A DNA stretch of 45,347 bases from Alphaproteobacteria bacterium UBA2964 (GTDB lineage: Bacteria; Pseudomonadota; Alphaproteobacteria; MPNO01; UBA2964), in the NCBI GenBank assembly GCA_905182615.1, contig CAJJCG010000047.1, forward strand, positions 1-45,347, written 5' to 3'. Under the pieces are notes generated by a model. The model had not been told where the DNA came from, ran no database searches, and saw only the letters and a program-made list of their open reading frames with translations. The number at the start of each line of letters is the position of its first letter. Position 1 is the stretch's first letter. The position numbers were made by a program, and so were the translations under genes. This document shows positions 1 through 45,347 of the stretch, piece after piece.

Positions 1-524
1 TTTTCCAGATCGATATCGAGCGCCTGGAATATACGCGTATGCATATTATAGGTGCCTATCAGAACCGTCAGACCAATTATCCCCTCATCGTCAAAATGTG
101 CCGCGACCGCGTCATAAATCTCATCCGGCACCTGAATGTCGCGCGACATTGAATCTGTGTAGGCAAGGATTGCCCGATCCCGACCATCAAACAGGTCAGA
201 GTTTTCCCAATCCTTCAGCGCATCGCATTCCGCCACAGACAGACCTTCGGCTTCGGCAAGCTCGGGGACATGCTGTTTGATGACGTATTGTACCCGGTTG
301 AAATAGCCAATCCGGATGATGATCAGCTCACGGAGTCGGCCTTCGACGCCAAGTTCCCAGCGGACCATGTTAACAAAATCAAACCAGCCCGTTGCGGCCG
401 GCGGATTGTTCATCAGCATTTTGTATATATTGAGAAGCTTGCCGCGACGGCCGGCTTTTAATTTATCGACGAACTCAGCGAGTTCGAGTTTACCTTCCGC
501 CTCAACGAGAGAAACGCGCGCCAT
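1..524 (-). CDS. Carboxymuconolactone decarboxylase (CMD/AhpD-like) family protein, partial
   Basis: The reading frame runs off the left edge, so the C-terminus is missing; about 174 residues are visible. The central stretch, with a conserved R-E-L-I-I-I-R-I-G-Y-F-N-R, then Y-V-I-K-Q-H and later D-R-A-I-L-A-Y-T-D, is the helical core of the CMD superfamily (PF02627). Members of this family are all-helical proteins that include AhpD, a thiol reductase for peroxiredoxin. The C-x-x-C of true AhpD is absent here, with only the motif histidine kept, so a thiol-reductase role is doubtful. The start is the ATG at 522-524, with GGAGG a few bases upstream. It follows a selenoprotein peroxiredoxin on the same strand by about 49 bases, so the two probably share a transcript. 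Function beyond the fold is not known. Confidence 0.8.
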   Translation of the reverse strand, partial: MARVSLVEAEGKLELAEFVDKLKAGRRGKLLNIYKMLMNNPPAATGWFDFVNMVRWELGVEGRLRELIIIRIGYFNRVQYVIKQHVPELAEAEGLSVAECDALKDWENSDLFDGRDRAILAYTDSMSRDIQVPDEIYDAVAAHFDDEGIIGLTVLIGTYNMHTRIFQALDIDLE

Positions 525-573
525 GTGACCTCCATAAACGATTACGGGCCAGGCCGGCGCGCGTAATTCCCTA

Positions 574-1062
574 TTACTTCTGAGCTGCTTCGGCTTTCCG
601 TTTCTCGAAAAGCTGCACCAGCTTGATAACATCAGCAGCGTCCATTCTTGCGAGTGGACCATCGCTGTAACTCGACGAAACAACTTTAGCATCATCGCCA
701 AGCAGAAACTCGGACGGCTGAATAATGCTCCGGCGGTCTTCCCACCAGGCACCCATCTGATCCGCCTGCTCGCGTGTAACGCCTTGACCGACGGGGAACG
801 AAACCTCATCAGCCACCATTTTCGCCTCGTCACCAGTATCGATGCTGGCAGCAATGACTTTTATGCCTTCAGCTTCGAGCGTGGCTTTTTCCTTTTCAAA
901 ACCGACCAACTGCCGGCGGCAGTATGGTCACCAATGACCCCGATAAAAGAGGATCACCTGATATTTGGCATCCCCCAGATCGGGTAGTGTTGCCGTTCCG
1001 CCGCCGACCAGATTAAGGGTCATTTCGGGGAAGACATCACCGATCTCCAGTTTTTTCGCCAT
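574..1062 (-). CDS. Peroxiredoxin-like (AhpC/TSA fold) selenoprotein with in-frame TGA as selenocysteine
   Basis: Read through one in-frame TGA (928-930), this is a continuous 162-residue thioredoxin-fold protein. The first part ends V-I-L-F-Y-R-G-H-W at residue 44, the TGA is residue 45, and the frame continues P-Y-C-R-R-Q-L-V-G-F. The family norm is F-Y-R-G-x-W-C-P-Y-C, so selenocysteine replaces the peroxidatic cysteine and gives a U45-x-x-C48 redox centre. No base insertion or deletion is needed, both halves are conserved in kind, and selA, selB and selC lie 1-4 kb away; these facts argue against a pseudogene. Expected role is reduction of peroxides or another thiol-redox reaction in the cytoplasm, since no signal peptide is seen. 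The start is ATG 1060-1062 with GGAG seven bases upstream. It is divergent from the deiodinase-like gene and precedes the CMD gene on the same strand. Confidence 0.88.
905..928 (-). promoter_or_regulatory. SECIS-like hairpin of the peroxiredoxin selenoprotein
   Basis: On the minus strand the bases just after the TGA fold as ACCA / CTGCC - GCC loop - GGCAG / TGGT, with a small uneven internal loop (TA against T). The first apical base is G, as expected for bacterial SECIS elements. The loop begins only about ten bases after the TGA, closer than usual for SelB-bound elements, so the precise fold is uncertain. The design resembles the hairpin in the neighbouring selenoprotein gene. Confidence 0.55.
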
Positions 1063-1089
1063 TAATTTACTCCAGTTGCGAAGAAGATC

Positions 1090-1127
1090 ATTGTCGCCGG
1101 ACCGATCACAATTGCAAGAGCGACAAT
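1090..1127. promoter_or_regulatory. Inverted repeat in the divergent promoter region of the two selenoprotein genes
   Basis: The 128-base gap between the divergent starts (1063-1190) holds a perfect inverted repeat, ATTGTCGC at 1090-1097 and GCGACAAT at 1120-1127. A direct repeat ACAATTGC (1108-1115 and 1123-1130) overlaps it. Such symmetry between divergent genes suggests a shared operator. The regulator is unknown, and no clear -35/-10 pair was recognised. Confidence 0.35.
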
Positions 1128-1190
1128 TGCCGAATGGAACAAATAGTCCTAGCATCAGGTTATAAGGAAATTACTGGGAGGAAGAATCCA

Positions 1191-1865
1191 ATGGACCCCC
1201 GTTTTGAACAGTTCAAGGATTTGGACTGGGACGCAATGAGCTTTCCAGAAAAGCGCAAGGTCTGGTTGCAGATATCAGACATGACCGCCGAAGAGTTCGA
1301 CACCATGATGACTGGCCAGAAAGCCCGTCAGGGCAATGTACCAAAGATTGGTGAAATGGCGCCGGACTTTAAGCTGGAGCGTCTTGACCGGAGCAAAAAG
1401 CGTACCGGTGAATACGTAGAACTCTCAGCCCTAAGAGGAAAGTCGGTAGCTCTCTGCTTCGGCTCGTATACCTGACCCCCCTTTCGTGATCAGTCCGTGC
1501 GACTGAACGAAGTTTACGAAGCAAATAAAGACAATATTGAATTCTTCCTGATCTATGTATGTGAAGCACACCCTTCTGATGGCTGGCAGACGCTGCAAAA
1601 TCTCGAAACCGAGATTTTCTATAAGGCGCCAACGACGGCTGATGAACGCGCTGAAATTGGCAATGCCTGCCAGATCGGGCTTGATCTCAAATACCCCATG
1701 CTCATCGACAACATCGACAATGAGGTGGAAAACAAATATGTCGCAGCACCAATCCGGCTGTTTGTCATCGATCCCGACGGCAAAATTACCTATGCTGGCG
1801 GAGAAGGCCCGCACAAGTTTGACCCGGATGGCTGGGAAGAAGCCATTAAGGCGCAAACAAACTGA
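1191..1865 (+). CDS. Iodothyronine-deiodinase-like selenoprotein with in-frame TGA as selenocysteine
   Basis: Read through the TGA at 1473-1475 (residue 95), this is a 224-residue protein. The active-site stretch G-S-Y-T-U-P-P-F matches the vertebrate deiodinase hallmark G-S-x-T-U-P-x-F. Further matches follow: I-Y-V-C-E-A-H-P-S-D-G-W (residues 121-132) corresponds to the deiodinase I-Y-I-E-E-A-H-x-S-D-G-W, and Y-V-A-A-P-I-R-L-F-V-I (183-192) to its Y-A-A-L-P-E-R-L. It therefore belongs to the T4_deiodinase family (PF00837) on a thioredoxin fold. Unlike animal enzymes it has a soluble helical N-terminal region instead of a membrane anchor. The substrate is unknown; bacterial members are not shown to act on thyroid hormones, and thiol-redox or reductive dehalogenation are both possible. 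ATG 1191 is preferred because GGGAGGAAG lies six bases upstream; an in-frame ATG at 1134 lacks this. selA starts 33 bases after its stop. Confidence 0.92.
1483..1511 (+). promoter_or_regulatory. SECIS-like hairpin of the deiodinase-like selenoprotein
   Basis: Seven bases after the TGA the sequence folds as TTCGT (1483-1487), GAT internal loop, CAGTC (1491-1495), loop CGTGC (1496-1500), GACTG (1501-1505), single A, ACGAA (1507-1511). Both stems are perfectly paired. A G lies in the first two loop positions, and the apical loop starts about 20 bases after the TGA. Both features agree with bacterial SECIS rules, which makes UGA recoding by SelB credible. Confidence 0.75.
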
Positions 1866-1898
1866 TATAAATTTTGATGTGATCCGGTGGAGTCTCGC

Positions 1899-3323
1899 AT
1901 GACGGACTCCACCGCGTCTCTCTTCTCCTCCATACCTTCGGTCGACAAACTACTTAGGACACCCGACGCTGAAACGCTGATCGACTCTTTTGGTCGCCAA
2001 CCGGTGACCAACGCCGTACGCGACGATCTCGCGACGCTACGACAAGCCCTGGCAAAAAAAGATAATGTGGAAACTGGTGATGTTTCTTCCGCCAATATTC
2101 TCGCACGAGTGGCGGCACGACTCGAAGCAGATCTGTCGCCATCGCTTAAGCCGGTTTTCAACCTGACCGGCACGGTGCTGCATACCAATCTAGGCCGCGC
2201 GCCTTTGCCAGAGGAAGCAATTGACGCGATCGCGGCGGTATCCCGCGGCGCTAGCAACCTCGAATATAATCTGTCTACCGGCAAACGTGGCGACCGTGAT
2301 GTCCACGTCGAGGAGACCCTCGCCCAGCTGACAGGTGCCGAAGCCATTACCGTTGTGAACAATAATGCCGCCGCTGTACTACTGATGTTGAACGCGCTCG
2401 CTTTGCGTAAAGAAGTCATCGTCTCACGCGGCGAGCTCATCGAAATCGGTGGCGCCTTCCGGATACCCGATATTATGTCGTGCGCCGGGGCCAAGCTGCG
2501 CGAAGTTGGCACTACCAACCGAACCCACCCCAAGGACTTCGAAGAAGCAATTAGCCCAAAGACCGCGATGTTGATGAAAATCCACACCAGCAATTATGAG
2601 GTCCAGGGCTTTACCGCAGCGGTGTCCGATCCTGACCTTGCGGCTCTCGCCCACAAAAACGACCTGCCCTTTGTGATTGACCTCGGCAGCGGCACCATGA
2701 CCGACTTGCGTCAGTTTGGTCTGCCGCATGAACCAACCGCCCAGGAAGCGTTAGCGAGTGGTGCTGATCTCGTGAGCTTTAGCGGCGACAAGCTCCTCGG
2801 TGGCCCGCAGGCTGGAATTATTGCCGGCCGCGCCGATCTCATTGCGAAGATTAAAAAGAACCCAATGAAGCGCGCCATGCGCTGCGATAAGATGACGATT
2901 GCCGCCCTGGAAACCATTTTGCGGCTCTATGCTGATCCCGATCGGCTGGCCGGGCGCATACCAACACTGCGTCTACTGGCCCGCAAACAGGACGACATTC
3001 AGGCAACCGCGGCGCGCGTCTCTACGATGCTCGATACCGCTCTCGGCGACCGGTATGAAATTTCTCTGGAGCATTGCCAAAGCCAAATTGGCAGCGGTTC
3101 TTTACCTGCTGAACGGCTCGACAGCATCGCGCTCGTTATCCGCCCCACAGCCGCGAAAGGTGTCGGCACAGCGCTTAAAAGACTAGCCACCGCCTTTCGC
3201 AATTTGTCCATGCCGGTTATTGGTCGCATTCAGGACGATGCCTTTTGGTTGGATTTACGCTGTCTGGAAGCAGGTAACGAAGATGCTTTCACCAGCCAGC
3301 TCGACGCACTGCAGATAAAATGA
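1899..3323 (+). CDS. selA: L-seryl-tRNA(Sec) selenium transferase
   Basis: SelA is the PLP-dependent cytoplasmic enzyme that converts seryl-tRNA(Sec) to selenocysteyl-tRNA(Sec) using selenophosphate. This 474-residue product has near-normal family length. It carries the N-terminal-domain-to-core stretch F-N-L-T-G-T-V-L-H-T-N-L-G-R-A-P-L, the T-G-A-E-A-I-T-V-V-N-N-N-A-A-A-V motif, and the PLP-lysine motif S-G-D-K-L-L-G-G-P-Q-A-G with the lysine at residue 298. The start ATG 1899 has GGAG six bases upstream; an in-frame GTG at 1887 overlaps that site and is less likely. It lies just downstream of a selenoprotein gene and overlaps selB by four bases (ATGA), so translational coupling of the two factors is likely. 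Confidence 0.97.
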   Translation: MTDSTASLFSSIPSVDKLLRTPDAETLIDSFGRQPVTNAVRDDLATLRQALAKKDNVETGDVSSANILARVAARLEADLSPSLKPVFNLTGTVLHTNLGRAPLPEEAIDAIAAVSRGASNLEYNLSTGKRGDRDVHVEETLAQLTGAEAITVVNNNAAAVLLMLNALALRKEVIVSRGELIEIGGAFRIPDIMSCAGAKLREVGTTNRTHPKDFEEAISPKTAMLMKIHTSNYEVQGFTAAVSDPDLAALAHKNDLPFVIDLGSGTMTDLRQFGLPHEPTAQEALASGADLVSFSGDKLLGGPQAGIIAGRADLIAKIKKNPMKRAMRCDKMTIAALETILRLYADPDRLAGRIPTLRLLARKQDDIQATAARVSTMLDTALGDRYEISLEHCQSQIGSGSLPAERLDSIALVIRPTAAKGVGTALKRLATAFRNLSMPVIGRIQDDAFWLDLRCLEAGNEDAFTSQLDALQIK

Positions 3324-5233
3324 TTATCGCGACCTCTGGCCATATCGATCACGGCAAGACTGTTCTCGTCAAAGCGCTTACCGGCGTCGATACCGACCGG
3401 CTACCGGAGGAAAAAGCACGCGGTATCTCTATCGATCTAGGGTACGCCTATCACAAGCTCGACGAGGACAACGTCCTAGGATTTGTCGACGTCCCCGGCC
3501 ATGAAAAGTTTGTCCACAATATGCTGGCAGGTGTTACCGGCATCGATTACGCGCTGCTGGTCATCGCCGCGGATGACGGACCGATGCCCCAAACCGAAGA
3601 ACACCTGGCAATCCTCGATTTACTAGGACTTTCAGCCGGTGCCGTTGCCATCACAAAGATCGACCGGACAGAACCCGAACGTGTCGAAGAGGTTATCGAG
3701 CTAACCGAGATGCTACTCGACGGCACCTCGCTTGAAGGAGCCCCCATCTTTCCGGTATCTGGCATTAGCGGTGATGGCATTGCGGAGCTGCGCACACACC
3801 TTGAGACAGTCGCCATCGAATTCAGCTCTTCCCAGCATGGTGGGAACTTCCGCCTTGCCATTGACCGGCGCTTTACGGTTCCGGGTGCTGGGCTCGTCGT
3901 TACCGGCAGTGTATTTTCCGGCAAAATCGCCGTCGGCGATCAATTGGTTCTTTCACCGGCTGGCTATCAGGCACGGGTGCGCGGTATTCATGCTCAGAAC
4001 CGAGATTCCGAAACCGGACAAGTCGGTCAACGCTGCGCGCTAAATATTACAGGCTCCGACCTGGACAAAGAACAGGTCCATCGCGGCAATTGGGTTTTAA
4101 CAGAATCCGTCCACGCACCAACCAAACGCTTCGATGCCCGCATCCGATTGCTTAAGTCTGAACCGCGCGCGCTAAAACATTGGACCCCAGTTCACCTTCA
4201 TATTGGTGCCGCGGATATCAGCGCCCGCGTCGCTCTGCTGGATGGCAAAACTATCGCACCTGGCGGCTCTGCAATCGTGCAGCTGGTCCTCGACGAGCCG
4301 GTTGGCGCTCTACATGGCGATCGGTTGATCCTGCGGGATCAATCAGCGCGGCGGACCATGGGCGGCGGCAGCGTCATTGATCCCTTCGCGCCAACCCGGG
4401 GCCGCTCAAAGCCTGAACGGCTCGCCGCCCTTGCGGCCATGGATAGCAGCGACCCGTTCGAAGCGATGAGCCTGTTGCTAGAGGCACAGCCAAACGGCAT
4501 CGCTTTGGCCCAATTCGTCATCAGTCGCAATCTGACAAATGATCGGGCGGAAGCCCTTTGGGCTGATCTCGACATGATCATTACTGGCCGGGATGAGGAT
4601 CGCACCGGCATTGCCCGGTCTCGCTGGGAGGCGCTGGCGGCAGAGATTCTAACGGCCCTCGATAAATGGCATAGCGAACGGCCGGACCAGCTTGGTCCGG
4701 CAGAAAACACTTTGCGTTTATCTTTCGATCCGAGGCCGCCTTTGCCTTTGTTTAAGGCCGTGGTGGGCCAGCTCGCCGCCAAAAACAAGATCGTCCTCGC
4801 CAACCGACTACTCCGTCTGCCCAGCCATCAGCCGGGCATGAATGCACAGGACAAGAAACTCTGGTCAGATGTTCGCCAAACCATGGAAGAAGCCAGGTTA
4901 CGGCCTCTCTCTCTGCACGAAGTTGCTGACGAGATGGAGATTAAGGTCACGGCCCTAACCGCCTTTATGCGCCGCGCTGCTGCGACTGGTTTTGTCCTAC
5001 AGATTTCACAAACTCGGTTCTTACTGCCAGATGCGGTGCAGGAATTGGCCGGTATCGCCGAAACACTCGCCACGGAGAGTGAGATCACTGCTGCCGAGTT
5101 TCGCAATAAATCCGGCATTGGCCGCAATATGGCGATCGAAATACTAGAATTTTTCGATAAATCCGGTCTGACCAAGCGCGATGGCAATCTACGCCATATC
5201 GTCAAATCGGCGGCAGAGATATTTGGAGGATAG
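3320..5233 (+). CDS. selB: Selenocysteine-specific elongation factor SelB
   Basis: SelB is a GTPase that delivers Sec-tRNA(Sec) to ribosomes stalled at UGA and binds the SECIS hairpin with its C-terminal winged-helix domains. The 637-residue product shows G1 G-H-I-D-H-G-K-T (7-14), switch region G-I-S-I-D-L-G-Y (35-42), G3 D-V-P-G-H (57-61) and G4 T-K-I-D (112-115). EF-Tu-like beta-barrel domains follow to about residue 350. The last 270 or so residues have the helix-rich pattern of tandem winged-helix repeats. Length and order fit a complete bacterial SelB. The start overlaps the selA stop, and selC follows 44 bases after the stop. The full C-terminal domain implies that real SECIS elements are used by this organism. 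Confidence 0.97.
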   Translation: MIIATSGHIDHGKTVLVKALTGVDTDRLPEEKARGISIDLGYAYHKLDEDNVLGFVDVPGHEKFVHNMLAGVTGIDYALLVIAADDGPMPQTEEHLAILDLLGLSAGAVAITKIDRTEPERVEEVIELTEMLLDGTSLEGAPIFPVSGISGDGIAELRTHLETVAIEFSSSQHGGNFRLAIDRRFTVPGAGLVVTGSVFSGKIAVGDQLVLSPAGYQARVRGIHAQNRDSETGQVGQRCALNITGSDLDKEQVHRGNWVLTESVHAPTKRFDARIRLLKSEPRALKHWTPVHLHIGAADISARVALLDGKTIAPGGSAIVQLVLDEPVGALHGDRLILRDQSARRTMGGGSVIDPFAPTRGRSKPERLAALAAMDSSDPFEAMSLLLEAQPNGIALAQFVISRNLTNDRAEALWADLDMIITGRDEDRTGIARSRWEALAAEILTALDKWHSERPDQLGPAENTLRLSFDPRPPLPLFKAVVGQLAAKNKIVLANRLLRLPSHQPGMNAQDKKLWSDVRQTMEEARLRPLSLHEVADEMEIKVTALTAFMRRAAATGFVLQISQTRFLLPDAVQELAGIAETLATESEITAAEFRNKSGIGRNMAIEILEFFDKSGLTKRDGNLRHIVKSAAEIFGG

Positions 5234-5277
5234 GATTTACCCGAGGCCTAAAAGACCTTAGATAGTGATAAAATTGG

Positions 5278-5373
5278 GGAAGGGATTCGTGAGCCGGTGC
5301 TGCGCTCGGGCTTCAAACCCGGTGAGGGGCGTTAAACGTGCCTGGTGGGTTCAACTCCCACTCTCTTCCGCCA
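5278..5373 (+). tRNA. selC: tRNA-Sec (anticodon TCA)
   Basis: This 96-base gene ends in an encoded CCA. The acceptor arm is 8 bp, GGAAGGGA (5278-5285) against TCTCTTCC, the longer arm typical of bacterial tRNA-Sec. The anticodon loop is CTTCAAA (5311-5317) with anticodon TCA at 5313-5315, which reads UGA. The T arm is GTGGG-TTCAACT-CCCAC. A long variable arm (about 5322-5344) pairs imperfectly. The extended D stem seems to need one bulged G, a small irregularity. The discriminator base is G. It follows selB by 44 bases and may be transcribed with it. Confidence 0.96.
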
Positions 5374-5374
5374 A

Positions 5375-5381
5375 TTTTTTT
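5375..5381 (+). terminator. T-run after selC, possible end of the selenocysteine operon
   Basis: Seven T residues begin two bases after the tRNA 3' end. No separate hairpin precedes them, but the structured tRNA itself could help RNA polymerase release. Termination here is an inference. Confidence 0.35.
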
Positions 5382-5493
5382 CTGAAAACCTATTGCGATT
5401 TTGACAAGGCCCACTAAGTTATCGCTGAATTTTCGTCAGTCTGTAATATCCGAGTTCAACTGAATGTTACGATGAAATTTGGAGAAAATGATC

Positions 5494-6174
5494 ATGGTAG
5501 TCAGCAATCCCTTAATGCAATTATTTGGGCAATCGCCTTTCAAACCGATGCAGGAACATGTCCGCGTCGCCATCGACTGTGCCAACCAGGTACCAAACCT
5601 GTTTGAGGCCGTAAAAGCCGGTGATGCAGCCGCGGTCGAAGCGAGCCGCGAGAAAATTTATGCCCTGGAAAATCAGGCTGACGAGATCAAGAACGAGCTG
5701 CGAACGCGTCTACCTAAAAGCATGTTCATGCCGGTGGATCGGCGTGATCTTCTTGAAATCCTCGATCTGCAGGATTCAATCGCGGATACCGCTCAAGATA
5801 TCGCGGGCATGATGGTTGCGCGGCCGATGTCTCTGCCAGATGCCGTGTTTGAGCCCCTGATGGAACTGACCAATCAATGCATTAACGCTTGCAACCATCT
5901 CGGCCAGATCATGGAAGAACTTGATGAGCTGGTCGAAACCGGGTTCCGCGGGCCGGAGTCGGAAAAGGTCATGTATATGATCGACGAGCTCAACAAAATT
6001 GAAACCGGCACAGACCAACAAGCAATCAAGGTGATGCGGCTTCTCTTTGAGCATGAAGAAGAAATCGGTGCGGTATCGACCATTATGTGGGACCGCGTCA
6101 TTCACTGGATCGGCGACCTGGCCAATTTTGCAGAACGCGCCGGCAACCGGCACCGCCTGCTTCTTGCCCATTGA
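5494..6174 (+). CDS. DUF47/PhoU-like phosphate transport accessory protein
   Basis: This 226-residue, mainly helical protein belongs to the DUF47 (TIGR00153, PhoU-like) family. Recognisable parts are the N-terminal S-P-F-K-P-M-Q-E-H region, the E-N-Q-A-D-E-I-K-N-E-L helix and the acidic M-P-V-D-R-R-D-L-L-E-I-L-D-L-Q-D-S-I-A-D segment near residue 90. The D/E-x-x-x-D pattern of PhoU-type metal binding is visible in these helices. Such proteins sit next to PiT permeases and are thought to modulate low-affinity phosphate uptake; here a PiT gene follows after 50 bases. ATG 5494 is chosen because GGAG (5481-5484) lies nine bases upstream. ATG 5488 would be only three bases from it, and the still longer TTG start overlaps it. 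Confidence 0.9.
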   Translation: MVVSNPLMQLFGQSPFKPMQEHVRVAIDCANQVPNLFEAVKAGDAAAVEASREKIYALENQADEIKNELRTRLPKSMFMPVDRRDLLEILDLQDSIADTAQDIAGMMVARPMSLPDAVFEPLMELTNQCINACNHLGQIMEELDELVETGFRGPESEKVMYMIDELNKIETGTDQQAIKVMRLLFEHEEEIGAVSTIMWDRVIHWIGDLANFAERAGNRHRLLLAH

Positions 6175-6224
6175 TCAAGAAGCAGTTTGTTTTACCAATA
6201 TAGGTTTCATCAAGTAGTCGATTA

Positions 6225-7493
6225 ATGGATATCATTGCCACCTACGGGACCCACCTTTTAGTCCTAGCGATCATATTTGGCGTCTTTATGACTTGGGGCA
6301 TCGGTGCAAACGATGTTGCTAATGCGCTTGGCACATCGGTGGGGTCGGGCGCCATCACTGTTCGTACAGCCATCATCGTCGCGGCGATTTTTGAGTTTGC
6401 TGGCGCCGCCCTGGCCGGTGGCAATGTCACCAAAACAATCCGTAAAGGCATTATCGACCCAAGCCAAATTGCCGACCGCCCTGAAATTCTAGTCTTTGGC
6501 ATGCTTGCCGCCCTGCTGGCCGCGGGCTGCTGGTTAGCGATTGCTTCCGTCAAAGGCTGGCCGGTTTCCACAACCCACTCAATTGTCGGTGCCATTGTCG
6601 GCTTCGCTGTAGCGGGTATCGGTGTCGATGCAGTAAACTGGGGGAAAATCAGCCAGATTGTTGCAAGCTGGGTTGTCTCGCCAGCGCTCGGTGGTGGCAT
6701 CGCCTTTATGCTGATGATGAGCATTCAGCATCTCATTATGAACGCCGACAAGCCGTTCAAAGCCGCCGTCAAATGGGCACCGATGTACATATTCCTCGTC
6801 GGCTTTGTGATTTCGTTGGTCACCCTGTTTAAGGGCCTCAAACATCTAAAAATCGAGCTCGGGATCGGCGAAAGCTTTCTTGTCGCCGCCATTATCGGCG
6901 TCATCGTTGCACTCATCGGAAAATGGGCGGTCAACCGCGTCACGTTTGACGAAACAGAAGACAAGAAATCTCACATTGCCAGTGTCGAACGGGTCTTTGC
7001 CCCAATGATCATCTTCACTGCCTGTGCAATGGCCTTTGCGCACGGATCAAATGATGTCGCCAATGGTGTCGGTCCTCTAGCCGCAGTTTACGGCCTCATT
7101 CAATCGGGCGGTGAGATAACGCAGAAACTGGCTATGCCAATCTGGATTTTGGCCCTCGGCGGCGCTGGCATCGTTCTCGGTCTCACGACCTATGGTTACC
7201 GGGTCATGCGGACTATCGGCACCAAGATTACATCACTCACACCAACGAGTGGGTTTTGCGCCACCGTTGCAGCAGCCATAACAGTGGTCCTCGCCTCTCG
7301 CACTGCCATGCCAGTCTCCACAACCCATATCGCCGTTGGGGCGGTCATGGGTGTTGGCTTGGCACGCGGCTTCGCGGCCCTCGACATTCGGGTTATTGGC
7401 AAAATAATCGTGTCCTGGGTCGTGACCTTGCCTGCCGGTGGTATTTTAGCCGCCCTGTTCTTCTTCATGCTGAAAGGGATGTTTACGCCCTAG
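6225..7493 (+). CDS. PiT-family inorganic phosphate transporter
   Basis: The 422-residue integral membrane protein carries both PiT signature repeats, G-A-N-D-V-A-N-A-L-G-T near the N-terminus and G-S-N-D-V-A-N-G-V-G-P near residue 275. Each is followed by a V-S-T-T-H motif, and hydrophobic segments run throughout. PiT permeases move metal-phosphate or phosphate with protons or sodium across the inner membrane at low affinity. It forms a pair with the DUF47 gene just upstream. Its TAG stop shares the palindromic CTAG with the stop of the convergent gene, so the two genes overlap by four bases and leave no room for a terminator. Confidence 0.95.
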   Translation: MDIIATYGTHLLVLAIIFGVFMTWGIGANDVANALGTSVGSGAITVRTAIIVAAIFEFAGAALAGGNVTKTIRKGIIDPSQIADRPEILVFGMLAALLAAGCWLAIASVKGWPVSTTHSIVGAIVGFAVAGIGVDAVNWGKISQIVASWVVSPALGGGIAFMLMMSIQHLIMNADKPFKAAVKWAPMYIFLVGFVISLVTLFKGLKHLKIELGIGESFLVAAIIGVIVALIGKWAVNRVTFDETEDKKSHIASVERVFAPMIIFTACAMAFAHGSNDVANGVGPLAAVYGLIQSGGEITQKLAMPIWILALGGAGIVLGLTTYGYRVMRTIGTKITSLTPTSGFCATVAAAITVVLASRTAMPVSTTHIAVGAVMGVGLARGFAALDIRVIGKIIVSWVVTLPAGGILAALFFFMLKGMFTP

Positions 7494-9787
7494 CGTCCGC
7501 ATCCCTTTGCAAGCAGCTGCCAGACACTTTCTGGAGTCGCCGGCATATCAATATCGCCACCACCTATATCAGCCAGTGCATCAGCGACTGCACACATAAC
7601 CGCTGGCAACGCACCGACGGTCCCAGCCTCACCAGCGCCTTTCACACCGAGAGGATTAGAGCTTGTCGGTACAGGGTGTGACCCTGATGTGAAATCGCAG
7701 ATATCATCAGCCCGCGGCATGGCGTAATCCATAAACGAACCGCTCAGGATTTGACTACTCGTGGGATCGTAGTGAATCTGCTCCAGCAGGGCCTGACCAA
7801 TACCCTGCGCGACACCGCCGTGGATTTGGCCTTCAAGGGTCATTGGATTGAGAACCGTGCCTACATCATCGACGTTAACGTAGCGCTCGACGGAAACCAT
7901 TCCTGTCTCGAGGTCAATCTCCACTTCGCAAATATGACATCCTTGTGGAAAGGTCGGCGCATCCGGTGAATATTCAGAAGCCTCTCCGAGACCACCTTCT
8001 GCCATCGCAACATCGATCAATGATATCTGCCGATCCGTTCCCATGACATGAAACACCCCGGATGAAAATTCGATATCTTCGATAGCTGCTTCGAGGCGGT
8101 CCGCCGCCAAATAACGGCAACGCTTAATCAGTTTCTGTTTTACGATCTCCACTGCCGCGCCACCGCAAACCGCCGACCGGGAATTGAAGGTACCACCGCC
8201 AACACTGGTCTTTGCAGTGTCGCCAGTAATGACCGAGACCCGATCCGGGGTTACGCCGAGTTCTTCGCAAACCAACTGCTTAAAAATAGTTTCATGACCC
8301 TGGCCCTGAGGCGCCGTCCCAACGGCAAGCTCAACTCCACCATCTGCACCAATTCTCAGGTCAGCGCCCTCTATCGACGGACGGCCGGTTTGCTCCAGAA
8401 CATTGCACACACCGATGCCACGCCGTCTACTGGCCTTCACTGATGCCGCACGACGTGCGTCAAACCCTGAATAATCAGCAAGAGACAACGCTTCGTCCAT
8501 CACCGCTTTAAACGCACCGCAATCATATGTAAGACCGAGCCCAGTATCGTAGGGCATGTCAGCGACATCAATCAGATTGCGTCGCCGAAGATCAGCTCGA
8601 TCGACCCCGGTTTCCGTCGCCGCTTTATCGATGAGCCGTTCAAGAATATAGGACGCTTCCGGACCACCGGCACCGCGATAGGGCGCTGTCGGCACGGTAT
8701 TGGTCATAACCCCGCTGGCACTCACATCGCAGGTAGAAATCTTGTAGCACCCGGCTAGCAAGGTCAGGGCGTTAAGCGGCGAGCGCGGCCCCTTGATCGA
8801 GAGATAGGCACCCATATTGGTCTTGATCGAGACCCGCAATCCTACAAATTTTCCGGCGTCATCCAACGCAAGTTCCGCATCGCTGATCACGTCACGGCCA
8901 TGATGATCACTGACAAAACTTTCCGTACGGGATGCAGCCCATTTGACCGGCCGCCCAACTTTCTGAGCCGCCCACAGAACCAAAACAATCTCCGCAAACA
9001 AGGCACCACGCATACCGAAACTACCGCCGACATCACCCGTTACAATCCGCAACTTCGCTTCTTCGATATGGAAGACATCGCGCGTGAGCTGCGTGCGAAA
9101 CAAATGGGGTGAATGAACGCCGCCATAAAGCTCATACTTATCGTCTCTAAAACGGCCAATATAACCCCGCGCTTCGAGTGGGTTCGCCGAGACACGCTGA
9201 TTAACCAGACGCTGGCGTACAATATGAGCTGCGTTGGCAAATTCTATATCTGTCGATTGCGGATCACCTTGCGTGGCATAAAACACTTCATTCGCCGGAC
9301 ATTGTGGCCAAAGGAGTGGCATGCCGTCCTCCGCGGCGCGATCAAGCTCCGTATTGGCCGGCAACGGTTCGTAGGTCACCTCGACCAGCTCCGCTGCATC
9401 GCGGGCGATTACCCCAGTTTCGGCGACAACCAACGCCACGGCTTCACCGACATAGAGAACCCGCTCGCGGGCCAGCGCCGGAAAGGGAAGATCAGGCCGT
9501 GGCGTACCATCACGCGTCTGACAGGCATCCTGGCAGGGGATGGAGCCTAGCCCATCTGCCACATAATCCTCGCCGGTTAGAACCAACAGCACACCGGGAA
9601 TAATTCGGGCCGCCGCGACGTCGACTTCCAGGATACGCGCATGGGGATACGGTGACCGAACAACTGCTGCATGGGCTAAGTCAGAAACCTCGCGATCATC
9701 GAGAAACTGGCCACCGCCCGTCAGCAGCCTTTCGTCTTCTACCCGCAAAACAGGAGCACCGGAAACAAAGGGAATATCGGTGGGCAC
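7490..9787 (-). CDS. Xanthine dehydrogenase/CoxL-like molybdopterin-binding large subunit (form II type)
   Basis: The 765-residue protein is the catalytic molybdenum subunit of the xanthine oxidase family. It begins with G-A-P-V-L-R-V-E-D-E-R-L-L-T-G-G-G. It carries the substrate-loop motif P-Y-R-G-A-G-G-P-E-A, typical of form II CoxL-like proteins; true CO dehydrogenases have A-Y-R-C-S-F-R. The active-site glutamate motif V-K-G-A-G-E-A-G lies near the C-terminus. The usual FAD and 2Fe-2S subunits are not adjacent, so electron partners must be encoded elsewhere. GTG 9787 is chosen as start because it gives the family-normal short leader and lies 12 bases after the EamA stop; an upstream ATG at 9871 would only re-read the EamA gene in another frame. 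The hydroxylated substrate is unknown. Confidence 0.88.
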   Translation of the reverse strand: MPTDIPFVSGAPVLRVEDERLLTGGGQFLDDREVSDLAHAAVVRSPYPHARILEVDVAAARIIPGVLLVLTGEDYVADGLGSIPCQDACQTRDGTPRPDLPFPALARERVLYVGEAVALVVAETGVIARDAAELVEVTYEPLPANTELDRAAEDGMPLLWPQCPANEVFYATQGDPQSTDIEFANAAHIVRQRLVNQRVSANPLEARGYIGRFRDDKYELYGGVHSPHLFRTQLTRDVFHIEEAKLRIVTGDVGGSFGMRGALFAEIVLVLWAAQKVGRPVKWAASRTESFVSDHHGRDVISDAELALDDAGKFVGLRVSIKTNMGAYLSIKGPRSPLNALTLLAGCYKISTCDVSASGVMTNTVPTAPYRGAGGPEASYILERLIDKAATETGVDRADLRRRNLIDVADMPYDTGLGLTYDCGAFKAVMDEALSLADYSGFDARRAASVKASRRRGIGVCNVLEQTGRPSIEGADLRIGADGGVELAVGTAPQGQGHETIFKQLVCEELGVTPDRVSVITGDTAKTSVGGGTFNSRSAVCGGAAVEIVKQKLIKRCRYLAADRLEAAIEDIEFSSGVFHVMGTDRQISLIDVAMAEGGLGEASEYSPDAPTFPQGCHICEVEIDLETGMVSVERYVNVDDVGTVLNPMTLEGQIHGGVAQGIGQALLEQIHYDPTSSQILSGSFMDYAMPRADDICDFTSGSHPVPTSSNPLGVKGAGEAGTVGALPAVMCAVADALADIGGGDIDMPATPESVWQLLAKGCGR

Positions 9788-9798
9788 AATCGTCGCCG

Positions 9799-10725
9799 TT
9801 ATTTTGATTTGTGAAAGATCGCGAGCCAGATCCCAGTAACCACCATCACGGCGCCTAGCATGTGATACCAATGCAACGTTTCACCCAGTAGCAAGATCGC
9901 CAGCCCGCCGGCAAAAACCGGGTACAGATTACCAAAATACCCAGCCTGCGCGGGCCCGGTTCGATATGTGCCCTCGTTCCACGCAGTAGTTCCCAGGAAA
10001 CCAGCAAAGAGTCCAAGATAGAGAAATAGCAGGATGCTCTCCTGCGTGAAGGGCGTCGGCTTAATGACCGTAGATTCCCATATGTACATCGGTGTCATGA
10101 CGATTACCCCGACGGCGGCCAACGCCGTCATAAACGGCATAATATCGATAGTTTTTGGCTTATAGCGCATCAAAAACGCCTGCAGCGACCAGAGGAGCAC
10201 GGCGACAAGCGCCCAGATATCCCCGTCCTGGATGCGCAGCGATTTGATGACTTCCCAGTCACCGCGGATAATGATGAGTGCCGCGCCACCAATCGAAAAG
10301 ACGACACCCCACCATTGTTGACCAGTGATTCTTGTCTTGAGAACAACAAGTGCCAGCAACAGGACCAGGACCGGCAGGATCGACTGGATCAGCGATGCCT
10401 GCAGTACTGTGGTTTTCTGCAATGCGACATAGAAAGTGCAGTTGAATCCGACAATCGTGAGCACTGAATAAGTCACGATGAATTTGCGATGTTGCCACAG
10501 CAAATGCCGCTGTGCCCAGGTCGACCGACCAAAGATCACCAGGAAAAATACCAATGCGATGGACCAGCGAAAAAAATTAAGTGTCAAAGGGGGGATATCA
10601 GCCCCGGCCGCTGCGCGACCAACGACAGCATTACCGGCCCAAAACAGAATTCCCGCCGTCAGTAATGCATAGCCTGACACAAGGCGCCGCCTATCGGTCC
10701 CGGATTGGTCCGGCGTTATTGTCAT
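9799..10725 (-). CDS. EamA/DMT-family transporter
   Basis: The 308-residue protein has about ten hydrophobic segments arranged as two EamA repeats. It shows the common opening G-Y-A-L-L-T-A-G-I-L-F-W-A-G-N-A-V-V-G-R and the closing G-E-x-L-H-W-Y-H-M-L-G-A-V-M-V-V-T-G-I. DMT transporters usually export metabolites or amino acids across the inner membrane; no substrate can be assigned. It starts at ATG 10725, 30 bases after the TauD-like gene, and is followed closely by the CoxL-like gene, so it is part of the minus-strand run. A degraded copy of its first bases reappears near 14768. Confidence 0.9.
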   Translation of the reverse strand: MTITPDQSGTDRRRLVSGYALLTAGILFWAGNAVVGRAAAGADIPPLTLNFFRWSIALVFFLVIFGRSTWAQRHLLWQHRKFIVTYSVLTIVGFNCTFYVALQKTTVLQASLIQSILPVLVLLLALVVLKTRITGQQWWGVVFSIGGAALIIIRGDWEVIKSLRIQDGDIWALVAVLLWSLQAFLMRYKPKTIDIMPFMTALAAVGVIVMTPMYIWESTVIKPTPFTQESILLFLYLGLFAGFLGTTAWNEGTYRTGPAQAGYFGNLYPVFAGGLAILLLGETLHWYHMLGAVMVVTGIWLAIFHKSK

Positions 10726-10755
10726 GAAATTTCTTTCGGCGGATTCGGCAAAGGC

Positions 10756-11844
10756 TCAGTCAGCGCCCGCCCCTTCGACCATATCGAGAGGCGCAGTGTG
10801 GATGGTGCCATCGACTTCAATTCCGCTGATATTATCGCGGAACCCGGGCGGTGTCGGACGACCTTCAACATCGCACAGCCACAGCCGCATCAAATGACGC
10901 TTCTTCTCGTGCTCTTCGAAATCTTCAAACGCAGTTCGAGTGTGCAGCATCACGTGATTGTGCAGAAACTGGATGTCACCGACCTCAAACTCCATTGGCA
11001 TATAGAGTTCTTTGGCCAGTTCCTGGAACATATCAAGCGCTTCGATATCGGTTTCGGTGAACTTGGGAACGCCGGGAAGCGTCTGCGCTTTACGGACATG
11101 TGCCCCGCCAGCGCGGGTCGACAGATAGCCGTCACGAAAGCCAAAGATCGGCATACAATAGAATGGGTCTTCGCCTTCTTTCACCTCACCATGCTTGGTG
11201 AAGTAAAAAATATTGCACAGGGCCGCGGCCAGATCAGGTCGGCGTTTTTGCATCTCGTTATGCACCGTCATCGAGCTGGCAACCAGGCTGGCGCCACCGC
11301 TTTTGGCCGGATGCATACACATCAGCCCGACATAGTCGCACTGATCGCTGTGGAAGTTCATCTGCGCCCCGGTCTGGTACCCCCGCACCATCGGGTCAGC
11401 GTAATCCTTGCCGAGATTTTTGACATGGCCCAGCAAATGCCCCATCGGATTCTGCGATACCGCCTGCCCAAGATAGGTCCCCATCCCGAAGAAAGCGGCT
11501 CCCGCCTGCCAGGTCGTCATCTCCTGCACCGGCAAACCACGCAGCAGGACAAAGCCTCGCCCCTCGGTCAATTCGTGATAAATATCTTCCATCGCCGGGC
11601 CAATATTGGGCAGCGGGAAATTCTCGCGGGAGATGTCCTTGATATCAACACCGTCGCCTTCGAGCTTTTTCAACCGGTCCATCAGCTCGCCAATTTGGCG
11701 CTGCGACAGTGGATAAATCCATTCGTTGGATTTCTTTACCATGTCGTCGGCATACCAGGCAGCGGGATCAGGTGCCTCCATCCCTGGCATCGACGCCTCG
11801 CGTGTACCATTCGCGATGGCACCCCCTCCAGCGATTGCAAACAT
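10756..11844 (-). CDS. TauD/TfdA-family Fe(II)/2-oxoglutarate-dependent dioxygenase
   Basis: The 362-residue protein fits the TauD/TfdA fold. The iron-binding H-x-D occurs in N-F-H-S-D-Q-C-D-Y-V-G. The distal histidine and 2-oxoglutarate-binding arginine lie in the C-terminal stretch containing H-N-H-V-M-L-H-T-R-T-A-F and R-H-L-M-R-L-W-L. The core opens with R-G-F-V-L-L-R-G-L-P, usual for the family. Such enzymes hydroxylate small substrates with loss of succinate and CO2; the substrate here is unknown. ATG 11844 has GGGAGG six bases upstream. It lies between a DUF35 gene and an EamA transporter on the same strand. The last 31 codons or so have a degraded duplicate at 14815-14909. Confidence 0.9.
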   Translation of the reverse strand: MFAIAGGGAIANGTREASMPGMEAPDPAAWYADDMVKKSNEWIYPLSQRQIGELMDRLKKLEGDGVDIKDISRENFPLPNIGPAMEDIYHELTEGRGFVLLRGLPVQEMTTWQAGAAFFGMGTYLGQAVSQNPMGHLLGHVKNLGKDYADPMVRGYQTGAQMNFHSDQCDYVGLMCMHPAKSGGASLVASSMTVHNEMQKRRPDLAAALCNIFYFTKHGEVKEGEDPFYCMPIFGFRDGYLSTRAGGAHVRKAQTLPGVPKFTETDIEALDMFQELAKELYMPMEFEVGDIQFLHNHVMLHTRTAFEDFEEHEKKRHLMRLWLCDVEGRPTPPGFRDNISGIEVDGTIHTAPLDMVEGAGAD

Positions 11845-11946
11845 ATTAAACCTCCCGGTTCAAAGCCTCCGGCACATGAATTACGATACGACGAAGTATG
11901 CACCTGTCAGCGGAACCCGTAAATAAATCTCTCTTAGCTTTCGCGG

Positions 11947-12366
11947 TTAGTCATCCGGTTCGAACTGATAGACACTGATGTCTTCCGACCGCTTTTCCCA
12001 GCTGACCTTGACCGCCATACCGGGCGTCAGTGCGTCATCTTCGATATTTACCAGCTGCGCGACAACGCGCCCGCCCTCGGTGAGATCAACAGAGCCAAGA
12101 ATATAGGGCACCCGATCTGCAAAGCCCGGCGCCGGGACATGCACCTTGGTCCAGGCCGACAGCGTGCCTTTGCCGGACACCTCGCGCCATTCGTAATCGG
12201 CCTTGCCGGTCTGCACATTAACCGGGCGGGGCCAAAACTGAGCCTTGCCCGAACCCGGATCGACTTGCAGGACAAGCTTGCCCTCCTTGGCAGCATCCCA
12301 CATTGGCTGGCTGACTGGCGATGGTGACGGAATTGGCGGTGGTTGGTTTGGTTTTTCATCAGCCAT
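11947..12366 (-). CDS. DUF35 OB-fold protein, thiolase partner, zinc-ribbon cysteines missing
   Basis: This 139-residue protein has the DUF35 (ChsH2/SCP2-thiolase partner) layout, with an N-terminal rubredoxin-like segment ending W-P-R-P and an OB-fold with V-S-G-K-G-T-L-S-A-W-T-K-V-H. Normal members have paired cysteines that bind zinc before and after W-P-R-P. Here those places read D, S and N, and the whole protein has no cysteine. The family acts as a partner of thiolases or acyl-CoA dehydratases in side-chain or acyl-CoA breakdown. The thiolase gene ends one base before the ATG, and its last codons supply GGAGGG as the ribosome binding site, so the two are surely coupled. Confidence 0.85.
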   Translation of the reverse strand: MADEKPNQPPPIPSPSPVSQPMWDAAKEGKLVLQVDPGSGKAQFWPRPVNVQTGKADYEWREVSGKGTLSAWTKVHVPAPGFADRVPYILGSVDLTEGGRVVAQLVNIEDDALTPGMAVKVSWEKRSEDISVYQFEPDD

Positions 12367-12367
12367 G

Positions 12368-13555
12368 TTATGCGCCCTCCAAAATCATACAGTTGCTGCT
12401 GCCCCAGTTGCGGAAATACGGGATTACACCGATACCAGTGACCAGCGCATTCTTGGCGTCCGTGACCTGTCGACCGGTGGCCTCGCCCATCAACTGACGG
12501 ATCGCTTCAGTCAGGTTTACACCGCCGCCGCCGAGACCTGGCTGGCCAGCCGAGATCTGTCCACCGCCAGTATTAACCGGCAGCGTGCCGGTCGGTGACA
12601 TATCCGTGCCGAGAATAAAGTCAGAGCCCTCACCCCGGCCACAGAACCCGATCTGTTCCATCTGCAACATCATCGCGATGAGGAAATCATCATAGGGATG
12701 GAACATATCAATATCATCCGGCGACATCCCCGCCTTGGTAAAGACATCCGGCCCCACTGTCGCAAAGCCGGTTTCTGTTACGTCAGGATTGGGATCATCC
12801 GGCTCAAAATTGGTGATCTCCGAATAGGCCACCGGATAGACCAGATTATCCAGCCCCATCGCTTTGGCGCGTTCGGTGCTGGTGATCAGCAAGCCATTGC
12901 CGCCATCGCACCGCATTACACAATCAAGCAGCCGGATCGGCTCCGCGATGACCCGCGAGTCCATATAATCCTGCACCGTGATCGGCTTGCGGAACTGTTC
13001 AATGGCGTTGTCATTGACCAACGCCCCATTGCGTTGCATTACCGCGAGATGGCCGAGCGCTTCAAGGTTCAGTCCGTATTTCTGATCATAGGCATGGCTG
13101 AGCAGACCAAACGCAACCGGTGGTCCCTGAAAGCCAATCGGTTCCATAAATTCCTGGCGGTAGCCCCCCAGCCGGCGATGCCCTATACCGGTGGTACCGG
13201 TGCTGTCGGCGGCTACGCAGAGCGCCATCTCGCACTGGCCAGTGACAATCGCCGCCGCCGCCCGCGTTATATTGCCAACCGGCGAACACCCGCCAATATC
13301 CGTGAGCTGCGTCCAGCGCGGCTGTAACCCAAGATTATCGGCCATGGTATTGGTATAGAAGGTATTGCCCGCTTCCGCCGTCGGCATATGGGTGGCCAAG
13401 CCATCGATGTCGGAATTTTTGAGCCCGGTTTTCTCGAGCATCTGGCCCATAACCTCGGCGGCAAACTCGTAAGGCCGCTTACCCGAGCGTCGTTGGTTCT
13501 GAACCTCGCCATAAGCGATGATCGCGACCGGTTTATCTCGCAGGAAATTATCCAC
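12368..13555 (-). CDS. Thiolase-family protein (acetyl-CoA acetyltransferase/SCP-x type)
   Basis: The 395-residue protein has the thiolase fold. An early cysteine in I-G-G-C-S-P-V-G-N is the likely nucleophile. Later come a central D-M-F-H-P-Y-D-D-F and a C-terminal N-T-G-G-G-Q-I-S-A-G-Q-P-G motif, as in thiolases that pair with DUF35 proteins. It should cleave or form a beta-ketoacyl-CoA, but the substrate is not known. The start is GTG 13555 with GGGAGG eight bases upstream. It is the first clear enzyme of the minus-strand run ending at the CoxL-like gene, which may form one operon. Confidence 0.9.
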   Translation of the reverse strand: MDNFLRDKPVAIIAYGEVQNQRRSGKRPYEFAAEVMGQMLEKTGLKNSDIDGLATHMPTAEAGNTFYTNTMADNLGLQPRWTQLTDIGGCSPVGNITRAAAAIVTGQCEMALCVAADSTGTTGIGHRRLGGYRQEFMEPIGFQGPPVAFGLLSHAYDQKYGLNLEALGHLAVMQRNGALVNDNAIEQFRKPITVQDYMDSRVIAEPIRLLDCVMRCDGGNGLLITSTERAKAMGLDNLVYPVAYSEITNFEPDDPNPDVTETGFATVGPDVFTKAGMSPDDIDMFHPYDDFLIAMMLQMEQIGFCGRGEGSDFILGTDMSPTGTLPVNTGGGQISAGQPGLGGGGVNLTEAIRQLMGEATGRQVTDAKNALVTGIGVIPYFRNWGSSNCMILEGA

Positions 13556-13681
13556 TACTATAGCCTCCCAGCTGGGGTTATCAATTATATTTTTCCGGTT
13601 ATTCTAACGCCCGAAACCCTGCGGTCTACCCGCGACGGCGGATGCCTCGCCCGGTGTAGCGCCGCTCTAAAACAAAACGTG

Positions 13682-13993
13682 CTATTTTTTGTCGGGTTTC
13701 TCGGTGACGGGGGAAGTTTGACCGTTGGCCTTCGCGTCTTCGAAACGATGTTGCCACCAGGCATAGAGACATTGCTTGGGGGTTGGTTCGGTCACGCCAT
13801 CGAGCAGGAGGGCCGCCCTGATCCGAGCCGTGACGATCAACGCCGGCAGGCTTGAATCGGCAACCATATCCTGTTCCGTCCAGACACAGGGATCGAAGCT
13901 GGCATAGCGCACCCAGGTAGCCGAAACCGCCGCCGCGACAAGCAACACCAGCACGATCAGAATTTTCATAAACCGGGAAAACACACGCGCCAC
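13682..13993 (-). CDS. Small membrane-anchored protein of unknown function
   Basis: I do not recognise this 103-residue protein. It has one N-terminal hydrophobic helix (M-K-I-L-I-V-L-V-L-L-V-A-A-A-V-S-A) followed by a short hydrophilic domain with two cysteines (D-P-C-V-W and K-Q-C-L-Y). A periplasmic domain held by an uncleaved signal anchor is likely, perhaps with a disulfide. GTG 13993 has an AGAGG about nine bases upstream; ATG 13969 is an alternative start. It lies 126 bases before the thiolase gene on the same strand. Confidence 0.6.
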   Translation of the reverse strand: MARVFSRFMKILIVLVLLVAAAVSATWVRYASFDPCVWTEQDMVADSSLPALIVTARIRAALLLDGVTEPTPKQCLYAWWQHRFEDAKANGQTSPVTEKPDKK

Positions 13994-14223
13994 TAATTGA
14001 GACCTCTAACCGCCAGTAATAAAAGAATTTCCGTTGAACGTTCCCTGTCAATCATGGTGCGCCCGGCCCGGCCATGCGAGCAGCCGTTATGTGCCACAGA
14101 GATAGCGGAGAGTCTAGCTGGTGGAAACGCAGCGTGCAGACCACCATCCTAAAATTGTCGTTCCCCGATCGGCACGATTTATCCCAGACTAACGCCGGGG
14201 AATATCAATCGGGGGAGGCTCAC

Positions 14224-14316
14224 ATGGTCAAGAAGATCATTCTTATCGCCATGTTTGGCGGTTTTATAAGCACAACCTTTAGAAGAGCACCTAAGCAGAA
14301 AATAAATAGGATTTAA
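14224..14316 (+). CDS. Very short ORF with strong ribosome binding site, possibly a truncated gene
   Basis: A 30-codon ORF begins at ATG 14224, eight bases after a strong GGGGGAGG (14209-14216). Its start, M-V-K-K-I-I-L-I-A-M-F-G-G-F-I, resembles a signal peptide or membrane anchor, then the frame becomes basic and stops. This could be a small membrane peptide or the 5' stump of a gene cut by rearrangement; the decayed DNA next to it favours the latter. The preceding 230 bases (13994-14223) show no other gene. Confidence 0.3.
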   Translation: MVKKIILIAMFGGFISTTFRRAPKQKINRI

Positions 14317-14334
14317 AGCCTAAATATGTTCTGC

Positions 14335-14622
14335 TTAATAAGAAAAATGTCGGTTGCCCGTCACCTCCTCTTTAAAAAACCGCAGCCCGGTGAGTTCCAT
14401 ATGGGCGAGGACCGCCTGGGCCCAAGCGGTGAAATCATCCTCGGCGTAATGCTCCCGTTTACGCGGGCGGTATTTAAAGTTCTGCGCCAGCGCGTAGCGG
14501 ATGACGAATAGCAGATGCTCGCGCTCACTCTCGATCATACTCCCCTGCCTCTGTTGCGGAGAGGCTTGCGCTGTTTTCAGCTCCGCTCGTTCTTTTTGGG
14601 TTTCTTCTAGTTTCTGTTCCAT
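14335..14622 (-). CDS. Small protein of unknown function, with a decayed copy nearby
   Basis: I do not recognise this 95-residue protein. The first 30 residues are rich in E, K, Q and A and look like a short coiled coil. The rest, with F-V-I-R-Y-A-L-A-Q and A-E-D-D-F-T-A-W-A-Q-A-V-L, appears compact and helical. ATG 14622 is chosen; a GTG at 14691 in frame is possible but adds a cysteine-rich stretch and overlaps a DnaA-box-like site. A degraded version of the same sequence at 14938-15118 shows that this is a repeated family in this genome, which supports it as a real gene. Confidence 0.5.
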   Translation of the reverse strand: MEQKLEETQKERAELKTAQASPQQRQGSMIESEREHLLFVIRYALAQNFKYRPRKREHYAEDDFTAWAQAVLAHMELTGLRFFKEEVTGNRHFSY

Positions 14623-14650
14623 GCCACCGGTGATAGCATGCGAACAAAAC

Positions 14651-14692
14651 AGGAACAAGTTCCTAGATAAAAAACACCGCAAGTTATCCACA
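14651..14692. other. AT-rich segment with a palindrome and one perfect DnaA-box sequence
   Basis: AGGAAC-AA-GTTCCT (14651-14664) is a short palindrome. TTATCCACA (14684-14692) matches the DnaA box consensus exactly. Only one box is present, so an origin is not supported; a regulatory role for the gene at 14335-14622 is possible. Between 14693 and 14767 nothing else was recognised. Confidence 0.3.
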
Positions 14693-14767
14693 GTTTATGG
14701 TATTTTGACCACTTATTAAAAATGAAGTTAGCGGCACCGCTACCGGGAGTGGATCGCCCCCCCACCG

Positions 14768-14909
14768 GGTCCGGCGTTGTTGTCATAAATGTTCTTTCAG
14801 TAGGTTCAGCGAAGGCTTAGTCGGTGCCCGCCCCTTCGACCATATCAAGAGGCGCGGTATGGATGGTACCATCGACTTTGATCCCACTGATGTTTTCACG
14901 AAACTCGGG
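14768..14909 (-). pseudogene. Degraded duplicate of the EamA start and the TauD-like 3' end
   Basis: This 142-base stretch aligns without obvious gaps with 10707-10848. That region spans the first codons of the EamA gene, the intergenic bases and the last 31 or so codons of the TauD-like dioxygenase. Many substitutions are spread along it, and no functional frame remains. It shows that a second TauD-EamA pair once existed or was copied here and then largely deleted. Confidence 0.8.
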
Positions 14910-14937
14910 CCCTGATCTCGCAGCGCCGTATAGCGAG

Positions 14938-15118
14938 GCAGCAAAACCTTCCGCTTAAAGAACGGGCTGCCAGTCAGTTCCATATAGGCCAGTACCTAGC
15001 TCTTAACCCACCCGCTGGAATCATCCTCAGCATAATGCTAGCGCCTGGTGGTAAGGTGTTTGAAGCTCAGCGACAGCGCATGTAAAAGAGTAACGTAACG
15101 CGCTCAGCCTAGATCAAG
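14938..15118 (-). pseudogene. Degraded duplicate of the small gene at 14335-14622
   Basis: Blocks such as the bases coding M-E-L-T-G, and the segment around the A-E-D-D codons, match 14351-14525 with many changes and stops. The copy directly abuts the TauD remnant, so a deletion has probably fused the two fragments. The remaining bases to 15157 carry no other recognisable gene. Confidence 0.65.
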
Positions 15119-15157
15119 TTCGCCGCCACCTGCTCCTCATAGATCGCTGGGCCGGCT

Positions 15158-15775
15158 TTAATCCAACAGTAGACCAGGATCTGCGCCTTCGGGCAATTGT
15201 ACGTCAAATGCTGCGAGCATGATCGCCGTAGCTGAATAGGCGCCCATCATGGAGATAATATCGACCAAGGTCGAGATCTCGAATGCCTTGATAGCGCGGG
15301 CGTAGGTCGCGGAATCAAGCTTGTGGGTCTGGAACAACTGGCGGCCCAGCTCAATCAGCACGGCGTGAGTTTCGGGCAACCCACCGGTTGGGCGGCGATG
15401 ACGGATAACGTCGACAGTTTCCATGGGCAGACCAACGCGCAGCCCTTCGCGCTCGTGGGCACACCATTCAAATTGCGAATCAAATTCACGGGCTGTGACC
15501 AAGATAGCAACTTCGCGCTCTTGATCGGTGTACTCTGCGCCATGGCGCAGATAATGTGCCGCGGCTGAAGAAAGTCCCGACAGTTTCTTGGAATGCAGGC
15601 GGATCCCCCCTGGCCCATAGAGCCCGGCGAGAGACTTACCAGCAGCGGGGTCGATATGGACATGCGCATCAAAAACCTCGCGGGCGGCATCGTCGAGATC
15701 ATCCCGATTAGGCAGCGGCACGCGCGACCGGCTTTCAGGAAGAACGTCGGGGGGGAAATCCTTGGTATCGGTCAT
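15158..15775 (-). CDS. Carboxymuconolactone decarboxylase (CMD) family protein
   Basis: The 205-residue helical protein shows the CMD core E-R-E-V-A-I-L-V-T-A-R-E-F-D-S-Q-F-E-W followed by C-A-H-E. One cysteine and the motif histidine are present, but not the C-x-x-C pair of AhpD. CMD proteins range from lactone decarboxylases of aromatic catabolism to redox proteins. With catabolic genes all around, either is possible. The ATG at 15775 lies about 40 bases downstream of a minus-strand TATAAT. It differs clearly from the CMD protein at the left edge of the window. Confidence 0.85.
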   Translation of the reverse strand: MTDTKDFPPDVLPESRSRVPLPNRDDLDDAAREVFDAHVHIDPAAGKSLAGLYGPGGIRLHSKKLSGLSSAAAHYLRHGAEYTDQEREVAILVTAREFDSQFEWCAHEREGLRVGLPMETVDVIRHRRPTGGLPETHAVLIELGRQLFQTHKLDSATYARAIKAFEISTLVDIISMMGAYSATAIMLAAFDVQLPEGADPGLLLD

Positions 15776-15815
15776 CAGAAGGGTTCCTGTTTAATATCTA
15801 ATTCTTGCTAACCCT

Positions 15816-15844
15816 ATTATAACGCGCCACGCCCGATCTGAAAA
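15816..15844 (-). promoter_or_regulatory. Probable promoter of the CMD gene
   Basis: On the minus strand a perfect TATAAT -10 (15816-15821) stands 17 bases from TTTTCA (15839-15844), a 4/6 match to the -35 consensus. It points to the CMD start at 15775. In the rest of the 224-base divergent gap, an ACCCA-AAAAA-TGGGT inverted repeat (15958-15972) lies before the MetE-like start and might be an operator. Confidence 0.45.
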
Positions 15845-15999
15845 CGGGGGATGGAATCAGTTTTTTCACCATGCTCATGCCCACCAGCCTTGTATGTGAT
15901 TATTTCTGTCTGGCTGATGACCATTGATCCCAAACGTTTTACTATAAACTCCTGATTACCCAAAAAATGGGTGGGTGAAACAGCTCAGGATAATGCAAA

Positions 16000-17175
16000 A
16001 TGAAAACCAGTACCGACCGGATATTAACAACCCATGTCGGCAGCCTGCCACGGCCCCTCGACCTCTTCGATATGCTCACAGCAGAGGATCAGAACCAGCC
16101 GCATGATGCAGCAGCCTTAGAGGCACGGGTCGCGAGAGCCGTTAAGGATGTCGTCGCCAAACAGGTCGCGTGCGGGGTGGATATCGTCTCCGATGGAGAT
16201 ATGGGGAAAATATCATACACCTTCTATGTGAAACACCGGCTGTCCAACATCGACCCGGCGCCACCGCCGGGGGCTGAAATCCCCAAGGAAAACGCCAATC
16301 AGGATATTACCGAGCATCCCGAGTTCGAGGCCCGTGTCAAAAAACAGCGCGGGGGCTGGGGTCTACAATATGGCCGCCCGTGGGTGGTTGGCCCAATCGC
16401 CTATACCAATGAGGCGCCGCTCAAGCGCGACCTCGTCCATTTGCAGGCTGCGAAAGACACCAGCAACCCGACCGAGGCTTTTATGACAGCCGCGTCACCC
16501 GGCGTGCTCAGCAAGTTCGTGCCCGACGATTATTACAAGAACGAAGAAACCTATATCGCCGCGATGGCCGATGCGATGAGGACCGAATATGAGGCAATCC
16601 ATGCGGCGGGGCTGATCCTGCAACTCGATTGCCCGGATTTCGGCTCGGCGCGCCACAACCAGTACAAAGATTTATCAGACGAAGAGTTTCTCAAGATTGC
16701 CTGGCGGAATATGGAAGCGGTCAACGCGGCCACCGCCAATATCCCGCCCGATGCCATGCGGCTACATGTCTGCTGGGGAAATTACGAAGGCCCACATACC
16801 CACGACTTCCCGCTAGCGAAGATTTTTCCGGTACTGATGGCAGCGCGTCCGGCGGCAATTTTATTCGAAGGCGCCAATCCTCGGCATGAACATGAATGGG
16901 AAGACATTCAGGGGATGGATATTCCCGATCACAAGGTTTTCATTCCGGGCGTTATCGATTCCACCAGCAACTTCGTCGAACATCCCAAGCTGATAGCTCA
17001 GCGGCTGTGCAACTGGGCTGGTGTAGTCGGCCGCGAACGGGTGATCGCCGGATCGGATTGCGGATTTGGCACCTTCGCGCGGCAGGAACCTCAGGTCACC
17101 GCCGATATTGTCTGGTCCAAATTCAAAATGATGGCCGAAGGCGCGGAGATCGCCACCAAACGGCTTTGGTCATAA
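16000..17175 (+). CDS. MetE C-terminal-domain-like (cobalamin-independent methionine synthase family) protein
   Basis: The 391-residue protein corresponds to the C-terminal catalytic domain of MetE. It opens with T-T-H-V-G-S-L-P-R-P and contains G-V-D-I-V-S-D-G-D-M-G-K. Zinc-ligand motifs are L-H-V-C-W-G-N (H256, C258) and A-G-S-D-C-G-F-G-T (C354). MetE is about 750 residues with two barrels, so this is a single-domain relative. Such proteins transfer methyl groups to thiols or act in other C-S chemistry, and many are uncharacterised members of catabolic clusters. It is divergent from the CMD gene and ends one base before the convergent amidohydrolase, with no terminator between them. Confidence 0.88.
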   Translation: MKTSTDRILTTHVGSLPRPLDLFDMLTAEDQNQPHDAAALEARVARAVKDVVAKQVACGVDIVSDGDMGKISYTFYVKHRLSNIDPAPPPGAEIPKENANQDITEHPEFEARVKKQRGGWGLQYGRPWVVGPIAYTNEAPLKRDLVHLQAAKDTSNPTEAFMTAASPGVLSKFVPDDYYKNEETYIAAMADAMRTEYEAIHAAGLILQLDCPDFGSARHNQYKDLSDEEFLKIAWRNMEAVNAATANIPPDAMRLHVCWGNYEGPHTHDFPLAKIFPVLMAARPAAILFEGANPRHEHEWEDIQGMDIPDHKVFIPGVIDSTSNFVEHPKLIAQRLCNWAGVVGRERVIAGSDCGFGTFARQEPQVTADIVWSKFKMMAEGAEIATKRLWS

Positions 17176-17176
17176 A

Positions 17177-18169
17177 TCACAAATTATAGAGTGCGCGCGG
17201 GTTTGCCTCGGCGATCTGTTCGATCTCGTCCGTACTGAACTCGGCGTCTTTTAACGTCGTTAGCGGATCCGGATCTCCTGGCGGAAACGGCAAATCAGTC
17301 CCCAGCACCATCTGCTCAATACCGACCAGATCACGGAGATACCGCAAAGCTGGCCCGTGATGCAGGATGGTGTCGTAGTGCATTCGCCTGAGATAGTCCG
17401 AGGGCGGGTTCTCGGCGACAGTCCCAGTCATCTTATGCGGTGCCGCATTGTGCATCCGATCAAACCGTCCGATCAGCCATGGCACCGACCCGCCACCATG
17501 CGACAACACCAGCTGCAAATCCGGGAACCGGTCCAACACACCATTTGAAATCAGTGAGCCGACGGTCAATGTCGTGTCATTGGTATAGGCGACGACCTGA
17601 TTGAGCGCGAACTTGGTCGCCCGCTGTGGCGCAATCGGCTGAGCCGGATGCAAAAACACCGGCGCTTTCAATTCGACACAAGCCGCCCAAAATTCATCGA
17701 GATCACATTCGCCGAGATTCTCATGACTGATATGGGTCGCCGCAATTGCCCCGACTGCCCCCGCCGCCATAGACCGTTCCAATTCACGCGCCGCCGCCGC
17801 GGGATCCTGCAGCGGGCCCGACGCCATCCAGGAAAATTGTATGCGATGCGCGTCACACAGATCGGCCAGACAGTCATTCATCAAACGGTGCCAGAGGAGC
17901 CCCTTATAAGCCGGCATTTCATAACCAAAAATATCGGTCCACAATGACAAAACCTGGTGCTGGAGCCCAATTTTTTCCATCTCATTCAGGCGAATATTGA
18001 CATCGGTCAGCGTGTCAAAAAATGGTCGTATCTGAATCCCCGAGGCAAACCGGCAGCAGTGACAGCCGGGTTCTGATTCCAGGAGATCGATCCCGAAATC
18101 GGCACCGCGATCCGCCAAAGTCTCAATAACAGAGGGCGGGACAAAATGGGCATGAACGTCGATCGCCAT
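17177..18169 (-). CDS. Amidohydrolase family 2 protein (ACMSD-like metal-dependent hydrolase/decarboxylase)
   Basis: This 330-residue TIM-barrel protein starts with M-A-I-D-V-H-A-H-F-V-P-P, giving the H-x-H metal site. It has the later histidine in F-L-H-P-A-Q-P, the L-V-L-S-H-G-G-G-S-V-P-W loop and the metal aspartate in L-G-T-D-L-P-F-P. Members related to ACMSD often decarboxylate aromatic or muconate-type acids. ATG 18169 is chosen since GGAG is six bases upstream; a longer frame would re-read the upstream gene. Its ATG lies one base past the stop of the CoxL-like gene, so the two are coupled and may act on one substrate. Confidence 0.88.
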   Translation of the reverse strand: MAIDVHAHFVPPSVIETLADRGADFGIDLLESEPGCHCCRFASGIQIRPFFDTLTDVNIRLNEMEKIGLQHQVLSLWTDIFGYEMPAYKGLLWHRLMNDCLADLCDAHRIQFSWMASGPLQDPAAAARELERSMAAGAVGAIAATHISHENLGECDLDEFWAACVELKAPVFLHPAQPIAPQRATKFALNQVVAYTNDTTLTVGSLISNGVLDRFPDLQLVLSHGGGSVPWLIGRFDRMHNAAPHKMTGTVAENPPSDYLRRMHYDTILHHGPALRYLRDLVGIEQMVLGTDLPFPPGDPDPLTTLKDAEFSTDEIEQIAEANPRALYNL

Positions 18170-18170
18170 C

Positions 18171-20483
18171 TCAGGCTCCTTTTTCAGCAAGCAATTCACG
18201 AATCCGCATGGGTGATAATGGCAAGTCAGTGATCTGGACATCATATTGGCGCAGCGCCCGCGCCACGGCATTGCCGACTGCCCCCGCCACCGCGACGATG
18301 CCGCCCTCGCCAGCGCCTTTGAAGCCCATCGGATTGAATTTCGATGGGCTTTCTTCCAGCGTAATGGCGGTAATTTCTGGCAAATCCGTCGATAACGGCA
18401 GCAAATACTCGGCGAGATTGGCCGTCATCAACTGGCCATCATCGTCGTAGATCATATGATCCAGCAACGTGCCGCCGAGCCCCTGAACCAACCCACCGAC
18501 CGCCTGGCCTTTCACCATCATCGGGTTTAATGCTCGGCCAATTTCCTCGATCAACGCGTATTTAACGAGGTCTATGCCGCCGGTTTCAACATCCACCGCG
18601 ACCAACGCCGCATGCGCGCCGTATGAATAAGACAGCTTGCCGTCATTACTGAAACTGGCATCGGCGGACAACGCTTCGCCGCCGCCGCGCGTTGCCGCAA
18701 ACACGGCAAGTTCCTGCAATGTCAGCCGTTCGCCATCATCACGTGCCACCGCGCCCCCCTCATAAGTAAGGCCGTCAGTCGCGACATTCCAGCGAAGTGC
18801 CGCCAACTCAACCGCCTTTTCAGTCAAGGCATCAGACGCTTTTCGTACTGCATTGCCAGCCATAACTGTGCAGCGGCTATGAAAGGTACCGCCACCGCTT
18901 TCCACCAATGTCGTACTGCCGTGAAGCACTGAGATACCAGCCATATCAGTCTGCAGAATTTCGCCACAGATTTGCGCCATGCCGGTCTCAAGCCCCTGCC
19001 CAACCGATGATGCGCCGGTACGCAGCTCAATACTGCCATCGCGCGCCACCGTAATCCGCGCCGTCTCCGGCGGCCCGGCCGCACTGCTTTCGACAAAGAT
19101 CGCGAGGCCAAGCCCCATCAGCTTGCCGTCTTTAACCTCGCCCTGGTGATCTTTCCAATGATCGTACTCAACCTCATCCAGCAATTGCTGAAAGGCCGAT
19201 GCGTAGTTGCCGTCGTCGAAGGTCGCATCGGGGTCACCGGGGACCAGCTCGCCCATCCGATAGGGAAGTTCTTCGGGCTTCATCAGATTGCGGAGTCGTA
19301 GTTCCGCGGGATCAATGCCGAGATCATCAGCCATCATATCAAGCAGCCGTTCACGACAGAAATTTGCTTCAAACCTGCCCGGTCCGCGCATCGTGCCGAC
19401 CGGCGTCTTGTTGGTGACAATCGCTTTCATTTCGGCGGCAAAGGCCGGAATCCGATAGGGCCCCGGCAGAAACTGAACCGTCTTCGATGGTACGACGCCG
19501 CCATTAGTCCGAACATAGGCACCGAGATCACCCCGCACTTCACAGCGCATACCGAGAATTTCGCCATCCCGGGTAGCGGCGATTTCCAGATCGCAAGTGA
19601 TATCCCGAGAATGATTGCACGCCATCAGGTTCTCACGGCGATCTTCAATCCACTTCACAGGTTTGCCGACACGTTTGGCCGCGATCAAAACCAAATAGTC
19701 TTCTGGGTAGAGCTCACCCCGCGCGCCAAACGCACCGCCGACATCGAGCTCGATCAACTCCACCAGATTTTCTTCGAGCCCAAAGGCGGTAGCAAGATGG
19801 CGCCTGTTGAAGAACGTGACCTTGGCGGCACCAGTCAGCCGCAGCACACCGGAGGGCTGATCACATTCACCGATCAAGCCCCGCGTTTCCAACGGGCAAG
19901 CGGCATGGCGGTTCGTGACGAAGCGTTCCCGCCTCGTATAAGGTGCGCCCATAAAAGCCGCCTCGATATCCCCACGTCCAACAGGATAGGCCGCACCGAC
20001 GTTTTCACCCGCCGCATCATGCAGCAAAACATCGCCAGTCTGCGCCTGATCAAGCGTGGTAACCGCAGGTAATGCTTCAATATCAACAATGATCTCAGCC
20101 AGTGCATCTTCCGCAAGATAGCGGTTCTCTGCGATGACAACTGCGATCGGCTCACCGACGTAGCGCACCTTGTCGACCGCAATGGGCTTCTGCAGAAACC
20201 GTTCAAAGCCTTTAAAAGGCGCCAGCCGTAACGGGATATCCGGCAACGCCATCTCAATATCACCAGCCGCAAAGGCATCAATTACGCCGGGCATCTCCCG
20301 CGCTGCCGAGAGATCGATCGCCTTTATCCAGCCATGTGCCTGCGGGCTGCGCAGGATCGCCATATGGACCATCCCTGACAATGACACATCATCGACAAAC
20401 TGTCCGGTCCCGGTCAGAAACCGCTGATCTTCGAGGCGGGGTACCGATTGACCGATATAGCGGATCTGTGTTGTCTCGTTCAT
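18171..20483 (-). CDS. Second xanthine dehydrogenase/CoxL-like molybdopterin-binding subunit
   Basis: The 770-residue protein resembles the CoxL-like protein at 7490-9787 in length and order of motifs. It starts I-G-Q-S-V-P-R-L-E-D-Q-R-F-L-T-G-T-G. The substrate-loop region reads T-M-R-G-P-G-R-F-E-A-N-F, differing from the P-Y-R-G-A-G-G-P-E-A of the other copy. The active-site glutamate is kept in F-K-G-A-G-E-G-G-I-V. It is therefore a molybdenum hydroxylase catalytic chain with a different substrate. No FAD or 2Fe-2S subunit gene is adjacent. It shares a transcript with the amidohydrolase and is divergent from the SDR gene, with a 160-base gap in which I recognised no clear site. Confidence 0.9.
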   Translation of the reverse strand: MNETTQIRYIGQSVPRLEDQRFLTGTGQFVDDVSLSGMVHMAILRSPQAHGWIKAIDLSAAREMPGVIDAFAAGDIEMALPDIPLRLAPFKGFERFLQKPIAVDKVRYVGEPIAVVIAENRYLAEDALAEIIVDIEALPAVTTLDQAQTGDVLLHDAAGENVGAAYPVGRGDIEAAFMGAPYTRRERFVTNRHAACPLETRGLIGECDQPSGVLRLTGAAKVTFFNRRHLATAFGLEENLVELIELDVGGAFGARGELYPEDYLVLIAAKRVGKPVKWIEDRRENLMACNHSRDITCDLEIAATRDGEILGMRCEVRGDLGAYVRTNGGVVPSKTVQFLPGPYRIPAFAAEMKAIVTNKTPVGTMRGPGRFEANFCRERLLDMMADDLGIDPAELRLRNLMKPEELPYRMGELVPGDPDATFDDGNYASAFQQLLDEVEYDHWKDHQGEVKDGKLMGLGLAIFVESSAAGPPETARITVARDGSIELRTGASSVGQGLETGMAQICGEILQTDMAGISVLHGSTTLVESGGGTFHSRCTVMAGNAVRKASDALTEKAVELAALRWNVATDGLTYEGGAVARDDGERLTLQELAVFAATRGGGEALSADASFSNDGKLSYSYGAHAALVAVDVETGGIDLVKYALIEEIGRALNPMMVKGQAVGGLVQGLGGTLLDHMIYDDDGQLMTANLAEYLLPLSTDLPEITAITLEESPSKFNPMGFKGAGEGGIVAVAGAVGNAVARALRQYDVQITDLPLSPMRIRELLAEKGA

Positions 20484-20643
20484 TGCTGGTCCCTGGAATT
20501 ATCTTCAGCGCTCAAGGTAAGTCATCGAGACTATTGGGAGCAACGACCAGAGCGACATAAATTCCAAACAACCATTTCCTGTACAGCAAAAAAACGCCAT
20601 GATCTCGCCAGCATTCCGAACACAAAACATATGAGAGCGAGCA

Positions 20644-21453
20644 ATGGACCTGCAATTGAACGGCAAGAAGGCAATCGTAACTGGTGGCAGCGAAGGGATC
20701 GGCAAGGCGATTACCTTGGGATTAGCGCAGGAAGGCGTCGACGTTGCTATCTGTGCGCGCCGCAAAGAACCGCTCGAAGCCGCCGCCAAAGAGATTGCCG
20801 ATGCCACCGGCCGCAATATTGTCCCGATCACTGCAGATCTGACTGATACAGAACAGGCCAATGCCTTTATCGATGGGGCCGTAGAAGCCCTCGGCGGCGT
20901 CGATATTCTGGTCAATAATGCCGGTGCCGCCGTCGGGGGTGTGCTGGAATATCTTTCTGATGAGCAGTGGGAAGATGCGTTGCAGCTCAAATTCTTCGGC
21001 TATGTCCGCTGTACCCGTGCCGTCTTACCGCATTTCAAAAAACAGGGCGGCGGGCGGGTTGTTAATCTGATCGGCAATGACGGCGTCAAACATTCTTACT
21101 GGGAAATCGCCCCTGGCGCCGCCAATGCTGCAGGTCAGAACCTGACCATTTCGCTGGCCGGCCAATACGGCAAAGACAATATAAGCTTCGTCGCGGTAAA
21201 CCCCGGCCCGGTCCGAACCGAACGCTGGGCGGGTCTCGTCGAGGGCATGGCGCGGGATATGAAACTCACTATCGAGGAAGCCGATCAGCTGGCACCCCGC
21301 AGCATTCCCTTGGGCCGCATTGCTGAAACCGTTGAGGTCGCCAATCTGGTGACTTATCTGGCTTCGCCACTAGCGCATTTCGTCAATGGTACGATGATCG
21401 AGATCGATGGCGGTCAGCAAAAACCGATGATGGACGCCTTTCGCGACGGCTGA
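20644..21453 (+). CDS. Short-chain dehydrogenase/reductase (SDR) lacking the usual Y-x-x-x-K
   Basis: The 269-residue Rossmann protein has the NAD(P) motif T-G-G-S-E-G-I-G (13-20), a D-I-L-V-N-N-A-G-A-A motif and the C-terminal V-N-P-G-P-V-R-T-E-R. At the catalytic site the usual serine is replaced in V-V-N-L-I-G-N-D. The place of Y-x-x-x-K reads P-G-A-A-N-A-A, so neither the tyrosine nor the lysine is present. An uncharacterised SDR subgroup with such N-A-A motifs exists, so this may be an altered mechanism rather than decay. It is alone on the plus strand and convergent with the TPP enzyme gene six bases away. Confidence 0.88.
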   Translation: MDLQLNGKKAIVTGGSEGIGKAITLGLAQEGVDVAICARRKEPLEAAAKEIADATGRNIVPITADLTDTEQANAFIDGAVEALGGVDILVNNAGAAVGGVLEYLSDEQWEDALQLKFFGYVRCTRAVLPHFKKQGGGRVVNLIGNDGVKHSYWEIAPGAANAAGQNLTISLAGQYGKDNISFVAVNPGPVRTERWAGLVEGMARDMKLTIEEADQLAPRSIPLGRIAETVEVANLVTYLASPLAHFVNGTMIEIDGGQQKPMMDAFRDG

Positions 21454-21459
21454 GAACGC

Positions 21460-23109
21460 CTACAGCCCCGCCACATTATCGCGCGAGAAGTCGTAACCCT
21501 GCTTGACGATGAACTCGAGCAGGAACGGCGCGCCGCCTTCGATAACCGCGACCGCTTCCTTAATCGCCGGGATAATATCTTCCGGTGCCTCGACACGGCG
21601 TGACTGCACATTCAGCCCTTCCGCGACCTTGGCATAATTGCCACCGACATCCATCGCCCGGTATTTCTCCGTCGCCAAGACAAGCACATCGCGTTCTGCC
21701 GCCATGACGCTGTTATTGAAGACGATGGTCAGGATCGCAATCCCGTTCCGCGACGCCGTTTCCAAATCCATCCCCGTCATGCCAATCGCGGCATCACCCA
21801 TAACGTTAATGCAGATTTTATCCGGCGCGGCCAGTTTGGCGCCGAGATTGATACCCAACCCGTAACCGAGCTGGGTAGATTTCCCCCACCCCATATAGGA
21901 CCCTGCCGCCGTGCTTTCCCAGCTCGACATCATCTGTTCCCGCGGGCTGCCGGAATCATGGGTCATGATGACGTTGTCCCGATCAAGCGTATCCATCAGA
22001 TCCTGAATAACCCGGTACTGGTTGATCGGCACTTCGTCAGATGTCCTATGGACTTGCCAATCCGCTATCCATGACGCCTTTACGGTTGCGATGTCATCTT
22101 TCAAAGCTTGGACTGCCTTCGCGTCAGCCGCACCGCGCTGATTTTTGATTTCGGCGATCAGCGCTTTTGCGACCATTTTGGCATCGCCAATCACAGCATG
22201 ATCCGCCCGGTAATCCTTATTGATATCCGACGGGTCGTTGGTCGAATGCACGATCTTCTTGCCGGGCGGCACTTTCGGCCCAAAATTGGTGATCGTCAGG
22301 CTCGACCCAATGGCAAAAACCAGATCAGCACGATCCATAAACTCAGACACCGTCCGGGGTCGTGATTTCGTGCTGCCACCAAGCGACAGTGGATGGTTTT
22401 CCGGTATCGCGCTTTTGCCGGGGTTGGTCATCATTACCGGCGCGGGAACCAGTTCCGCCAATTCGGCAATTTCTTCGCTGGCCTCGGCGTAGAGCACACC
22501 CTGGCCTGCCCACAAGATCGGGCTCTTAGCCGCAAGCAATATCCTTGCCGCTTCGGCAATTGCCGCTGGGTCCGGCGCAACCGGATAGGCTTGCACGGGC
22601 TCATATGTCAGCTCACCGCTAAATTCCTGATCCCAGACTTCAAGTGGAATTTCCAGCAATACCGGACCACCCTTACCGGTCCGCATCGCGTGATAAGCCT
22701 GCCGCATCAGATCAGGGATAGCCTGCACTGAATGCGCGCGAGCGGCCCATTTGGTAATCGGTGCAAAGACATCAACCGCACTAAACGTCGGATGGCGGTA
22801 TTGCCGTGCCGACGCTAACCCACCCGGCAGGATCAACATCGGGACATTCTCACTAAAAGCCTGCGCAACACCCGGAAAGGCATTTTCAATGCCGGGGCCA
22901 GCCTGCGCTGCAAACACACCATTGACCTTGCCTCGCATGATCCTCGTATAGCCGTCGGCGATGCCGACACCGACACGTTCCTGACGGCACAGGATCGGTC
23001 GAATGCCAAGCTTCGCGCATTCTTCGATAACCGGATTCCGAGGGTAGCAGGAAATAAACTCCGTCCCTTCCCGTTTCAGAATTTCCGCAACGAGGGCAGC
23101 ACCATTCAT
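21460..23109 (-). CDS. Thiamine-pyrophosphate-dependent enzyme (acetolactate synthase/decarboxylase-like)
   Basis: The 549-residue protein has the three-domain POX/ALS layout. The N-terminal Pyr domain contains the cofactor-activating glutamate in C-R-Q-E-R-V-G, and A-A-Q-A-G-P-G-I-E-N-A-F-P-G-V. The C-terminal PP domain has the metal-TPP motif G-D-A-A-I-G-M-T-G-M-D-L-E-T-A ending in V-F-N-N. It probably decarboxylates or ligates a 2-oxo acid; a true acetolactate synthase is not assured because no regulatory subunit adjoins it. It follows the Rieske oxygenase gene by 14 bases on the same strand, pointing to a role late in the same degradation route. Confidence 0.9.
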   Translation of the reverse strand: MNGAALVAEILKREGTEFISCYPRNPVIEECAKLGIRPILCRQERVGVGIADGYTRIMRGKVNGVFAAQAGPGIENAFPGVAQAFSENVPMLILPGGLASARQYRHPTFSAVDVFAPITKWAARAHSVQAIPDLMRQAYHAMRTGKGGPVLLEIPLEVWDQEFSGELTYEPVQAYPVAPDPAAIAEAARILLAAKSPILWAGQGVLYAEASEEIAELAELVPAPVMMTNPGKSAIPENHPLSLGGSTKSRPRTVSEFMDRADLVFAIGSSLTITNFGPKVPPGKKIVHSTNDPSDINKDYRADHAVIGDAKMVAKALIAEIKNQRGAADAKAVQALKDDIATVKASWIADWQVHRTSDEVPINQYRVIQDLMDTLDRDNVIMTHDSGSPREQMMSSWESTAAGSYMGWGKSTQLGYGLGINLGAKLAAPDKICINVMGDAAIGMTGMDLETASRNGIAILTIVFNNSVMAAERDVLVLATEKYRAMDVGGNYAKVAEGLNVQSRRVEAPEDIIPAIKEAVAVIEGGAPFLLEFIVKQGYDFSRDNVAGL

Positions 23110-23123
23110 CTTTGTAACCTTTC

Positions 23124-24359
23124 TTACTCGGCAGCGACCGATTCGTAGTCGCGTTTCAATTGTTCTTTGATTGTTTCTTCGAATGACTCACCGTCGCGTA
23201 ACGTAAACCGGGTCGAGCGGGCCCGGTAGCTCACGGGGTCAAGCCCCGGCGGTGTCTTCCCTGCCTGAAAATCTTTCAGACTTTGCAGCAGCAGTTTTCT
23301 GATCTGGATGATGGCCGTATCGCTGACGCCGAGATGCTCAATGGTGCGATCTGCAATCGGTCCCATCGATTCCTGAATGCCACAATCCTGAACGCCAAGT
23401 CCTTTTATCCCGGTATAGGAATCACCGCTGGCCTGAAATTCGCGATCAATATTATAGTCATTACTCTTGTTATTAATCGGAATATCCGTGCCGGGTATGT
23501 TTTGGGTATGGATCCCGTGATGGCTGGTCGAGCGCTCCAGATCCTCATCACTCAGAGGCTTGTCCGGCCAGTAATCGACGCTATAGAGCATGGTGTTGTC
23601 GTCATCGATAGGCACCCAGACATGTGCCGCCTCAGGACGAGTAGCAAAAACCTTATGAAATGGCATGCACATCAAATTCGATGCCCAAGATATTTCCCCC
23701 TCATTCAGGACGCGCCCGGTGCCGGCCATGAAACCGAAATCGGTCGGAACAATCGCGTACTCAGATGGCACCACCCGCCGGTTAGCCTCTGCTGTTCCCC
23801 GATGCAGAAAGGCAAGATGGCTAGTATCGAAACCACCCTCTAGCCCCTGCAACCAATTACATTCCTGAATATGACGTGTCGTATAGCAATGCGATTCCGG
23901 AATCATCGTCCATTCGAGCTCGGGAAATTCCGGTTTCAACTCGGCTGGCCCCATATAGGCCCACACCAGACCGCCCTGTTCGTGACACGGATAGGCTTTG
24001 ATCTTTACCTTGCGTTGCAGCGTGCTGCCGGGTGGTTCGCTCGGCAAATCGACACAGTCCCCGTGAATATCAAATTTCCAACCGTGATAGACACAGCGCA
24101 TTCCGCATTCTTCATTGCGGCCGAAAAACATCGATGCCGTGCGATGGGGGCAGCGCTCATCGATCAGACCGGCCCTTCCTTCGCTATCGCGGAAGGCAAC
24201 GAGCTTTTCACCCAACAATCCAACGCGGACAGGGGGGCAGTCTGGCTTTTCAATCTGTTCAGAAAACACGGTGGGTATCCAATAACGGCGCATCAAATCG
24301 CCCATCGGCGTACCGGCATTCGTACGAGTCAGTAATTCATTGTCTTCATGGGAAAGCAT
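23124..24359 (-). CDS. Rieske non-heme iron oxygenase, large subunit (phthalate-dioxygenase-like)
   Basis: The 411-residue protein has the Rieske 2Fe-2S motif C70-P-H72 and C89-V-Y-H92-G-W. The catalytic iron ligands are seen in the stretch around D178, H181 and H186 (G-G-F-D-T-S-H-L-A-F-L-H). The order and length fit oxygenase subunits related to phthalate 4,5-dioxygenase. It would hydroxylate or demethylate an aromatic compound using electrons from a reductase, but no reductase gene is in the window. ATG 24359 has GAGGAGG seven bases upstream. It lies 29 bases after the permease gene in a transport and catabolism run. Confidence 0.93.
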   Translation of the reverse strand: MLSHEDNELLTRTNAGTPMGDLMRRYWIPTVFSEQIEKPDCPPVRVGLLGEKLVAFRDSEGRAGLIDERCPHRTASMFFGRNEECGMRCVYHGWKFDIHGDCVDLPSEPPGSTLQRKVKIKAYPCHEQGGLVWAYMGPAELKPEFPELEWTMIPESHCYTTRHIQECNWLQGLEGGFDTSHLAFLHRGTAEANRRVVPSEYAIVPTDFGFMAGTGRVLNEGEISWASNLMCMPFHKVFATRPEAAHVWVPIDDDNTMLYSVDYWPDKPLSDEDLERSTSHHGIHTQNIPGTDIPINNKSNDYNIDREFQASGDSYTGIKGLGVQDCGIQESMGPIADRTIEHLGVSDTAIIQIRKLLLQSLKDFQAGKTPPGLDPVSYRARSTRFTLRDGESFEETIKEQLKRDYESVAAE

Positions 24360-24388
24360 GGACAGGCCTCCTCAAAGCTTTCCGACAA

Positions 24389-25312
24389 TCAGCCGACGCC
24401 AGACCCAGAGCGTTTCAATCGTGGATCAAAAATATCGCGCATGCCATCGCCGAGCAGGTTAATGCCCAAAACCGTAAAGAAAATACAGAGGCCAGGGAAG
24501 AGCGCGAGCCACCACGAGGTACTGATATAGGCCCGACCATCGGCCAGCATACTGCCCCAGGTTGGAATCTCTGGTGGTACACCAAGGCCGAGGAAGCTGA
24601 GGCTCGCTTCGGAGATAATCGCTGTCGCCATGGCGAAGGTCCCGATCACCATCGCCGCCTGCATCAGATTGGGCAGGATATGTTTAATGATAATCCGGGT
24701 ATCGCGCGCGCCGAGCGAACGAGCCGCATCGACAAAGTCTCGTGTGCGTAAGGACAGCGCCTGTCCGCGTGAAACACGGCAATACGGTATCCAGCGCTGT
24801 GCGACGAGGGCGGCAATCAAAATCCACAGCCCCTGACCAAAGAAAGCGATGACTGCAATGGCGAGTAGCAGCGGTGGAAACGCCCAGATAACCTCGACCA
24901 GCTTCTGGATAAAGAAATCAGTGCGCCCGGCGAAGTAACCGGAGATCGCCCCGAGACCAACACCGATGACACCCGAGACCACCACGACGGTCCCGGCGAT
25001 GACCAGTGATATACGCGCGCCATAAAATATCCGGCTGAGGATATCGCGACCGATGTGGTCTGTGCCGAGAAAATGCACCCCATCAAACCATTGCGGTGCC
25101 CTCAGTGTATTCGCCAGGTTCTGCAAATTAGGGTCATAAGGCGAGATAAGAGGCGCCAAAACACCCATAAAGACCAGCAAGAACACCAGACTGCCACCCA
25201 TAATGATTTTGGGTTTCAGCCACGGACGAAGGGCTTTGCGGAAATCAGAAGCCGGGCGCTTGGCTGGAGTTGCCTGGGCCGGGGACGCTTGTGATACGGG
25301 ACTATTTGTCAA
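24389..25312 (-). CDS. ABC transporter permease, DppC/OppC-like
   Basis: The 307-residue inner-membrane protein has a hydrophobic segment near residue 45, then the OppC N-terminal mark L-I-S-P-Y-D-P-N. Its transmembrane domain contains the E-A-A-like loop D-A-A-R-S-L-G-A-R-D-T-R-I-I-I-K-H-I-L-P-N. It ends with G-D-G-M-R-D-I-F-D-P-R-L, usual for this family. TTG 25312 is chosen because GAGG lies seven bases upstream, giving an 11-base overlap with the DppB-like gene; a farther ATG at 25351 lies deep in that gene. The two permeases form the channel of a peptide/nickel/opine-type importer. Confidence 0.92.
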   Translation of the reverse strand: MTNSPVSQASPAQATPAKRPASDFRKALRPWLKPKIIMGGSLVFLLVFMGVLAPLISPYDPNLQNLANTLRAPQWFDGVHFLGTDHIGRDILSRIFYGARISLVIAGTVVVVSGVIGVGLGAISGYFAGRTDFFIQKLVEVIWAFPPLLLAIAVIAFFGQGLWILIAALVAQRWIPYCRVSRGQALSLRTRDFVDAARSLGARDTRIIIKHILPNLMQAAMVIGTFAMATAIISEASLSFLGLGVPPEIPTWGSMLADGRAYISTSWWLALFPGLCIFFTVLGINLLGDGMRDIFDPRLKRSGSGVG

Positions 25313-26309
25313 AACGAATCCTCGGATCAATGAGCCCATACATGACATCAATCGCGAAATTGATCATCACAAAGGCGAAGGTGTAGCAAAGCACCGTGCC
25401 AGTAATCAGCGGATAGTCGCGGGCGGTTATCGCCGAAATCAGCAGCGATCCCCCGCCGGGCCAGGAAAAGACCGTCTCAACAATGATTGAGCCCGAGAGC
25501 AATGTTCCGAGCTCCAGCCCAACGACCGTGATTATCGGGATCATGGCGTTACGTACGGCGTGATGCCACAACACCGTGCTTTCCTTAGCGCCTTTAGCAC
25601 GCGCGGTAATTACATAATCCTCATGCATCACTTCAAGCACGGAGGATCGCGTCACCCGCATCATGATACCCATCATGTTGGTGCCGAGCGCGGTCGCCGG
25701 AAGAATAATGTACTTGATGCCATCCCAGGCAGCAGCCCAGTTGCGCTGAATCACACTGTCGAGAATATAAAACCCAGTGATCGGATCACCCGCTACACCA
25801 TAGGTTTCACGCCCCGCCGATGGCAGTAGATTCAAGACTCCAGAAACTACGAGGATCAGCATTATACCGAACCAAAAATTCGGCATGCTGATACCAAAGA
25901 AGCCGACAATCGAGCCCAGATTATCCACCCAGGAGTTCGGCCTCGCCCCTGCCCATACCCCGAGCGGCAGCGCGACAATCACCGCAATCACAATTGAGAA
26001 AAACGCTAACTCAATCGTTGCCGGAAGCCGGTCAACGATCAGCAACAAAACCGGGTCGGCATAGCGGAACGACATGCCGAGATCACCCTGCAAGGCCGCA
26101 ACCAGAAAACGCCAATACTGCACATAAACCGGCTGATCGAGCCCCCAACGGATACGGGCTTCTTCGATATCTTCTTTCGAGGCTTCATCCGACAGCAGGA
26201 GATCAGCGGGATCACCGGGTGCTGCCTGCACGAGCATAAACACCAACAGCGAAATCAATAACATGACCGGCAGCGTGCCAATCATTCGGCGGACGATATA
26301 TCCAAACAT
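25302..26309 (-). CDS. ABC transporter permease, DppB/OppB-like
   Basis: The 335-residue protein begins M-F-G-Y-I-V-R-R-M-I-G-T-L-P-V-M, as DppB proteins do. It has P-G-D-P-A-D, six hydrophobic segments, and the cytoplasmic loop T-A-R-A-K-G-A-K-E-S-T-V that couples to the ATPase. It ends Y-G-L-I-D-P-R-I-R-F, a typical family ending. With the DppC-like chain it makes the membrane part of an importer whose binding protein is at 28181-29713. The start lies three bases from the stop of the hydrolase gene, so the genes are co-transcribed. Confidence 0.94.
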   Translation of the reverse strand: MFGYIVRRMIGTLPVMLLISLLVFMLVQAAPGDPADLLLSDEASKEDIEEARIRWGLDQPVYVQYWRFLVAALQGDLGMSFRYADPVLLLIVDRLPATIELAFFSIVIAVIVALPLGVWAGARPNSWVDNLGSIVGFFGISMPNFWFGIMLILVVSGVLNLLPSAGRETYGVAGDPITGFYILDSVIQRNWAAAWDGIKYIILPATALGTNMMGIMMRVTRSSVLEVMHEDYVITARAKGAKESTVLWHHAVRNAMIPIITVVGLELGTLLSGSIIVETVFSWPGGGSLLISAITARDYPLITGTVLCYTFAFVMINFAIDVMYGLIDPRIRFDK

Positions 26310-26312
26310 TGC

Positions 26313-27200
26313 TCAGCCCACCTCACTATTGGCCACGAAGGCGTGGATCAGCTCGTTGAACTGTTTCGGATGTTCGCGATAGGAAAAATGCCCCGCCTGA
26401 TTGATGATATGAAACTGGGCGTCGGACCGATGTTTGGCGACCAAATCCCACAGGACCCAGCCTTGTTCTATCGATGCTGTCGGATCGTTCTTGCCCCAAA
26501 TGATTTGTGTGGGTCGTTTCAGACCTTCATCCCGCAGCATCGCAAACATTTTTGACTTATCGGCAGCGAGACCAGGAGTGAACTGTTTGATCCCCAACCC
26601 TTCAGTTTCCATCTTATCCCTGGCTTCCTGATATTTTGGCAGCGTCGCAACCTCGCAGCAAATATCCAGCCAATCAGACGTAATATGGTTGGGGCTGTAG
26701 GAATAATGTTCGAAAATCCACTTATGGCTTTCGCGCGACAGACGCGGTTCGGGTGGATTTCCCAGGACAATGCCGTTGAGCTCCACACCCGGCGAGCTGG
26801 TGTTGCTATCAACAATGGTGCAGCTGCGGACCAACTCTGGATGATCAAGAGTTAGACGGCAGGTCAAATAGCCGCCCCGCGAATGCCCCACCAGATCGGC
26901 AGGCCCTACGCCGAGGGCGTGTAATAAATCAGCAGCGTGTTCAACGACGGCCGCCATGCAGTAATCAGAATCGCTTTTGGGATTATCGGTAAAACCCTGG
27001 CCTAGCTTATCAACTGCGATCACCCGGTATCGTTCAGCCAAATCATCGAAGTTTGTGCTCCAGTCCCAGGCGCTATCGGCCGCGGTCGGGTGACCAAAAG
27101 CACCACCGTGAAACAAGATCAGCGGTGGCCCATCGCCCTTTTCATAGTAATGGGTTCTGATGCCACCCGCATCGATAAACTTGCCGTCTTCTTTCTGCAT
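26313..27200 (-). CDS. Alpha/beta hydrolase, meta-cleavage-product-hydrolase-like (copy 1)
   Basis: The 295-residue protein has the alpha/beta-hydrolase fold. The oxyanion motif is F-H-G-G-A-F-G, the nucleophile serine sits in G-H-S-R-G-G, an acid in W-G-K-N-D-P-T, and the catalytic histidine in N-Q-A-G-H-F-S. The set resembles C-C bond hydrolases of aromatic breakdown (BphD/HsaD type), but ester hydrolysis is also possible. ATG 27200 overlaps the stop of the upstream paralogue by one base (TGATG). The two hydrolases are clear tandem duplicates with the same motif order. Being between a binding protein and its permeases ties it to uptake of the same compound. Confidence 0.87.
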   Translation of the reverse strand: MQKEDGKFIDAGGIRTHYYEKGDGPPLILFHGGAFGHPTAADSAWDWSTNFDDLAERYRVIAVDKLGQGFTDNPKSDSDYCMAAVVEHAADLLHALGVGPADLVGHSRGGYLTCRLTLDHPELVRSCTIVDSNTSSPGVELNGIVLGNPPEPRLSRESHKWIFEHYSYSPNHITSDWLDICCEVATLPKYQEARDKMETEGLGIKQFTPGLAADKSKMFAMLRDEGLKRPTQIIWGKNDPTASIEQGWVLWDLVAKHRSDAQFHIINQAGHFSYREHPKQFNELIHAFVANSEVG

Positions 27201-28087
27201 CAAACAGCCACGCTCTCAATAAAACCACTCAGGGTCGCGTTGAAATTATTAGCCTGTTCGCGCATCGAGAAGTGCCCAGCGCGATTCAGGATGTGCATAT
27301 ACGTCCGGCGTTCCGTCGTAGCCATCAGATCATAGAGACGCTGACCTTGCTCAAGTAATGCCGTGGGATCATTATAGCCCCACATGAGCATCGTTGGGCG
27401 CCGCATGCCGGTATCGCGAATACGGGCAAACGTATCTGATCGGTCCGCGGACAGCTTTGGCAGAAACTGGCGAGTCTTAAGCTTTTGTTTTTCGAGCTTG
27501 GCGACCGCCTCATGATGTTTTGGTTGCTTGCCGATATCGACCAGAACATCGAGCCAGTCGTCATCGATATGTTCATGTCCGTAAGAATAACGCTCCAAAA
27601 CCCAACGCTGACATTCACGGCTGAGTGCGGGATGCGGAGGATTAGCCAGCACGACCTCATTCATACCAACCCCCGGCGCTAGCGTATTGCTATCAACACA
27701 GGTACAGGACGTGACTAAATCCGGTTGTTCAAGAGTGAGGCGTGCCACGACGTAGCCACCCCGTGAATGCCCCACAAGATGACAATTCTCGAGCTTCATC
27801 TTGCGAATAAAGGCGCCGAGATGCTGGACAACGGCATGCATCGTGTAATCGGAATCTTTTCGTGGATTGCCGGTATAGCCCTGACCCAGCTTGTCCACTG
27901 CAATGACATGAAACTTTTTAGCGAGGAAATCGAAATTACGGCTCCAGGTCCAGCTATTGCCGGATGCCTCCGCCGAGCCAAAATTGCCGCCATGCACGAG
28001 GATGACCGTCTTGCCGCGACCCTTTTCGTAATAATGGGTCTTTACGCCATCAACTGTGACGAACTTCCCCTTCTTCGGCATTGGCAT
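27200..28087 (-). CDS. Alpha/beta hydrolase, meta-cleavage-product-hydrolase-like (copy 2)
   Basis: The 295-residue paralogue of the next gene shares T-H-Y-Y-E-K-G, V-I-A-V-D-K-L-G-Q-G, G-H-S-R-G-G-Y and L-N-R-A-G-H-F-S. It thus keeps the full serine-acid-histidine set. Sequence divergence between the copies suggests that they are old duplicates with separate substrates or that they form a mixed oligomer. ATG 28087 has GGGGAGG five bases upstream. A strong hairpin lies between it and the binding-protein gene. Confidence 0.87.
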   Translation of the reverse strand: MPMPKKGKFVTVDGVKTHYYEKGRGKTVILVHGGNFGSAEASGNSWTWSRNFDFLAKKFHVIAVDKLGQGYTGNPRKDSDYTMHAVVQHLGAFIRKMKLENCHLVGHSRGGYVVARLTLEQPDLVTSCTCVDSNTLAPGVGMNEVVLANPPHPALSRECQRWVLERYSYGHEHIDDDWLDVLVDIGKQPKHHEAVAKLEKQKLKTRQFLPKLSADRSDTFARIRDTGMRRPTMLMWGYNDPTALLEQGQRLYDLMATTERRTYMHILNRAGHFSMREQANNFNATLSGFIESVAV

Positions 28088-28125
28088 AGCTGCCTCCCCT
28101 ACGTGATCTACTAAGTATCGCGTAA

Positions 28126-28153
28126 GGACCCGTCCTCGAATTTGGACGGGCCC
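28126..28153 (-). terminator. Strong intergenic hairpin after the binding-protein gene
   Basis: GGGCCCGTCC and GGACGGGTCC (minus strand) pair over ten positions with one G-U and an eight-base loop. No T-run follows, so it is more likely an mRNA-stabilising or partial attenuation element. Such an element keeps binding-protein mRNA higher than that of the permeases. Confidence 0.6.
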
Positions 28154-28180
28154 TCATACGATTATTTGCTAAACGCCGCG

Positions 28181-29713
28181 TTATTTGATGCGGATATTTT
28201 CACCATAGATTCGACCATTGGCCGGCGGTGAAATAGTGACGTTGTTAGCCACACCATAAGCCAAACGATGACGCCACATAAAGACCGCGGGGACATCATC
28301 CACGAGAACAGCAATGGCATCATTGATCAGCTTTTGACGCTTCTTGGGGTCGAACTCCTTGGCGACTTCGTCAAACAGCGCATCATATTTCGGGTTGGAA
28401 TATTTGATACGCGGAGACACACCCGTCTTGAAGTACTGCGCCAATGCGGGACCAGGATCGATGACCGAGCCACGACCCTGATAGAAGAACGACCGCTTAC
28501 CTTTCCGAACATTGGCCCACTGAGTTGACCATTCCGGTGTCAATAGCTTGGCGCGAATACCAACCTTGGCCAGCATCGGCACGATCGCCTGTGTAATGAT
28601 CTTATCATTCACATAACGGCCAACCGGCGTCGACATCTCAACATCGACCCCATTGGGATAGCCTGCTTCCTTGACCAGACGCGCCGCTTTTGCAGGATCA
28701 TATTGGAGATCAAAGGCTTTTGACCGATCAGCATCATAGCCAATCTGACCCGGGCCAATGGCACCTTTCAGCTTACCCGCCATGCCTTGCAAAATGGTCT
28801 TAATTAGCATGTCACGATCAATCGCATGGGCAACTGCCTGCCGCAGTTTCTTGTTGTCCCACGGTTTGAAGGCCGGGTTCATCAGCAACATCATTATTTC
28901 GACTGAATCGGTGTAAGACAATTTGGTGCCCTTACCCGCTTCAACCCGTTTCATGAGATGTGGCGGAATAAACTGAGCGATCTGAATTTCACCGTTCAGC
29001 AAGGCCGTCACTCGCTGCTCAACCTCGGCCATTTTGCGCCAGATTAAGACGTCAGGGTTGTCCTTGTTGCCAAATACGCTGTTCTTGGCGCGTTTGGTAA
29101 TAACCTGCTCACCGATCACAACGCGGTCCAGCTTATAGGGACCAAAACCATCGGGATGCTTGCGATCTGCATCACGCGGGCCATGCTTGTCGAACACTGC
29201 CTTGCGCGTAATGGCGTAGATATCACAGACATGCTGCAACAAATGTGCCGTAGGCTTTTTGGTGATCATCCTGACAGTGTGTTTGTCGATCGCCGTCGCA
29301 GATTTCAACGGCCGCACATTCTGCTTTTGAGAGCTCTGCTTGTCAGTCTTGATACGATTGATGGTATGCACGACATCAGCAGCCGTCAGCTCAGCACCGG
29401 AATGGCTCTTAACATCCTTGCGCAGCTTAAAGGTCCATTCATTGGGGTCCTTCGGATTGACCGACCAGCTTTTCGCCAACATTGGCGAATAATCTGCTTT
29501 CTTAAAGTCATAACGGCACAAACAACCATAAATGTTGCACCAGATGCCATACATCTGAGCTGCGGAATCCTGATAGGGGTTCCAACCGTATATGTTTCCG
29601 GTAGCGCCAATGACGACCTTTTTCTCTGCCGTCGCCGACGTCGCTGTCAGCGTGACCGCCGCCGCCATTGTCAGGGCCGCTGCCGCCGTTCTCAAACTCA
29701 GTAATTTACGCAT
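28181..29713 (-). CDS. ABC transporter substrate-binding protein, family 5 (DppA/OppA-like)
   Basis: The 510-residue periplasmic protein starts with a clear signal peptide (M-R-K-L-L-S-L-R followed by an Ala-rich hydrophobic stretch ending A-T-A). It has SBP_bac_5 features, such as W-T-F-K-L-R-K-D-V-K then H-S-G-A-E-L-T-A-A-D-V-V, and A-V-A-H-A-I-D-R in the middle. Family members bind peptides, nickel, opines or sugars; the ligand cannot be read. ATG 29713 is preferred over ATG 29719 because GGGAG ends right at the latter, six bases from the former. It heads the transport genes and would be strongly expressed. Confidence 0.94.
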   Translation of the reverse strand: MRKLLSLRTAAAALTMAAAVTLTATSATAEKKVVIGATGNIYGWNPYQDSAAQMYGIWCNIYGCLCRYDFKKADYSPMLAKSWSVNPKDPNEWTFKLRKDVKSHSGAELTAADVVHTINRIKTDKQSSQKQNVRPLKSATAIDKHTVRMITKKPTAHLLQHVCDIYAITRKAVFDKHGPRDADRKHPDGFGPYKLDRVVIGEQVITKRAKNSVFGNKDNPDVLIWRKMAEVEQRVTALLNGEIQIAQFIPPHLMKRVEAGKGTKLSYTDSVEIMMLLMNPAFKPWDNKKLRQAVAHAIDRDMLIKTILQGMAGKLKGAIGPGQIGYDADRSKAFDLQYDPAKAARLVKEAGYPNGVDVEMSTPVGRYVNDKIITQAIVPMLAKVGIRAKLLTPEWSTQWANVRKGKRSFFYQGRGSVIDPGPALAQYFKTGVSPRIKYSNPKYDALFDEVAKEFDPKKRQKLINDAIAVLVDDVPAVFMWRHRLAYGVANNVTISPPANGRIYGENIRIK

Positions 29714-29724
29714 CTTCATCTCCC

Positions 29725-29768
29725 TTTCTTCTGTTAAAGTCAGGTCTTTCTTCTGTTAAACTCGGGTC
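29725..29768. repeat. Tandem 22-base repeat in the leader of the binding-protein gene
   Basis: Two adjacent copies beginning TTTCTTCTGTTAAA (29725-29746 and 29747-29768) differ at two bases. They sit just upstream of the ribosome binding site of the binding-protein gene and may be paired binding sites or a replication slip. Confidence 0.6.
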
Positions 29769-29777
29769 TTTAAAATC

Positions 29778-31097
29778 TTATTGATCGAAATAACCGTTCA
29801 TAATCGCGTCGTGCCAAATCTTGGTAACGACAGGACAAACACCTAACGGCAAGCCTTCTTCGGTCCGCCAATAGGAATGCACACCAGTGCCGAGCTGAAT
29901 AAATCTGAACTTCGGTGCCGGGTTGAGCTGCGCATAGCGCTCAGTCAGAAACTCGTAAGTCGGCACGGTGTGGTCGCGGCTATAATCGCAAATACCGTGC
30001 AGCAGATTGGGGACTGGTTTCACACCTTCGCCCTCTAACGGCACGCCATAACCGAGATACTCATCAACCAGCGCATCCGTTTCGGCTTTGTTGAAGCCCT
30101 GATATTCTGCCGCCACCTGGGCGGCTTCCGTCAGGCAAGACGGCGTACGGTTGTGATACCAGTTCTCCGCCTTGAACTGTGGGAAGCGCTTGGCATCATT
30201 CCATTGTTCAAACAACTCTTCCATAACCTGCGCCAAGCGGAAGAGCGGTTTATCACCTTCGGCCAGGGCGAGCTCAGCGCCCTTGTAGCGAGCAAGTTCC
30301 CGCCAATCGCGGATCAGCACATAGTTAAATGGCGTCGGCCAGTCGTGCTTGGTCATCTCATTGAAAAATTGACCAAAGGGCGAGTTCTCAATTCCGATCA
30401 ACCCACGAATATTTTCCACCCGCTGCATGGCCGTATGGACAAACGGCCCCCCAGTGGAATGGCCATGCACATAGATCGACCATTCATCGGGCGGGAAATG
30501 CCGGGCACAGATATCCAGCATGGCATCAACGATTGCCTTGGGCCACGCGGCCATCCGGACATGAAACATCGACCCCGGCTTGGACACTGCGTAACGCCGC
30601 GAGCCATAAATCTCACGGTGGCTGTCATCGGTTTTCACATCATACTGATCCGGCGTAATCTCTTCGCCCTTGAGCCAGACCGGTGTCCGGACCGTGCCAT
30701 CCTCATGGAAGGTATCGCCAGGCCAGTCATGCTCGGGATCATCAAAGTAAAACCGACCCGGATAGGTCATGTTGCAAACCTTGTAGCCGCGCTTGCCACA
30801 AAAGGTTTGAGCAAGCCGCTCAATGGATCGCCAATCTGACGCCCCACCATGCATCATAAAGATGGCGAGCTTCTTGCCATCCGGTCCTACCGCAATCTTT
30901 GACGGATCAGCGGGTTCATGGACAATATTGCCAATATCCCAATCCAGCCCGTTGGAATGGATACGAAACACGTCTTCAGTTTCGGTGTAGGCGATATCGG
31001 GCTCAGCCAGGATCGCATCCGAAATTCGGATTAGCTCATCCTTTTCAATCCGTGTCGGTGGCTCCCAGCCGCCAGATTGCACTGCTTTCGTAGCCAT
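29778..31097 (-). CDS. Alpha/beta-hydrolase-like protein, large type, uncharacterised
   Basis: I recognise the alpha/beta-hydrolase outline but no named family. The 439-residue product has M-M-H-G-G-A-S-D-W-R-S as a possible oxyanion region, V-H-G-H-S-T-G-G-P as the nucleophile elbow, and a late G-T-G-V-H-S-Y-W that could supply the histidine. It has no signal peptide. ATG 31097 has GGGGAGG five bases upstream. The next gene encodes a similarly sized protein with W-G-F-S-T-G-G-P at the same place, so both belong to one group. Both lie upstream of the binding-protein gene and presumably hydrolyse the imported compound or a product. Confidence 0.7.
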   Translation of the reverse strand: MATKAVQSGGWEPPTRIEKDELIRISDAILAEPDIAYTETEDVFRIHSNGLDWDIGNIVHEPADPSKIAVGPDGKKLAIFMMHGGASDWRSIERLAQTFCGKRGYKVCNMTYPGRFYFDDPEHDWPGDTFHEDGTVRTPVWLKGEEITPDQYDVKTDDSHREIYGSRRYAVSKPGSMFHVRMAAWPKAIVDAMLDICARHFPPDEWSIYVHGHSTGGPFVHTAMQRVENIRGLIGIENSPFGQFFNEMTKHDWPTPFNYVLIRDWRELARYKGAELALAEGDKPLFRLAQVMEELFEQWNDAKRFPQFKAENWYHNRTPSCLTEAAQVAAEYQGFNKAETDALVDEYLGYGVPLEGEGVKPVPNLLHGICDYSRDHTVPTYEFLTERYAQLNPAPKFRFIQLGTGVHSYWRTEEGLPLGVCPVVTKIWHDAIMNGYFDQ

Positions 31098-31211
31098 AAG
31101 CGCCTCCCCGTGAGGCTAGTGACCGCCCTTTATTGAGCGTGTCATTTTTGTTACCCATAACGCTAACATGGGAATTAGAAGCTGACGAGTCCTCCACAAA
31201 CTTTTTGCCGT

Positions 31212-32492
31212 TTAATCGTAATGGCCGCTTTCAATCAGTTTAAACCAGATCCGGCCGACGGTTTTGCAGGTGTCATGCAGAATATCATGGCGGAAACCCT
31301 CTAACCGAGCGACACGATACCGTTTGCAATATTGTTCGCTAACCTTGCGCGCGGCATCAACCTTCCAGGGTTGAATCACCTGATCGAGTGTTCCGTTCAT
31401 TTCCAGAATGGCAACATCACGGAGTTCATCCGCTGGATAGAGGGGCAGCATGATCTTCTGCAAGAATTTTGCAAATCCTGCCGTACGGTCCTCTTCTGAT
31501 AAAAAATCAGATTCCCACAAACGAGTTGCTTGTTCTGTCAGCGCAGCGACGTTGTAATGCATAAACACGTCCTCAACTGATTTAAAGTTCGGCGCATGCA
31601 TCGACTCCTCAAACCATTCTTCGCGCAACTCATCATCAATATGCGTGGTATAGAATAAGAAATCCGGTCGCCCGCGTTCCCTGACTCGTAAACACGATTC
31701 TTCATACGGCCAGTCATGATTACCAGTGCTCGCGCGACTATAGAGATAAGCAGACGGGTTATTGGACGTGCCCCATCCCAAAATGCCATCGGGTGTTAGA
31801 TGTCGGCACAACGCCCAAAGAAACGGTCCGCCGGTCGAGAACCCCCAATACAACAGGAGAATGTCTTCTCGAGACTTGGTGTGATTTTCCAATGCTCGTG
31901 CGGCACCTTGTCTGTATCCTTCAACAATTGTGTCAGGAGTTGCAGCCAGCATGTGATCATGTAGCTCTGTCCCGTCTGCAGGTAGGCGGTATGTGTCGCT
32001 GCCGGTTGGGCTGGCCTGCCCCGTGGAGGCGTGGCTGGTATAATCGCTGGCAGACCAATATTCCGGTTGATGGCGCGTAAAGACCGGCATGCGCTCGCCA
32101 AGCGGAATATCCTTCCAGCTGCCTCCCTCATCAAAGAAATTCCAGCGCCCGAGGCGCGGTACAATTGCGACGGTCACCCCACGACTGGCAAGCCACGGGG
32201 CCATCCCCGGCATTTTCTCATAGGTCTCGATAAATCCGTTGCCGTTATCCTTACCACCCTCGCCACAGACCAGCAGGATTTCGCGACCATTATGCAGACG
32301 CGGCGTATCCGGCTTGAAGGTGATCAGCACCTGCGTGAATGGTTTTCCATGCCTTTCGAAGTCGATGTATTCGACGGTTTTGGTAAAGCCAGTGGTTTCG
32401 GGATAGGCGTCGCAGGCGGTGATCGCCGCAACCGCTTCCTTGGACAGAATGCCGTTATCCTCCGGTAGAATAACAATGTCTTCTTCGCTCAT
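31212..32492 (-). CDS. Alpha/beta-hydrolase-like protein, large type, paralogue of the next gene
   Basis: The 426-residue product has the nucleophile elbow L-Y-W-G-F-S-T-G-G-P, a preceding V-C-G-E-G-G-K-D and a C-terminal F-R-H-D-I-L-H-D with candidate histidines. It resembles the 29778-31097 protein in size and layout but has diverged strongly. ATG 32492 is chosen because GGGAGAG lies close upstream; the longer frame from 32570 reads into the promoter area. It is the first gene of the minus-strand run and is divergent from the amidase gene, with 99 bases between the starts. Confidence 0.68.
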   Translation of the reverse strand: MSEEDIVILPEDNGILSKEAVAAITACDAYPETTGFTKTVEYIDFERHGKPFTQVLITFKPDTPRLHNGREILLVCGEGGKDNGNGFIETYEKMPGMAPWLASRGVTVAIVPRLGRWNFFDEGGSWKDIPLGERMPVFTRHQPEYWSASDYTSHASTGQASPTGSDTYRLPADGTELHDHMLAATPDTIVEGYRQGAARALENHTKSREDILLLYWGFSTGGPFLWALCRHLTPDGILGWGTSNNPSAYLYSRASTGNHDWPYEESCLRVRERGRPDFLFYTTHIDDELREEWFEESMHAPNFKSVEDVFMHYNVAALTEQATRLWESDFLSEEDRTAGFAKFLQKIMLPLYPADELRDVAILEMNGTLDQVIQPWKVDAARKVSEQYCKRYRVARLEGFRHDILHDTCKTVGRIWFKLIESGHYD

Positions 32493-32591
32493 ATTTCTCT
32501 CCCTGAAATCTTTGAACCCGTCGCGCCGTTTTACTTCAACTTGAAAAGAAGTAGGGTTTTTGTAACTCAATCATAATTTGGAGGCGGCGTC

Positions 32592-33980
32592 ATGGCATCA
32601 GATAAAGCTCAGAACATATCAACCGGCAGCTACAACCCCAAAGCCTCGGGCGTTATTACTTGGCACGATGCCATTCCGTCTTTTCTCGACGGTAGTGATA
32701 CGCCACGCGCCTATCTGGAACGCTGCCTCGCAACGATCGATGCCCGCGAACCGACTGTCCGGGCCTTCGTCTCGACCGATGTTGAGGTTGCCCGCAAGGC
32801 CGCCGATAAGGCGACAACCCGTTATAAAAAAAACCAGCCGCTTTCAGTGGTCGACGGCATGCCGTTTGTCGTCAAAGACCTGTACGAGGTCAAAGGGATG
32901 CCGACCGAACTCGGCAGCCCGGCAATGCGCGGCTATGGTGGCGACAAGGATTGCGCCCATGCCCGTGCGCTACGCGAAGGCGGCGCCGCGATCCTGGCAA
33001 AATCTGTCACAACCGAGTTCGGCTCTATCGATGCCGGTCCAACCCGAAACCCGTTTGATATCACGCGCACACCGGGGGGTTCTTCGAGCGGGACGTCCGC
33101 GGCGATTGGCGCCGGAATGGTGCCTGCCGGCAGCGGCAGTCAGGTGCGTGGGTCGATTTTGCGCCCCGCCAGCTATTGCAGTAACTATGCGCTCAAACCA
33201 AGTTTTGGCGCGCTCAACCGGCTGGGTGGCCATTCGATGTCACCGTCACAATCAGTGCTCGGTGTTCAAGGCGGGTCGCTTGAAGATGTCTGGAATACCG
33301 CTTTTTATATTTCCTCGACCGCCGGTGGTGATCCGGGACATCCCGGCCTTTATGGCGAGAACGCTTTGGGGGCGGCGAAGAAACCCGCCCGTCTCGTACG
33401 ATTAGATTCGCTGGGCTGGGACGGCACAGACGACGAAACCAAGGCGAAGTTTGAGACCTTCCTAGGATCGCTTGCGGATGGCGGGGTAGAGATTGTCTCG
33501 CGCAAAGACGACACCGATATCGAATCCTTCGAAATTATGCTGCGAACCATTCCCGATTTCCTGCGCGACCTGTTCTGCTGGGAAATGCAATGGCCGGGCA
33601 AGACGCAGCGCGACAAAGGCGAAATGTATATTTCAGAAGGCGTCCTGGACCGCATCGCGCATGGCGAGACAATGACCATCGAAGATTATCGGCGCTGCCT
33701 CGATATGCGGCAGGCGCTCCGCGACAGTTTCGAAACTTTACGAGGCAAAGGAGACGCCTTTATCCTGCTATCCGCACAGGGTCCGGCACCATTAGCATCG
33801 ACAGGCATTGGTAACCCTATATATGGTGACGTTACATCCTGTTTGGGATCCCCTGGCTACAATCTGCCACTGCTTGAGGATCGCGGCATGCCGATGGGTA
33901 TTCAGATTATGGGATTCCCACATGAAGATTTTGCTCTCGGCCATATTGGCAAATGGCTTAGCGAAAGAAGTTTAGGTTAG
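32592..33980 (+). CDS. Amidase signature family protein
   Basis: The 462-residue protein has the amidase signature fold. The catalytic lysine lies in P-F-V-V-K-D-L-Y. The glycine/serine-rich motif T-P-G-G-S-S-S-G-T-S-A-A-I-G-A-G-M-V-P follows, and the nucleophile serine is probably in V-R-G-S-I-L-R-P-A. The common form of that last motif is T-G-G-S-V-x-R-P-A, so this one is slightly altered. The family hydrolyses amides to acid and ammonia; the substrate is unknown. ATG 32592 has GGAGG seven bases upstream. An iron-sulfur protein gene follows nine bases later, so both are co-transcribed. Confidence 0.92.
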   Translation: MASDKAQNISTGSYNPKASGVITWHDAIPSFLDGSDTPRAYLERCLATIDAREPTVRAFVSTDVEVARKAADKATTRYKKNQPLSVVDGMPFVVKDLYEVKGMPTELGSPAMRGYGGDKDCAHARALREGGAAILAKSVTTEFGSIDAGPTRNPFDITRTPGGSSSGTSAAIGAGMVPAGSGSQVRGSILRPASYCSNYALKPSFGALNRLGGHSMSPSQSVLGVQGGSLEDVWNTAFYISSTAGGDPGHPGLYGENALGAAKKPARLVRLDSLGWDGTDDETKAKFETFLGSLADGGVEIVSRKDDTDIESFEIMLRTIPDFLRDLFCWEMQWPGKTQRDKGEMYISEGVLDRIAHGETMTIEDYRRCLDMRQALRDSFETLRGKGDAFILLSAQGPAPLASTGIGNPIYGDVTSCLGSPGYNLPLLEDRGMPMGIQIMGFPHEDFALGHIGKWLSERSLG

Positions 33981-33989
33981 GGCTTTATA

Positions 33990-34910
33990 ATGATTGGCAA
34001 TAGTTGGCGTCGTGAACAGGGTCCTGCGGACCCCCTACTTCGCAAGATGCTCGCAGAGAGAGGTCTCGACAAAGTCCCTCAATGGGACAAAAAAGACGAT
34101 GTCCGAATGGCCGCCAATGATTACTGGATGGGGTTGGTCAAGGACCGGGACGGCCCGGTCAATCCAGAACAGGTTGAAATTACCGACCCGTCTCACATAA
34201 CCGAACAGATCAAGGCCAAGACGCTTGAGCTCGGGGCCGATGTCGTCGGGTGCTGTGCACTTACCCCGATCATGATCGACGAGGGGTTCGACATGCCCCA
34301 CCGCAACGTCGTCTCTTTCATTGTCCACGAAGATTACGACAAGGTACTCCAGGGATCACTCGCCATTGAGCGTGAAACTTATGACGTCTACATGCGCGTG
34401 GCTGACATTGCCACCCAGCTCGCCGCCTTTATCCGCGATCTTGGCTTCCCGGCTTGGGCACACCATAACGGGATAAGACAAATCCAGGCGATCCCCACGA
34501 TGTATTATAGTGGATTTGGCGAGATGGGCCGCCATGGCAGTTTAATAAATCCAGTTCATGCCGCCAATTTTCGACCGGGCTTTGTGACCACCAATGTTCC
34601 CCTGCAGGCTGACGCACCAATAGAGTTCGGCGCACAGGATTTTTGTGAAAAGTGTAATATTTGCCGTAATAACTGTCCCGGCGACGCCATTGCCACCGAT
34701 CATATTGTGACTGAAGGGGTCAAGCGCTGGCGGATTGATATGGAGAAGTGCTACCCGTTCTCACGCCTGCACGATGCCTATTGCCACATCTGTGTCGATG
34801 TCTGCCCTTATGTTTTCAAGGAAAATGGCGATGACGACAAACGCCTGAAATACAAAGCCTATATGAAACAGCGCAAAGAAGACGGCTACCGGTCACCTAA
34901 CAGGCTTTAA
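33990..34910 (+). CDS. Reductive-dehalogenase-like double 4Fe-4S protein, short and soluble
   Basis: The 306-residue protein carries two ferredoxin-type motifs as in RdhA: C219-x2-C222-x2-C225-x3-C229-P and C254-x10-C265-x2-C268-x3-C272-P. Before them, S-G-F-G-E-M-G-R-H-G-S-L-I-N-P and the T-N-V-P-L-Q-A-D-A-P-I-E-F-G segment match the RdhA core just ahead of the clusters. It has no Tat signal and no C-terminal flavin/ferredoxin reductase domain, and it is much shorter than respiratory RdhA (about 450-500) or fused catabolic types. The QueG family is a related alternative. Reductive removal of halogen or another group is possible but unproven. It follows the amidase gene. Confidence 0.8.
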   Translation: MIGNSWRREQGPADPLLRKMLAERGLDKVPQWDKKDDVRMAANDYWMGLVKDRDGPVNPEQVEITDPSHITEQIKAKTLELGADVVGCCALTPIMIDEGFDMPHRNVVSFIVHEDYDKVLQGSLAIERETYDVYMRVADIATQLAAFIRDLGFPAWAHHNGIRQIQAIPTMYYSGFGEMGRHGSLINPVHAANFRPGFVTTNVPLQADAPIEFGAQDFCEKCNICRNNCPGDAIATDHIVTEGVKRWRIDMEKCYPFSRLHDAYCHICVDVCPYVFKENGDDDKRLKYKAYMKQRKEDGYRSPNRL

Positions 34911-34923
34911 CGCCCGACCGTCT

Positions 34924-35844
34924 TTAACGGCCAACCAGTTGCGGCACTGATTCCAGAGGTTCTTCGAGAGGACGGTGGGCCGGCTTCACCGACCGAGAAA
35001 TGCCGGGGCCCTCGGCGATAACGCGATCTTCGATGCCGCGGCGAGCCATATTCATGAGGCTCTTAATGAGCCCATGACCGGTCACGACAACACCGCCAGA
35101 GACGGTCTTACCGAAACGTCTGGTCGCAACGACAAGACGATATTTTCCACGCCTCTTGACCATGATAGGGGAACCGGAATCACCCCGAGTCGCATCGCAA
35201 TTATGATGCATCAGCGCATCGTCGCGATAGAACAGCGTAATCGAACAACCATCATGTTGAGTCAAAAACTCACTCTTATCATAGCTATATCCCGCCTGGA
35301 TCAGGCTTATGCCCTTACGCCGAGTTTTCTTCCAGAATGCCTGGGTGAAATTAGCCAATGGAATCGGTTTGATTTTTGGACTCATCGGCTTGCGAAGTTT
35401 TAGCACTGCCCAATCACCGGTCTTCCGGAGACGGCATTTTTGCTGATCAACGACGCCGTTAGGCAGGAAGTAAGAGGCAATGGCAGCGCGTTCCTGATAC
35501 TTACCGTCGCGATAGCCCGCGAGAAAGCTGATCTTGTAGACTGGCAGCCAGCGCAAGGTTTTCTCCCGCCACAGACAATGGGCAGCCGTCGCCACCCGAT
35601 CCGGCGCAATCAGCACGCCCGTACAATAGGAACCCGCGCTGGTACTGAGACGGCCGATGGCATTCCAAGGGGCAATTGAGCTGTCGGCGACAACGCAATT
35701 ATCGACACCTTTTTTGCCCGAGGGACTAGCGCCCGGGAGGCGTGGATCGGCCGCACCAGCGACGGCAACCTGTCCTAGCGATAGAAGTGCAGCAATTGCC
35801 GTATCTTCCCCCTGCGCATCAATGAGCCCCTGGCCAAGCGACAA
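34924..35844 (-). CDS. Trypsin-like serine protease (family S1)
   Basis: The mature domain shows the full S1 triad: histidine in V-A-T-A-A-H-C, aspartate in T-G-D-W-A-V-L-K-L, and serine in T-R-G-D-S-G-S-P. Several cysteines suggest disulfides and an extracytoplasmic location. The N-terminus is unclear. TTG 35844 is the longest start but places acidic residues before the hydrophobic stretch I-A-A-L-L-S-L-G-Q-V-A-V-A-G-A, which looks like a signal peptide, and there is no in-frame ATG. The start may therefore be non-standard or shifted by a frame change. It is convergent with the RdhA-like gene, separated by 13 bases. Confidence 0.82.
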   Translation of the reverse strand: MSLGQGLIDAQGEDTAIAALLSLGQVAVAGAADPRLPGASPSGKKGVDNCVVADSSIAPWNAIGRLSTSAGSYCTGVLIAPDRVATAAHCLWREKTLRWLPVYKISFLAGYRDGKYQERAAIASYFLPNGVVDQQKCRLRKTGDWAVLKLRKPMSPKIKPIPLANFTQAFWKKTRRKGISLIQAGYSYDKSEFLTQHDGCSITLFYRDDALMHHNCDATRGDSGSPIMVKRRGKYRLVVATRRFGKTVSGGVVVTGHGLIKSLMNMARRGIEDRVIAEGPGISRSVKPAHRPLEEPLESVPQLVGR

Positions 35845-35941
35845 TGTTCAAGAATACCTTCCCCATATGACAAAGCAGAAATCGCCTGTCAAACAAAGAA
35901 AATGTAAAATCTCAACCTGTTAGGGGATAGCCGCCGACGGG

Positions 35942-36343
35942 TTAGACCGGCACCCGCCAGGATGATGTTGCATGTTCAGCGCTTGTCACATCGACAACGA
36001 CACCATTCGGATCACGGTATTTGCGTTCCGATTCGGGTCCATTGCCAACATTCAGGATTTGACCGTGATAAGTCCCGCCCGCTTCCTCAACCTGCGCACT
36101 GACTTCCGGCACATCGTCAACAAGAAAACCCATGTGATGCAGCCCAATATAATCTGGACCGCGTTCATCAGGCGCATTGTCATTTGACCGCAAATGCAGG
36201 ATTGCGAGTGATACAACGCCATCTGATAGCATAATCGCCACCTTGGATTGCCGGACCCGCTCCATGCCAAAAGCCTTTTCATAGAACTGTGCTGTGGTTT
36301 CAAGGTCCTTCGCGCTGATAGCGATATGACGCAACTTAGCCAT
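35942..36343 (-). CDS. VOC superfamily (glyoxalase/dioxygenase-like) protein
   Basis: The 133-residue protein has the paired beta-alpha-beta-beta-beta fold of glyoxalase-like proteins. It starts L-R-H-I-A-I-S-A-K-D-L with a metal histidine, has a second in L-H-H-M-G-F-L-V-D-D and ends R-D-P-N-G-V-V-V-D-V-T, where the usual glutamate ligand reads aspartate. Such proteins isomerise, open rings or resist drugs by metal-assisted chemistry; the reaction here is unknown. ATG 36343 has GGAG nine bases upstream. It lies 38 bases after the ATPase gene on the same strand. Confidence 0.88.
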   Translation of the reverse strand: MAKLRHIAISAKDLETTAQFYEKAFGMERVRQSKVAIMLSDGVVSLAILHLRSNDNAPDERGPDYIGLHHMGFLVDDVPEVSAQVEEAGGTYHGQILNVGNGPESERKYRDPNGVVVDVTSAEHATSSWRVPV

Positions 36344-36381
36344 TTAAAACTCTCCTAATTTCTTCGACGCTCTAAGTATAG

Positions 36382-37365
36382 CTAGTTTGGTTTGACTGTG
36401 GCACCCGGCCCAAAGACGTGACAGGCGGCGCCATGGTCACCGTCCATGACCAGCGGCGGCTCTTCCTCTGAGCAGATCTTCTGGGCAAACGCGCAGCGCG
36501 GATGAAAGCTGCATCCCGACGGAGGGTTGATCGGACTTGGCACATCCCCCTGCAGGACAATCCGTTCTGCCTTGCGCGTCGGATCAGGCACCGGCGCCGC
36601 CGATAGCAGCGCGCGCGTATAGGGATGCTGGCCATCGGTATAGATTTGATCGGCAGGTGCAATCTCAACAATTTTGCCGAGATACATCACCGCAACGCGA
36701 TCACTGACATGTTCAACGACCCGCAGATCATGAGAAATAAAGAAGTAAGTAAGGTCATACTCCTCCTGTAAATCCTGCAGCAGGTTCAAAATCTGCGCCT
36801 GAATTGAGACATCAAGAGCTGACACCGCCTCATCGGCGACGATAAACTTTGCGTTAAGCGCAAGCGCCCGTGCGACCCCGATCCGCTGACGCTGGCCACC
36901 GGAAAACTCGTGTGGATACCGACCATACTGCTCTTCCCGGAGACCGACCTTTGCAAGAAGAGCCATCACCCGGTCCTTGAGCTCAGCCCCATCAGCAATA
37001 CCGTGAATTTGTAGACCCTCGCCAATAATTTCGCCGACCCGCATACGAGGGTTGAGCGATGCGTAAGGGTCTTGAAAGATGATCTGCATCTTGCGGCGCA
37101 TTTCCCGCATATGATCAAAATTCATCTCAGTGATGTTTTGATTCTCAAAAATAATGTCACCGGAGGTTGGTTCAATCAGCCGCAACAAACAGCGCCCCAA
37201 TGTCGACTTCCCACAACCAGATTCACCGACCAACCCCAACGTCTCACCATCTTCAACCGAAAGCGAAACACCATCGACGGCTTTGACATCGCCGGTCTTG
37301 CGACCAAAGAATCCTCCCGAAATTGGAAAATGTTTTACAAGGTTTTTGATTTCCAGAAGCGCCAT
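36382..37365 (-). CDS. ABC transporter ATP-binding protein, DppF/OppF-like
   Basis: The 327-residue cytoplasmic ATPase has Walker [10 protein letters not shown], the signature [10 protein letters not shown], Walker [13 protein letters not shown] and the C-terminal oligopeptide-type domain with [10 protein letters not shown]. It probably drives the permeases at 24389-26309, which have no ATPase of their own beside them. ATG 37365 is chosen because AAGGA lies eight bases upstream and the DppD-like stop is 12 bases away. A longer frame from 37422 would overlap the previous gene. Confidence 0.94.
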
Positions 37366-37376
37366 ATTTATTTTCC

Positions 37377-38363
37377 TTACGCTGCTGCAGCAGACACGGG
37401 AACCTTCAGGCAAGACACCCAATGGCCAGGTTCAATCTCAATTAGATCGGGTTGTGACTGCCCACATTGCTCTTCAGCCTGTGAACAACGATCCCGGAAG
37501 CGGCACCCAGACGGCCAGTGCAATGGACTTGGCACAATACCGGGAATGGCTTGCAATCGTTTCGCCGATTTATCAATAACACCCGGCACCGAATTCATCA
37601 GTCCAATCGTGTAAGGGTGCGATGGCCTGGCAAAGATGATTTCCGGCTTAGCGCGCTCAACAATCTTACCGGCATACATGACGGCGACCTCATCAGCCTG
37701 TTCCGCCACAACACCCAGATCATGGGTAATCAGGAGAACCGACATGCCGAGCTCCTCCTGCAGCTCTTTTATCAGCTCCAGGATCTGCGCCTGAATGGTA
37801 ACATCCAACGCCGTTGTCGGCTCATCTGCCATCAACAGACTAGGATTACAGCTCAGTGCCATCGCGATCATGACACGCTGGCGCATGCCGCCACTGAGTT
37901 GATGCGGAAAATCACTAACACGTTTCTGTGGCTCCGCTATCTTAACGAGGTGAAGCATCTCGACCGCTCGCGCACGGGCTTCCTTCTTGCTAACACCCTG
38001 ATGGAGCCGAACGGACTCCGCGATCTGATCGCCGATTGAGAAGACCGGGTTGAGCGACGTCATCGGCTCCTGAAAGATCATTGAGATTTCATTGCCGCGA
38101 ATATCGCGCATCTCAGCGTCCGAATATTCTGCGAGATCTTTGCCACGATAGATAACCTCACCACCAACGACCTTGCCGACCCCCTTTGATAAAAGCTGCA
38201 TCACCGATAGGGCGGTGACGCTTTTGCCGCAACCGGATTCACCGACCAGCCCCATGGTCTTACCTTCTTCAATATCAAAAGTGACACCATCAACGGCACG
38301 TACTTCGCCATCACTGGTAAAGAATGACGTCCGCAATTCTTTTATTTGTAGTAATGCACTCAT
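37377..38363 (-). CDS. ABC transporter ATP-binding protein, DppD/OppD-like
   Basis: The 328-residue ATPase has Walker [10 protein letters not shown], the signature L-S-G-G-M-R-Q-R-V, Walker [13 protein letters not shown] and the C-terminal [14 protein letters not shown] cysteine region of the peptide group. It forms a pair with the DppF-like gene directly downstream. It is divergent from the aminotransferase gene, and the 224-base gap holds the palindrome at 38512-38540. This may link import to the nitrogen-metabolism genes. Confidence 0.94.
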
Positions 38364-38511
38364 GCCGATCCCTGTTTTGTCTGACTTTATCTCTTCAACA
38401 ATTCGCAGACTATTTTTAGGGATTATTCCATCAAATGGCGCAGCTTGTCACACCCCTACATCGAATCAATTGACGAGACAGCCCTTGTCGGCCAGAAAAT
38501 GCTCGGGCACG

Positions 38512-38540
38512 ATACCTAAATTGACAAATATTTTAGGTAT
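38512..38540. promoter_or_regulatory. Perfect 9-base inverted repeat, likely operator
   Basis: ATACCTAAA (38512-38520) and TTTAGGTAT (38532-38540) are exact inverted repeats around an 11-base spacer. The right arm overlaps TATATT (38538-38543), a good -10 for the aminotransferase gene, which suggests repression there. The ATAC-GTAT ends recall LysR-type or GntR-type sites, but the regulator is not in the window. Confidence 0.6.
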
Positions 38541-38587
38541 ATTTTACTTGCCGCCAGCGTTTGGAAATTTCAATAAAGGGGGCCGTG

Positions 38588-39916
38588 ATGCCTGACACGA
38601 CATATAGAGCCACCAATGACCTGCAATCCTACTGGATGCCGTTCACTGCGAACCGGCAATTCAAGGACGCCCCCCGCATGCTGGTCGGTGCCAAAGGCAT
38701 GTACTACACGACCGATAAAGGCCAGGAAGTTCTGGATGGTGTTTCCGGCATGTGGTGCGTCAATGCCGGTCATGGCCGCGATACCATCACAGAAGCCATC
38801 CGCGCGCAGGTCGGTCAGATGGATTACGCTACCGCCTTCCAAATGGGACATCCGCTCGCCTTTGAACTAGCCAGCCGTCTCACGACCATGCTGCCCGGCG
38901 ACCTCAATCATGTGTTCTTTGCCAATTCTGGATCAGAGGCCGTCGATACCGCCCTAAAAATCGCACTCGCCTATCACCGGGCACGCGGCGAAGGCACCCG
39001 CACCCGGTTCATCGGACGCGAACGGGGTTATCACGGGGTCGGATTTGGCGGCACCGCGGTCGGTGGCATCGTCAATAACCGCAAACAATTCGGCAATATG
39101 CTGGGTGGGGTCGACCATCTACCCCACACCCATAACCTCGAAAAAAATGCTTTCAGCCGCGGCCAACCGACATGGGGCGCCGAGCTCGCGGACGACCTTG
39201 AAAAACTCGTTGCGCTGCACGACGCCTCAACTATTGCCGCGGTGATCGTCGAACCGATGGCCGGCTCGACCGGTGTCCTGGTCCCACCGGTCGGATATCT
39301 CGACCGGCTGCGCGAGATTTGCACCCGGCACGGTATCCTGCTGATTTTCGATGAAGTGATTACCGGATTTGGCCGCACGGGGGCCTCGTTTGGCACCAAG
39401 CGGTTCGGTGTCCAGCCTGATCTAATGACCATAGCCAAAGGCCTGACCAACGGTGCCGTCCCAATGTCAGCTGTCGGCACAACCGGCACTATCTATGACG
39501 CTCTCATGGAGGGTCCGCCCGGTATGATCGAGCTGTTTCATGGCTACACCTATTCCGCTCACCCGCTCGCCTGTGCCGCCGCGTTGGCAACGTTGGAATT
39601 ATACGAGAACGAACGGCTGTTTGATCGCGCCGCTGAGCTAGCACCTTATTGGGAAGACGCTGTTCACTCGCTTAAGGACGGCAAGAACGTGATCGATATT
39701 CGCAATATTGGGCTGGTTGCCGGTATCGAGCTCGCACCTCGCGACGGCGCGACGGCAGCGCGCGGTTATGATTGTTTTGTCCGCTGCTTCGAAGAAGGTC
39801 TGATGATCCGGCAATCTGGCGACACGGCCGCTCTGGCGCCGCCCTTGATAATCGAAAAAACCGAGATCGATCGCATCATTGAAATTCTAAGGAACGTTAT
39901 CAACGGTCTCGACTGA
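38588..39916 (+). CDS. Class III aminotransferase (omega-amino acid:pyruvate type)
   Basis: The 442-residue PLP enzyme has V-F-F-A-N-S-G-S-E-A-V-D-T-A-L-K, the pyridine-ring aspartate in I-F-D-E-V-I-T-G-F-G-R-T, and the Schiff-base lysine in I-A-K-G-L-T-N-G. Its beginning, L-Q-S-Y-W-M-P-F-T-A-N-R-Q-F-K, closely resembles beta-alanine/omega-amino acid:pyruvate transaminases. ATG 38588 follows an AAAGGGGG site. As first gene of the plus-strand run, with an M20 hydrolase downstream, it could act on beta-alanine or a related amine released by carbamoyl hydrolysis. Confidence 0.92.
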   Translation: MPDTTYRATNDLQSYWMPFTANRQFKDAPRMLVGAKGMYYTTDKGQEVLDGVSGMWCVNAGHGRDTITEAIRAQVGQMDYATAFQMGHPLAFELASRLTTMLPGDLNHVFFANSGSEAVDTALKIALAYHRARGEGTRTRFIGRERGYHGVGFGGTAVGGIVNNRKQFGNMLGGVDHLPHTHNLEKNAFSRGQPTWGAELADDLEKLVALHDASTIAAVIVEPMAGSTGVLVPPVGYLDRLREICTRHGILLIFDEVITGFGRTGASFGTKRFGVQPDLMTIAKGLTNGAVPMSAVGTTGTIYDALMEGPPGMIELFHGYTYSAHPLACAAALATLELYENERLFDRAAELAPYWEDAVHSLKDGKNVIDIRNIGLVAGIELAPRDGATAARGYDCFVRCFEEGLMIRQSGDTAALAPPLIIEKTEIDRIIEILRNVINGLD

Positions 39917-39942
39917 CCAAATCCATAAAGGGGAGACCTGTC

Positions 39943-41604
39943 ATGAGTGTCACTGCGTTGAGCCCCGATTTGATTTTAACAAACAGCACTGTCTTAACGG
40001 CCGATCAAAACAACAGACAGGCAGAAGCCGTCGCGGTGTGGCATGGCCGTATCGGCGCGGTCGGTTCCACCAGCGACATTGAAGCGCTGGGTGATGGCCG
40101 GACACAGGTGATCGACCTCAAGGGCCGCTGCGTACTGCCCGGTCTCACCGATCCGCATGTGCATTTCGCCGATGGCGGCGCCTCGATGATGCATCGTCTC
40201 GATTGCCGCGATTTTTATTCTAACGTTCGATCCATTTCTCAGATCGTCGAAAAGATATCCGAACAGGCTCAGTCACAGGCACCCGGAACATGGGTGATCG
40301 CTCATGGCAGCCCAATGCAGGATTTCCGGATGCCGGAAGGCCGTTTTCCAAACCGGCAAGAACTCGATGCCGCATCACCAAACAATCCCGTCTCGATCAA
40401 TTTTGGTGCCCATATTACCATCGCAAATTCAAAGGCCCTCGAGCTTGCAGGTATCAATAAGAGCACCGATGCTCCGGCAGGCGGTGCCATTGAAATTGAT
40501 GAGGGCGGCGAGCTAACCGGCAAGCTGGTCGAACGGGCGCAATATCTGGTGCGCGCCGTGACCCCCGATTACAGCTACGACCAGATGAAGCAAGGCATAC
40601 TCTTCGCCTCCGAACGCTGTCTGTCCCGTGGCATCACCAATATCCACGATATCGTCACCAATCACGAATCTATCCGTGCCTATCAGGAGCTCGCGCAGGC
40701 AGGTGAATTGCCGATCCGGGTAAGCCTGCTCATCCGAGTTATCGAAGCCGCGATCCAGAAAGAAAGCCTACTCAACCTGGGCATCAAAACCGGCTTCGGC
40801 GATGACTGGCTCCGCATTGGCGGCGTCAAAATGTCAATTGATGGCGGAATCACCGGTCACGTCGCCAAGTTCTATGAGCCCTATGTCGATGACCCCTGCC
40901 ATGAAGGACTGATCCGCATCGAACAAGACGAGCTGGATGAGACGGTCGCCGCCTATCACAAAGCCGGACACCGTATCTGCATTCATGCAATTGGCGATGT
41001 TGCTATGGATATGGCATTGCGTTCACTGGATGGCGTTCTTAAGGAAGACCCGCGTGAAGATCACCGGCACCGCATTGAGCATCTCGGCAACTGGCTGGTT
41101 AATGACGAGCGCCTCGACCTGATCAAGCGCAACAATCTCCTGCCCGTCCCGAATATCCCCTTCATGCATTATATATGGGAATCACTTCTGGCCTGTATCG
41201 GCGACGAGCGGCTGGAGGAGAGCTTCAATATCAAGACCATGCTTGATGCCGGGCTGCAGATCACCTCTGGCTCAGATGGCCCGGCTTACTGGCCACTGGA
41301 TTCTCTGCGCGATCTCGGCACCGCGGTGTGTCGTCAAACCTGGACCGGCAAAACCGTCGGCGCTGATCAGGCCATTACCGTCGATCAAGCAATTCGAATG
41401 TTTACCATCAACGCCGCCTACAATGCTTTTGAAGAAAAGATCAAAGGCTCGATAGAAATCGGCAAAATTGCTGATTTCGCTGTCCTCGCCAATAACCCGC
41501 ATGAGGTCGACCCTGCCAAAATAAAGGATATTCCGGTCGACATGACAATCGTGGATGGAAAAGTAGCATTTTTCCGTGACGGCGCCGATGGTTTAGCAGC
41601 CTGA
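39943..41604 (+). CDS. Amidohydrolase family 3 protein (YtcJ-like)
   Basis: The 553-residue TIM-barrel metal hydrolase has G-L-T-D-P-H-V-H-F-A-D-G with the H-x-H site. It has the later R-I-C-I-H-A-I-G-D-V and the R-H-R-I-E-H-L region, typical of YtcJ-like enzymes. The last part carries N-A-A-Y-N-A-F and a closing beta-domain strand V-D-G-K-V. The substrate is unknown, though cyclic amides, formamides and hydantoin-like compounds are usual in the superfamily. ATG 39943 has GGGGAG seven bases upstream and lies 26 bases after the aminotransferase. Confidence 0.9.
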   Translation: MSVTALSPDLILTNSTVLTADQNNRQAEAVAVWHGRIGAVGSTSDIEALGDGRTQVIDLKGRCVLPGLTDPHVHFADGGASMMHRLDCRDFYSNVRSISQIVEKISEQAQSQAPGTWVIAHGSPMQDFRMPEGRFPNRQELDAASPNNPVSINFGAHITIANSKALELAGINKSTDAPAGGAIEIDEGGELTGKLVERAQYLVRAVTPDYSYDQMKQGILFASERCLSRGITNIHDIVTNHESIRAYQELAQAGELPIRVSLLIRVIEAAIQKESLLNLGIKTGFGDDWLRIGGVKMSIDGGITGHVAKFYEPYVDDPCHEGLIRIEQDELDETVAAYHKAGHRICIHAIGDVAMDMALRSLDGVLKEDPREDHRHRIEHLGNWLVNDERLDLIKRNNLLPVPNIPFMHYIWESLLACIGDERLEESFNIKTMLDAGLQITSGSDGPAYWPLDSLRDLGTAVCRQTWTGKTVGADQAITVDQAIRMFTINAAYNAFEEKIKGSIEIGKIADFAVLANNPHEVDPAKIKDIPVDMTIVDGKVAFFRDGADGLAA

Positions 41605-41630
41605 GAGAGGCTAACAGGCATTGATTGAGC

Positions 41631-41688
41631 CGGGGCCACCGGTCGTGTAATGATTACTTATATTTAAGTAACCCAACACGCGGCCCCG
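41631..41688. promoter_or_regulatory. Nested palindromes between amidohydrolase and M20 hydrolase genes
   Basis: Three nested pairs share one centre: CGGGGCC/GGCCCCG (41631-41637 and 41682-41688), CGTGT/ACACG (41644-41648 and 41676-41680) and TTACTTA/TAAGTAA (41654-41660 and 41665-41671) around TATT. No T-run follows. It may be an operator, an RNA element controlling the next gene, or a weak terminator. It fills most of the 108-base gap. Confidence 0.5.
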
Positions 41689-41712
41689 CAGGAAATTCGA
41701 AATCACCTCACG

Positions 41713-42981
41713 ATGACGGAAAATTCACTTGGAGACATCGCGCGCCAGGCGACAGCGCATATCGATGAGGATCGCCTCTGGCGTCGCCATATGGAGATGT
41801 CCGAGTTCGGCGCAATCCCCAATAACGGCGTGAATCGGCAGGCCCTCTCCCCGACAGATGTTGCGGCCCGCGAAACCCTGATCGGCTGGGCACGCGCTCG
41901 CAATTTCACAATCAGCCAGGACGAGATTGGCAATCTCTTTATTCGTCGTCGTGGTGATGGCTCCAACGCCGTTCCTGTCATGACCGGTAGCCATATGGAC
42001 AGCCAGCCCTGCGGTGGCCGGTTCGATGGTATTTATGGCGTACTCGCAGGGTTCGAAGTCCTTGAAGCATTGGAAGACGCCAATATCGTAACCATGCGCC
42101 CGATCGATGTTGTTGCCTGGACCAATGAAGAAGGCAGCCGATTTGATCCCGGCGGCATGGGCTCAATGGTGTTTACTGGCGTCGCCAAAGTCGATGATTT
42201 CGCCCATGTTCGAGACTCTGACGGCAAGTACTTCGCTCATGCGCTCGAGGAAACATTGCGAGCCACAACGGTGGACAGCGAGCGACCCACCAAACATCCG
42301 GTCAAAGCTTATATGGAAGCCCATATCGAGCAGGGCCCTGTGCTGGAAGATAGCGGCAATACCATCGGCGCGGTCACCGGTATTCAGGGTTCGCGACGGT
42401 TCCAGGTTAACATTACCGGCGAATCTGCTCATGCGGGTACCGCACCGCTGAAATCACGGCGCGACGCCCTGCAAGCGGCACTCCGCTGTCTGTCCGATCT
42501 CAACACGGTCATGGCGGACCCCGACGACATTCTACGCTACACCGTCGGCAAGCTCATCATCGCGCCTAATTCGCCAAACGCCGTAGCGAGCGGTGCTGAA
42601 TTTTCAATCGATTTGCGACATCCCGATGAAGCCGTACTTGAGCGACTAAGTAAAGAAATAGGAGAAGCCTGCACCAAGGCCGCACCACCCTGCGACATCG
42701 AAGTTATGCAGACATTCCGTAAAACCCCCTCAGACTTTACGCCGGAGATCGTCAACGCCGTCGAAAGCTCGGCACAAGCCCTCGGATTTCCGGCAATCCA
42801 GCTTCCCTCCGGCGCGTTTCATGATGCCGGGATGATGGCCTCGTTCTGCCCGTCGGCTATGATCTTTGTGCCGTGCGCTGGCGGTATCAGCCATAATGAA
42901 GCGGAATACGCGACGGCCTCCGATTTGGCAGCGGGCGCCAAGGTTCTCGCTGCCTGCCTCGTTGACCTAGCCGCCGAATAG
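41713..42981 (+). CDS. M20-family N-carbamoyl-L-amino acid/allantoate amidohydrolase-like enzyme
   Basis: The 422-residue zinc enzyme has the first metal motif G-S-H-M-D-S-Q-P, the D in G-G-R-F-D-G-I-Y-G-V-L-A-G, the acid pair in T-N-E-E-G-S-R-F, and M-E-A-H-I-E-Q-G-P-V-L-E, all usual in AllC/HyuC/beta-ureidopropionase. These enzymes hydrolyse carbamoyl or ureido groups to ammonia and CO2. Allantoate, ureidopropionate and carbamoyl amino acids cannot be told apart here. The start has only a weak ribosome binding site, so the palindrome just upstream may matter for expression. The DUF1116/FdrA genes follow. Confidence 0.92.
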   Translation: MTENSLGDIARQATAHIDEDRLWRRHMEMSEFGAIPNNGVNRQALSPTDVAARETLIGWARARNFTISQDEIGNLFIRRRGDGSNAVPVMTGSHMDSQPCGGRFDGIYGVLAGFEVLEALEDANIVTMRPIDVVAWTNEEGSRFDPGGMGSMVFTGVAKVDDFAHVRDSDGKYFAHALEETLRATTVDSERPTKHPVKAYMEAHIEQGPVLEDSGNTIGAVTGIQGSRRFQVNITGESAHAGTAPLKSRRDALQAALRCLSDLNTVMADPDDILRYTVGKLIIAPNSPNAVASGAEFSIDLRHPDEAVLERLSKEIGEACTKAAPPCDIEVMQTFRKTPSDFTPEIVNAVESSAQALGFPAIQLPSGAFHDAGMMASFCPSAMIFVPCAGGISHNEAEYATASDLAAGAKVLAACLVDLAAE

Positions 42982-43001
42982 CGACGTAGGAGAAAACTGT
43001 A

Positions 43002-43184
43002 ATGGAATCTGACAAAGACAACGCGTCACTTTTAGGCGGCAAATTATCCGTCATAAATGTCGGGCTGGATAAATTTGCGACCGAACTTGCAGATCATGAT
43101 GTTCCGGTTGTTCATCTTGACTGGAAACCACCGGCCGGTGGCGACCCGAAACTCGCGGCCTTACTCTCCAAGATGGGCACCTGA
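43002..43184 (+). CDS. 60-residue protein resembling the C-terminal tail of FdrA
   Basis: The short product contains K-L-S-V-I-N-V-G-L-D-K-F-A and V-V-H-L-D-W-K-P-P-A-G-G-D. The pattern I-N-V-G-L-x-x-F, then V-H-x-D-W-x-P-P-A-G-G, is one that I associate with the end of FdrA-family proteins. Here it stands as its own gene, 20 bases after the M20 hydrolase and 19 bases before the DUF1116 gene, with GGAG nine bases before its ATG. It may be a separate small subunit of the FdrA-DUF1116 complex. Whether the FdrA at the right edge also keeps its own tail cannot be seen. Confidence 0.7.
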   Translation: MESDKDNASLLGGKLSVINVGLDKFATELADHDVPVVHLDWKPPAGGDPKLAALLSKMGT

Positions 43185-43203
43185 CCTCCAGACGATGGAT
43201 TAA

Positions 43204-44454
43204 ATGGACATAATCGAAAAAGCCAACGAAGAAGCGATCCGCCGTATGCTCGGTGCAGAACCGGTCCTGATCAACGTGGTTCCCGCCAGAGAGATCGTAC
43301 CCAACCTGCAGGATAAAATGATCCTTCATGCCGGCCCCCCAATCGAGTGGGACCGTATGTGTGGACCTATGCAAGGCGCTATCGCCGGTATCACAGTGTT
43401 TGAAGGCTGGGCAAATGATTTAAACCAAGCCTTCACCATGGCCGCGTCTGGCGATATTGCCTTTGACGCCAACCATCATCATGACGCTGTCGGCCCGATG
43501 ACCGGCATGACAACTGTCAGCCAACCTATGCTCGTTGTTGAAAACAAAACGACTGGGAACCGTGCTTACTGCGCGATTAATGAAGGTCTCGGCAAGGTCA
43601 TGCGGTTTGGCGGCAATGATGCCGAAGTGCTCAATCGCCTCGCCTGGATTCGCGACGTACTCGGCCCGGCGATGGGCAAAGCCCTGCGGGATATGGGCGG
43701 CATTGAACTCAAACCACTAATCGCGCGTGGCCTTTCGATGGGTGATGAAATGCACCAGCGCAATGTTGCCTGCTCGGGCCTCGTCCTGCGAGCTATCGCA
43801 GCGGCGATGGCAAAGACCAGCGATGACGGCACTGAGTTGTCAGAGGCCTTGGCCTTTATAAGTGCAAATGACCAGTTCCATCTCAACATCGCAATGGCAA
43901 TGGGCAAAGCGATCATGGACCCTGTTCGCGATATTGATGGATCTTCGATTGTCACCGCGATGTCGCGTAATGGCACCGACTTTGGCATTCGGGTCAGCGG
44001 CACCGGCGATGAATGGTTCACCGCCCCGGTCGAAATGCCGGAAGGGCTGTACTTCGCCGGCTATACCGAAGCCGACGCCAATCCGGATATGGGAGATTCA
44101 ACCATTGTCGAGACTATCGGATTAGGCGGCTTTGCCATGGGTGCCTCCCCCGCTGTCGCGGGGTTTGTCGGCGCAGGAGCTGCTTCAGAAGCCGCCAACT
44201 ATACCCATCGCATGAGCGAAATCTGCGCTACCGAGAATCCCGAATGGACGATCCCTTCAATGGATTATCTCGGCGTCCCCACTGGCATCGATGTGCGACT
44301 AGTCGTCGATTCCGGAATCGCGCCAACCATCAATACTGGCATCGCCCATCGTGAGCCCGGCATTGGTCAGGTCGGCGCCGGTGTCGTCCGCGCTCCCATG
44401 GCTTGTTTCGAACAGGCCGTTCGGCGCCTCGCCGAAAAGCTGGGAATTTCCTGA
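43204..44454 (+). CDS. DUF1116 family protein (YlbE/AllG-like)
   Basis: The 416-residue protein belongs to DUF1116. Recognisable stretches are I-L-H-A-G-P-P-I-E-W-D-R-M-C-G-P-M, the E-G-W region, A-N-H-H-H-D-A-V-G-P-M-T-G and N-G-T-D-F-G-I-R-V-S-G. In Escherichia coli the homologue YlbE lies beside FdrA in the allantoin cluster, and the group has been connected with oxamate carbamoyltransferase activity. Here it sits between the 60-residue FdrA-tail-like gene and FdrA, and downstream of a carbamoyl-type hydrolase. That fits a role in releasing or making carbamoyl phosphate. Its stop overlaps the fdrA ATG by one base. Confidence 0.9.
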   Translation: MDIIEKANEEAIRRMLGAEPVLINVVPAREIVPNLQDKMILHAGPPIEWDRMCGPMQGAIAGITVFEGWANDLNQAFTMAASGDIAFDANHHHDAVGPMTGMTTVSQPMLVVENKTTGNRAYCAINEGLGKVMRFGGNDAEVLNRLAWIRDVLGPAMGKALRDMGGIELKPLIARGLSMGDEMHQRNVACSGLVLRAIAAAMAKTSDDGTELSEALAFISANDQFHLNIAMAMGKAIMDPVRDIDGSSIVTAMSRNGTDFGIRVSGTGDEWFTAPVEMPEGLYFAGYTEADANPDMGDSTIVETIGLGGFAMGASPAVAGFVGAGAASEAANYTHRMSEICATENPEWTIPSMDYLGVPTGIDVRLVVDSGIAPTINTGIAHREPGIGQVGAGVVRAPMACFEQAVRRLAEKLGIS

Positions 44455-45347
44455 TGGAACACACACTCAACAAGGTCTTTCAGGGCTTCTACAAGGACTC
44501 CGTCGCGTTGATGCGGCTGTCACGCGACCTCGCGGCGATGGACGGCGTAAACGAAGCCGCCTTGATGATGGGCTCACCCTCAAACAAACAGATACTCAAG
44601 GATGCCGGATTGCTGGCCGATAACGGCGCCGCCGCAGAAGGTGGCGATCTAATTCTTGCCGTCCGCGCCAAAGACTCCGATGCCGCCCAGAATGCTGCCT
44701 ATACCATTGAACCTCAGATCATGAGCCAGATGCGCGCTGCAACCGGTGACACTATCTGGCAACCGCAAACCATCAGGGCCGCAGCAAAGGCCAACCCCGA
44801 CGCCAACCTTGCGCTGATTTCCGTTCCCGGTGAGTTCGCCGCAGCAGAGGCCCGCAAGGCGATCAACCGTGGCCTACATGTCATGATGTTTAGCGACAAT
44901 GTCTCCATCGAAGACGAGATCAGTCTCAAAATTCAGGCTCGCGAACAGGGTGTCCTGATGATGGGACCGGATTGCGGAACCGCCATTTTGGACGGTGTAC
45001 CCCTCGCCTTTGCTAACAAGGTCACGACCGGTGACATCGGTATCGTTGGTGCATCGGGCACCGGGATACAAGAGGTCACCACGCTCATTTCCAATAATGG
45101 TGGCGGAATTTCGCACGCGATTGGCGTCGGCGGTAGAGACCTCAAGGATGAGATTGGCGGAATTTCGACGTTGGTGGGGATCAACCGGCTCGATGCCGAT
45201 CCGGCAACCAAGCATATCGTCCTGATTTCAAAACCACCGGGTAAAAATGTCCTTCCGAAAATTATGGAGCGTATCGGTCAAAGTTCTAAACCCTTTACCG
45301 TGTGTTTTATCGGAGCCACTGACCTTGAACTACCGGCCAATGCAATG
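44454..45347 (+). CDS. fdrA: FdrA-family protein (succinyl-CoA-synthetase-like fold), partial
   Basis: The frame continues beyond the right edge; about 298 residues are visible. It has A-L-M-M-G-S-P-S-N-K near the N-terminus. A Rossmann-type segment follows with G-V-L-M-M-G-P-D-C-G-T-A-I and then G-I-V-G-A-S-G-T-G-I-Q-E-V-T, the usual FdrA signature resembling the alpha chain of succinyl-CoA synthetase. FdrA works with DUF1116 proteins; in E. coli the set has been tied to allantoin/oxamate carbamoyl transfer. The ATG at 44454 overlaps the DUF1116 stop (TGATG), so the genes are coupled. C-terminal domains and a possible YlbF-like partner lie outside the window. Confidence 0.9.
   Translation, partial: MEHTLNKVFQGFYKDSVALMRLSRDLAAMDGVNEAALMMGSPSNKQILKDAGLLADNGAAAEGGDLILAVRAKDSDAAQNAAYTIEPQIMSQMRAATGDTIWQPQTIRAAAKANPDANLALISVPGEFAAAEARKAINRGLHVMMFSDNVSIEDEISLKIQAREQGVLMMGPDCGTAILDGVPLAFANKVTTGDIGIVGASGTGIQEVTTLISNNGGGISHAIGVGGRDLKDEIGGISTLVGINRLDADPATKHIVLISKPPGKNVLPKIMERIGQSSKPFTVCFIGATDLELPANAM

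Follow-up and report, generated by a model that had tools for sequence, protein, structure and literature searches.

A deiodinase-family selenoprotein with a predicted selenocysteine–cysteine pair, encoded next to selA, selB and selC in a marine alphaproteobacterium

Introduction

The deiodinases that act on thyroid hormone have been called metazoan-specific (PMC9141512). A 2005 study of the Sargasso Sea reported deiodinase-like selenoproteins of bacteria and suggested a redox role for them (PMC1088965), and reviews of 2022 and 2026 tabulate the family without a function and under the motif UxxC (PMC9312934, PMC13188914). Among the vertebrate enzymes, Dio3 carries a proton network of His219, Glu200, Ser167, Tyr197 and Thr169, a substrate clamp formed by His202 and Arg275, and the resolving cysteines Cys168 and Cys239 (PMC12025243, PMC11592359, PMC9141512).

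Here, we describe a member of this family from a marine alphaproteobacterium, Alphaproteobacteria bacterium UBA2964, encoded in a window of 45,347 nucleotides (the whole stretch analysed; contig CAJJCG010000047.1, positions 1 to 45,347). The window protein shares with the known bacterial deiodinase-like selenoproteins the PF00837 domain, an active-site selenocysteine (Sec) with a bacterial SECIS, and a bacterial host. An earlier note on this DNA had suggested that such a bacterial form could be new, which is not borne out, since these forms have been catalogued since 2005 (PMC1088965, PMC9312934, PMC13188914). To the known family we add the comparison with the Dio3 core, a pattern of apparently relocatable cysteines and the abundance of the family in Planctomycetota, mostly as Sec forms; for the selA-selB-selC operon, the cysteine pairing and the Planctomycetota abundance, no description was found in the open-licence literature.

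Results and Discussion

A soluble member of the deiodinase family

The gene and its immediate signals are as follows.

1191..1865 (+): deiodinase-like selenoprotein gene, 224 aa, one Sec; PF00837, Dio2/Dio3 as nearest solved folds, AlphaFold2 pLDDT 94.4
1176..1182 (+): plausible Shine-Dalgarno-like GGGAGGA, 8 nt 5' of the ATG, by direct sequence reading
1473..1475 (+): TGA codon 95, read as selenocysteine (U95), kept in all close homologues

The frame opens with ATG at 1191 and closes with its second TGA, and both the sequence and its translation agree with the coordinates, frame and U95 of the earlier note. The protein reads MDPRFEQF...GSYTUPPFRDQ...YVCEAHPSDGW...YVAAPIRLFVID...GGEGPHKF. Its best Pfam match was PF00837 (80.5 bits, E=1.5e-22; cut-off 27), 33 bits above the AhpC-TSA match (47.7 bits). 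The nearest solved proteins by sequence were mouse Dio3 (4tr3, E=5e-14, 55 bits) and Dio2, and a profile built from 57 homologues raised these two matches to 108 and 106 bits, with all else at 36 or below. AlphaFold2, run on 57 sequences with Sec modelled as Cys, returned a model with a pTM of 0.91, for which a Foldseek search of 350,542 chains ranked Dio2 first (TM 0.82 by target) and Dio3 second (0.70), followed by ResA and PrxQ. An ordinary AhpC or thioredoxin assignment, named in the earlier note as the outcome that would speak against a deiodinase, is ruled out by this profile ranking and fold, and the EAHPSDGW block aligns to Dio2 and Dio3. The assignment to the deiodinase family thus stands, and we regard both PF00837 membership and the reading of the TGA as Sec as nearly certain. 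The NCBIfam model NF038285 ("deiodinase family protein") also aligns through its C-terminal domain to residues 49–219 (165 bits), although the match falls under the 250-bit cut-off and the model, at 347 aa, has an additional N-terminal part.

The window protein shares with vertebrate DIO1-3 (4tr3, 9h48) the fold, the Sec, the PPF, the Ser/Thr/Tyr/Glu/His network and EAHPSDGW, whereas it lacks the membrane anchor, carries Cys160, is about 25% identical by structure, and has no equivalents of Cys168, Cys239, His219, Phe258 and Arg275. Out of the three motifs previously read as vertebrate, EAHPSDGW is exact (residues 125–132); GSYTUPPF differs at position 93, where window-type proteins have Tyr/Phe and vertebrates Cys/Ala (GS[C/A]TUPPF); and YVAAPxRL corresponds to Y-G-A-Y-F-E-R-L in mouse Dio3, so that only half of this block is common. 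The proposal of a soluble N-terminus in place of a membrane anchor was confirmed: no anchor was found by hydropathy, the 19-residue maximum being 0.06, and the model places high-pLDDT helices at 18–28 and 33–49 in this part of the protein.

Decoding of UGA as selenocysteine

The elements that would serve codon 95 lie within and directly downstream of the gene.

1482..1512 (+): predicted bacterial SECIS; upper hairpin at 1490-1506, UCAGUC-CGUGC-GACUGA, apical loop CGUGC; covariation
1887..3323 (+): selA, L-seryl-tRNA(Sec) selenium transferase; TIGR00474, 606 bits; start GTG 1887 or ATG 1899
3320..5233 (+): selB, Sec-specific elongation factor; TIGR00475, 457 bits
5278..5369 (+): selC, tRNA-Sec (UCA); Rfam RF01852, 67.6 bits; ARAGORN

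Each of the 30 good homologues of the genus and order (60 related genomes) had exactly one in-frame TGA. In roughly 100 relatives drawn from several phyla, the Sec column held 90 TGA and 10 Cys, and an enlarged set, comprising these relatives and a PF00837-profile sampling of Planctomycetota, Acidobacteriota and Chloroflexota, held 138 Sec and 23 Cys. Comparison between genus members revealed a third-position excess, indicating coding constraint both 5' and 3' of the TGA. Since Rfam gave no SECIS match at the window gene, covariation was tested directly. The hairpin spans 17 nt, its start lying 17 nt downstream of the U of the UGA; in its upper stem, 91.7% of cells were paired against 25–47% in slid controls, two-sided (compensatory) changes occurred in four of six pairs, and the covariation score reached 0.511 against 0.19 when shuffled and 0.02–0.13 in slid controls. 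The lower stem pairs less well (about 66% in the CGUG-loop set) and we claim it with less confidence; folding a longer context around the TGA gave no stability excess (z -0.35). The G-U of the loop CGUGC is consistent with the recognition preference of E. coli SelB. As for the decoding machinery, selD lies on another contig of the same genome (306 bits), and tRNA-Sec exceeded 60 bits in 43 of the 50 genomes with a TGA form; cross-matches scored no higher than 54 bits, leaving a clear gap. Two assemblies (G461, G478) hold two strong tRNA-Sec genes each.

Standard annotation would close the frame at 1475. A true stop or a decayed gene is, however, opposed by the conservation of the TGA, the downstream coding constraint, the SECIS covariation and the full Sec pathway; this reading keeps practically no probability, and the kept TGA, the covariation and the third-position excess rule out a pseudogene. 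Together, these comparisons show UGA codon 95 to be a Sec codon with its own predicted SECIS, served by SelA, SelB, tRNA-Sec and SelD.

The deiodinase core is conserved and the substrate clamp is not

The equivalents of Ser167, Tyr197, Glu200 and His202 of Dio3 were present in all 112 bacterial Sec forms compared, and that of Thr169 in 111; in the window protein the core is Ser92/Thr94/Tyr122/Glu125/His127. The remaining Dio3 positions have changed. His219 is replaced by Pro in 106/112 (Pro147 in the window protein), and Phe258 by Pro in 112/112. The column of Arg275, whose numbering we derived from Phe258/Glu259 in the literature text and the chain sequence, varies across the bacterial family and is Glu205 here. 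Cys168 corresponds to Tyr/Phe in nearly all bacterial Sec forms, and the Cys239 column commonly holds Met, Phe, Ile, Leu or Tyr. The proton relay of a functional deiodinase is therefore incomplete in the window protein, which keeps the equivalents of Ser167, Thr169, Tyr197 and Glu200 while that of His219 is replaced, and so is the His202-Arg275 clamp, with His127 kept and Glu205 at the position of Arg275. This suggests that the window protein does not act as an iodothyronine deiodinase or thyroid-hormone enzyme.

A putative resolving cysteine that may change place

A further residue stood out in the alignment of the Sec forms.

1668..1670 (+): codon of Cys160, the predicted resolving partner of Sec95; 125/138 Sec forms have a cysteine at or near 160

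A cysteine lies at 158–162 in these 125 forms (exactly at 160 in 119), as against 7–8 of the 26–27 non-Sec forms (about 30%); Fisher's test gave p=3.6e-11, a value inflated by relatedness. In a smaller first sample none of 9–10 Cys forms had Cys160, and the contrast weakened once more Cys forms were added. A tree test of the Sec-Cys160 pairing, underpowered by the few independent switches, found about 1.8 of six pairs moving together and none oppositely, which is not significant. Among the 13 Sec forms that lack Cys160, alternative cysteines were found at 98 (UPPC) in three, 93 (CTU) in two, 143 in three and 92 in one; two others (L188, L221) have no cysteine in the aligned domain, and two (L186, L190) have cysteines at unconvincing places only. 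If each Sec enzyme holds a single relocatable regenerating cysteine, the expected pattern is Cys160 or an alternative cysteine and not both, and neither Cys93 nor Cys98 accompanies Cys160 in any of the 125 forms. As judged from these alignments, it looks as though one regenerating cysteine serves each Sec enzyme and can move between positions.

In the AlphaFold2 model, Cys160 sits in helix 150–163, after the second core strand. The resolving cysteine of Tpx peroxiredoxins likewise lies in a helix, alpha3 (PMC5302317), and human DIO1 offers a comparable Sec126-Cys124 selenenyl-sulfide, which the U126C variant showed in the form of a disulfide (PMC9141512). The atypical 2-Cys peroxiredoxins Tpx and PrxQ resemble the window protein in their thioredoxin fold and in the proposed pairing of a peroxidatic Sec/Cys with a helix-borne resolving cysteine in the same polypeptide, but they differ from it in their active-site signatures, and the window protein has the deiodinase insertion and the EAHP block. 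Its UPPF with a distal Cys160 also departs from the UxxC that the reviews give for bacterial deiodinase-like selenoproteins. Three secreted-looking relatives (L187, L189, L193) carry UPPC, a UxxC motif, without Cys160 and are probably the source of that motif.

Genomic context

A second putative Sec gene and its neighbor lie divergent from the deiodinase-like gene.

574..1062 (-): AhpC/TSA protein, GHWUPYC, second Sec gene; PF00578, 72.8 bits; TGA 930-928 kept in all relatives found
3..524 (-): carboxymuconolactone decarboxylase/AhpD-fold protein (CMD), downstream of the AhpC gene; PF02627, 24.2 bits; same place in the genus

Only 21 nt separate the stop of the deiodinase-like gene from the start of selA. 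Across the genus (L053-L059), CMD-AhpC(Sec) diverges from the deiodinase-like gene, selA and selB, followed by tRNA-Sec (located only in the window itself and, from its position, in G454-G456), a PhoU-like gene and a phosphate transporter. One of these loci (L057, NHFY01000069.1) lies on a contig titled Flavobacteriales that holds the whole alphaproteobacterial locus and is probably mis-binned. The TGA of the AhpC/TSA gene was kept down to 58% identity, and a Sec AhpC/TSA gene also adjoins the deiodinase-like gene in other genera (L060, L013, L088). Its SECIS candidate, CCGGC-AGUUG-GUCGG, becomes CCGAC-AGUUA-GUCGG in relatives with the pairs preserved; the single-sequence fold favors a different hairpin.

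Outside the genus, the neighbors were mostly varied, LysR regulators being the commonest family (5 of 76). Two kinds of LysR-type regulator diverge from the deiodinase-like gene in L091, L092, L097, L100 and L102; a search for an OxyR-type context found these recurrent divergent regulators to be GcvA- and BsrA/LeuO-like LysR proteins, not OxyR. No halogen-related gene recurs among the 76 neighbors. Further down the window, at 7493-34907, lies an aromatic/xenobiotic-catabolism-like cluster with two xanthine-dehydrogenase-type large subunits, a Rieske oxygenase with a LigXa domain, TauD, an amidase and a peptide-type ABC transporter.

Proposed mechanism and alternative functions

The best-supported mechanism, which we consider probable on the present comparisons, is that of a cytosolic reductase in which Sec95 and Cys160 act together in a peroxiredoxin-like cycle. 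Sec95 would attack a small oxidised substrate, most likely a hydroperoxide or a comparable electrophile, at its electrophilic atom, while the invariant Ser92/Thr94/Tyr122/Glu125/His127 network would place protons as in Dio3. Cys160 would then attack the oxidised selenium, forming a Sec95-Cys160 selenenylsulfide that thioredoxin or a low-molecular-weight thiol may reduce. Overall, this would amount to an atypical 2-Cys peroxiredoxin-like function built on a deiodinase core. We read the protein in this way because the core network is invariant, Cys160 is associated with Sec, ResA and PrxQ are among the fold matches, and a Sec AhpC/TSA gene adjoins. Counting against it, the deiodinase His127 and the conserved insertion have no obvious need in a thioredoxin-dependent peroxidase. 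The substrate is probably a peroxide or other small electrophile in preference to halogenated aromatics.

The earlier note had proposed either a redox or a dehalogenating enzyme and rightly held the role to be unsettled; its dehalogenating half is weakened because Arg275 and His219 are replaced and halogen-related genes do not recur nearby. A reductive dehalogenase, in which Sec95 would remove the halogen from a halogenated phenol or similar by halogen bonding and Cys160 would regenerate it, is possible and, in our estimate, unlikely. The invariance of the Dio3 core network with His127, the exact EAHPSDGW, the plausibility of marine halogenated aromatics as substrates and the aromatic-catabolism genes of the same window speak for it; the glutamate at the Arg275 clamp, a variable position in the family, and the prolines at His219 and Phe258 speak against it, and the compared gene neighborhoods give it no support. 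Still less probable is a selenium-boosted thiol-disulfide oxidoreductase of the ResA/thioredoxin kind, carrying out cytosolic disulfide exchange: in the fold search, ResA-type proteins follow directly after the deiodinases, some distant relatives carry UPPC and the reviews describe the family by UxxC, yet the window protein has UPPF without UxxC and its NCBIfam ResA match is far under the family cut-off. The genus-wide order of the deiodinase-like gene, selA, selB and selC with its short first gap would also suit a selenium-supply sensor, in which readthrough of the UGA in the operon's leading gene would tune selA-selB expression. We regard this as very unlikely, as the arrangement is limited to the genus and a looser case (L064), selA/selB-like neighbors were mostly not seen elsewhere, neither gene was seen at the paralogue loci of the same genome, and the deiodinase-like protein is itself strongly conserved.

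Distribution and evolution

PF00837 was found in 93 of 246 Planctomycetota genomes (about a third), with roughly nine in ten matches carrying a TGA; several of these forms are long or secreted/lipoprotein-like, with up to five copies per genome. Elsewhere, it occurred in 17/199 Acidobacteriota, 15/201 Chloroflexota and 10/398 Pseudomonadota genomes. The genome of the window protein encodes two paralogues about 50% identical to it, each with one in-frame TGA (G000:C114:934-1467, L002; G000:C4:11383-11904, L003), and at two other loci (L023, L117) two deiodinase-like genes adjoin on opposite strands.

Two bacterial Sec forms are membrane-anchored, one with GSCTUPPF (L197, 1471-2136, -) and one with ASCTUPPF (L159, 1357-2055, +), and their C-T-U-P-P-F is the site of vertebrate DIO1/DIO3. 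L197 matched Dio3 with 85 bits (E=4e-23), the window protein with only 55. A quick tree placed the mouse enzymes near a branch that holds L159 and L197 together with Cys forms of gammaproteobacterial type, drawn from the Pseudomonadota sample (support 87–93, unstarred); we treat this affinity as a lead and not as a result. Tentatively, and with the odds against it, deiodinase-like Sec enzymes may be ancient, widespread bacterial reductases whose resolving cysteine has moved (160, 143, 98, 93), the vertebrate deiodinases having come from the membrane-anchored GSCTUPPF branch (L197, L159) after a swap of the distal for the proximal cysteine. If true, a bacterial selenoprotein with a detoxifying role would have been modified into the thyroid enzyme.

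Despite the description of these enzymes as metazoan-specific, Sec-containing bacterial relatives of the deiodinases are common. Small, soluble and confidently modelled, predicted to hold a Sec-Cys pair and encoded in a Sec operon of its own, the window protein offers a practical object for finding the bacterial function of the family, and it may also help to understand how the regenerating cysteine of the deiodinases evolved.
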